In this document: positions 1 to 39,684 of the stretch, one piece after another
How positions within the stretch are numbered: the stretch's first letter is position 1
Layout: each line of letters starts with the position of its first letter
Assembly: GCA_017444825.1 (NCBI GenBank)
Contig: JAFSVU010000036.1
Location: 1 to 39,684 of the forward strand
From: Clostridia bacterium
GTDB lineage: Bacteria > Bacillota > Clostridia > UBA1212
DNA length: 39,684 nucleotides
Direction: 5' to 3'
Position numbers and translations under genes: made by a program
The notes under the pieces: generated by a model
What the model saw: only the letters and a program-made list of their open reading frames with translations
Told to the model about the DNA's origin: nothing
Databases searched by the model: none

Positions 1-780
1 GTCATCATCGTCGTCATCGTGGTGATGGTGGCAGCAGCATTCGTCATCATCGTCCTCATCTTCTTCATCGTAATCTTGTTTGTGATGACAGAAGCACTCT
101 GCGTCATAATCGTCATCGTCATGATGGTGATGATGGTGGTGCTTCATAGCCTCTTTTTCCAGCTCCTTCAGCTGATTTTCGAGGGAGTTGCTCTGCCTTA
201 TGGCGTCAAGTATCTGTTTTCCGGTGATCTTGTCCCAGGGGGTCGTGACGATGGTGGCCTCAGGGTTGATCTCGCGGATCCTTGCAACGCACTCGGCAAG
301 CCTTTCCTCGCTGACCTTGTCGGTGTGGCTCAGAATGACGGTTGCGGCGTGCTCGATCTGATTCAGGAAGAATTCGCCGAAGTTCTTTGAATAAACTCTG
401 AATTTTCCCGCGTCCACCACAGTGACTGCGCTGCCGACCTTTGCGTTCTCATTGTCAAGTCTTGTTATAGCGCCAATGACGTCGGAGAGCTTTCCTACGC
501 CTGAAGGCTCGATCAGTATGCGCTCGGGGGCCAGCTCGGAGATAACGCGGTTCAGTGCGTCGCCGAAATCACCCACAAGGCTGCAACAGATGCATCCCGA
601 ATTCATCTCGGTGATCTCGATGCCCGCCTCCTTCATAAAACCGCCGTCAATGCCTATCTCGCCGAACTCGTTCTCGATGAGAACGATCTTCTCGCCTGCG
701 TAGGCTTCCTTGATCAGCTTCTTTATGAGCGTTGTTTTGCCTGCGCCCAAAAATCCTGAAAATACATCTATTTCGATCAT
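1..780 (-). CDS. CobW/COG0523-family GTPase with His/Asp/Cys-rich tail (3' end outside window)
   Basis: This is a G3E P-loop GTPase of the CobW/YjiA/ZNG1 group, a family that delivers or handles metal ions such as zinc or cobalt. It reads from ATG at 780 for 260 residues without a stop, so the C-terminus is missing. The Walker A motif GFLGAGKTT is at residues 9-17, the family metal motif CICC at 63-66, EPSG follows in the switch region, and SHTDK stands where NKxD is usual. From about residue 214 the chain becomes a metal-binding tail: seven His (214-220), Asp4, CxC-HH (229-233), an acidic stretch, CCC-HHHH (248-254), then Asp6 up to the window edge. Whether a CobW C-terminal domain follows cannot be seen. 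An AAAGGAG ribosome site lies 11 bases upstream and a promoter at 833-862. The GTPase family is certain; the metal is not. Confidence 0.9.
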   Translation of the reverse strand, partial: MIEIDVFSGFLGAGKTTLIKKLIKEAYAGEKIVLIENEFGEIGIDGGFMKEAGIEITEMNSGCICCSLVGDFGDALNRVISELAPERILIEPSGVGKLSDVIGAITRLDNENAKVGSAVTVVDAGKFRVYSKNFGEFFLNQIEHAATVILSHTDKVSEERLAECVARIREINPEATIVTTPWDKITGKQILDAIRQSNSLENQLKELEKEAMKHHHHHHHDDDDYDAECFCHHKQDYDEEDEDDDDECCCHHHHDDDDDD

Positions 781-832
781 TTTTAAAAATCACTCCTTTG
801 ATTAGTTATGAGAAAGGATCTCATGCCGTCTG

Positions 833-862
833 ATTATACTCCAAACCCGCGGAGACTTTCAA
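833..862 (-). promoter_or_regulatory. Sigma-A-type promoter for the CobW-type gene
   Basis: Read on the minus strand, TTGAAA (862-857) and TATAAT (838-833) are separated by 18 bp. Transcription would start about 45-50 bases upstream of the ATG at 780. I see no Zur-like palindrome with confidence. Confidence 0.6.
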
Positions 863-883
863 AGTACATCTTTGCGTGGGTCT

Positions 884-2212
884 TTATTTAAAGAATGCTT
901 TAAACATTTCCTCCGTGGACAGGTGGTCTGCGACCGAGCCCAGCTCCTTTGGCGAGTGCATCGCAAGGAGGGGAGTACCTATGTCGCAGGTCTTTATGCC
1001 GAGAGCCGCGGAGAGCATGGGGCCGATGGTGCCGCCGCCACGGGAATCGGAATTGTTGGAAAAACGCTGGAAGGGAATGTTGTTTTCTTCGCACAGGAAG
1101 GCAAATTCCGCGAGGGGCTCAGCTTCCGTGGAGTAGCTCTGGTTCCATGTCCTCTTAAGAGCCACACCCTTGCCCAGTATGACAGGCTGGGTGCCGTCGT
1201 AGAGCTCGGGGTAGGACGGGTGGGTGGCGTGGCCCATGTCTGCGGAGAGAAGGAAGCTCCGCCCGGTGACGTCGAGAATATGTTCCTCCGGGAAAAATCT
1301 TTTTGCGATGGCCTTAACCGTCTCCACGGCGAATGCGCTTCTTGCGCCAACGTCCGTCTGGGAGCCGCACTCTTCGTGGTTAAAAGCGAAGGCGAGCCTT
1401 ATATCGGAGCTGCAGTCTGAAAGAGCACTTGGCTCGGCGTCCGCCAGAAAGCCGGTGAACAGCGAGTGGACCATACCCCTGTCGTCAAGGCCCTGCGCCA
1501 GTATGAACTCCTCCGACGCGCCGCAGAGAGACGCTCCGTCCGCGACGGTGAGGGAAAGATCGAAGCTCATAATATCCGAAGGGAGGATACCTGAGATCCC
1601 CGAGACCTCCGACGCTTTTTCCGCGATCATTTTTGCGAACACGTCTTCGCCTTCGTCATTGTCGAGGCCGAAGAAGGGGAGAAGCTGGTTCTGGATGCTG
1701 AACCTGGCGCCGTCGTTGACGCCGTGGTTCATGTGGATCGACGGGTTCGGGATGACGAATCGTTTTCCGAAATCAACGACGTCCGCAAACCGAAGCTCGC
1801 CGTCTGCCCGGAAGAACACTCTTCCGGAGAGCTTGAGCGCCCGGTCCATCCAGGGGTGAACTATAGCCCCGCCGTACATTTCAACGTTCATGCGGAGAAC
1901 GCCGTTGCCTTTTCTGAGACCCGAGGTCTTGATCTTTAAGACCGGGTAGTCCATGTGGGCGGCGCCGATGCGTATGCGTCCCTTTCCCGCGGAAGGCTCG
2001 CAGGGACCGGTGAAAAACGCGGCGACTGCGGTGTCTCCCTGGGTGACGTAATAGCCCCTGCCACGCTCGGCCTTATCCATGTCCGTGAGTGTGATCTTTT
2101 TAAAGCCCGAAGATGTCAGGGCGTCGATAAGTTCCGAGGATACGTGGAACGGGGTGGGTGTTTTGTCAAGAAATTCGATGAAATTGGTTATATCGCCGAA
2201 TTTGAGTTTCAT
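884..2212 (-). CDS. M18 family metalloaminopeptidase
   Basis: This is a dinuclear zinc aminopeptidase of family M18 (aspartyl aminopeptidase/ApeB type), a cytosolic tetrahedral enzyme that removes N-terminal, often acidic, residues. At 442 residues it has the normal family length. The expected metal and catalytic residues are visible: AAHMD (His86), LDDRG (Asp243), NHEECGS (Glu280/281), SADMGHA (Asp325) and MHSPKE near the C-terminus (His419). The start is ATG at 2212, six bases after AAAGGAG. The gene follows the parA/parB-like pair on the same strand by 67 bases and may be cotranscribed, though the short spacer holds a small GGTCTT/AAGACC hairpin. Substrate preference cannot be read from the sequence. 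Confidence 0.93.
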   Translation of the reverse strand: MKLKFGDITNFIEFLDKTPTPFHVSSELIDALTSSGFKKITLTDMDKAERGRGYYVTQGDTAVAAFFTGPCEPSAGKGRIRIGAAHMDYPVLKIKTSGLRKGNGVLRMNVEMYGGAIVHPWMDRALKLSGRVFFRADGELRFADVVDFGKRFVIPNPSIHMNHGVNDGARFSIQNQLLPFFGLDNDEGEDVFAKMIAEKASEVSGISGILPSDIMSFDLSLTVADGASLCGASEEFILAQGLDDRGMVHSLFTGFLADAEPSALSDCSSDIRLAFAFNHEECGSQTDVGARSAFAVETVKAIAKRFFPEEHILDVTGRSFLLSADMGHATHPSYPELYDGTQPVILGKGVALKRTWNQSYSTEAEPLAEFAFLCEENNIPFQRFSNNSDSRGGGTIGPMLSAALGIKTCDIGTPLLAMHSPKELGSVADHLSTEEMFKAFFK

Positions 2213-2279
2213 ATTTGGCTCCTTTCGGAAGACCGCGGAGGGTCTTTGAGGTTTTCAGCAAACGGTATTTGACAAACGG

Positions 2280-2783
2280 TCAGAGAAGGTAGTTCGGAAG
2301 CTCGTCTTGCTCCTGCTGCGGGGTGGTGCGGCGCACGGGCTTTTCGTCAAGGCTCTTGCTCTTACTGTCGTAGCGGAATGTCTCGTTGTATATGAGGGCG
2401 GCGGTCCTGTCGTCGCAGACTATGATCTCGGCGGGGATCGTGGAAAGACCCAGTTTCTGGGCGGCGTAGAACCTCTTGTGGCCCATGATTATGCGGTAGA
2501 CAGGCCCCTTGTCACCGTCAATGCGGCGAAGAAGCATGGGAATAAGTATGCCGTACTTTTTCACGGATTCCACCACGTCGTCAAATGTTGCGGCGCACGT
2601 GATCATCTCCTCGTCGTACGTGGGCAATATGTCTGTGAGAGCCACAAAATCCAGCTTCACGTCGTCCGCTTTGACCGTGGCAGCGGCGGGTTCGACGAAG
2701 AATTTAAGCTGCTCGTCGGGATTGCCAATTACTTTTTCCGCAACTTTTCCTGCGCGGCTGATACTGCTTTTTCCTATCGACAT
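2280..2783 (-). CDS. Short ParB-like protein (N-terminal ParB/Srx domain only)
   Basis: This 167-residue protein carries a ParB/sulfiredoxin-fold N-terminal domain. A segment beginning ESVKKYGILIPML (about 89-101) is followed by IIMGHKRFYAAQKLG, which occupies the place of the ParB box with GERRxRA. There is no room for the central helix-turn-helix or the C-terminal dimerisation domain of a chromosomal ParB, so it cannot bind parS in the usual way. Its ATG overlaps the end of the ParA gene by 10 bp, with AAAGGAG upstream inside parA, so the two are translationally coupled. It is probably the partner of that ParA. The GHKR substitution for GERR raises doubt about canonical CTP binding. The precise role is unknown. 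Confidence 0.8.
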   Translation of the reverse strand: MSIGKSSISRAGKVAEKVIGNPDEQLKFFVEPAAATVKADDVKLDFVALTDILPTYDEEMITCAATFDDVVESVKKYGILIPMLLRRIDGDKGPVYRIIMGHKRFYAAQKLGLSTIPAEIIVCDDRTAALIYNETFRYDSKSKSLDEKPVRRTTPQQEQDELPNYLL

Positions 2784-3559
2784 TTCTCATCAATCTCCTT
2801 TGCCAATTCTGTGAACTCCTGAGCGCTTCTGCTCCTGGGGCTGAAATCGATAACGGGCCGGCTCTCGTCCTGGGCCTTCTCGACGTTTACGTCCACTCTG
2901 ACGTAGTTTTTAAAAATATAGGTGTCCATTTCGGACAGCGTTTCCATTGTCTGCTTGAAATAGTTTTTGCGCTCGGATACCTTGGTCACGGTGATGCCGA
3001 GAACTTCAAGCTCGGGGGCGAGGCCTCTGATCTCGCCAATGAACTCAAACATATTGGCAAGTCCGAAGAGTCCCCAGGGGGAGGCCTCCACCGGAATGAT
3101 CACCTTGTCGGATGCCACGAGTATGTTTGTGACCCAGGTTCCGAGGGTGGGAGGCGCGTCGACCAGGATGTAGTCGTATTCGCCGGACGCCTTGATCGGA
3201 AGGAGGGCTCTTCTAAGCAGGAACTCACGGCTGATTTTGGGAAGGAGCTGCAGCTCTATGCCGCTCATGAGTGTGGAGGAGGGGATCAGCCTGAGGTTTT
3301 CGTACCTTGTATCCCTTATACACTCCTTAAGGTCCGCGGTCCCCTGCATTACGCGGAAAAGATTTTTGGGTCCCCTGGCCATCTCAAGCACCTCTTCCTC
3401 GTCAAAAAACGAAAGGGAAAGGTTCAGCTGCATATCTCCGTCGATAAGCAGCACTTTTTTGCCTGAAAGGGCGAGGGCATAACCAACGTTCGCGCAGGTG
3501 GTGGACTTGCCGCTTCCGCCTTTGTTGTTAGTAAAGCAGATGACCGTAGTATTCTTCAT
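2774..3559 (-). CDS. ParA/Soj/MinD-type ATPase
   Basis: This 261-residue deviant-Walker ATPase belongs to the ParA family, whose members position DNA or protein cargo by ATP-dependent dimerisation on the nucleoid. The deviant Walker A KGGSGKST is at residues 13-20, the A' motif LLIDGDMQLNLS near 38-49, and Walker B is in YDYILVDAPP. No N-terminal DNA-binding extension is present, so it is Soj-like in size. The start is ATG at 3559 after an AGGGGG ribosome site. It is followed, with overlap, by a ParB-like protein lacking a helix-turn-helix. The pair lies beside neither gidA nor rnpA, so it is not the typical origin-proximal parAB. An accessory partitioning or positioning role is likelier than chromosome segregation. 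Confidence 0.9.
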   Translation of the reverse strand: MKNTTVICFTNNKGGSGKSTTCANVGYALALSGKKVLLIDGDMQLNLSLSFFDEEEVLEMARGPKNLFRVMQGTADLKECIRDTRYENLRLIPSSTLMSGIELQLLPKISREFLLRRALLPIKASGEYDYILVDAPPTLGTWVTNILVASDKVIIPVEASPWGLFGLANMFEFIGEIRGLAPELEVLGITVTKVSERKNYFKQTMETLSEMDTYIFKNYVRVDVNVEKAQDESRPVIDFSPRSRSAQEFTELAKEIDEKCR

Positions 3560-3651
3560 TGACCAATATCCCCCTTTTCCGGTAGGGCTCCGGCGGCAGC
3601 GGAAGGCTCATGACAGATACGCATTTCTTCCGCCGAAGCACATTTGACAAA

Positions 3652-3680
3652 ATTTTACTATAAAATCAAATAAAAAACAA
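3652..3680 (-). promoter_or_regulatory. Possible promoter for parA-like operon
   Basis: On the minus strand, TTGTTT (3680-3675) and TAAAAT (3657-3652) are 17 bp apart in an AT-rich stretch about 90 bases upstream of the ParA start. The match is modest. It would be divergent from the strong promoter at 3714-3742. Confidence 0.35.
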
Positions 3681-3713
3681 TCTCGACGTTAAAAAAACGC
3701 TTCCTTCTCACAC

Positions 3714-3742
3714 TTGAAAAAAGCCTGTCCGAACTGTATAAT
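3714..3742 (+). promoter_or_regulatory. Promoter for the CotH-like gene
   Basis: TTGAAA (3714-3719), a 17 bp spacer and a perfect TATAAT (3737-3742) predict a leader of about 105 bases before the ATG at 3856. The rest of the 296-base spacer 3560-3855 holds the opposing parA promoter and no gene that I can support. Confidence 0.7.
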
Positions 3743-3855
3743 ACCACCATAAAAGAGCGCGGCGAAGGCTTTGGTGTGAAAGCGAAATTGGCGCTATATA
3801 TAGGGGAATACGTATTGGCGATGCCTTGCGTCCCCGGAATGTGAGACTGATCATT

Positions 3856-5736
3856 ATGAGACATTTTTCGGTGTTCCTGAGAAAGACGCTGGCCGTACTG
3901 CTGGCTGTGATCGTTTGCGCGGCGGTGCGTCCCTCCTGTGTGGTAAACGATAAAACATCTGCGGACCCCGACGGGGATCTGGAAAACATAGGAAAATACA
4001 AGCCTGAATTCACTGTCAACGGATGCATTTTTACGGACAAGGTGAGCACCAGGATCATTGTTCCCGGTAATTTTAAAGAGGCGGGCTACGTCGTAAGAGT
4101 TACGTATGACGGCAGCGAGCCCACTGCAAAGTCGAGAGCGTACAACGGTGAGGATATAACGCTGCCAAAGAAGGCGGAGATCACGAAATTCACGGGTCTT
4201 AAAGGAACCGTCTCCGTGTCTGTTATCCGCGCTGCCTGGTTCGACAAACGGGGCAGGATCGCCGGCAAGATATCCACCGAAACCTTCATAAAAGTTGAGG
4301 AGCAGGACAGATTTTCCGGCCTTCCGGTCATAGCTCTCACCACGGACCCTGTGAACCTTACGGGTGAGAATGGCATCTTCACCAACTGGTCCGGGAAAGG
4401 AAAAGAGTGGGAGCGACCGGTAAACGTTCAGTATTTTAACGAGGAGGGTCAGCCGGTGCTTTCCCAGGACGGCGGCATCAGGCTCTTTGGAGGCAGCTCG
4501 AGAGGCCTTTCCCAGAAATCTCTTAAAATATACGCGAGAAAATCAAGCGACTTCGGCACCGACAGATACGACGGGGCGGGAAAATTCAAATATCCCCTTT
4601 TCGGTGAGGACCGCAAGAAGGCCGACGGCACAGTGATGGACGGCTACGACAGCTTTATCCTGAGAAACGGCGGAAACGACTCGCTGCTCACCCCTACAGA
4701 GGCGGAGAGGGCCACGTTTATACGCGACGGCATTGCCAATGTCATCGCCGGAAAAGCCGCTCCCGAGCTTATGAACATGAACTACAAGCCCGTGATCGTA
4801 TTCCTTAACGGGGAATACTACGGACTTATGAACATGCGGGAACACGAGAACGATAACACGATAAGGAACAACTACGGCATCGCCGACGAGGACAAGGCCA
4901 ACATCTGCGTCATCTCTTCCGAGCTTGACACCTCCCGCGGCGACAGATATGACGGCACCTGGTTCTATTACGTTCAGGACGACGGTCCGGAGGGGGAGCT
5001 TGAGGCATTCGAGAGCCTTTTGAGCGACATCAAGGCGGGCAAGCTTTCCTACGCGGAGATCGCGGAGAAATTCGACGTGGACAGCTTTATGAAATACTGC
5101 GCGGTGAACCTTTTCCTCTGCAATACCGACTGGCCTCACAACAACATAAAAGTCTGGCGTTACTGCGGCGAGGGCAGCGGCGACCTTGACGGACGCTGGC
5201 GATTTGTTTTCAAGGACATGGATCTGGGCCTGGGAAGGTACACCATAGGAAATCAAACGGATGAGCGGGGCAGCACTCCCATTGAGCTTTACACCAAAGC
5301 GGATTCCGAAAACTTCCGCCTGATGCTCTGCAATTATCTTGATTACGATAGGAACGTGGGATATCCGGAAGTCGCCAATCTCACCTACGTCGATACGCTG
5401 GGGCTCCAGGGGCTTTTTGCGAATCTGCTCAAAAACAGTGATTTCAGAAAGAGGTTCGGGGACTATTGCCGCGAGCTGGCTACGGAGATATGGCCTGTGG
5501 AGGAGCTTGAAAAGCTGATCACAGACTCTGCAAGCAGGATCAAGGACGAGATCCGCTACTACATCCAGAAACAGTATTTCGGAAATTTCAGATTCGCATT
5601 TACCATCGATTACGACACGTGGTATCAGGCGATATTTAACGAGGATGACTCGCTGATCACATGGGCGAGGGAAAGGAGCGGCGCGGACGGATATTTCATG
5701 AAGGAAGTGAACGAGCTCCTTAAGATGTTCGACTGA
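3856..5736 (+). CDS. Secreted CotH-family protein with chitobiase-like N-terminal domain
   Basis: CotH proteins are atypical kinases; Bacillus CotH phosphorylates spore coat proteins, while many clostridial versions are exported and of unknown target. I chose ATG at 3856 (626 residues), because it leads directly into a signal sequence (MRHFSVFLRKTLAVLLAVIV); an in-frame TTG at 3826 would add ten residues. A Cys follows the hydrophobic stretch but the lipobox is poor. A chitobiase C-terminal-like beta domain (CHB_HEX_C; the motif VTYDGSEPT is typical) covers roughly residues 45-145. The CotH kinase-like domain begins near 170. Probable active-site signatures are NTDWPHNN (423-430) and KDMDLGLG (453-460), matching the family pattern of Asp/Asn followed by a DxD metal site. 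It sits alone before spoIIP. Kinase activity is inferred from the family. Confidence 0.85.
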   Translation: MRHFSVFLRKTLAVLLAVIVCAAVRPSCVVNDKTSADPDGDLENIGKYKPEFTVNGCIFTDKVSTRIIVPGNFKEAGYVVRVTYDGSEPTAKSRAYNGEDITLPKKAEITKFTGLKGTVSVSVIRAAWFDKRGRIAGKISTETFIKVEEQDRFSGLPVIALTTDPVNLTGENGIFTNWSGKGKEWERPVNVQYFNEEGQPVLSQDGGIRLFGGSSRGLSQKSLKIYARKSSDFGTDRYDGAGKFKYPLFGEDRKKADGTVMDGYDSFILRNGGNDSLLTPTEAERATFIRDGIANVIAGKAAPELMNMNYKPVIVFLNGEYYGLMNMREHENDNTIRNNYGIADEDKANICVISSELDTSRGDRYDGTWFYYVQDDGPEGELEAFESLLSDIKAGKLSYAEIAEKFDVDSFMKYCAVNLFLCNTDWPHNNIKVWRYCGEGSGDLDGRWRFVFKDMDLGLGRYTIGNQTDERGSTPIELYTKADSENFRLMLCNYLDYDRNVGYPEVANLTYVDTLGLQGLFANLLKNSDFRKRFGDYCRELATEIWPVEELEKLITDSASRIKDEIRYYIQKQYFGNFRFAFTIDYDTWYQAIFNEDDSLITWARERSGADGYFMKEVNELLKMFD

Positions 5737-5765
5737 TCCGAAACAGCAACGATATGACACCAAGG

Positions 5766-5787
5766 TCCCGCGGCTCCGGCTGCGGGA
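5766..5787 (+). terminator. Possible terminator after the CotH-like gene
   Basis: TCCCGCGGC and GCTGCGGGA form a nine-pair stem (one G-T wobble) around a TCCG loop. Only a weak T-rich tail (TATTTCAT) follows, so termination may be partial. The hairpin ends 39 bases before the -35 of the next gene. Confidence 0.45.
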
Positions 5788-5825
5788 TATTTCATGTGAA
5801 AGAGGCTTAAAAGCTTTTTCCGGAA

Positions 5826-5854
5826 TTGCAGTTGCGGGACGATTTGTGTATAAT
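5826..5854 (+). promoter_or_regulatory. Promoter for the SpoIIP-like gene
   Basis: TTGCAG (5826-5831) and a perfect TATAAT (5849-5854) are 17 bp apart. Transcription would begin around 5861, which argues against starting translation at the ATG at 5862 and for the one at 5952. I see no clear sigma-E -10/-35 signature, although spoIIP genes are usually mother-cell controlled. Confidence 0.55.
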
Positions 5855-5951
5855 TATTTAAATGACGGGCAGACGGATCAAGGATCCGTGTGTGAAAACT
5901 GCCCGGCAGAGAAACGTTTTAAAAGAAGCCGCCATGCGGCCCGGTGATGTT

Positions 5952-7664
5952 ATGACAGACTGGAAGCTTTTCGATGTTCCCGAAGATGAGCCCGCGCCTT
6001 TAAAAGACGCTTCTTTCGGCGCGGAAGATGAGGACATTGGTCTTGATGAAGGCTTCTTTTTCGGCGATGAGGAAGGCGCAGCCGGGGAGGACGATCCGGA
6101 TGAACAGCCTGTCGATATGAGAAAAAGAAGATCCATCGCGGAGAACTCAAGAAGGCTTGCCGAGAACATTAAGAGAAGAGAGCAGGAGGCCCTGGAGGCC
6201 GAGATCGCAAAGCGGGGCGAAAAGGATATTTTCGGCGAATACGAAAACGACGTGAAAAAGCAGGAGTCCGAGATATCCCTGCTCATCGCAGACGCCGAAA
6301 AGAGAAGAGAGAAGAACAGAAGCAAAAAAGAGAAAAAACTCGAGACCGAAAAAAAGAAGGAAAAGGAGCGGGACGAGGTATGGGACCACTGGCTCCGGAG
6401 ACCTTCATTTTACGTTGCCTTTGGCGCTGTTTTCACTGCTTTTCTGGTGCTCGTAATCGGAGCTGTGGCAACTGCAGCCACTTCATCGAGGTCCGCGGTC
6501 ACGGGAGGCCTTACGGAAGTCCATGACAGGATGACCACCGACAGCGACGGCACATCCATCTACTCGATCCTGGGCTCCTACAGGGACTTTCTGGCCCATG
6601 ACGCAGGCGTGAGAAAGGCCGCTGCGGAACAGCAGCAGAAGGACAGCGGTGACGATCCTGTCCTTAAGCCCACACCCTCACCGAAAATCGAGGAAACTCC
6701 TTTTATAATGCCTACCGAGATACCTTCGGCAGACACCCCTCAGCCCACGTCCGGCGGCAAGGAAGGCTCGATGATGCTGTCCACCGGCGAGGATTATTAC
6801 GTGTTCGACCTGGGACCGAACGGATACAAAACGAGACATCTTAATATAGGAGACCGGTATACCTACGGGTACGGCACCGACAATGCGGGAAGGACTCTCC
6901 TTGTGGCGACGGGAGGCAACGACCTTGAATACGGATGCCTCAGGATACAGAACCCCTACGACGCACCCGGCTTTGAACTAAAGGACGTGCTGGACAGCCC
7001 GCTCCTCATAAGACGCTTTGCTCTCAGTGCAAGGCCCGTGATACTTTACTATACCCACACCTCCGAGGGCTACTGCTTAACTGAGGCGGAGAGAAAAGTC
7101 TCTTCATACCCCAGCATATCGGGCTACGACAGGGCCAGAAACGTGGTGGGAAGAGGCGAGATATTCAAGAGAGCATGCGAGGCTGTGGGCGTTGGCGTCG
7201 CTGTAATAGAGGACGTAAACGACACGGAGTACGACAGAGCTTACGACGTATCGAGAGAAGCGGTGAATACGCTTGCCGCGAGGAACGCCGACGCACAGCT
7301 TTCCATAGACATCCACTCGAATGCGTTTCTTTATCCGGCGGGCATGAGATACGCTCCCACAGTGACGAAGGATGATAAGCAGTACGCAAAAATACTGTTT
7401 GTGGTGACCCAGAACGAACAGACCAATCCCCTCTGGAGAGAAAACATAAAGCTGGCGATGCTGCTCATCGAAAAGCTTGAGGAGGAGGTTCCTGGCATAA
7501 CCCTCGGAATATCGCTCAGAAAAGACTCGAAATACAACACAAGCGCCACAAAATTCGGCCTTCTCGTGGAGCTTGGCTTTGAAGGAAACCTGGTGAGTGA
7601 GGCGGACCTTTCGGCGGAGCTTCTCGGAAGAGTGGTCGGAAATGCGCTCATAGGAAACTATTGA
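5952..7664 (+). CDS. spoIIP: SpoIIP-like cell-wall amidase with long charged N-terminus
   Basis: SpoIIP is a membrane-anchored zinc N-acetylmuramoyl-L-alanine amidase/endopeptidase that thins septal peptidoglycan during forespore engulfment. The catalytic domain fills the C-terminal half: YYTHTSEGY (His369, Glu372), DIHSNAF (His455) and LVELGFEGN (Glu540) match the family's zinc and catalytic motifs. Residues about 153-178 form one membrane helix and a Ser/Thr/Pro-rich linker follows. I chose ATG at 5952 (570 residues) because GGTGAT sits just upstream; in-frame ATGs at 5862 and 5934 exist. Unusually, about 150 strongly charged residues precede the membrane helix: an acidic part, then Lys/Glu-rich likely coiled coil. 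Bacillus SpoIIP has only a short cytoplasmic tail. The gene precedes lepA and hemW, the classic Bacillota order, which supports the assignment. Confidence 0.85.
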   Translation: MTDWKLFDVPEDEPAPLKDASFGAEDEDIGLDEGFFFGDEEGAAGEDDPDEQPVDMRKRRSIAENSRRLAENIKRREQEALEAEIAKRGEKDIFGEYENDVKKQESEISLLIADAEKRREKNRSKKEKKLETEKKKEKERDEVWDHWLRRPSFYVAFGAVFTAFLVLVIGAVATAATSSRSAVTGGLTEVHDRMTTDSDGTSIYSILGSYRDFLAHDAGVRKAAAEQQQKDSGDDPVLKPTPSPKIEETPFIMPTEIPSADTPQPTSGGKEGSMMLSTGEDYYVFDLGPNGYKTRHLNIGDRYTYGYGTDNAGRTLLVATGGNDLEYGCLRIQNPYDAPGFELKDVLDSPLLIRRFALSARPVILYYTHTSEGYCLTEAERKVSSYPSISGYDRARNVVGRGEIFKRACEAVGVGVAVIEDVNDTEYDRAYDVSREAVNTLAARNADAQLSIDIHSNAFLYPAGMRYAPTVTKDDKQYAKILFVVTQNEQTNPLWRENIKLAMLLIEKLEEEVPGITLGISLRKDSKYNTSATKFGLLVELGFEGNLVSEADLSAELLGRVVGNALIGNY

Positions 7665-7695
7665 CGGCTGTTAAAAGACCGGAAAGAAATAACCA

Positions 7696-9498
7696 ATGGA
7701 TCTACAGAACAACATCAGAAACTTTTGCATAATAGCACACATTGACCACGGCAAATCCACCCTTGCCGACAGGATCCTTGAAAAGACGGGGGTGCTGACA
7801 GCCAGGGAGATGGAGGAGCAGGTGCTGGACAATATGGACATCGAGCGGGAGAGGGGCATCACCATCAAGGCCCAGTCCGTAAGGCTCAATTACAAGGCCT
7901 CCGACGGCATTGATTACGTGTTCAACCTCATCGACACCCCCGGACACGTGGACTTTAATTACGAGGTGTCAAGATCCCTGGCCGCATGCGAAGGTGCGGT
8001 GCTGGTGGTGGACGCGTCCCAAGGAGTGGAGGCTCAGACTCTCGCCAATGTATACCAGGCCATCGACCACGACCTCGAGGTGGTCCCGGTGATAAACAAG
8101 ATAGACCTTCCGTCATCAAGGCCCGACGTTGTAAAAGAGGAGATCGAGAACGTAATAGGCATACCCGCGATGGACGCGCCGCTCGTGTCAGCCAAAGTCG
8201 GCATCGGCATCGAGGACGTGCTGGAGGCTATAGTTAAGAACGTGCCCTGCCCGAAGGGCGACCCGGACGGGCCTCTCAAGGCGCTGATATTTGACTCATA
8301 TTACGACGCGTACAGGGGCGTTGTGATCTACGTAAGGATCAAGGACGGCTCCGTGCGAAAGGGCGACAGCATAAAGCTCATGGCGACCGGCGCCGAATAC
8401 CAGATCACCGAGCTCGGCTACTTAAAGCCCGGCTTCAAGGTGCCCTCCGATGCGCTATACGCGGGCGAGGTGGGCTACATCGCGGCCAGCATTAAGAACA
8501 TTCAGGACGCGAGAGTGGGCGACACCGTGACTATGGCCCAGGGCGGGGCGAGCGAGCCTCTTCCCGGCTATAAAGAGGTGCAGCCCATGGTGTTCTGCGG
8601 CATGTACCCGGTGGACGGAGGCGACTACGAGGCACTCCGGGACGCACTCGGAAAGCTTCAGCTCAACGACGCGGCTCTGAAATTTGAGCCTGAGACGTCG
8701 CAGGCCCTTGGTTTCGGCTTCAGATGCGGTTTTTTGGGACTTCTTCACTTTGAGATCGTACAGGAGAGGCTTTCCAGGGAGTACGAGATCGACCTCATCG
8801 CCACCACACCCAGCGTTATTTACCACATCCACAAGATGAACGGCGAAGTTGTGGTGCTGGATAACCCGACCAACATGCCCAATCCCGCAGAGATCGACTT
8901 CATGGAGGAGCCGATGGTAAAGGCCTCGGTCATGACCCCGGCGGAATACGTGGGAAATATAATGGAACTGACCAATGAACGCCGCGGCACCTTCCTCAAC
9001 ATGGACTACATCGAGACGGACAGGGTGGTCCTGACATACGAGATACCTCTCAACGAGGTCATTTACGACTACTTTGATTCGCTGAAATCCCGCACAAGGG
9101 GTTACGCCTCTCTCGATTACGAGCTCTGCGGATACAAAAAGTCCAGCCTTGTAAAACTGGACATTTATCTCAACGGTGAGATCGTGGACGCCCTTTCTTT
9201 TATAGTCCACACCGACAAGGCCTACGCCAGGGGAAGAAAGATCGCCGAGAAGCTTAAGGACACCATCCCGAGGCAGCAGTTCGAGGTTCCCATCCAGGCC
9301 ATGATCGGCGGCAAGGTCATCGCCCGCGAGACCATCAGAGCCTACCGCAAGGACGTACTTGCCAAGTGCTACGGCGGCGACATCACCAGAAAAAAGAAGC
9401 TCCTTGAGAAGCAGAAGGAGGGCAAAAAACGCATGCGCCAGTTCGGCAGCGTAGAGGTGCCCCAGGAGGCGTTCTTGAGCGTGCTGAAGCTGGGGTGA
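7696..9498 (+). CDS. lepA: Elongation factor 4 (LepA)
   Basis: LepA is a ribosome-bound translational GTPase implicated in back-translocation and 30S subunit maturation, cytoplasmic and membrane associated. The 600-residue length is exactly typical. The N-terminus holds [13 protein letters not shown] (G1), RGITIKA (G2), DTPGHVDF (G3) and NKIDLP (G4). EF4-specific features follow: the absence of EF-G domain IV and a basic C-terminal domain ending in [18 protein letters not shown]. The start is ATG at 7696 after GGAAAGAA, 31 bases downstream of spoIIP. The stop overlaps the upstream edge of hemW. Gene order spoIIP-lepA-hemW is conserved in Bacillota. Confidence 0.98.
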
Positions 9499-9503
9499 CC
9501 CTC

Positions 9504-10649
9504 ATGGAAAAATTCAACGGAGGCACTGCGGGCATATACGTTCACGTACCCTTTTGCGTAAAAAAATGCAGGTACTGCGACTTTGTTTCCTGCCCCGCGG
9601 ATGCCGGAACGAAAAAGAGATACGTTGACGCTCTTTTGGCGGAGATAGTCATGAGAAGCGACAAGACCGTCCCCTGCGACACCGTGTTTATAGGCGGCGG
9701 CACCCCTTCGGTGCTTGAAATTGAGGACCTTAAAAGGATCGGGGCTGCGCTCCGGAATCACTTTGACATAACCAATGACGCCGAGATCACCGTGGAGGCA
9801 AACCCGGAGTCCCTGACCCCGGAAAAGGCCGCGGCAATGCGTGAATTTGGTGCAAACAGGATAAGCATAGGCTTTCAGTCCCTGGCGCCGAGGGCACTTG
9901 GCGTGCTGGGAAGGGTCCACACAAAAAAGCGGGCTCTTGAGGCCTGTAACAATGCGGTAAAGGCGGGTTTTGACAACGTCAATATCGACCTGATGCTGGG
10001 CCTTCCCGGGGAGCCGGAGGGGGAATTCGAGTGCTCGCTGAGGGAAGTTATAGCGCTATCGCCGGCCCATATATCGGTGTACAGCCTGATACTTGAAGAG
10101 GGTACGCCCCTCGAAAAGGACATATCGGAGGGGCTTGTTCCGGAGCCCGACGAGGACCGGGACCGGGCGGACTATCATCTTGCGGCAAGGCTTCTCCGGG
10201 AGGCGGGCTACGACCGCTACGAGATATCAAATTTTGCAAAGCCGGGAAGGCGCTCGCGCCACAATCTCCGCTACTGGGAGCAGAAAATGTATTTCGGCTT
10301 CGGGCCTGCGGCGGCGTCCTACATTGGCGACAGGAGGTTTACGAACACCTGCGACATTGGTTTGTACGTTGATAAGGGCGGGGACGCAGAGCTTTCGGAG
10401 GACGATACGCTGAGCCTTGATGAGACCATGCGGGAGTTTATGATGCTTGGCTTCAGGCTGGCGGAGGGCCCTGATTTTCGGGAGTTTGAGAGGCGCTTCG
10501 GAACGTCGCCAATGGCCCTCTACGGGGACAGGCTGGACGAGCTTGAACGGAAAGGCCTTATCGGGCGGAAGAACGACGCCGCAAGACCCTACGCCCTGAC
10601 GGAAAAAGGGCTGGACTTTGCCAATATCGTTTTCAGAGAGTTCGTGTGA
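9504..10649 (+). CDS. hemW: HemW-type radical SAM protein (heme chaperone family)
   Basis: HemW proteins resemble coproporphyrinogen III dehydrogenase HemN but are regarded as heme chaperones with a SAM-binding [4Fe-4S] cluster. The diagnostic CVKKCRYC (CxxxCxxC, Cys18, 22 and 25) is followed by Phe, as in HemW. FIGGGTPS and a HemN C-terminal domain are also present. ATG at 9504 is preferred because GGGGTGA lies six bases upstream; a GTG at 9495 that overlaps the lepA stop is the alternative. At 381 residues the length is normal. The gene is tightly coupled to lepA. No heme biosynthesis genes are nearby, so true HemN activity is unlikely. Confidence 0.93.
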   Translation: MEKFNGGTAGIYVHVPFCVKKCRYCDFVSCPADAGTKKRYVDALLAEIVMRSDKTVPCDTVFIGGGTPSVLEIEDLKRIGAALRNHFDITNDAEITVEANPESLTPEKAAAMREFGANRISIGFQSLAPRALGVLGRVHTKKRALEACNNAVKAGFDNVNIDLMLGLPGEPEGEFECSLREVIALSPAHISVYSLILEEGTPLEKDISEGLVPEPDEDRDRADYHLAARLLREAGYDRYEISNFAKPGRRSRHNLRYWEQKMYFGFGPAAASYIGDRRFTNTCDIGLYVDKGGDAELSEDDTLSLDETMREFMMLGFRLAEGPDFREFERRFGTSPMALYGDRLDELERKGLIGRKNDAARPYALTEKGLDFANIVFREFV

Positions 10650-10706
10650 ACCGTTAAAACGTGAAATAGGGAGCGATCCCTGCAATAAATTATTTGGAGG
10701 AATAAT

Positions 10707-11372
10707 ATGAGATACGAAATTAAAGGCGAACCTCTGCCGGTAGCGATCTGCTATCCCGTAAGAGGCGAATCGATCACAACAGAGAGCGGCGCAATGTCCT
10801 GGAGATCCCCGGATTTCAAAATGGAGACAAAAGCGGGCGGCATCGGCAAGGCATTCGGAAGGATGTTCTCCGGCGAGTCGATGTTCCAGAACGTTTACAC
10901 AGCCACATCTGACGACCAGTACATCGCATTTGCGTCAAGCTTCCCCGGCGCTATCAAGGCTATCGAGATCACTCCGAACAGACCTGTCATTTGCCAGAAA
11001 ACAGCTTTTCTTGCGGCTACTGAGGGCGTTGATCTTTCGATCCACCTCCAGAAGAAAGTGGGCGCAGGCTTCTTCGGCGGCGAAGGCTTCATTATGAACA
11101 AGCTTTCCGGAAACGGCATCGCTTTCGTCGAGCTCGACGGATCCGTATACGAGTACGAACTCAAGGCAGGCGAGAAGCTGGTCATCAGCACAGGAAACCT
11201 TGCATACTGCGATGCTACCGTGGACATAGGCATCCAGTCCGTGGGCGGCGTTAAGAACGCTCTGTTCGGCGGCGAGGGCCTGTTCAATACCGTTGTTACG
11301 GGCCCCGGAAAAGTCGTTATCCAGTCCATGAGCAGGGCTGAGCAGGTGGTGAAGACACAGACGAACAGTTGA
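10707..11372 (+). CDS. AIM24 / TIGR00266 family protein
   Basis: This 221-residue protein of the AIM24 family has a beta-rich fold related to tubby-like/TRAP domains, and the bacterial function is not established. Typical signatures are the N-terminal YEIKGEPLPVAICYPVRGE, a Gly/Phe-rich region (GKAFGRMFSGESMFQNVYTA) and the C-terminal GPGKVVIQS. No signal peptide or membrane helix is visible, so it is cytosolic. The start is ATG at 10707 with a strong GGAGGAATAAT leader. It lies 57 bases after hemW and could share its transcript. Codon use is strongly biased toward C-ending codons, suggesting good expression. Confidence 0.88.
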   Translation: MRYEIKGEPLPVAICYPVRGESITTESGAMSWRSPDFKMETKAGGIGKAFGRMFSGESMFQNVYTATSDDQYIAFASSFPGAIKAIEITPNRPVICQKTAFLAATEGVDLSIHLQKKVGAGFFGGEGFIMNKLSGNGIAFVELDGSVYEYELKAGEKLVISTGNLAYCDATVDIGIQSVGGVKNALFGGEGLFNTVVTGPGKVVIQSMSRAEQVVKTQTNS

Positions 11373-11375
11373 GAA

Positions 11376-11495
11376 CTGCGTGAGCGGTGCCGGACAAAGT
11401 AATAAGTAAAGTTTAAGGGGTGCCGCTCAAAGTAATAAGTAATAGTTCAAGGGGTGCCGCTTAGGTAATAAGTAATAGGTGATAGGTAAAAGGTG
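11376..11495 (+). repeat. Dispersed intergenic repeat, copy 1 (three sub-units)
   Basis: Three tandem variants follow the AIM24 stop. Each combines a GC-rich core (GCGGTGCCGGAC or GGGGTGCCGCTCA) with an AT-rich tail (AAAGTAATAAGTAA or similar). The same units recur at 25094-25257 and inverted near 39251-39417. No start or stop organisation suggests coding. Confidence 0.85.
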
Positions 11496-11500
11496 CCTGC

Positions 11501-11540
11501 GGTGGCGCCGGGTGAGTGTTTTGCTCTCCGGCGCCGCTTT
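11501..11540 (+). terminator. GC-rich hairpin, possible terminator after AIM24 gene
   Basis: GGCGCCGG (11504-11511) pairs perfectly with CCGGCGCC (11528-11535), extended by GAG/CTC inside and G-C or G-T pairs outside. The tail is GCTTTCGTT, with too few T residues for a strong intrinsic terminator. It separates the repeat from the next promoter. Confidence 0.45.
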
Positions 11541-11610
11541 CGTTATCGGCTGCTTGCGGTGGATATTGGCGATAAAAACCGCCGTTTTTTGGATAATAAT
11601 AATTCCGTGG

Positions 11611-11639
11611 TTGAAAACAGGCTGCAAATGTAGTATAAA
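11611..11639 (+). promoter_or_regulatory. Promoter for the LRR lipoprotein gene
   Basis: TTGAAA (11611-11616), a 17 bp spacer and TATAAA (11634-11639) lie about 30 bases before a strong GGAGGA ribosome site. Confidence 0.65.
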
Positions 11640-11677
11640 ATCAACAGTTTAAGTACATCATTTTGGAGGAAATGAAA

Positions 11678-14146
11678 ATGAAACGTTTCGGTACTTTGCT
11701 GCTCATACTCGTCTCTGTACTTATCCTGGCAGCCTGCGGACCTGCAGGTCAGGGTGGAGACGAACCGGGAAAAAATCACGAAGAGACCCACACCATGTTT
11801 AAATGGTACATCTCCAAGGAGGCCACCTGCAGTGAAGAGGGTCAGCTTGCGAGAGAATGTCAGGACTGTGATTTCGTTGAATACGATACTTACGTGACCA
11901 CCGTGCATAACTACGTCAACGGAACGTGCGCAGCCTGCGGAAAGAAGGAGCCGAATTACTCCAAGGGGCTCTATTTTGAATCCAACGGCGACGGAACCTG
12001 CTCCGTGCTGGGGAGAGGCTCATTCTCTGGGGTCGATCTGATCATACCGCCTACATCTTCCGAAGGCGACAGGGTCACGGCCATTGGCCAGTATGCATTC
12101 GAAAGTACTGACATAGAGTCTGTGGTTATCCCGGATACCGTAAAAAGCATAGGGGACAGAGCTTTTTCGTACTGCAACAATCTGCGGTCCGTAACGATCC
12201 CGGCATCGGTCGAGAGCATTGGATCATCTCCTTTCTATGAGACTCCGGAAGGATTGGAACTTCATATAGAGGACCTTGCCGCATACAGCAGCATCGACAT
12301 CGGCACGATAGACGACGCTTATTACAACGTTTACGGTAAAAATCCTGTGTTCTTCGTGAACGGCAGCCCTGTGACCGATCTGGTCATACCGAACGGAGCC
12401 GAAAAGATCGGAAGAGGCATATTCTGCGGTACGGCATTTGAAAGCGTCACCATTCCGGGCAGCGCAGTCTCTGTCGGCGTGGGTGCATTTTACGCCTGTG
12501 ACAATCTAAAAAAGGTCGTTATGAACGAAGGTGTCAAACAGATCAAACACAATGCGTTTTCGGATTGCTACTCCCTCCAATCGGTATCTCTGCCGGATAC
12601 AATGGAAAGAATAGACCGGTATGTGTTTGTGGACGACGATAATATCCAATACAACACCTACGACAATGCGCGCTACCTCGGCAATTCCTCGAACAAATAC
12701 GTGTATCTGGTTTCCGGGCTTTCGTCCAACATAACCTCCTGTGAGATCCCGGCGGGCACGAAGGTCATTGGCGCAGGGGCATTCTACGATGCATTTCCGG
12801 GAAGCAGTTGGGGCAGCGGGTCGGGGCTGAAGAGCGTAGTGGTGCCGGAGGGCGTCGTTACCATAGAGGACTCTGCCTTTATGTACTGCGATCTGGAAAA
12901 GATATCGCTTCCGGACAGCCTGAGCTACATTGGCGCGAGAGCTATCGAAAATTACGGAAAACTGGCGCTGAATCAATATCAAGGCGGGTTCTACCTCGGA
13001 AATGAAACAAACAAGTACGTGGCGTTTTATTGCGGCACGGAGTTTGGAAAAGGCACCTTGACGATGCACAAGGACACCAAAGTAATTCTGAGCTCCGGCT
13101 TCAATTACGCAAGTTACTCGGAGATCGTTCTGAACGAAGGTCTGCGCTACATTGCATCCTACGGGATGTGCGATGCCTATGACATAACCAAGATCGTCAT
13201 CCCCGAGGGCGTTACCGGCATTGGTTATGCCGCGTTTGAAGGCTGTAAAAACCTTGAAGAAATACACATTCCCGTGAGTTTGACAACTGTTGACGATCAG
13301 GGTTTTCTGCCTTACCAAACTTTGAAGATATATTACGGCGGCTCGGAAAAGAGGCTGATGGAATACGAAGACCTTTACAATTACCTCAATGCCTACGCAT
13401 TGGAACTGATCTATGAGAAGACCGACAAGGACGAGAAACCGGAAAAGGACGACGGAAACTGCAGCCATTCCTTCGGACAATGGACATTCTCGGAGCGCAA
13501 TGCCGAGACGGGCGAAACGATACTGGTAAAAACATGCGAAAAATGCGGTAAAACGGAAACGCTTGCGATCAAAAAAGTCAAGCACAGCATGGAGACGATT
13601 CCCGCGGTGGAAGCGACCTGCGCACATCCGGGGTCCACAAAGGGAAAGCGCTGCACGGTCTGCGGCGAATACACGGAGAAGCCTGAGACCATACCGCCGG
13701 TGGAACACAAATTTGAAGGCGGAAAATGCACGGTGTGCGGAGCCTCGGAGGGACTGTGGTATGAAGACTATGACGGGAGCGGTGAATCGCTGTACGTGAA
13801 TTATATGGGAGACTGCACCTCATCCAAAGTAGTTATTCCGGCATATTGTCAGCTTAAACCTGTCGTGATGATAGGAAGTTACGCTTTTGAAAACTACGAC
13901 GGCATCACCGAGGTCGTGATCCAGGACGGCATCGAAGGTATAAACAATTACGTGTTCGCAGACTGCGACTCCCTTGTGAAAGTGACGATACCCGCCAGTG
14001 TGAAGTACATTGGCGAAGGCATTTTCGAAAACAGCTATAATCTGAATACCATCGTATTCGAGGGATCCAAAACAGAATGGGAAAATATGGAAAAGGGCTA
14101 TCAGGACGATCACTTCTACAATATAACCGTTGTTTTCGGAAAATAA
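11678..14146 (+). CDS. BspA-like leucine-rich-repeat lipoprotein with CxxC modules
   Basis: This is a surface lipoprotein of 822 residues. ATG at 11678 is chosen because GGAGGA ends seven bases upstream. The signal peptide ends in the lipobox LAAC, so the Cys is lipidated. A Cys-rich module follows (ATCSEEG, CQDC, CAACG). Two blocks of BspA/LRR_5 repeats come next, with recurrent units such as VVIPDTVKSIGDRAFSYC and VTIPASVESIG. Between them lies a second Cys-rich region (CEKCGKTE, ATCAHPGSTKGKRCTVCG, CTVCGASEG). After it comes a final short LRR block ending VTIPASVKYIGEGIF. LRR_5 proteins commonly mediate adhesion to host or substrate. The CxxC modules resemble zinc ribbons or disulfide-stabilised repeats seen in clostridial surface proteins. 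Exact partner unknown. The next gene, 54 bases on, is another lipoprotein. Confidence 0.88.
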   Translation: MKRFGTLLLILVSVLILAACGPAGQGGDEPGKNHEETHTMFKWYISKEATCSEEGQLARECQDCDFVEYDTYVTTVHNYVNGTCAACGKKEPNYSKGLYFESNGDGTCSVLGRGSFSGVDLIIPPTSSEGDRVTAIGQYAFESTDIESVVIPDTVKSIGDRAFSYCNNLRSVTIPASVESIGSSPFYETPEGLELHIEDLAAYSSIDIGTIDDAYYNVYGKNPVFFVNGSPVTDLVIPNGAEKIGRGIFCGTAFESVTIPGSAVSVGVGAFYACDNLKKVVMNEGVKQIKHNAFSDCYSLQSVSLPDTMERIDRYVFVDDDNIQYNTYDNARYLGNSSNKYVYLVSGLSSNITSCEIPAGTKVIGAGAFYDAFPGSSWGSGSGLKSVVVPEGVVTIEDSAFMYCDLEKISLPDSLSYIGARAIENYGKLALNQYQGGFYLGNETNKYVAFYCGTEFGKGTLTMHKDTKVILSSGFNYASYSEIVLNEGLRYIASYGMCDAYDITKIVIPEGVTGIGYAAFEGCKNLEEIHIPVSLTTVDDQGFLPYQTLKIYYGGSEKRLMEYEDLYNYLNAYALELIYEKTDKDEKPEKDDGNCSHSFGQWTFSERNAETGETILVKTCEKCGKTETLAIKKVKHSMETIPAVEATCAHPGSTKGKRCTVCGEYTEKPETIPPVEHKFEGGKCTVCGASEGLWYEDYDGSGESLYVNYMGDCTSSKVVIPAYCQLKPVVMIGSYAFENYDGITEVVIQDGIEGINNYVFADCDSLVKVTIPASVKYIGEGIFENSYNLNTIVFEGSKTEWENMEKGYQDDHFYNITVVFGK

Positions 14147-14200
14147 TACGACAGCGGACACCGGGCCGACAGACGGCACGAACCGCAGAAAGGGGTTGCT

Positions 14201-15382
14201 ATGAATAACATTAAAGCCGTTAAACTGATATTGACCGTTTCCGCAATGCTGATCGCAGTGCTGCTTCTTTGTTCCTGCGGCGAGCCGGTCAAATATGAAA
14301 ACAAGACCGACGACGAAGGCCGCATAGTCTACGAAAAGCTGACGGATAATGAGACCGGAGACGTGTACGTTCACGAGTTCGAGTACGATGAAGAGGGGCG
14401 GAACACGTTGACCAGGTACAACTACCCGGAAGGAATCAGCGAATCCAGGTATGAGTACAATGAAGAGGCGGACACGATAACCGAGATCACCACCCGCACT
14501 GTGGATACGGCACCTTATCCCGGGAGGAATACAGAGCTGCCTTCGTGGCTGAGATTACTTTCCTATTCCAAGCAGCGCTCTTCAAGCGGAGTGATCCTGG
14601 TGGGCGGCGGAATAAGTGTCACAGACGGATCAGATACCGGAGTCAGCTTATGGAAGGAGATCGAAATAGAGGCCCCCTCCGAGTGCTTTGCCGAGCTTAT
14701 AACGGGGAACTTCAACTTCTCAAACGGCTATGCCTCCTACAGTATAGGCATCAACGGCGACGACTATCCATACAAAACGGAGACTGTAGCCGGAACTTAC
14801 GGCGACAATTGGTTTGAAGCAGTGTTAAACTGGCTCGGCTCTCTGTTCGGAGTGGTCAAAATGGAGGAGGCGCCCGTGACGGAGGCGTATCCTGTAAGCC
14901 CGTACTCGGAAATAAATGAGGGCACTTCGGAAGATGGGTCATCAACAGATATTATCGCGACGTACAGGATCGGAACGGAGGACTCCGAAGGCGTACCGTA
15001 TTATTCATTTTCAGGCACCCCTGTGGCCGTTTATGAGATCGCTACCCCCGACTCGTTCAATTGCACAAGGTACAAGGAAACCCGCTTCGACGACAGCTGG
15101 TATGAGATCACCAAGAGGTTCGACGACTCCGGAAAAGTCACGTTGTGCCACAACGAAAGGTCAGACGGGGCCTGGACTGAAACGACTTACAATTACGAGA
15201 CGGATGACGGAAGCGTTGAGACGGTAACTTTCGACCACAATGAAGACGGCACCGGAACTCAGACCATAACCATCACGTATCCTTCGGGCGAGTGGACAGA
15301 ACGGGTCAACAGCTACGACGCCAACGGAGAATACATTGGTTACACCGAAAGAAGCTCGGAGGATGAGACGCCGGATGATTGA
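14201..15382 (+). CDS. Lipoprotein with YD/RHS-like beta repeats
   Basis: The 393-residue product starts at ATG 14201 after AAAGGGG. A hydrophobic signal segment ends with LLLCSC, a plausible but not ideal lipobox. Two regions contain short Tyr-Asp-type strands like those of RHS/YD repeats: FEYDEEGRNTLTRYNYPEG near residues 65-85, and TYNYETDDGSVETV through NSYDANGEYIGYT toward the C-terminus. The middle part is Gly/Ser-rich and acidic with no family that I recognise. It probably shares the transcript of the LRR lipoprotein upstream. A role at the cell surface is inferred from the signal peptide only; carbohydrate binding is possible but unsupported. Confidence 0.75.
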   Translation: MNNIKAVKLILTVSAMLIAVLLLCSCGEPVKYENKTDDEGRIVYEKLTDNETGDVYVHEFEYDEEGRNTLTRYNYPEGISESRYEYNEEADTITEITTRTVDTAPYPGRNTELPSWLRLLSYSKQRSSSGVILVGGGISVTDGSDTGVSLWKEIEIEAPSECFAELITGNFNFSNGYASYSIGINGDDYPYKTETVAGTYGDNWFEAVLNWLGSLFGVVKMEEAPVTEAYPVSPYSEINEGTSEDGSSTDIIATYRIGTEDSEGVPYYSFSGTPVAVYEIATPDSFNCTRYKETRFDDSWYEITKRFDDSGKVTLCHNERSDGAWTETTYNYETDDGSVETVTFDHNEDGTGTQTITITYPSGEWTERVNSYDANGEYIGYTERSSEDETPDD

Positions 15383-15522
15383 CCTTCCCGGATGACTCCG
15401 GAGAATAAAACAAATTACGAATAAAAGTGAACTGAAGGCTACGTGGAATAGTGAATAAGACCTGTAGCTTTCTTTTTTTGGAAGACGACACTTCGTCACG
15501 TGTCTCACGATAGTACTGATAA

Positions 15523-15735
15523 GTTAATGTCGGTGTAAATGTCGCAGTTAGTAATGGCGAAAAGATTATTTTGGAAGAACTGATAAAAAATCCGCAATTG
15601 AAAGCAGCGGACCTATCTTTAATCATTAACAAAAGCAAGAGGACAGTTGAACGATATCTCAAATCATTGCAGAAAAATGGTTATATCGAAAGAGCAGGCT
15701 CGGACAAAACGGGTGGTTGGAAAGTGATTAAGTAA
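15523..15735 (+). pseudogene. Remnant of an AlbA_2/RecG-like regulator: C-terminal winged-helix only
   Basis: One frame reads VNVGVNVAVSNGEKIILEEL and on through a helix-turn-helix (LSLIINKSKRTVERYLKSLQ) and a wing ending GYIERAGSDKTGGWKVIK before TAA at 15735. This is the characteristic C-terminus of clostridial divergent-AAA/AlbA_2 transcriptional regulators, often annotated as RecG-like helicases. The frame is closed upstream by TGA TAA just before 15523, with no convincing start or ribosome site, and nothing of the N-terminal 300 or more residues remains. It is best read as a decayed fragment. The preceding 140 bases (15383-15522) contain nothing else that I can name. Confidence 0.7.
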
Positions 15736-15763
15736 AAGATGGTTGATTTGTCTTCCGAAAAGA

Positions 15764-15797
15764 AAAAAGGCCGGCACGTTTCCAACACCGGTCTTTT
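15764..15797. terminator. Bidirectional intrinsic terminator
   Basis: AAAAAGGCCGG and CCGGTCTTTTT form an approximately ten-pair stem with one G-T wobble around a 13-base loop. T runs flank it in both orientations. It serves the plus-strand lipoprotein pair and the convergent minus-strand LRR lipoprotein. Confidence 0.75.
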
Positions 15798-15851
15798 TAA
15801 ATGTCTATAAGTCAAACCGAAATCTTTGTTCCGACCCGCGTCGCAGAGCGG

Positions 15852-16907
15852 TCAGCGTGAAGCCACCGCGCTGAGTATGATCTCAAGGGCGTCGGGATCG
15901 ATGCCGCCAATGAACTTGAGCCAGTCGCTCTTTTCGCCGTCTTTGGTTTCGGTATCTTCCTCCTGCTCGCCGGACTCTTCGGTCTCTTCTCCGTCACCGA
16001 TGCCGAGGATCTCCTTCAGGCCGCGCTCGTACTCCGGCACGAGGCTTTTGAACAGATCAAACACTTCTTCCTTTGACTCGCCGAATATCTCTTCGATATC
16101 GGAAAGTGCATTGTGAAGCCCCTCGAGGTCCTTGCCGATATCACCTTTGATCTCGAAAATGATACCCTTGCCTTCGGTCTCCATTTTGTTCAGCACTTCA
16201 TCGATGGAAGGAATGAGGGCGAGAATGTCGTTCACAAATTCCTCGTTGTACTGTCCCAGATCGCCTATCGCCTCAATGGCGGCCTCTTCTCCCGTGTCCT
16301 TGATGGATTCAACGGAGCTCAGTATCTCATTGAAATTTTCTTTAATGTAGCCGGCCCATTTGTTCACGAAGTTCTGAAGCTTCTCTCTCAGCCCCTCTTC
16401 GTCAATGAACGCCTTCAAAGTATCGCCGTAGTTCTTCCAAAGGTCGTAATACCTCTGCCAGTCGTCGGCGGCCCCCTCGTACCACTCGCTCAATATCTGC
16501 TGGGAATCCTTCCAGTTTCTGAAAGCATCGTCGGCAATGTCTTTGACCGAATCGGGTATTTTGATCTCGTCAACGTCCGTAAGCCCTGAGAAGACCTCCC
16601 TGCCTATTTTACTCAGCGAATCGGGCAGCTCGATGGATTCAATGCCGGGAATGTCCTTGAAAACTTTTGCGCCCAGCTCGGTGATCCCTTCGCTAACAAC
16701 GATCTCCTTAACACTCCCTTCGGGTGCTATCTGCTCTGTGACAGCTCCTGTGCCTTCAACTGTGAGAACGCCGTCCGTGAGAGTCCATGCGGCATCCTCG
16801 CCGCACTCGCCTGTTTCGGGAAGGTTTCCGACGGCACAGCCGCCGAGGCACGCCGCGCAAATCATCAAAGCGGCAATAATCACACAAATCAATTTGGAAA
16901 ATTTCAT
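15852..16907 (-). CDS. LRR_5 lipoprotein with helical C-terminal domain
   Basis: The start is ATG at 16907, seven bases after GGAGGTG; an in-frame GTG at 16916 overlaps that site and is rejected. The product (351 residues) has a signal peptide with two candidate lipoboxes, CAAC and LGGC. A short BspA-like region follows (about 40-125), including IVVSEGITELG, IESIELPDSLSKIG and EIKIPDSVKDIADDAF. The remaining 220 residues are predicted mostly helical, rich in Glu/Lys/Leu, and end in an acidic low-complexity stretch and a Trp-containing tail. I do not recognise the helical part. It converges on the plus-strand lipoproteins and shares their terminator. Confidence 0.8.
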   Translation of the reverse strand: MKFSKLICVIIAALMICAACLGGCAVGNLPETGECGEDAAWTLTDGVLTVEGTGAVTEQIAPEGSVKEIVVSEGITELGAKVFKDIPGIESIELPDSLSKIGREVFSGLTDVDEIKIPDSVKDIADDAFRNWKDSQQILSEWYEGAADDWQRYYDLWKNYGDTLKAFIDEEGLREKLQNFVNKWAGYIKENFNEILSSVESIKDTGEEAAIEAIGDLGQYNEEFVNDILALIPSIDEVLNKMETEGKGIIFEIKGDIGKDLEGLHNALSDIEEIFGESKEEVFDLFKSLVPEYERGLKEILGIGDGEETEESGEQEEDTETKDGEKSDWLKFIGGIDPDALEIILSAVASR

Positions 16908-16940
16908 CTTAAACACCTCCGAAAATGTGCGTTTGGCAAA

Positions 16941-16969
16941 ATTATATCATTCCGCCATCGCCAATGCAA
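16941..16969 (-). promoter_or_regulatory. Promoter for the minus-strand LRR lipoprotein
   Basis: On the minus strand TTGCAT (16969-16964) and TATAAT (16946-16941) are 17 bp apart, about 35 bases before the ATG at 16907. Confidence 0.6.
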
Positions 16970-17079
16970 CCGCCAAAAGAACCGCATTTCCCCAAATTTC
17001 GGCAATTCCGCGGCTTGCCGGGGGCATTGGCAAGAGGCGGAAAAATGAACCTGAAACGGGCCTGAACATTGGTTTTTTA

Positions 17080-17108
17080 TTGAAAATGAGAGCGGTGCGT
17101 TGTATAAT
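17080..17108 (+). promoter_or_regulatory. Promoter for the rhamnosidase gene
   Basis: TTGAAA (17080-17085), 17 bp and TATAAT (17103-17108) form a near-consensus promoter giving a leader of about 75 bases. I see no obvious operator palindrome, though sugar control would be expected. The spacer 16970-17079 holds only a short CTTGCC/GGCAAG hairpin. Confidence 0.7.
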
Positions 17109-17191
17109 CAAGGGCGCGAATCTGCAAATTCCCAGATAGAAGAATAAGTACAAAAACAGTCGCACGGCAAAATGCCGGGAAAGGATGTTTT

Positions 17192-19888
17192 ATGACCAGA
17201 CTTTATGATTTGACTACCGAAAAGCTGACGAGAGCAGCTTCCGTTGACGAGCTTTTTCCGCGCTTCTGCTGGAAGATCGAATCCGACGAACCCGACGTGA
17301 TGCAGGTTTCCTATTGCGTTGAGGTGCTGGATTCCTTCGGAGAGAGCGTCTGGACGTCTGAGGAGGTTGAAAGCTCCGAAAACTTCTGCATGTATGACGG
17401 CGATGAGCTTGATTTCGTCTCCGACTACGACGTGGTAGTGGTGGTCAAACTGACCAATGGCGAAACAGTCTCGGGTAAAATGTACTTCTCGACAGGCCTT
17501 ATGGGCATAGAGGATGAAGTGGGTGCGAAATGGATCACGCTTCCCCACAAAGAAGGCTACACGAGGGACACGGTCCCCGCTTTCCGCAGAGAATTCAACG
17601 TGGATGAGGACAACGTCAGCGTTAAGCTCTTTGTCTCCGCCGGCGGCGTTTATGAAGCGTACATTAATGGCGAGCCCGCCTGCGACACGGATCCTCTGGG
17701 AGTAAAAAGACGCTATGAACTGAAGCCCGGCTTTACCGAGCCTCTGAAGCGCCGCATGTATACGGCCTACGATATCACCGCCATGTGCAAGCCGGGCGTA
17801 AACTGCTTCAGCGCCATCGTGGGTACAGGCTGGTACTCCGACAGGATCGGCGCCAGAGGTGATTTTCCACAGCTCTTTGCGGTGATAGTCACCGAAAACA
17901 GCGACGGCACCATGGGCATCGAGGTCTCCGACAGCGAGTGGAAGGTCTCGGCCGAAAACCCGGTGGTGACCGCGACTGTCTGGGACGGCGAGGATTACGA
18001 TGCCCGCATACCTCTCGACTTTATGCAGCCCGGCTTTGACGACAGCGCCTGGGAAAATGCAAACGAATCGGATTTCTTTGCCGGAGAGCTGGAACCGATG
18101 CACGGCGAGCCCGTTGTAGAGAGAACCGACCGCGAGAGAAAACCGGTCAAGATATATACGTTTAAGGGTGCAACCGGTGCTGTGGAGGCTCCGGCGGACA
18201 ACCCGGCGGCGAAGGAGTTTGGCGTTATCGACGGAAGAGTCGATTTCGACGGCGAAGGCTTCGTGCTTAAAAGGGGAGAAACAGGCGTGGTGGATTTCGG
18301 CCAGAATGCGGCAGGCCGCGAGTGCTTCACCGTAAGAGGCAAGTCGGGAACCAAGATCGTTATCCGCCACGGAGAGATGCTGAACGACAGAAACGGCCAG
18401 CGTTCAAGGGGCAATGACGGCCCCGGCGGAAGCGTTTACCTTGAGAACATGAGATCCGCAAGGGCGACCACCACGTATATCATTGGCAAGGATTTCGTTG
18501 ACGAGACCTTCGAGCCCGTACACACCTTCTACGGATTCAGATACGTTCAGATAACTGCAGAGGAGGACGTCATATTCTCGAAGATCACCGCGAAGACCAT
18601 CACCAGTGTGGGATACGACAGCGGCACCATAACCACCGGAAACGAGCTTGTGAACAAGCTTTTCGAAAACGGCAGATGGGGCATGTACTCAAACTACGTG
18701 AGCATCCCGACAGACTGCCCTCAGAGAGATGAGAGACTCGGCTGGACCGCGGACACACAGGTGTTCACCACCACAGCCCAGTATTATTCCACCGCCGCCC
18801 AGACCTTCCTTGAGAAGTGGATGCAGGATATGCAGGACAGCCAGGGCGTTGACGGCGCTTATCCGAGCGTTGCTCCCTCGGGTCCCTGGATCCTTGGAAT
18901 GGGCTGCATGGGCTGGGCCGACGCAGGCATCCTGGTTCCGTACTACGTATGGAGAATGTCCGGCGACACCACCATCATTGACGAGAACTACGGCTCAATG
19001 AAGCTTTACATGGACCATTTCCTGGCCTCAAAGGGCACCGCGGGACCTGTTCCCACCTACGGCGACTGGCTGTCCTTCGAGCCCAACGATAATCCTCTCC
19101 AGGTTTATCTGGGAGTCTGCTACTACGCCTGGGATGCCATGATCATGTCTGAGATGGCCGACGCCACCGGAAGACCCGACGATGCAAGGCACTATGCGGA
19201 GATATATGAGAAGGAGAAGAAAGTCTTCATCGAGAACTACGTAAACGAGGACGGCACCGTTAAACTGTCACAGCAGACCGCCGCGCTGTTCGCTCTCAAG
19301 CTGAGGCTCCTCCCCGACGAAAAGTCCTACGAGGCGGTAAAAAAACAGCTCATGGATAACTTCGCGGACAAGGGAAACAGGCTCCAGACCGGCTTCCTCG
19401 GCACCAGCATACTTCTCCCCACACTGTCACAGTACGGTCTTAACGAGATGGCCTACACGCTCCTGCTCCAGGATCAGATGCCTTCATGGCTCTACTCCGT
19501 AAAGGCGGGCGCGACCACGGTCTGGGAGCGCTGGAACAGCTACTCCATCGAGAACGGCTTTGGCGACGTTGCCATGAACTCTTTCAACCACTATGCCTAC
19601 GGCTGCGTCACCGAGTGGATGTTTGCGTATATGGCAGGTATCAGACCTGAGTCCTCGGGCTTTGGCGAGTTCCTGCTGGCCCCTGTTACAGACAGAAGAG
19701 TGGGCTTCTGCAAGGCCACCTACGATTCGGTGAGAGGAACCATCCGCTCCGACTGGCACTATGACGGCGATAAACTCATTTACGAGTGCGAGATACCGGC
19801 AGGCACAAAAGCCAAGGTCATCCTTCCGATCAGCGGAGAGGAAAAACTGCTGGGAAGCGGCACCCACAGGTTCGTGGTGGAAGCCTGA
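17192..19888 (+). CDS. Alpha-L-rhamnosidase, family GH78
   Basis: GH78 enzymes remove terminal alpha-L-rhamnose from pectin side chains, flavonoid glycosides or bacterial polysaccharides by an inverting mechanism. The 898-residue protein has the usual order: an N-terminal fibronectin-like domain (about 1-110), the jelly-roll substrate-binding domain, a linker domain, the (alpha/alpha)6 barrel and a C-terminal beta domain. The hallmark DCPQRDERLGWTADTQVF begins at Asp508 and contains conserved acidic residues of the active site. There is no signal peptide, so it is cytoplasmic and probably acts on imported oligosaccharides or glycosides. The start is ATG at 17192 after GGAAAGGA. No transporter for sugars is adjacent. 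Confidence 0.93.
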   Translation: MTRLYDLTTEKLTRAASVDELFPRFCWKIESDEPDVMQVSYCVEVLDSFGESVWTSEEVESSENFCMYDGDELDFVSDYDVVVVVKLTNGETVSGKMYFSTGLMGIEDEVGAKWITLPHKEGYTRDTVPAFRREFNVDEDNVSVKLFVSAGGVYEAYINGEPACDTDPLGVKRRYELKPGFTEPLKRRMYTAYDITAMCKPGVNCFSAIVGTGWYSDRIGARGDFPQLFAVIVTENSDGTMGIEVSDSEWKVSAENPVVTATVWDGEDYDARIPLDFMQPGFDDSAWENANESDFFAGELEPMHGEPVVERTDRERKPVKIYTFKGATGAVEAPADNPAAKEFGVIDGRVDFDGEGFVLKRGETGVVDFGQNAAGRECFTVRGKSGTKIVIRHGEMLNDRNGQRSRGNDGPGGSVYLENMRSARATTTYIIGKDFVDETFEPVHTFYGFRYVQITAEEDVIFSKITAKTITSVGYDSGTITTGNELVNKLFENGRWGMYSNYVSIPTDCPQRDERLGWTADTQVFTTTAQYYSTAAQTFLEKWMQDMQDSQGVDGAYPSVAPSGPWILGMGCMGWADAGILVPYYVWRMSGDTTIIDENYGSMKLYMDHFLASKGTAGPVPTYGDWLSFEPNDNPLQVYLGVCYYAWDAMIMSEMADATGRPDDARHYAEIYEKEKKVFIENYVNEDGTVKLSQQTAALFALKLRLLPDEKSYEAVKKQLMDNFADKGNRLQTGFLGTSILLPTLSQYGLNEMAYTLLLQDQMPSWLYSVKAGATTVWERWNSYSIENGFGDVAMNSFNHYAYGCVTEWMFAYMAGIRPESSGFGEFLLAPVTDRRVGFCKATYDSVRGTIRSDWHYDGDKLIYECEIPAGTKAKVILPISGEEKLLGSGTHRFVVEA

Positions 19889-19927
19889 GCACAGCACACG
19901 TTATATACGCGGAGGGACAGAGATCAA

Positions 19928-20620
19928 ATGACTATGGAAAAGACAGCCGAAACTGAAAAAAAGACATCGAACAAGGCCATGCACGACCCTGCGGACATCA
20001 CCGAATTCGACAAGGGACTGAGTTTAGTCGACAGAGCCGTGATATTCGCTGTGAAAGCCCATATGGGAAGCAAAAGGAAGGGGTCCGGTACTCCCTACAT
20101 CGTTCACCCGATGGAGGTGGGAGTGATCGCGGCGTCCCTTTCCACGAATTTCGGCGACGAGGCGCGCCAGAATATAATCGCGGCGGCGCTTCTCCACGAC
20201 GTTCTTGAGGATACAGCGGCCACACCGGAATATATAATGGAGAAATTCGGCCCCGAGGTACTGCGCCTCATAAAAAGTGATTCCGAAAACAAGAGACCAG
20301 GCATTCCCTCCGCGGAGTCGTGGCAGATCAGGAAGGAAGAGACCATTGATTATGTGAAGAACAGGGCGACCCTTGACGAGAAGATCATCATATTCGCCGA
20401 TAAGCTATCAAACCTCCGGTCGATCTTCTGTGACTACCGCCGGGAGGGCGACAAGCTCTGGAACAAGTTCAACATGAAGGACCCCGCAAAGCATGCCTGG
20501 TACTATAGCTCATTTGCGGACCTCATGACGGAGTTCAGAGAAGAGCCTGCGTATATGGAATACAAACAGCTGCTGAAGGTCATTTTCGGCGCCGTCAGCG
20601 ATGCGGAATGGAGATTATAA
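19928..20620 (+). CDS. Single-domain HD hydrolase, SpoT/MESH1-like
   Basis: This 230-residue protein matches the HD hydrolase half of RelA/SpoT proteins, which hydrolyses (p)ppGpp to GDP or GTP plus pyrophosphate using Mn2+. It has the family pattern KAHMGSKRKGSGTPYIVHP (about 40-58), ALLHDVLEDT with the HD pair and the following Glu-Asp, and FADKLSNLRSI with the third metal Asp. No synthetase, TGS or ACT domain follows, so it is a small alarmone hydrolase or a related phosphohydrolase of different substrate. The start is ATG at 19928 after GGAGGG at a longish 11-base spacing; ATG at 19934 is an alternative. It lies 39 bases after the rhamnosidase and abuts the M32 peptidase gene. Confidence 0.85.
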   Translation: MTMEKTAETEKKTSNKAMHDPADITEFDKGLSLVDRAVIFAVKAHMGSKRKGSGTPYIVHPMEVGVIAASLSTNFGDEARQNIIAAALLHDVLEDTAATPEYIMEKFGPEVLRLIKSDSENKRPGIPSAESWQIRKEETIDYVKNRATLDEKIIIFADKLSNLRSIFCDYRREGDKLWNKFNMKDPAKHAWYYSSFADLMTEFREEPAYMEYKQLLKVIFGAVSDAEWRL

Positions 20621-20621
20621 T

Positions 20622-22102
20622 ATGGACGGAAAACTTCTTGAAAGGCTGGAGGCTTTCGAAAAGAGCTGCTTTGCTCTCAATCACGCCATGGGGATACTGA
20701 ACTACGACGGAGACACGTCCGCTCCCCCGAAAAGCACGATCGTAAGGGGTGAGACCCTGGGCGAACTGTCAAGGATGATATATGAACTCACAACGGGGCC
20801 GGAAGCGGTAAAGCTTCTGGCTGACCTTGAGGCGGCTAAGGATACCCTTGATCCGGTGACTCTGCGAAAGGCCGTTCTCTTGAGGCGGGATTATGACGAG
20901 ACACATTGCATTCCCGTTGACGAGTACGTGGAGTACGTGAAGCTCCGGACCGAGTCGACACACGTCTGGAAAAAAGCCAAACAAACCAATGATTTCAAAC
21001 TGTTCGAGCCTTATCTTCAGAAGATGTTCGACTATTCGCGAAAATTTGCGCTCTACAAAAATCCCGGTGAGGACCCGTATTCAACGCTGCTGGATTCTTT
21101 TGAAAAGGGTCTTACAGCGGAAAAATGCGACAGATTTTTCGGCGAGCTCAAAAAAGGCTGGTGCCCATCGCCGCAAGGGCGGCAGAGAAGTCCTCGGGCA
21201 TTGACGTGGGCCCTATCAGCGTGCCGTTCCCGGTGGAAAAACAGAGGCTGCTGTCTGACTATCTCATGAATGTCATAGGCCTTGACAGGGAGCGCTGCAT
21301 TCTCGGAGAGACGGAACACCCGTATACCACGGACTTTTCCAAGTACGACGTGAGGATCACCACCCACTATTATGAGACCATGCCCGCGGCATCCATGTAT
21401 TCGGTGATACACGAGGGCGGACACGCGCTTTATGAGCTTGGCGTTGCGGATGATATCGCTCTCAGTATGCTGGGCAGCGGCGTTTCAATGGCCATCCATG
21501 AGAGCCAGTCGAGGTTTTACGAAAACATTATCGGAAGGAGCGAGGCCTTCTGCGCATTGGTTTTCCCGAAAATAAAGGAGATCTTTTCGCCTCTCCTTGA
21601 CGGCGTGGATGCCCACGGCTTCTGGAGGATGGTGACGAAGGTGGAGCCCTCCCTTGTGAGGACCGAGGCCGATGAAGTCACGTACTGCCTCCATATCATG
21701 ATCAGGTATGAGCTTGAAAAGAGGATGCTTTCGGGCGAACTGAAAGCAGGCGACCTCCCCGGAGAGTGGAACAGGCTGTATAAGGAGTACCTGGGGATAG
21801 ACGTGCCCACCGACAGGGAAGGTGTGCTGCAGGATGTGCACTGGTCGGAGGGACTCATTGGTTATTTCCCCTCCTATGCCATCGGATCCGCCTACGGCGC
21901 GCAGTACCTCAAGGAAATGCAAAAGGAGTTCGACGTCTGGGAAGCCGTGAGGACCGGAAATATAGGGAAGATCAGCGCATGGCTGGAAAACAGGATCTGG
22001 CGGCACGGAAGAATGATCGACCCCTGCGAGCTCTTTGAGAGCATCTGCGGACCTCTTGACGCAAACGTTTTCGCAGACTACCTGGAAAATAAATATAACT
22101 GA
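20622..22102 (+). pseudogene. M32 carboxypeptidase, interrupted by a frameshift at 21150-21155
   Basis: M32 (Taq-type) metallocarboxypeptidases are cytosolic, helical, HExxH enzymes of about 500 residues. Here the N-terminal third (from ATG 20622, GGAGA seven bases upstream) reads normally to FFGELKK. It then drifts into unrelated sequence and stops at 21269. The rest of the protein continues in another frame from RLVPIAARAAEK and includes the zinc motif HEGGH, the family motif HESQSR and a normal C-terminus at 22102. Adding one A to the A6 run at 21150-21155 restores a single intact chain of about 494 residues. Both halves are well conserved. The break may be a homopolymer sequencing error, a recent inactivating mutation, or slippage. 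Tight packing with the genes on both sides suggests a functional operon member. Confidence 0.85.
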
Positions 22103-22143
22103 CATCATAACCCGGAGACCTGCTTTCACGAAAGGATTTTGCC

Positions 22144-24468
22144 GTGGACAAACTGCTGGAGATCAGCGCCCTTAAAAAAGAATACGCCGAGATCCTTGAA
22201 AGGTGCGGCTTCCGGGGCGAACCTGTGATATTCGCTTTATCGGACCTGACCCTCGACGCTATGCCGGGGGTTGATCTTTTATGCGCCTATAAAGACTGCA
22301 TAGCCGCCGTTTCGGGAACCTTCGGCCTTGAAGAACAGGGGAAAAGGGTGTTTCACGCCGAATCTGCGGTTAGGATAGGCTTTGACGAATTTGAGGAGCT
22401 GAAACTGGAGGAGCTTATCTCCACGGGAAGGATCATCGCCTCCTGCGGCGGGACCGACAGAGTGCTTGCGATGTGCACCTTCACCGCAAGAAACGACATG
22501 CTGCTCTTCGTAAAGTACTGCCTGAAGCTCAAAGAGGGCACATATAATGGCGGCGAGGAGGGCGATTTCTCGAGCGAGCTGTTCTGCCCATCCTGCGGCA
22601 GACGGTACCGGAACCCTGCGTCGAAGTCGTGCCCGTATTGCGGAAACAGCGCGGGGATCGTAAAAAAGTTCCTGACTTTTGCGAAAAAATACGCATCCAA
22701 GATAATACTCATGCTGGCTCTGCTGCTGGCTGTGAGCGGCATTGGCGTCGTGGCGCCCGTCTTTTCAACCACGTTCTTTTACGACCACGTGCTGGCGGAG
22801 GGGGATCCTCTCTACGGTAAAATACTGATGCTGGTACTCATCGTCGCGGGCGTGGAGCTTGCGGAGATACTGGTCAATATGGTGGCGAGGATCATCACGG
22901 CGAAGACTGCGGGCTACCTGGTGTACGACCTCAAGGTCACGATATTTGAATCGATGAAGCGGCTCTCCCTGGACTTTTTCACCGGGAGGCAGACGGGCGG
23001 GCTCATGACCCAGATCAACGAGGATGCCCAGAGCATTCACTGGTTTTTCGTGGAGGGCCTGTCGTACTACATCGTCAGCATTGCCAAGATACTGGTGGTG
23101 GCGGTGGTCATGTTTACCATCCAGCCGGGTCTTGCGGCGGTGTGCGTGGCGGTTATACCCCTGTTTTTCTGGCTGGCTTTGAAGACCCTTAGGCGTCAGC
23201 ACTACCTGCACTTCAAAAGGCACGCGGCCTCGAGGAGGTTCAACGGCAGACTCACGGATTCCATGGGCGCAATAAAGGTGACAAAGGCCTTTGCCATGGA
23301 AAAACAGGAGACGGAGCGGTTTTCGGAGGTCACAGAGGGCCTTGCCGCCAGCGCAAAGAAGATCATAATGTTCAGAAATATCGCACCTCCAGGGTTGAGA
23401 CTGGTGATGTTCCTATCCACGATACTGGTCTGGATCATTGGCGGGTGGCTCACCATCAAGGGCAACATGACGTACGGTCTGTTCGCACTATTCCTCTCCT
23501 ACTGCAATACCCTCAACTCGCCCCTTTACTCCCTGGCGGATATGATGGATTCCTTTGCGGATTTCGCCAATGCCCTCCGCCGCCTGTTCGAAATTTACGA
23601 CGCGGAGCCTTCCGTCAAGGAGAGCGACCGGCCGGTTTCAAAAGACTCCATAAAGGGGTCCGTCGAGTTCAAAAACGTCTGCTTCTCCTACGAAAAGAAC
23701 AGGCGCATCATCGACAACGTTTCCTTCAAAGTGCCCGCGGGCAGCTCTCTCGGTATCGTTGGCCATTCGGGAGCAGGCAAATCCACCATCGCCAATCTCC
23801 TCCTTAGACTTTACGACGCAGAGACCGGTTCAGTAATGATCGACGGCGAAAACGTGAAGGACATGAGCGTGAAGCTCATAAGGGACAACATCGCCATAGT
23901 CTCGCAGGAGACGTATATCTTTGAAGGCACCATTTACGACAATATCGCCTACGCCAAGGAAGATTCCACCCCGGAGGAGGTGGTGGAGGCCGCAAGACTT
24001 GCCGGCGCTCACGAATTCATTGTGAAGCTGGAGGAGGCCTACCAGACCAAGGTGGGCATTGGCGGGAAGAACCTCTCGGGCGGCGAGCGCCAGCGAATAT
24101 CCATAGCCAGGGCGATACTCAAAAAGCCGGCGATATTGGTGCTGGACGAGGCCACTGCCAGCATGGACACGAAGACGGAGCGCATGATCCAGCTGTCCCT
24201 CGACATGCTTTCAAAGGACCGCACGACTATAACCATCGCCCACCGTCTCTCGACCCTGTCCGGCGTTGACAAGATCATAGTGATCGAAAACGGATGCCTC
24301 TGCGAGGAGGGCACCGCGGCAGAGCTTCTCACCCACGACGGTATTTATAAGAGGCTGTACATGCTGCAGATAGAGGCGATGAAAAATATCATCGAAGAGG
24401 GCGAGGAGAACCACAGCGCAAAGCTCGGCGCTCCCTATGAGAAAAAGCCCCGGGGCCCGCGCCCGTAA
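22144..24468 (+). CDS. ABC exporter with N-terminal beta-rich domain and zinc ribbon (DUF1854-associated, A)
   Basis: This is a half-size type IV (B-family) exporter of 774 residues with an unusual cytosolic front. Residues 1-145 form a beta-rich, PH-like segment, followed by a four-Cys zinc ribbon (CPSC at 148-151, CPYC at 163-166), then six membrane helices (about 177-460). The nucleotide-binding domain carries Walker A GHSGAGKST (540-548), Q-loop SQET, signature LSGGERQR (from 644), Walker B LDEATAS with catalytic Glu669 and H-loop His700. All ATPase residues are intact. The start is GTG at 22144 after GAAAGGA, 41 bases after the M32 gene. The next genes are a DUF1854 protein and a second exporter of the same layout, so the two probably form a heterodimer. 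The substrate is unknown. Confidence 0.9.
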   Translation: MDKLLEISALKKEYAEILERCGFRGEPVIFALSDLTLDAMPGVDLLCAYKDCIAAVSGTFGLEEQGKRVFHAESAVRIGFDEFEELKLEELISTGRIIASCGGTDRVLAMCTFTARNDMLLFVKYCLKLKEGTYNGGEEGDFSSELFCPSCGRRYRNPASKSCPYCGNSAGIVKKFLTFAKKYASKIILMLALLLAVSGIGVVAPVFSTTFFYDHVLAEGDPLYGKILMLVLIVAGVELAEILVNMVARIITAKTAGYLVYDLKVTIFESMKRLSLDFFTGRQTGGLMTQINEDAQSIHWFFVEGLSYYIVSIAKILVVAVVMFTIQPGLAAVCVAVIPLFFWLALKTLRRQHYLHFKRHAASRRFNGRLTDSMGAIKVTKAFAMEKQETERFSEVTEGLAASAKKIIMFRNIAPPGLRLVMFLSTILVWIIGGWLTIKGNMTYGLFALFLSYCNTLNSPLYSLADMMDSFADFANALRRLFEIYDAEPSVKESDRPVSKDSIKGSVEFKNVCFSYEKNRRIIDNVSFKVPAGSSLGIVGHSGAGKSTIANLLLRLYDAETGSVMIDGENVKDMSVKLIRDNIAIVSQETYIFEGTIYDNIAYAKEDSTPEEVVEAARLAGAHEFIVKLEEAYQTKVGIGGKNLSGGERQRISIARAILKKPAILVLDEATASMDTKTERMIQLSLDMLSKDRTTITIAHRLSTLSGVDKIIVIENGCLCEEGTAAELLTHDGIYKRLYMLQIEAMKNIIEEGEENHSAKLGAPYEKKPRGPRP

Positions 24469-24490
24469 AACATGCCAAAGGAGACCCGAT

Positions 24491-25093
24491 ATGACACAGA
24501 AAACGACTCCGAACACGAATAATATCCCGAAGGAGGAAACCGGGGTTCAGGCACCGCCCGCGGAGCAGGGCTCCGGCCTTTTCGACCGGGAGGCTTTAGC
24601 GGCCACAAGGGTCCGCTATATCACGCCCGAAAACGCGGTCTTCAGGAACGGGGAGGGCTGTCTGTTTCTTCGTGACCCGGCGACAGGCGACGAGCAGCGG
24701 GTCATTCTCCATCTTCTTTTTCCCTACACTACCTGCCGCAAACTGGTCAGCGTCCTCAACCCGGAGCAGGAAGAAGTGGGCATGATACGTGACATTGACG
24801 CTTTCTCCGGCGAGAGCCTGGAGGCCATCGAAAAGGAGATCGCAAGGCGGCATTTTGTCCGCACCATAACGAAAATATTGAAAATAAAGGACAAAAACGG
24901 CATCACCACGTGGACGGTTGAGACCGATGGCGGCGCCAATGCGGAGTTTGCCCTCAAGGACACCTACGGAAGCATATTCCACGTGACCGAGACAAGGCTT
25001 TTGATCACGGATATCGACGGGAACCGGTTTGAGATCGCCAATGCGGAGGAGCTTGACAAGGGGAGCAGGAGGAAGATTGAGCTGTATCTGTAA
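24491..25093 (+). CDS. DUF1854 family protein, ABC-exporter partner
   Basis: This 200-residue soluble protein fits DUF1854. It has a central FPYTTCRKLVSVLNPEQEEV, an RDIDAFSGESLEAIEKE helix, WTVETDGG at 141-148 and ITDIDGNRFEIAN (172-184), ending in a conserved LDKGSRRKIELYL. There are no membrane helices or signal peptide. DUF1854 genes are known beside pairs of ABC transporters, including in loci labelled as cyanophycin-associated in proteobacteria. No cyanophycin synthetase lies in this window. The start at ATG 24491 is set by AAGGAG seven bases upstream; an in-frame ATG at 24437 inside the preceding gene is rejected. The function is unknown. A regulatory or adaptor role for the two exporters is my inference from position. 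Confidence 0.85.
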   Translation: MTQKTTPNTNNIPKEETGVQAPPAEQGSGLFDREALAATRVRYITPENAVFRNGEGCLFLRDPATGDEQRVILHLLFPYTTCRKLVSVLNPEQEEVGMIRDIDAFSGESLEAIEKEIARRHFVRTITKILKIKDKNGITTWTVETDGGANAEFALKDTYGSIFHVTETRLLITDIDGNRFEIANAEELDKGSRRKIELYL

Positions 25094-25257
25094 AAGGGGA
25101 CTGCGTAAGCGGTGCCGGACAAAGTAATAGTTTGAGGGAGTGCCGCTCAAGTAATAAGTAAAAGGTAAGAGGGGACTGCGCAAGCGGTGCCGGACAAAGT
25201 AATAAGTAAGAGGTAATAAGTAAAAGGTAAAAGGTCACTGCGTGAAGGGGTGCGCTG
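25094..25257 (+). repeat. Dispersed intergenic repeat, copy 2, extending to the next start codon
   Basis: Several units of the same family as at 11376-11495 fill the whole spacer: two near-identical cores ACTGCGTAAGCGGTGCCGGA and ACTGCGCAAGCGGTGCCGGA, one GAGGGAGTGCCGCTCAAGTA, and AGTAATAAGTAAAAGGTAA tails. The last partial unit, ACTGCGTGAAGGGGTGCGC, ends just before the ATG at 25258 and seems to provide its ribosome binding site. Confidence 0.85.
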
Positions 25258-27594
25258 ATGAGGAACGGCGGGAAGGCGAATAAGGCGGAGGCTAAGCGGG
25301 CTGCGGAGCTTGAGAGCAGGGTCGCTTCTCTGGCTGCGGGCTTCGGCGAGGGAGAGTTTCGGCCTGTCGCCGCAGGCGTCTTTGACCTTGACGGTGACGT
25401 CTCCTTGTGCGACGGCGTCGTCGGTCTGTCCGAGTCGGGCGTCATTGCCACGTTGGTCAAAAAAGGCGGTGAGGTCACCGAAAGAAAGTCGTACAGCGTC
25501 TCCGAGGTGGATTCCTGCGAGCTGAGGCGCGACTTCGGCATTCTGACTGCGGAGCTTAATATGAAGTCGGGCGGGGTGAAGACCCTTTTCCACGTGACGC
25601 CCGGAAGCTCGGCCGCCGTAATTCCGGTGGTAAAGGCCATTTCGGACGCGGCGTCAGGGACGGCCGGAACAGATGCTCCCGGCGATAAAAAACACGGCCC
25701 GGGAGGCGCGGAAAGACACGGCCCGGCCGGCGCGGAAAACCGGGGTCCTGCCATCTGCCCCAAGTGCGGAAAGCCCTTAAGGCCCGGCGAGAGGTCCTGC
25801 AGCAGGTGCTTTGATAAGAAAAAAGTTCTCAAGAAGATGCTGAGTCTGGCAAAGCCTCATTGGGGCGGGATCATACTCGCTGTCATCATATCCTTTACCC
25901 TCATAGGGATCAATATGGCGACCCCGGTCATCAACAGAGTGCTGGTGGACGAATACGTACACCCGGAGGGGGGACCTTCGGCGGTTGCGATGAGCGAGCC
26001 GATGAAGGTATTGGTTCCATTCGTGCTTATGGTGCTCCTGATGCTGGTTGTGAGGGTGGCGAGCCTTGGCGTCGGTTTTTTGAAGAGCTACGTGTCCATG
26101 AGGATCGGACTTTCCACGGTGGTGGACATCAGAAAGAAGCTCTTTGAAAAGATCCAGAGCCTTTCCATGAAAAAGGTGGAGCAGAAGACTACCGGAGAGC
26201 TGATGGTGACCGTTTCGTCGGACGCGGCCCAGATGCAGATGTTCGTCAATAACTGGCTGCCCAATTTCATACAGCAGGTGCTTATGCTGATAGTGGTGTC
26301 GGCTGTTATCGCAGTGTACGACTGGAGGCTGCTGGTGATCTTTCTATTGCCAATGCCGGTGACCATAGTGGCCATTGCGGCGTTTCACAAGCACGCCAGA
26401 AGGCTCATGGGAAGGCAGAGGGAGGCCTCGTCCAAGACCTCCGGGGCGCTCCACGACATCCTCTCGGGGATCAGGGTGGTGAAGGCCTACGGTACCGAGG
26501 AAAAGGAGCATAAAAGGTTTGGCGACGCGGCAGCGGAGGAAAGAGACGTTTCGGTGAAGACCGAGATACTGCTTGCAAAGCTGGGGCCGTTTATAAGATT
26601 CGGACTTGCCATTGGCGGGTATTTCCTGCTCTACTACACCGGGAGGATGATCCTTGGGGGAACGATGACCATTGGCGAGTGTGCAATGTTCTCGGCCTAT
26701 GCGGGCATGATCTATGAACCGCTGGGGTGGCTGGCGAACTTCCCTTCACAGATGCTGAGGGTGCTGACTGCCGCCAATAGAATATTCGGGCTGCTTGACG
26801 AGGCTGAGGAGACCGGCGGGGAAGAGGGCGTCGTTAGAAGAATCGAGGGCAATATCCGGTTCGAAAACGTGAGCTTTGGTTACGACGAGACGTCAACGGT
26901 GCTGAAAAACATCGACCTTGAGATGAAGCCCGGGGAGATGATCGGCCTGGTGGGGCGCTCGGGTGTGGGCAAGAGCACTCTGATAAACCTTGTGATGAGA
27001 CTTTACGAAGTCAACAAGGGGCGCATACTGATCGACGGGGTGGATATACTTGATTACGACAGGGAGTGCCTGAGAAGCCAGCTGGGGGCGGTGCTCCAGG
27101 AGACTGTGCTGGTGAGCGGGAGTCTCTACGAGAATCTGATCTACGCAAAGCCCGGGGCCACGGTGGATGAGGTGATGAACTGCAGCAAGCTCTCCGGCGT
27201 CCACGATTTTGCGATAAAACTGCCGGACGGCTACAACACCAGGATAGGGGAAAAAGGTTACACCCTCTCGGGCGGTGAAAGGCAGAGGGTCGCCATAGCA
27301 AGGGCGATCCTGAGAAACCCGAGGATACTGATACTCGACGAGGCCACGTCTTCCCTCGACACCGAAATGGAAAAGCAGGTGCAGGAGTCCATTGCCGCGC
27401 TGGTGAAGGACAGGACGACCATTGCCATTGCCCACAGGCTCTCCACCCTGAGGAACGCGTCAAAGATAGTGGTGCTGGACGGAGGCAGGATCGCGGAAAC
27501 AGGTACCCACAGCGAGCTTATGACTAAAAAAGGCCTCTACTACGAGCTTGTTATCGCCCAGAGACAGACCGCAAGGGTGAAAAAGAAGGACTGA
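25258..27594 (+). CDS. ABC exporter with N-terminal PH-like domain and zinc ribbon (DUF1854-associated, B)
   Basis: This 778-residue half-exporter mirrors the one at 22144. Residues about 20-140 are a beta-rich, bacterial PH-like domain. A low-complexity linker with three imperfect HGPGGAE-type units follows (about 142-165), then a zinc ribbon (CPKC 167-170, CSRC 181-184), six membrane helices (about 195-490) and a nucleotide-binding domain. The domain has Walker A GRSGVGKST (566-574), Q-loop LQET, signature LSGGERQR (from 670), LDEATSS with Glu695 and H-loop His726, all intact. AAGGGG before the ATG lies in repeat sequence. No terminator is visible between DUF1854 and this gene. Pairing with the first exporter is inferred from shared layout and proximity. 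Both ATP sites look competent, unlike many heterodimeric exporters with one degenerate site. Confidence 0.9.
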   Translation: MRNGGKANKAEAKRAAELESRVASLAAGFGEGEFRPVAAGVFDLDGDVSLCDGVVGLSESGVIATLVKKGGEVTERKSYSVSEVDSCELRRDFGILTAELNMKSGGVKTLFHVTPGSSAAVIPVVKAISDAASGTAGTDAPGDKKHGPGGAERHGPAGAENRGPAICPKCGKPLRPGERSCSRCFDKKKVLKKMLSLAKPHWGGIILAVIISFTLIGINMATPVINRVLVDEYVHPEGGPSAVAMSEPMKVLVPFVLMVLLMLVVRVASLGVGFLKSYVSMRIGLSTVVDIRKKLFEKIQSLSMKKVEQKTTGELMVTVSSDAAQMQMFVNNWLPNFIQQVLMLIVVSAVIAVYDWRLLVIFLLPMPVTIVAIAAFHKHARRLMGRQREASSKTSGALHDILSGIRVVKAYGTEEKEHKRFGDAAAEERDVSVKTEILLAKLGPFIRFGLAIGGYFLLYYTGRMILGGTMTIGECAMFSAYAGMIYEPLGWLANFPSQMLRVLTAANRIFGLLDEAEETGGEEGVVRRIEGNIRFENVSFGYDETSTVLKNIDLEMKPGEMIGLVGRSGVGKSTLINLVMRLYEVNKGRILIDGVDILDYDRECLRSQLGAVLQETVLVSGSLYENLIYAKPGATVDEVMNCSKLSGVHDFAIKLPDGYNTRIGEKGYTLSGGERQRVAIARAILRNPRILILDEATSSLDTEMEKQVQESIAALVKDRTTIAIAHRLSTLRNASKIVVLDGGRIAETGTHSELMTKKGLYYELVIAQRQTARVKKKD

Positions 27595-27653
27595 GCCGCG
27601 GGTTTCATCAATTTTCAATACTTTTCCCGTATTATTCTCCACATCGGGAATCC

Positions 27654-27682
27654 TTGAAAAAGGAACGTGGGAATTGTATAAT
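27654..27682 (+). promoter_or_regulatory. Promoter for the sortase/DnaD/DnaC operon
   Basis: TTGAAA (27654-27659), 17 bp and TATAAT (27677-27682) lie about 30 bases before the sortase ATG. The 118-base spacer otherwise shows no clear terminator for the preceding exporter. Confidence 0.7.
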
Positions 27683-27712
27683 TCCGTGGAACGCTTATAT
27701 GAGGTTTGAAGG

Positions 27713-28660
27713 ATGAAGGAAAAAAGAGACTATTTCATATATTCGAAAAACAACGAATATCCTCTTGACATACCTTCCAAGTATGCGGATAAAATAACCA
27801 ATGTCGGTAAACGCAGATCAGGACAGTCCCGGGGCGGGAAGAAGTCCTTCAATTTCATGCTTCTCATCAGGATCGCCGCCTTCATAGTGCTGGTGGTGGC
27901 CGCCTACATTTTCGGAAAAAGGATCTACGAGTACACCCGCGACATAAAATACAGCGAGTCCCAGAACCAGAGCATAGCCATCGTGGCCCACGCCGGCGCG
28001 GAGATCGAGGAACGGGAAACTCCGGCCTACCCTCAATACGAAGGCAAAGAGGTCGAAACGGGCCGGTTCAGTTACCCCAAGATCACGGACTATGAGCGCC
28101 TTGCCCAGTTCTCCGATGCGTACCCCGACTTTGTATTCTGGATGTACATCGAGAACACGTACGTGAACTACCCGGTGGTACAGGCGAAGGACAACGACTA
28201 CTATCTCCGCAGGAACATGGACGGCGAGGACAACCTCTCGGGAACCCTGTTTATGGATTTCCGCTGCGAACGGGACACTCTCAAGGGCCACACCATCATC
28301 TACGGGCACAACAACCAGAACGGCACCATGTTCGGCCCCATAAAACAGTACCTCAGCAAAAAATTCTTTGAGGAGCATCCCGTTTTCTACACGTACACCA
28401 AGGATGCCGTCACCATGTGGAAGGTATTCTCCGCCTACGAAACGGACACCGACAACTACTACATCCAGACCTATTTTCCGACCACGGAGAGTTACGCGGA
28501 GTTCCTTCAGAAGATAAAAGACGACTCGTTCTATGACACCGGCGTCAACGTTACGGCCGACGATGATATCATGACCCTCTCCACATGTTACCTCTATACA
28601 AAGGTCAACGGAAGGTTTGTTGTCCATGCCGTCAAAGCGGGCGTGACGCCTCTCAACTGA
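27713..28660 (+). CDS. Class B sortase
   Basis: Sortases are membrane-anchored cysteine transpeptidases that attach surface proteins to peptidoglycan; class B enzymes often handle NPQTN-like or other non-LPXTG signals. This 315-residue protein has a basic N-terminal tail, one membrane helix at about 48-68, and a catalytic domain with IYGHNNQNG (His199), TLSTC (Cys292) and NGRFVVHA (Arg301), the complete His-Cys-Arg triad. The FWMYIENTYVNYPVVQ segment and the insertion before the catalytic Cys are typical of class B. The start is ATG at 27713 after GAAGG. No protein with a recognisable sorting signal is encoded in this window, so its substrates lie elsewhere. It heads a likely operon with dnaD and dnaC genes. 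Confidence 0.93.
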   Translation: MKEKRDYFIYSKNNEYPLDIPSKYADKITNVGKRRSGQSRGGKKSFNFMLLIRIAAFIVLVVAAYIFGKRIYEYTRDIKYSESQNQSIAIVAHAGAEIEERETPAYPQYEGKEVETGRFSYPKITDYERLAQFSDAYPDFVFWMYIENTYVNYPVVQAKDNDYYLRRNMDGEDNLSGTLFMDFRCERDTLKGHTIIYGHNNQNGTMFGPIKQYLSKKFFEEHPVFYTYTKDAVTMWKVFSAYETDTDNYYIQTYFPTTESYAEFLQKIKDDSFYDTGVNVTADDDIMTLSTCYLYTKVNGRFVVHAVKAGVTPLN

Positions 28661-28704
28661 CATACCAATGCGCAACATAACCAATGCAGCAAGGAGCAGG
28701 CACT

Positions 28705-29754
28705 ATGAAGTTGCTTAAGGAACGCGACAATAACGGCTTCTTTACCGTTTCAAACGCTTTTGTCGATTCTTTTCTCGGCGTCCTTTCGGGGAATGCCGTG
28801 AAGCTTTTTTTGTATATAAAAAAGTGCCTGAACGAAGGAAACGAGTTCTATCCCTCCGACGCGTGCAGCTCTCTTCGAATAACCGGGGACGAGTGCGGGA
28901 GCGCTCTTGAGGAGCTGGAACTTGGCGGAATACTTGTGACCGACGGGGACAGCCTTATCCTGAAGGCGGATTCGACTCTTAGGGATGCCGCTGCTGACAG
29001 AGACAATGCGGGCCTCAAAAGGAAACTCTCCGACAACGGCTGGAGCAACGAGTTCAAGGAAGTGGTCACCAGCATCAACGACGAGTTTTTCGCCGGCCGC
29101 ATGAGTCCGAAATGGTACGACCTGATCAAAAAATGCGCGGGGGAGTACGGATTCAGCCCCGAGACCATATACATACTTTTCGTTTCCTGCAAGAACATAA
29201 GGGAAAAGACCGGAGGCACCGGCTTTTACAACTACGTCGCCAAGGTGGCCGAAAACTGGTACGCCGAGAAGGTGGTGACGCCGGAGGACGTTGACGCCAG
29301 GGAGAAGAGAGCGGTGGCCGCCAGGGAGTACGTTGGTTTCGTTATGAAAAAGCTCAACTTTAAGAGACCCTTCACTGCACAGGAGCAGTCTGTCATCGAG
29401 GGCTGGCTGAGAAGCGGCGTTACGGAGGAAATGCTGACGGTGCTCCTTGATGACACCAACAGGGTCAAGGCGTTTACCATATCGAGGATCGATTCCGAGG
29501 TGAACAAATGGCTGGCAGGGGGCCTTAGGACAGGCGACGACGTGACGAAATACTACGAAGCCCTGAGGGCCGAGAGGACCGCCGAAAGACGAAGCGGACA
29601 GAAGGAAGCGCAAAGCGGCGCTGACAGGAAGAACGATAACAGAGGCCACTTTAAGGGAGAGCGGGACTACGACGAAGACTTTTTCAAGTGGCTTGAAAGC
29701 AGGGATGCAAAGAGCGGGACCGATGGAGCCCCGATTGGAGGAAAAAATGATTGA
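28705..29754 (+). CDS. DnaD-domain replication initiation protein
   Basis: DnaD/DnaB-type proteins help load the replicative helicase at oriC or during restart in Bacillota. This 349-residue version has an N-terminal winged-helix-like part (GFFTVSNAFVDSFLG, then NAVKLFLYIKKCLNEG), and DnaD-type C-terminal regions near 140-190 (YGFSPETIYILFVSCKN and GGTGFYNYVAKVAENWY). A second helical region follows at about 205-280 and the tail is charged. ATG at 28705 is preferred because AAGGAG is eight bases upstream. The gene overlaps the DnaC/DnaI-like loader by 8 bp, the expected functional partner. No phage genes surround the pair, so it looks like the chromosomal set. Confidence 0.85.
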   Translation: MKLLKERDNNGFFTVSNAFVDSFLGVLSGNAVKLFLYIKKCLNEGNEFYPSDACSSLRITGDECGSALEELELGGILVTDGDSLILKADSTLRDAAADRDNAGLKRKLSDNGWSNEFKEVVTSINDEFFAGRMSPKWYDLIKKCAGEYGFSPETIYILFVSCKNIREKTGGTGFYNYVAKVAENWYAEKVVTPEDVDAREKRAVAAREYVGFVMKKLNFKRPFTAQEQSVIEGWLRSGVTEEMLTVLLDDTNRVKAFTISRIDSEVNKWLAGGLRTGDDVTKYYEALRAERTAERRSGQKEAQSGADRKNDNRGHFKGERDYDEDFFKWLESRDAKSGTDGAPIGGKND

Positions 29755-30715
29755 CCGCGCCGAAATTACCGCCCGCACGGAGAGAATTTACGAGGAAAAA
29801 AGGCTGGAAAACATGCGGCTGAGGGAGCAGAGGACCGCAGAGGTGTCTGAGATCCTTCCCGAATATGCGAGGCTTGATCGTGAGATCTCCGAAAACGGCT
29901 TCAAGCTGGTGTCGCTGGCCGCAAAGGGCCGCAGGGGCACGGATGAATACAGATCCGCCGAGGAAAAGCTGGAGGAGCTGGGCCGGAAAAGAGATGCAGT
30001 CTTAACCGGCGGAGGATTTCCCGCAGACTATATTGACGGATGCTTTTCGTGCAGTAAATGCGGCGACACCGGAAGAATAAAGGATCCGGACGGGCTGCCT
30101 ATGCTCTGCGACTGCTACAGGGAGATATCATCCCGCATAATACTTGAAGAGTCGGGGCTGCCGGTGAAGAAAGGCTTCGAGGCGTTCGACGCGAAAGTCT
30201 TTGCCGAAAGCGACAGGCCGGAGGCGGAAAAGCTCCTCCGGGATTCGCAGGAGTTTGTCAATGATTTCGACAATGCCCGCAGCAGACTTTTCTTCGGCAA
30301 GGCCGGCATTGGCAAAACATACCTTGCAAGTCTTATAGGGACAGAGCTTGCGAAAAAAGGTGTTTATACGGTTTACGTGACCGTGCCCCACCTTATGCAG
30401 ACTCTTCTCTACTACGGAGATGACGATAAAATGAGGGAAAAGCGCGACAGACTGTATGAGATAGTCCACAGCGCAGATCTTCTGATACTGGACGAGCTGG
30501 GCACGGAGCGAATGACTGCCGCAAGGCAGGACATGCTGGAGGTCATAATCGACGGCATTGTCAATGACCCGTCCCGCAAATGCATAGTCATCTCAAACCT
30601 TGACACCAGGGAAATGATGAGCGCTTACGGCGAGAGAATGTTCTCACGCCTTGCATCGATGAAGATAGTCAAATTCAATCTTCCCGCCACCGGGGATCTG
30701 AGAATAAAATTCTGA
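29747..30715 (+). CDS. DnaC/DnaI-like helicase loader ATPase
   Basis: The loader delivers the hexameric DnaB/DnaC helicase onto single-stranded DNA. The 322-residue protein has an N-terminal helical region, a zinc-binding segment CSKCGDTG (Cys102, 105) with CDC (121-123), as in DnaI, then an AAA+ domain. Walker A is GKAGIGKT (184-191), Walker B LILDELG (246-252), with a sensor region VISNLDTREM. The start at ATG 29747 follows GGAGG by five bases and overlaps the DnaD stop. An in-frame ATG at 29693 inside dnaD is rejected. Some annotations may call it IstB-like, but there is no transposase partner, and the zinc finger and dnaD neighbour favour a replication role. Confidence 0.9.
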   Translation: MIDRAEITARTERIYEEKRLENMRLREQRTAEVSEILPEYARLDREISENGFKLVSLAAKGRRGTDEYRSAEEKLEELGRKRDAVLTGGGFPADYIDGCFSCSKCGDTGRIKDPDGLPMLCDCYREISSRIILEESGLPVKKGFEAFDAKVFAESDRPEAEKLLRDSQEFVNDFDNARSRLFFGKAGIGKTYLASLIGTELAKKGVYTVYVTVPHLMQTLLYYGDDDKMREKRDRLYEIVHSADLLILDELGTERMTAARQDMLEVIIDGIVNDPSRKCIVISNLDTREMMSAYGERMFSRLASMKIVKFNLPATGDLRIKF

Positions 30716-30734
30716 AGAAATGGAGAATTGTGAT

Positions 30735-31571
30735 ATGGAAGAACTGATTTCTGAAGAAAAGAAGGCTCGAAACAGCGGAGAACGTGTAGCTGCCGGCATT
30801 GCCGGGGCTTTTCTTTTTTCACTGGCAGGCGGTGTTGCCTTTTTTGTTCTGTACCAGGTGGGCATCATAGCGTCGATGTCCGGATTTTTGGGAGTTATTC
30901 TGGCTATCAAGGGATATAAACTGTTTGCAAAAAAGGAAAGTGTGAAAGGGATCGTCATTTCCTCGGTGATTGCTTTCCTTGTGTTGCTGGCAGCCTGGTA
31001 TATCTGTATCAGCAAGGACGTTTACGACGCCTATCAGCTGTGGCATCAGGAGGGCGAGATAGACTTTACCCTCACATTTTTCCAGAGCATGGCCGCGGTT
31101 CCCGAATTTATGAAGATCGGAGAGGTGGCGTCAGGCTGGCTCAGGGATCTGGCTCTCGGCTTGTTATTTGCTTTGATGGGCTCCGGTTACACGGTGTTCA
31201 CCATGATAAAAAGGGTCAAGACCACCGGAACCACTTCGGTGCCTGTCATCCCGGTGGGAGACGACGATACCGGCGTGCACGAGGACACTGCACCGATCCG
31301 TTCGGCATACACGGATGAAAAAGTAAAAGAACTGCTCAAAACCAATGCGCAGGGTCATGAGATCGTTTTCAGAAGAGTCGGAAAACGAAGCGAGGAGCTG
31401 GTGATCGACGGGTCGGTATATGCGGAACACGAGCTGGAAAAAGTTGTCCAGCTTCCGTATTCGATGCATGCATACCTGGACGGCCACCGCTACGATGCAG
31501 GCTGCGGACGGGGCGTCGGGAACTTCATTGGCGTGGACAGGCAGGTCGTCGCCAAAAAATTCCGCTGGTAA
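30735..31571 (+). CDS. Uncharacterised membrane protein with soluble C-terminal domain
   Basis: The product (278 residues from ATG 30735, GGAGA eight bases upstream) has four probable membrane segments: a long hydrophobic pair at about 20-62, one at 68-88 and one at 130-150. A soluble C-terminal region follows. Its last part reads ELVIDGSVYAEHELEK, then a PYSMHAYLDGHRYDAGC strand-like segment and VDRQVVAKKFRW. That ending resembles a small beta-rich C-terminal module found on various clostridial membrane proteins, but I cannot attach a name or function. It begins 19 bases after the DnaC-like gene and is probably the last gene of that operon. No terminator is evident before the hydrogenase promoter. 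Confidence 0.7.
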   Translation: MEELISEEKKARNSGERVAAGIAGAFLFSLAGGVAFFVLYQVGIIASMSGFLGVILAIKGYKLFAKKESVKGIVISSVIAFLVLLAAWYICISKDVYDAYQLWHQEGEIDFTLTFFQSMAAVPEFMKIGEVASGWLRDLALGLLFALMGSGYTVFTMIKRVKTTGTTSVPVIPVGDDDTGVHEDTAPIRSAYTDEKVKELLKTNAQGHEIVFRRVGKRSEELVIDGSVYAEHELEKVVQLPYSMHAYLDGHRYDAGCGRGVGNFIGVDRQVVAKKFRW

Positions 31572-31584
31572 TTAGCGATAAGCC

Positions 31585-31614
31585 TTGAAATAGGGCTGTA
31601 TTATGTGGTAAAAT
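31585..31614 (+). promoter_or_regulatory. Promoter for the hydrogenase operon
   Basis: TTGAAA (31585-31590) and TAAAAT (31609-31614) are 18 bp apart, giving a leader of about 55 bases before the HydC start. A short symmetrical GAGTGATAACTC (31624-31635) lies in the leader and could be an operator, for example for a redox regulator; this is speculative. Confidence 0.55.
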
Positions 31615-31676
31615 CCATTGGTTTGAGTGATAACTCAAAAGCAGTCAAATTATTTTAATAAACGGAGGTTTTTTAC

Positions 31677-32159
31677 ATGGACAACGGGTGTCTGAAAAAC
31701 GACGAAAAGTATCAGAAACTCCTTGAAGTCATTGAAGCCAACAAAAACATTCGCGGTTCCCTGATCCGTGTTCTTCACGATGCTCAGGAGATCTACGGCT
31801 ATCTGCCCATCGAGGTGCAGAAGGTCGTTGCAGAGGGGCTGGGAATTCCTCTCGCCGAGGTTTACGGAGTTGTGACTTTCTATGCGCAGTTCTCAACAAA
31901 GCCGAAGGGCGAGTACAAGGTTTCTGTATGTCTCGGAACGGCTTGCTATGTTAAAGGCTCGGACAAGCTTCTCGAAAAGCTGGAAGAAGAGCTGGGCATA
32001 AAGGTGGGGGATTGCACGGAAGACGGTAAATTCTCGATAGAGGCCTGCAGATGCATCGGCGCCTGCGGACTTGCGCCTGTTTTCACGATCAATTCGGACG
32101 TTTACGGTAAGAAGATCCCGGACGACGTTCCCGCAATTATCGCAAAATATAAGAACTGA
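31677..32159 (+). CDS. hydC: [FeFe]-hydrogenase subunit HydC (NuoE-like)
   Basis: HydC is the small thioredoxin-fold [2Fe-2S] subunit of the trimeric electron-bifurcating hydrogenase, which couples oxidation of NADH and reduced ferredoxin to H2 production, or the reverse. The 160-residue protein has the NuoE ligand set: CLGTAC (Cys85, Cys90) and CRCIGACG (Cys126, Cys130). Typical flanking segments include LIRVLHDAQEIYGYLP and YGVVTFYAQF. The start is ATG at 31677, nine bases after CGGAGG. It is first in a tight HydC-HydB-HydA operon with a 14-base gap to HydB. Confidence 0.95.
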   Translation: MDNGCLKNDEKYQKLLEVIEANKNIRGSLIRVLHDAQEIYGYLPIEVQKVVAEGLGIPLAEVYGVVTFYAQFSTKPKGEYKVSVCLGTACYVKGSDKLLEKLEEELGIKVGDCTEDGKFSIEACRCIGACGLAPVFTINSDVYGKKIPDDVPAIIAKYKN

Positions 32160-32173
32160 CGGGGGTGCGAAGG

Positions 32174-34132
32174 ATGATTACCAGACAGGAACTTAATGCG
32201 CTGAGAGAAAAGGCATTGCCGAAAATAGCTCTCAGAAAAAAGATTTTTGCAGACAGAATTCCCGAGCTTTCCGAAAAGAAGATCGTTGAAGTCAAACCCG
32301 GTACCGAAAAGACCTACAGAGCCCACATTCTCTGCTGCGCAGGTACGGGCTGCAAGTCCTCGGGTTCGGACGTTCTCAGAGCCGAGTTTGAGAGAGTGCT
32401 TGAAAAATATGACCTTATCGACGAGGTTAAGATCGTAAAGACCGGATGCTTCGGACTTTGTGCCGAGGGACCGATCGTAGTCGTTTATCCCGATGACGCG
32501 ATGTACTGCAAGGTACAGCCCGAGGATATCGAAGAGATCGTAACCGAGCATATCATGAACGGCCGCATCGTAAGAAGGCTTCTGGAAAACGAAGAGGCCA
32601 GGAAGAGAGAGGGCGAGATCACCGAGGAAGACCTCGAGGGCAGCACCTTCTTCAAGAAGCAGATGCGTATCGCTCTTCACAACTGCGGCAGAATTAATCC
32701 CGAAGATATAGAAGAATATATCGCCGTTGACGGCTACCAGGCACTTGCCAAGGTCGTCACCGAAATGACTCCGGACGACGTTATCAACGTCATGCTCGAC
32801 TCAGGGCTGAGAGGCCGCGGCGGCGCAGGCTTCCCCACCGGAAGAAAATGGCTCTTCGCGAAGAACAGCGTATCCGCTCAGAAATACGTTTGCTGCAACG
32901 CAGACGAGGGCGACCCGGGCGCATTCATGGACAGATCAGTTCTTGAGGGCGATCCTCACGAGGTCCTTGAGGCTATGGCCATCGCCGGATATGCCATTGG
33001 CGCAAACCAGGGATACATCTACGTAAGAGCAGAATACCCGATAGCAGTCGAGAGACTGGGAATCGCCATTAAGCAGGCTGAAGAGTACGGGATCCTCGGC
33101 GAACACATCTTCGGCACCGACTTCTCGTTCAAGATCGATCTGAGACTCGGCGCAGGCGCATTCGTGTGCGGCGAAGAGACGGCTCTTATGACGTCGGTCG
33201 AAGGCCACAGAGGCGAGCCGAGACCAAGGCCGCCTTTCCCGGCAGTCAAGGGACTCTTTGCCGAGCCTACGATACTCAATAACGTTGAGACCTACGCCAA
33301 CGTTCCTCAGATCATTCTGAAGGGCTCCGAGTGGTACAAGAACATAGGTATCCCCACCAGCACAGGCGCGAAGGTATTCGCAGTCGGCGGTAAGATCAAG
33401 AACACCGGTCTCGTTGAGGTACCGATGGGCACGACTCTCCGCGAAGTGGTCTATGACATTGGCGGCGGTATCCCGAACGGAAAGAAATTCAAGGCTGCCC
33501 AGACAGGCGGACCTTCAGGCGGATGCATCCCCGCTTCTCTCATCGACACACCCATTGATTACGACTCGCTTATCAAGATCGGTTCGATGATGGGTTCCGG
33601 CGGTCTTATCGTTATGGATGAAGACACCTGTATGGTCGACATTGCGAAGTTCTTCCTCGAATTCACTGTTGAGGAAAGCTGCGGAAAGTGCCCGCCCTGC
33701 AGGATCGGAACGAAGAGAATGTACGACATCCTGGATAAAATAACCAAGGGCCAGGGCGAGCTCTCCGATATAGACGACCTCTATGAGCTTGCCGACGCCA
33801 TCAAGTCCTCCGCTCTCTGCGGTCTCGGCCAGACTGCGCCTAACCCGGTGCTCTCGACACTGAGATATTTCAAGGATGAGTACATTGCCCACGTTGTCGA
33901 TAAGAAGTGCCCCGCAGGCGTCTGCAAAGCGCTCATGCAGTACAACATCGATAAAGAAAAGTGCATCGGCTGCGGCAAGTGCGCAAGAAACTGCCCTGCT
34001 GACGCCATTTCAAAGACGGATTACACCGCTCCGGGACACAAGCTCCCCTCGATGGTCATTGACCAGACCAAGTGCGTCAAGTGCGGCGCCTGCATGAGCG
34101 GATGTAAGTTCGACGCGATTTCGAAGAAATGA
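32174..34132 (+). CDS. hydB: [FeFe]-hydrogenase subunit HydB (NuoF-like, NADH/FMN)
   Basis: HydB is the FMN subunit that binds NAD(H), the presumed bifurcation site. The 652-residue chain has an N-terminal thioredoxin-like [2Fe-2S] domain (CAGTGC with Cys55 and 60; CFGLC, 92-96) and then the NuoF core with the Gly-rich RGRGGAGFPTGRKW and a second flavin/NAD region containing CNADEGDPGAF. It also has the [4Fe-4S] site ESCGKCPPCRIG (Cys503, 506, 509) with Cys549. The C-terminal 2x[4Fe-4S] ferredoxin (Cys597-607 and Cys634-644) distinguishes HydB from complex I NuoF. ATG at 32174 follows GGGGGTG by six bases; a GTG at 32165 is an alternative. HydA follows with 14 bases between. Confidence 0.95.
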   Translation: MITRQELNALREKALPKIALRKKIFADRIPELSEKKIVEVKPGTEKTYRAHILCCAGTGCKSSGSDVLRAEFERVLEKYDLIDEVKIVKTGCFGLCAEGPIVVVYPDDAMYCKVQPEDIEEIVTEHIMNGRIVRRLLENEEARKREGEITEEDLEGSTFFKKQMRIALHNCGRINPEDIEEYIAVDGYQALAKVVTEMTPDDVINVMLDSGLRGRGGAGFPTGRKWLFAKNSVSAQKYVCCNADEGDPGAFMDRSVLEGDPHEVLEAMAIAGYAIGANQGYIYVRAEYPIAVERLGIAIKQAEEYGILGEHIFGTDFSFKIDLRLGAGAFVCGEETALMTSVEGHRGEPRPRPPFPAVKGLFAEPTILNNVETYANVPQIILKGSEWYKNIGIPTSTGAKVFAVGGKIKNTGLVEVPMGTTLREVVYDIGGGIPNGKKFKAAQTGGPSGGCIPASLIDTPIDYDSLIKIGSMMGSGGLIVMDEDTCMVDIAKFFLEFTVEESCGKCPPCRIGTKRMYDILDKITKGQGELSDIDDLYELADAIKSSALCGLGQTAPNPVLSTLRYFKDEYIAHVVDKKCPAGVCKALMQYNIDKEKCIGCGKCARNCPADAISKTDYTAPGHKLPSMVIDQTKCVKCGACMSGCKFDAISKK

Positions 34133-34146
34133 GGGGGTGCGCGAAT

Positions 34147-35895
34147 ATGAAAATGATAAATCTTAAAATAGACGGTACCCCGGTAACAGTTCCGGAGGGA
34201 ACAACGATCCTGGAAGCCGCAAGACAGGCCGGCGTAAAGATCCCGACACTCTGCTTCCTTAAGGATATTAACGAAATAGGCGCATGCCGTATGTGCGTTG
34301 TTGAAATCAAGGGCGCAAGGGCTCTCCAGGCCGCCTGCGTATATCCGGTCTCCGAAGGTCTTGAGGTTATAACCAATTCCCCCAAGGTCCGCAAATCCAG
34401 GAAGATCACACTTGAGCTCATTCTTTCGAACCACGACAGACGCTGCCTCGAATGCACCAGATCCCAGAATTGCGAGCTCCAGGCTCTCTCTAAAGAGCTT
34501 GGCGTTAACGAGATCCGCTTCCCCGCTCTCAGCGATAAGAAGCTTCTCCCCATCGACAGCATTTCCCCGTCGGTAGTTCGCGATCCCAATAAGTGCGTGC
34601 TCTGCAGAAGATGCGTCAGCGTCTGCAAAAACGTTCAGACAGTAGGCGTTATCGACACCATGGAGAGAGGCTACAGAACGGTGGTTGGTTCTCCCTTCGG
34701 AAAGTCCCTGGCAGAGACTCCCTGCGTAAACTGCGGACAGTGCATCGCGGTTTGCCCCACAGGCGCTCTCACGGAAAAATCCGAGAAATCAGAGGTTTGG
34801 GCAGCTCTTGCGGATCCCGATAAATACGTGGTGTTCCAGACCGCTCCCGCAGTAAGGTTCTCCATTGGCGAAGCTTTCGGAATGCCCATAGGCTCAAGAC
34901 CGACAGGCAAAATGGTTACCGCTATCAGACGCCTTGGCGTTGACAAGGTGTTCGACACAGACACCGGCGCAGACCTCACCATTATGGAAGAGGGCACAGA
35001 GCTCCTCCAGAGGATCAAGAACGGCGGAAAGCTCCCGATGATCACATCCTGCAGCCCCGGATGGATAAAGTTCTGCGAGCACAACTTCCCTGATTTCCTT
35101 GACAATCTTTCATCCTGCAAATCTCCTCACGAGATGTTCGGCGCGGTGATCAAGACGTATTACGCAAAGAAGATGGACATCGATCCTTCCAAGATCTTTA
35201 TGGTCAGCGTAATGCCCTGCACGGCGAAGAAGTTTGAGGCAAAGAGAGACGAAATGAAGAATTCCTCGGGATTCGTTGACGTGGACGCTGTTCTCACCAC
35301 GAGAGAGCTGGCGGCGATGATCAAAGAGGCAGGCATCGACTTCGTGAATCTGCCCGACTCCGACTTTGACGACCCGATGGGCAATGCGACAGGCGCAGGC
35401 GTCATATTCGGCGCCACCGGCGGTGTTATGGAAGCAGCCCTCAGAACAGTTGCCGACATACTCACCGGCGAAGAGCTGAAGGACATTGACTACCACGCAG
35501 TCCGCGGTGTTAAAGGCATCAAGACTGCTGAAGTCAACGTGGCCGGAAAGACCATCAGAGTGGCTGTGGCCAGCGGCCTTGGCAATGCCCGCAAGCTTCT
35601 CAACTCCATCAGATCCGGCGAAGCGACTTACGACTTCATCGAGATCATGGCTTGCCCCGGCGGATGTGTAAACGGCGGCGGTCAGGTGATCCAGCCCTCA
35701 CAGGTGAGAAGCTGGGTGGATCTGAGAGAGCTCAGAGCAAAGGCTACGTACGAAGAGGATGTGGACCTCCCGATCCGCAAGTCTCACGAGAACCCCGTGA
35801 TAAAGAAGCTCTACGAAGAGTTCTACGGCGAGCCCGGAAGCGAGCTGGCACATCACGACCTGCACACCCACTATCATAAGAGAGACAACTATTGA
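34147..35895 (+). CDS. hydA: [FeFe]-hydrogenase catalytic subunit HydA, trimeric type
   Basis: HydA carries the H-cluster and produces or consumes H2. In 582 residues it shows a [2Fe-2S] domain (Cys36, 47, 50, 64), a His-ligated cluster (HDRRCLEC-x5-C from His96), and two [4Fe-4S] motifs (Cys150-160, Cys193-203). The H-domain follows: L1 is TSCSPGW (300-306), L2 is MPCTAKKFE (Cys358) and L3 is MACPGGCVNGGG (Cys503, 507). L1 has Ser where the textbook TSCCPxW has its second Cys. The C-terminus ends in SHENP, a YEEFYGEPGS segment and a His-rich tail. ATG at 34147 follows GAGGGGGTG by seven bases; ATG at 34129 overlaps the HydB stop and is less likely. The maturases HydE, HydF and HydG are not in this window. 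The clusters and gene order support NADH/ferredoxin bifurcation. Confidence 0.95.
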   Translation: MKMINLKIDGTPVTVPEGTTILEAARQAGVKIPTLCFLKDINEIGACRMCVVEIKGARALQAACVYPVSEGLEVITNSPKVRKSRKITLELILSNHDRRCLECTRSQNCELQALSKELGVNEIRFPALSDKKLLPIDSISPSVVRDPNKCVLCRRCVSVCKNVQTVGVIDTMERGYRTVVGSPFGKSLAETPCVNCGQCIAVCPTGALTEKSEKSEVWAALADPDKYVVFQTAPAVRFSIGEAFGMPIGSRPTGKMVTAIRRLGVDKVFDTDTGADLTIMEEGTELLQRIKNGGKLPMITSCSPGWIKFCEHNFPDFLDNLSSCKSPHEMFGAVIKTYYAKKMDIDPSKIFMVSVMPCTAKKFEAKRDEMKNSSGFVDVDAVLTTRELAAMIKEAGIDFVNLPDSDFDDPMGNATGAGVIFGATGGVMEAALRTVADILTGEELKDIDYHAVRGVKGIKTAEVNVAGKTIRVAVASGLGNARKLLNSIRSGEATYDFIEIMACPGGCVNGGGQVIQPSQVRSWVDLRELRAKATYEEDVDLPIRKSHENPVIKKLYEEFYGEPGSELAHHDLHTHYHKRDNY

Positions 35896-35968
35896 TAAGT
35901 GAGGCCCGAAGGCAGGCTGAATAAGTTTTAACGATGAAGCGGCGGCCCGGCCGACGCTTCAAAGATCT

Positions 35969-36008
35969 AAAAAAGAGAAGCCAGAAGATTATCCGACTTC
36001 TCTTTTTT
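35969..36008. terminator. Bidirectional intrinsic terminator between hydA and mscS
   Basis: AAAAAAGAGAAG (35969-35980) pairs perfectly with CTTCTCTTTTTT (35997-36008) around a 16-base loop. The A and T runs give a T tail in both directions, serving the hydrogenase operon and the convergent mscS gene. Confidence 0.85.
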
Positions 36009-36063
36009 GCCTATATTCAGGACTCGATTTAGATCCCGGGCAAATTGAGTCGCCCGCTTTCGA

Positions 36064-36942
36064 TCAGTCCTTTTTAATGTGAACGTCCAGCTGGTTAAAC
36101 GGTATCGACATGCCCTCGGCCTCAAGAGCCTTCCTGACGTCGGACAGCAGCTTGAAATATACGTCCCAGTAGTCCGGGGTCTTGACCCAGTTTCTCGTCC
36201 TAATAATGACGGCGCTGGAATCGTAGGAGGCGACGGCCGCGAAGGGCTCGGGCACCTTCAGTATCCTGTCCTCGTGGCTTACAAGATCGAGAATGATCTC
36301 AATGGCACGGGCGGAGTCGTCGCCGTAGGAGATCGAAAAGTCGATGTCGACGCGCCTGAGTTCCTTCTCCGAATAATTCACCACGGTGGATGAGGAGGCG
36401 ACGCTGTTGGGCACGTATATCACCTTGTTATCCACGGTGCGTAGCTTGGTGTGACAAAGCCTGATCTCTTCAACGGTTCCCGCGCTTCCGGAGATGTCCA
36501 CGTAGTCGTCCAGCTTAAACGGTCTTGTGACCAGAATCAGTATGCCGCCGGCGATATTGCCGAGGGTCCCGTTGATGGCAAGGCCCACCGTAACTCCCGC
36601 GGATGCGAGCAGCGCCGAGACTGCGCTTGTGTCGATGCCCACGAAGGACACGAGGCCGGCCACGATGACCACCTTAAGTACGATCTTACCTACGTATAGC
36701 AATGTTTTTGTGATGGTCCTGTCCAGCTTCTTGCTCTTGTCCAGCTTCTTTTTCAGGCTCCTGGCGATGAGATTGATTATCCAGAAGGATACGATCATTA
36801 TAACTATCGCGATGAGAAGCCTTATGCCGGAGGTCAGTGCCCAGTTCACGACGGTCTCCTTTATAGACTCCCAGGATATGGACGAAGCGCCCCCTGTCTT
36901 TTCGGATGATTCCGCAAGCAAAGCAAATGTATATCCGCTCAC
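36064..36942 (-). CDS. MscS-family small-conductance mechanosensitive channel
   Basis: MscS channels open under membrane tension to release solutes on osmotic downshock. The product (292 residues) has three membrane helices: about 38-60, 80-103, and the pore helix near 105-135 with the Gly/Ala pattern SALLASAGVTVGLAINGTLG. The conserved beta-domain segment follows (GILILVTRPFKLDDYVDI), then the C-terminal alpha/beta domain ending in the family motif IPFNQLDVHI. I chose GTG at 36942 because AAAGGAG lies eight bases upstream; a TTG at 36978 would be longer but would include that ribosome site. It is a single gene between the hydrogenase operon and the alpha-galactosidase. Confidence 0.93.
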   Translation of the reverse strand: MSGYTFALLAESSEKTGGASSISWESIKETVVNWALTSGIRLLIAIVIMIVSFWIINLIARSLKKKLDKSKKLDRTITKTLLYVGKIVLKVVIVAGLVSFVGIDTSAVSALLASAGVTVGLAINGTLGNIAGGILILVTRPFKLDDYVDISGSAGTVEEIRLCHTKLRTVDNKVIYVPNSVASSSTVVNYSEKELRRVDIDFSISYGDDSARAIEIILDLVSHEDRILKVPEPFAAVASYDSSAVIIRTRNWVKTPDYWDVYFKLLSDVRKALEAEGMSIPFNQLDVHIKKD

Positions 36943-36977
36943 TTTTTTAGCTCCTTTACAGAAAATGTACGTAATCA

Positions 36978-37006
36978 ATTATACCATCGCGGGAAATGAA
37001 GAACAA
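36978..37006 (-). promoter_or_regulatory. Promoter for mscS
   Basis: On the minus strand TTGTTC (37006-37001) and TATAAT (36983-36978) are 17 bp apart. The start of transcription falls only about 30 bases before GTG 36942, which further excludes the longer TTG start. Confidence 0.6.
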
Positions 37007-37065
37007 GAGCGACGAGACAATGCGCGTGAGGGGGGCGGGAAACGCCAATGCGCAGGTTTTCATGC

Positions 37066-37094
37066 TTGCAAATTAACGGGTTTACAGGTACAAT
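37066..37094 (+). promoter_or_regulatory. Promoter for the alpha-galactosidase gene
   Basis: TTGCAA (37066-37071), 17 bp and TACAAT (37089-37094) lie about 50 bases upstream of the ATG at 37145. A CRE or other operator was not recognised. Confidence 0.5.
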
Positions 37095-37144
37095 CGGCTT
37101 AAACAGCCCGGTCGGAAGCAGGCCGGAAAACCACAGGAGACCCC

Positions 37145-39169
37145 ATGTTCAGTTCTTACAAACCGTTTTACTACGTAAACATCGACGCCGAGACGAATTA
37201 CGTCTACCACTCAGAGCACCCAAACGAGAGACCTGCAAGTATCACTTCAGACAATAAGACCGTTTACGACATCGATCCACATAACGCCGAAATATCGGTA
37301 ATTACCGAAAATTTTAAAAACGCCAATGCCGTGCGCCAAAGGACCGTGATCAAAAACAAGGGTCAAAAGCCCTTCACGGTGGACACCCTCTCCGCTCTTT
37401 ACCAGACGGGAATCGGCGATGACGAAGCGGGTCTTAGACCCGGCAGATTTATTATCCACTATGCCCACAGCGCATGGCAGGGCGAGGCCCAGTGGCGCAG
37501 CACCACACCGGAGGACGCGGGCCTTTACGAGACCTACAACCACGGCACCCAGACGTCCTTCAGGCTCTCCTCCCAGGGCACCTGGACCACCCACCGCTAC
37601 GAACCGGTACTGCTTGTTGAGGATAAGCTCCTTGGCGAGACCTGGGTCTTCACCTGCGAAAGCGGCTCGGGCTGGGCCATCGACGTCAATGTCCGGGGCC
37701 AGAGGGACCGGCTGTCCCTCGCGGTGTTCGTCTCCGGAAGCTATGAAAAAAACGACGGCTGGTACGTTACCCTTGCCCCCGGCGACACCTACTCGACCTG
37801 CTATGCCACGGTAAGCCTTGTAAAGGGCGGCTTCGAGGAGGCTGCGGCTGAGCTTGTGCGCTCAGGCCGGGAGATCATGAAAGCCTCTTTCCCCGGCGGT
37901 CTTATGCCCCTTTGCTTCAACGATTATATGAACTGCATCTGGGCTCTCCCCACTGAGGAAAAGTGCAGGGCGCTCATTGCCGCCGCGGCCGCAGCAGGCG
38001 CGGAGTATTACGTCATAGACGCAGGCTGGTTCGGCACCCATCCCAACTGGGGGTCGTCCCTTGGCGACTGGAACGTAAACGACTCACTCTTTGGCGAAGG
38101 GGGCCTTTCGGGCATTTTCCGCCTCATCGAAGCCTCGGGAATGAAGCCTGGCATCTGGCTCGAGATCGAATCCATCAACCTTGCCTCGGAATACGCCAAG
38201 GCCCACCCTGACCACATCCTGCGCCGCCACGGCAATATCATCGGCGGCGGGGTCGGTTTCCTGGACTTCCGCCTGAAAGAGGTCCGGGACTACATTGAAA
38301 GCGTCTTCGACCGCCTCTACGCCATGGGCGTAAGGTTCATCAAGAACGACTATAACCAGACCACGGGCATCGGCATCGACCCCGTTCCGGGCGAAAAGGA
38401 TCCCGGGTCGCCTGCGGCAGAGCTTGAAAAACTCACGGGCGCATTCAGACGTTTTATAGATAAAATGCGGGAAAAATATCCCGATCTCATAATCGAGAAC
38501 TGCGGCAGCGGCGCCATGCGAAGCGACATAGGCACCCTCTCCTCCTTCCACCTCCAGTCCATCAGCGACCAGGAGGACTACTTCCGCATGCCTTCCATCA
38601 TACAGGGCCTTGAAGCCTTTATCCCGCCTGAGCGTTGCGGCATCTGGGCATACCCTTACCCGTCGCCCATCGACGACCGCATGACATTCAAACGTGACCG
38701 CTCCTTCACCGAAAAGTTCTCGGACGGCTCAAACACCGTATTCAACATGGTCAGCGGCCTCATGGGTCTCATGTACCTCTCCGGCCGGATCGACATGGCG
38801 GACGACGTTGGCGCAAAGCTTATCAGGGAGGCCTGCGACGTTTACAAAGCCAACCGGAAAACCGTGATGTCCGCGGTACCCGTCTACCCGACGCCCCGGC
38901 AGCGCCTCTCCATCGACACGCCCTTTACGAGCCTCGGCCTTCTGAACAAAGAGGAGGGCAAACTCTTTTTGGCTGTCTGGCACGACGCCAATACCCCCTC
39001 CGATTACAACGTCGACATTGGCAAGTACCTTAGAGACGCCAATGCCCCCCGCATAACCGGGACCTACCCCTCGTCTCTGCCTGGCTACGGCGCAGAACTG
39101 TCGGAAGGTGTCCTTACGGTCTCCCTGCCCTGCGGCCCCTCGGCGATATACGTGGCGCTGGATATCTGA
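37145..39169 (+). CDS. Alpha-galactosidase-like glycosidase, GH36 (clan GH-D)
   Basis: GH36 retaining enzymes hydrolyse alpha-1,6-galactosides such as raffinose, stachyose or galactomannan side chains. The 674-residue protein has an N-terminal beta-supersandwich (about 1-260), a central TIM barrel (YYVIDAGWFG, KPGIWLEIESI) and a C-terminal beta domain. The nucleophile is Asp402 in FIKNDYNQ, equivalent to the KWDxN motif, and the acid/base is Asp475 in SISDQEDY, after IENCGSGAMRSD. The motifs depart somewhat from the best known GH36 enzymes (KNDYN, NCGSG), so specificity could differ. There is no signal peptide, so it is cytosolic. The start is ATG at 37145 after AGGAG. It is probably monocistronic, with a strong hairpin immediately after the stop. 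Confidence 0.9.
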   Translation: MFSSYKPFYYVNIDAETNYVYHSEHPNERPASITSDNKTVYDIDPHNAEISVITENFKNANAVRQRTVIKNKGQKPFTVDTLSALYQTGIGDDEAGLRPGRFIIHYAHSAWQGEAQWRSTTPEDAGLYETYNHGTQTSFRLSSQGTWTTHRYEPVLLVEDKLLGETWVFTCESGSGWAIDVNVRGQRDRLSLAVFVSGSYEKNDGWYVTLAPGDTYSTCYATVSLVKGGFEEAAAELVRSGREIMKASFPGGLMPLCFNDYMNCIWALPTEEKCRALIAAAAAAGAEYYVIDAGWFGTHPNWGSSLGDWNVNDSLFGEGGLSGIFRLIEASGMKPGIWLEIESINLASEYAKAHPDHILRRHGNIIGGGVGFLDFRLKEVRDYIESVFDRLYAMGVRFIKNDYNQTTGIGIDPVPGEKDPGSPAAELEKLTGAFRRFIDKMREKYPDLIIENCGSGAMRSDIGTLSSFHLQSISDQEDYFRMPSIIQGLEAFIPPERCGIWAYPYPSPIDDRMTFKRDRSFTEKFSDGSNTVFNMVSGLMGLMYLSGRIDMADDVGAKLIREACDVYKANRKTVMSAVPVYPTPRQRLSIDTPFTSLGLLNKEEGKLFLAVWHDANTPSDYNVDIGKYLRDANAPRITGTYPSSLPGYGAELSEGVLTVSLPCGPSAIYVALDI

Positions 39170-39170
39170 T

Positions 39171-39226
39171 ACCTATAATAGGAAAAATGTGCCGCTTCCC
39201 GCAGCACATTTTTCCTATTTATAGGT
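39171..39226 (+). terminator. Long hairpin after the alpha-galactosidase
   Basis: The arms 39171-39192 and 39204-39226 pair along their full length with one single-base bulge. The stem includes AGGAAAAATGTGC/GCACATTTTTCCT around an 11-base loop. The tail after the stem is weak in T, but the 22-pair stem makes termination or transcript protection likely. Confidence 0.7.
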
Positions 39227-39250
39227 ACTTATTAAATTCTACTCTTAATT

Positions 39251-39294
39251 TATTACTTCTTACTTATTACCTTGGCGGCACTCCCTCGCGTCTC
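39251..39294 (-). repeat. Dispersed intergenic repeat, copy 3a (inverted)
   Basis: TTACTTATTACCTTGGCGGCACTCCCTC-like sequence is the reverse complement of the GAGGGAGTGCCGCTCAAGTA plus AATAAGTAA unit in copy 2. One or two mismatches separate them. Confidence 0.8.
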
Positions 39295-39376
39295 GCACCT
39301 TGCATCTCGTCACTTGGCTTCACTTCGTGAAGAATCGTTCCTCGATGAAATGTGGTCGACGGGGGCCCCTCGATGT

Positions 39377-39417
39377 ACCTAATACTTCTTACCTTTTACT
39401 TATTACTTTGAGCGGCT
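39377..39417 (-). repeat. Dispersed intergenic repeat, copy 3b (inverted)
   Basis: The segment ends TACTTATTACTTTGAGCGGC, the exact reverse complement of GCCGCTCAAAGTAATAAGTA in copy 1. Between 3a and 3b lies a CTTCAC-TTC-GTGAAG hairpin (39318-39332) and two direct copies of CCTCGATG (39340 and 39368). Confidence 0.85.
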
Positions 39418-39498
39418 ATTGTGTACCCTTTGTCAAGGACAATTTAATTTTAGGAGTAGTTTTTAGCTCTCCCAATTTGTTATACTGTTTTTACTTTA

Positions 39499-39592
39499 CC
39501 ACCCCGGAGGATAGTGCAACGCTGAGGAGCGACACGAGCGCCGCGGTGGGTTTACGGGAGGCGGTTCTAAGCGAACTGCCTTTTCCTTTTTT
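39499..39592 (+). ncRNA. Possible structured leader RNA ending in an intrinsic terminator
   Basis: CCACC-C-CGG (39499-39507) pairs with CCG-C-GGTGG (39541-39549), eight pairs with one symmetric C/C mismatch. It stacks on CGCT (39520-39523) with AGCG (39537-39540). GGCGGTTC (39560-39567) then pairs with GAACTGCC (39573-39580) and is followed by TTTTCCTTTTTT, a good intrinsic terminator. An alternative pairing of CGGGAGG (39555-39561) with CCTCCCG (39601-39607) overlaps the terminator's left arm, as in attenuators. I do not recognise a riboswitch class. A TATACT at 39481 could be a -10 but lacks a clear -35. Confidence 0.35.
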
Positions 39593-39684
39593 GCGTTTAC
39601 CTCCCGAAGCTTTCTCGTTCCGCCTCTCGGAAACTCGACGCGTTAAACCTCGGGGTTTGGGGCAGAGCCCCATAACTAAAAAAC
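39593..39684. other. Unassigned non-coding right end
   Basis: No gene is supported here. The stretch has small inverted elements, AAACC/GGTTT and GGGGC-AGA-GCCCC (39659-39671), of a kind often scattered in clostridial intergenic DNA. Upstream, TTGTC-AAG-GACAA (39430-39442) is another short palindrome. Whether a gene begins beyond the window is unknown. Confidence 0.4.

Follow-up and report, generated by a model that had tools for sequence, protein, structure and literature searches.

COG0523 proteins such as YciC, YjiA, YeiR, and ZigA combine a P-loop GTPase domain, a GCxCC motif, a CobW_C domain, and a His-rich region towards the C terminus. To our knowledge, whether the His-rich stretches of these proteins store metal or pass it on is unsettled. 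Haas et al. (PMC2770081) name GCxCC as the COG0523 motif and report a His-rich stretch in about 40% of 887 COG0523 proteins, with up to 29 His as an upper example. YjiA and YeiR prefer Zn(II) (PMC7895991). HypB, UreG, UreE, and SlyD likewise carry a His-rich stretch on a metal-handling protein, with a logic of storage plus delivery (PMC2770081). A further system pairs a TIGR03943/DUF1980 protein with an ArsP_1 permease. For DUF1980 and zinc, the open-access literature searched offered an S. aureus lipoprotein of unknown function.

The window analysed here is a stretch of 39,684 nucleotides, the whole of contig C20 in the assembly of a Clostridia bacterium (2.45 Mb, 56 contigs, 97% complete). 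One end of it holds the 5' part of a COG0523-type gene, cobW1. Compared with the described COG0523 proteins, cobW1 carries a much larger insert built of His/Asp/Glu/Cys units, and in the loci seen it has a constant partner gene, cobW2. The family is known; what is new is how large the insert is, that it is built of repeats, and that the gene is constantly paired with one for a G3E-DUF1980 fusion. The features at this end of the window are as follows.

1 to 780, minus strand: 5' part of cobW1, a COG0523/G3E GTPase gene of 260 codons, open at the contig end (translation and profile).
247 to 765, minus strand: PF02492 GTPase domain, residues 6 to 178 (E 2.5e-39).
733 to 756, minus strand: P-loop GFLGAGKT, residues 9 to 16, invariant in 16 aligned sequences.
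583 to 597, minus strand: GCICC metal-binding motif (GCxCC), residues 62 to 66, invariant in 16 aligned sequences.
1 to 141, minus strand: first 47 residues of the His/Asp/Glu/Cys-rich insert, from sequence composition.
1 to 18, minus strand: run of six GAY codons at the contig end, 18 in-frame bases that match the beginning of the 3' part on contig C21.
793 to 798, minus strand: AAGGAG, the probable cobW1 ribosome-binding site, picked by eye from the sequence.
884 to 2212, minus strand: M18 aminopeptidase gene, just upstream of cobW1 (PF02127, 2.4e-92).

A plus-strand ORF (1 to 390) runs antisense to cobW1. Elsewhere in the window, the coding sequence of a Peptidase_M32 protein is spread over two overlapping frames (20601 to 22102, plus strand; profile positions 6 to 174 and 164 to 489), which look like the product of a frameshift or a sequencing error.

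The initial annotation called the gene product a CobW-type GTPase, and the profiles agree. The window protein scored about 135.1 to 136.5 bits against PF02492 (cut-off, 20.7), and GCICC, the GCxCC of COG0523/G3E GTPases, stood in 16 of 16 aligned sequences. A CobW_C domain after the insert, which the annotation had advised looking for, was found: PF07683 gave 28.8 bits on contig C21 and 26.9 bits in the full-length orthologue of a same-genus genome, G004 (cut-off, 22), and for the source genome this assignment rests on the C20-C21 join described below. By its sequence, cobW1 is a member of the COG0523/G3E GTPases, with predicted GTPase activity and metal binding. However, the full-length G004 protein stayed under the NCBIfam cut-offs of the named types: CobW (TIGR02475; 86.7 bits, and 92.9 for the partial window protein, against 332.1), ZigA (88.1 against 600), and the YjiA-type PRK11537 (75.7 against 361).

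Positions 780 to 1 translate to 260 residues that end in KHHHHHHHDDDDYDAECFCHHKQDYDEEDEDDDDECCCHHHHDDDDDD at the first base of the contig. The stretch reads His7-Asp4, then CFCHH, then CCCHHHH-Asp6, and runs off the contig end. Its density is real. The last 49 residues hold 13 His, 18 Asp, 5 Glu, and 5 Cys, so that 41 of 49 (84%) are H/D/E/C, against 41% for the runner-up among 9,711 other 49-residue windows from 25 coding segments of the window. GAT and GAC (10 and 8) and CAC and CAT (7 and 6) are mixed, which rules out a plain trinucleotide run.

The stretch had been described as a tail at the window end. The window does end there, because contig C20 ends. However, the cobW1 frame resumes in the last 354 bases of contig C21 with eight Asp, EHEHHHEHGHHHHHHGHDADEIFASWG, and CobW_C, followed by cobW2. 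Since this 3' part has more Asp and His and then CobW_C, the stretch is an insert within the protein and not a tail. The run of six GAY codons occurs in the 2.45-Mb genome only at window positions 1 to 18 and at C21:50294-50317. On sequence grounds the two contigs likely join through the 18-base overlap, and the length across the join is approximate; the overlap is of low complexity, so the join may omit a repeat unit. The simplest join gives 371 residues, compared with 374 in G004, where cobW1 is intact on one contig (L037:9137-10261). The single G004 contig carries, in a row, cobW2, cobW1, the M18 gene (PF02127, 1.4e-96), ParB, and a ParA-type ATPase. The side with cobW2 also carries a Mur ligase in each of the two genomes. 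On C21 beyond cobW2, this Mur ligase is accompanied by three small zinc-ribbon proteins (L036:311-3286, plus strand). An Acinetobacter COG0523 protein is reported to interact with MurD (PMC12208494).

As query for the subfamily, we took either the partial window protein or just the GTPase domain. The search covered 58 genomes, the source genome included, of which 19 had a close cobW1 homologue (E ≤ 4.2e-74, identity ≥54%), and a scan of named genomes from which the best 80 of at least 590 relatives were taken. Nearly all of these best 80 are titled Clostridia or their families, with one titled Alistipes, and many come from animal gut or rumen, going by isolate name. The parsed set comprised 97 homologues (17 from the 58-genome set plus the best 80 of at least 590). 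L019, whose start is interrupted by N and which has no parsable frame, was excluded before the counts; L009 and L109 are the same protein, and both are among the 97. Fifteen of the 97 fell outside the complete set: eight met a contig end, three had N-runs, one had an in-frame stop (G023), and three had an insert of fewer than 36 residues.

All 97 parsed homologues, which include the best 80 of at least 590, had the insert, either whole or cut. In complete homologues among the matches listed, it lay between the GCICC GTPase and the C-terminal part and was not free-standing. Length variation had been expected from the repetitive codons, and it was found: in 82 complete inserts of at least 36 residues among the matches listed, the median length was 73.5 residues (range, 36 to 138). 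These inserts held a median of 37.5 His (range, 21 to 75), 12 Asp, 13 Glu, and 6 Cys, were 93% H/D/E/C, and exceeded 29 His in 66 of 82 cases. Across 85 inserts among the matches listed, 6,481 residues comprised 3,219 His, 1,146 Glu, 1,129 Asp, 516 Cys, and 15 Lys or Arg. The mix in the window, which had been called extreme, is so within the window but not exceptional in its own subfamily, as judged from the 82 complete inserts among the matches listed. Runs of four Asp occurred in 17 of these, CCC in 18, and both in just 6, so the mix seen in the window is a less usual version of a widespread design. Intact inserts also occur in named genomes such as Ruminococcus flavefaciens SAb67, Butyrivibrio hungatei DSM 14810, and Evtepia gabavorous KLE1738. 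Large H/D/E/C inserts are, from these sequences, the rule in this clostridial subfamily.

We ran AlphaFold on the R. flavefaciens cobW1 homologue (20 rows; mean pLDDT, 68.1). Most of the GTPase and CobW_C parts scored above 70, and the insert (residues 214 to 300) scored below 50 and is predicted to be disordered. The GCICC-bearing stretch (residues 38 to 70) was also modelled poorly, with a pLDDT below 50. A sequence profile at E 0.001 recovered YjiA entries only as solved relatives (1nij and 4ixn). In structure comparisons, which span mainly the GTPase parts, YjiA (Z 13.7, rmsd 2.9, 177 aligned, 27% identity), UreG (Z 13.8), and Shulin (Z 14.1, rmsd 5.2; the top row) were tied for the cobW1 model, and HypB came next. 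The cobW2 model was good (mean pLDDT, 89.1), and its GTPase part resembles HypB and YjiA. An OB-like fold for the cobW2 C terminus was considered and set aside; it came from a few Foldseek rows (CST, Stn1-Ten1, and RPA) with query-normalised TM of 0.17 to 0.23.

In 85 of 97 loci (including the best 80 of at least 590), cobW2 followed cobW1 downstream on the same strand. Among the matches listed, 82 of these 85 lay within 142 bases of the match start, and the 12 of 97 loci without a visible cobW2 ended 0 to 363 bases after cobW1. The cobW2 product has a weak G3E domain and a DUF1980_C domain (PF21537, 2.1e-21 in the source genome), with a Cys-Cys pair invariant in 24 aligned sequences. A CxCC motif was not seen in the first 120 residues of the 85 cobW2 frames (two cut short) among the matches listed. 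DUF1980_C is shared with the TIGR03943/DUF1980 proteins. However, cobW2 has the C-terminal domain only, fused to a G3E GTPase, and it scored 85.2 and 85 bits against the TIGR03943 permease-subunit cut-off of 88.8, passing PF21537 alone. We did not find the cobW1-cobW2 pairing described in the open-access literature searched. Across 83 clostridial loci, no third gene was prominent as a recurrent neighbour; the next clusters after the CobW cluster reached at most 14 of 83.

We then looked outside the class. In a phylum-wide draw of 249 genomes, 12 matched at 1e-60 or lower, and 8 of these came from outside the class: four without an insert, three with a short one, and one with a moderate one (20 His in the protein). 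Seven neighbourhoods were fetched, and znuA stood in two. The G207 genes run znuA, ArsP_1 permease, full DUF1980, COG0523, and a second short G3E protein (L148:2910-7610, plus strand), and this run is possibly the ancestral layout of the clostridial pair. In G259, znuA adjoins the COG0523 homologue. Three homologues without an insert (L152, L153, and L154) lie near MtaB, MTTB, or URO-D-type genes; COG0523 genes are reported to cluster with corrinoid methyltransferases by Haas et al. (PMC2770081). Nothing was recognised in the neighbourhood of the moderate-insert homologue. Since four of eight lack the insert and some lie beside corrinoid-methyltransferase genes, the metal and the client may vary. 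A 61-row tree of insert origin gave three changes of the "insert" label; with its long branches it is unsafe, and it neither shows nor excludes a single origin.

The initial annotation had advised a search for zinc transporters and Zur sites. No zinc transporter was recognised among the scanned ORFs of the window and C21 (a few ORFs lay outside the scan), and a znu operon was found elsewhere in the source genome, where one further gene comes after znuA, an ABC ATPase, and an ABC-3 permease.

L129:7783-8337 (source-genome contig C16), plus strand: CC-motif lipoprotein, after the znu ABC genes.

This lipoprotein was present in 5 of 58 genomes, adjoining znuB in all five, the source genome included. 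Compared with cobW2 DUF1980_C by hhalign, a local five-sequence profile gave P 8.9e-6 and a probability of 83, whereas the value was 1.2 as a single sequence and 21.5 in global mode. The likeness is therefore suggestive.

For regulation, we scanned 98 upstream regions with six patterns (Zur-, PerR-, and AdcR-like); the clade's own motif may differ from these. Zur-type boxes were not above shuffles in the 98 regions, and the PerR-type pattern was weakly in excess, with 10 compared with a mean of 5.6 and a maximum of 9 in 20 shuffles. Palindromes found de novo were mostly A/T-rich, the best being present in 14 of 98 regions, compared with at most 10 in 10 shuffled sets. The source genome has one Fur-family gene. 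A palindrome, ATGAGA-N5-TCTCAT, lies at window positions 808 to 824 between the M18 gene and cobW1, and the palindrome lists of 17 other upstream regions do not include it.

We suggest that cobW1 is probably a zinc metallochaperone with an on-board zinc reservoir that works with the cobW2 product; a metal store, as the initial annotation had proposed, is also our best reading of the insert. In this scenario, the flexible H/D/E/C-rich insert that links the GTPase domain and CobW_C would act as the reservoir. It would hold many ions weakly to moderately and feed the GCICC site, from which a GTP-gated transfer would load client proteins. The partner would be the cobW2 product, a G3E GTPase that lacks the Cys motif and is fused to DUF1980_C. 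The order of the domains, the gene pair, the conserved ligands of the insert, its predicted disorder, and the znuA genes next to two distant homologues come from the analysis itself; we infer the zinc identity, the transfer from reservoir to site, the clients, and the physical partnership of the two GTPases. A more tentative extension is a two-GTPase zinc machine, in which cobW1 would be an evolvable, repeat-built bank with dozens of ligands and cobW2, whose DUF1980 domain is otherwise met in a run with znuA and the permease, a dedicated partner, possibly in a heterodimer, that charges or discharges it.

The insert may instead be a sink for zinc or toxic metal that buffers excess, with GTPase delivery being secondary. 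Its size and ligand density would suit this role, since Asp, Glu, and His would give many weak sites, and L151, a homologue with a short insert, has a cation-efflux gene next to it. However, in complete homologues among the matches listed the insert is placed between the GCICC GTPase and the C-terminal part instead of standing free, and two distant homologues neighbour znuA uptake genes. We consider a sink unlikely.

A nickel or cobalt metallochaperone of the HypB, UreG, or CobW kind is improbable. The close solved folds do include HypB and UreG, and the His-rich nickel protein Hpn shares the storage-plus-delivery likeness to cobW1. In HypB, a His stretch binds Ni (PMC2770081). However, the cobW1 insert is also rich in Asp, Glu, and Cys, unlike that of the His-rich nickel proteins, and searches of the source genome for [NiFe] hydrogenase, urease alpha, and CobN found no match. 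The window instead carries [FeFe] hydrogenase genes with Nuo-type flavoprotein and ferredoxin-like subunits (31677 to 35895, plus strand), and the score against the CobW equivalog was far under its cut-off.

Could the insert be a functionless coding minisatellite, drifting in a tolerant linker? Tandem units of variable copy number are indeed present, with internal repetition above all 50 shuffles in 63 of 82 complete inserts among the matches listed, and distant homologues do without an insert. However, Lys and Arg are almost lacking, and the insert is kept in all parsed clostridial homologues among the matches listed. We compared units in 19 loci with a self-identity of at least 0.75. There, 373 of 1,107 codon pairs differed between units, comprising 207 silent changes, 101 swaps within H/D/E/C, and 65 others, so that 308 of 373 were silent or ligand-for-ligand, with periods picked by amino-acid identity, a choice that favours silent changes. 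Periods picked by nucleotide identity gave 226 silent, 148 swaps, and 80 others (21 loci). At the best, often poor, period for all 82 among the matches listed, ligand swaps (1,238) exceeded silent changes (940), with 429 others. Transitions at codon positions 1, 2, and 3 numbered 26, 62, and 246, and transversions 94, 15, and 81; the latter indicate that ligand exchange is common. The pattern is consistent with selection that keeps metal ligands but leaves the copy number unconstrained, and we regard functionless expansion as very improbable.

Among the 19 relatives that have the gene, 8 show a contig end or an N-run within the stretch or where it ends (G000, G001, G003, G005, G011, G017, G023, and G024), so the stretch breaks short-read assemblies and the gene is often split in draft genomes. 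An assembly artefact, which the initial annotation had named as the refuting case and which these breaks would favour, can be practically dismissed, because the insert is intact on one contig in G004 and in named genomes such as the three above and recurs in every parsed homologue among the matches listed. In G023 (L008), an in-frame TAG lies inside the repeat and the frame goes on as His/Asp/Cys to the locus end; it is either a nonsense change or an assembly error.

The zinc reservoir reading can be pursued in nature's own variants. The subfamily offers a natural series of insert sizes, together with a constant neighbour gene, and because the series runs from no insert to 75 His on homologous GTPases, the reservoir idea is testable by comparing natural variants. 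If the two-GTPase machine is true, an uptake module of znuA, permease, DUF1980, and COG0523 would have given rise to a soluble descendant that serves zinc allocation in gut Clostridia.
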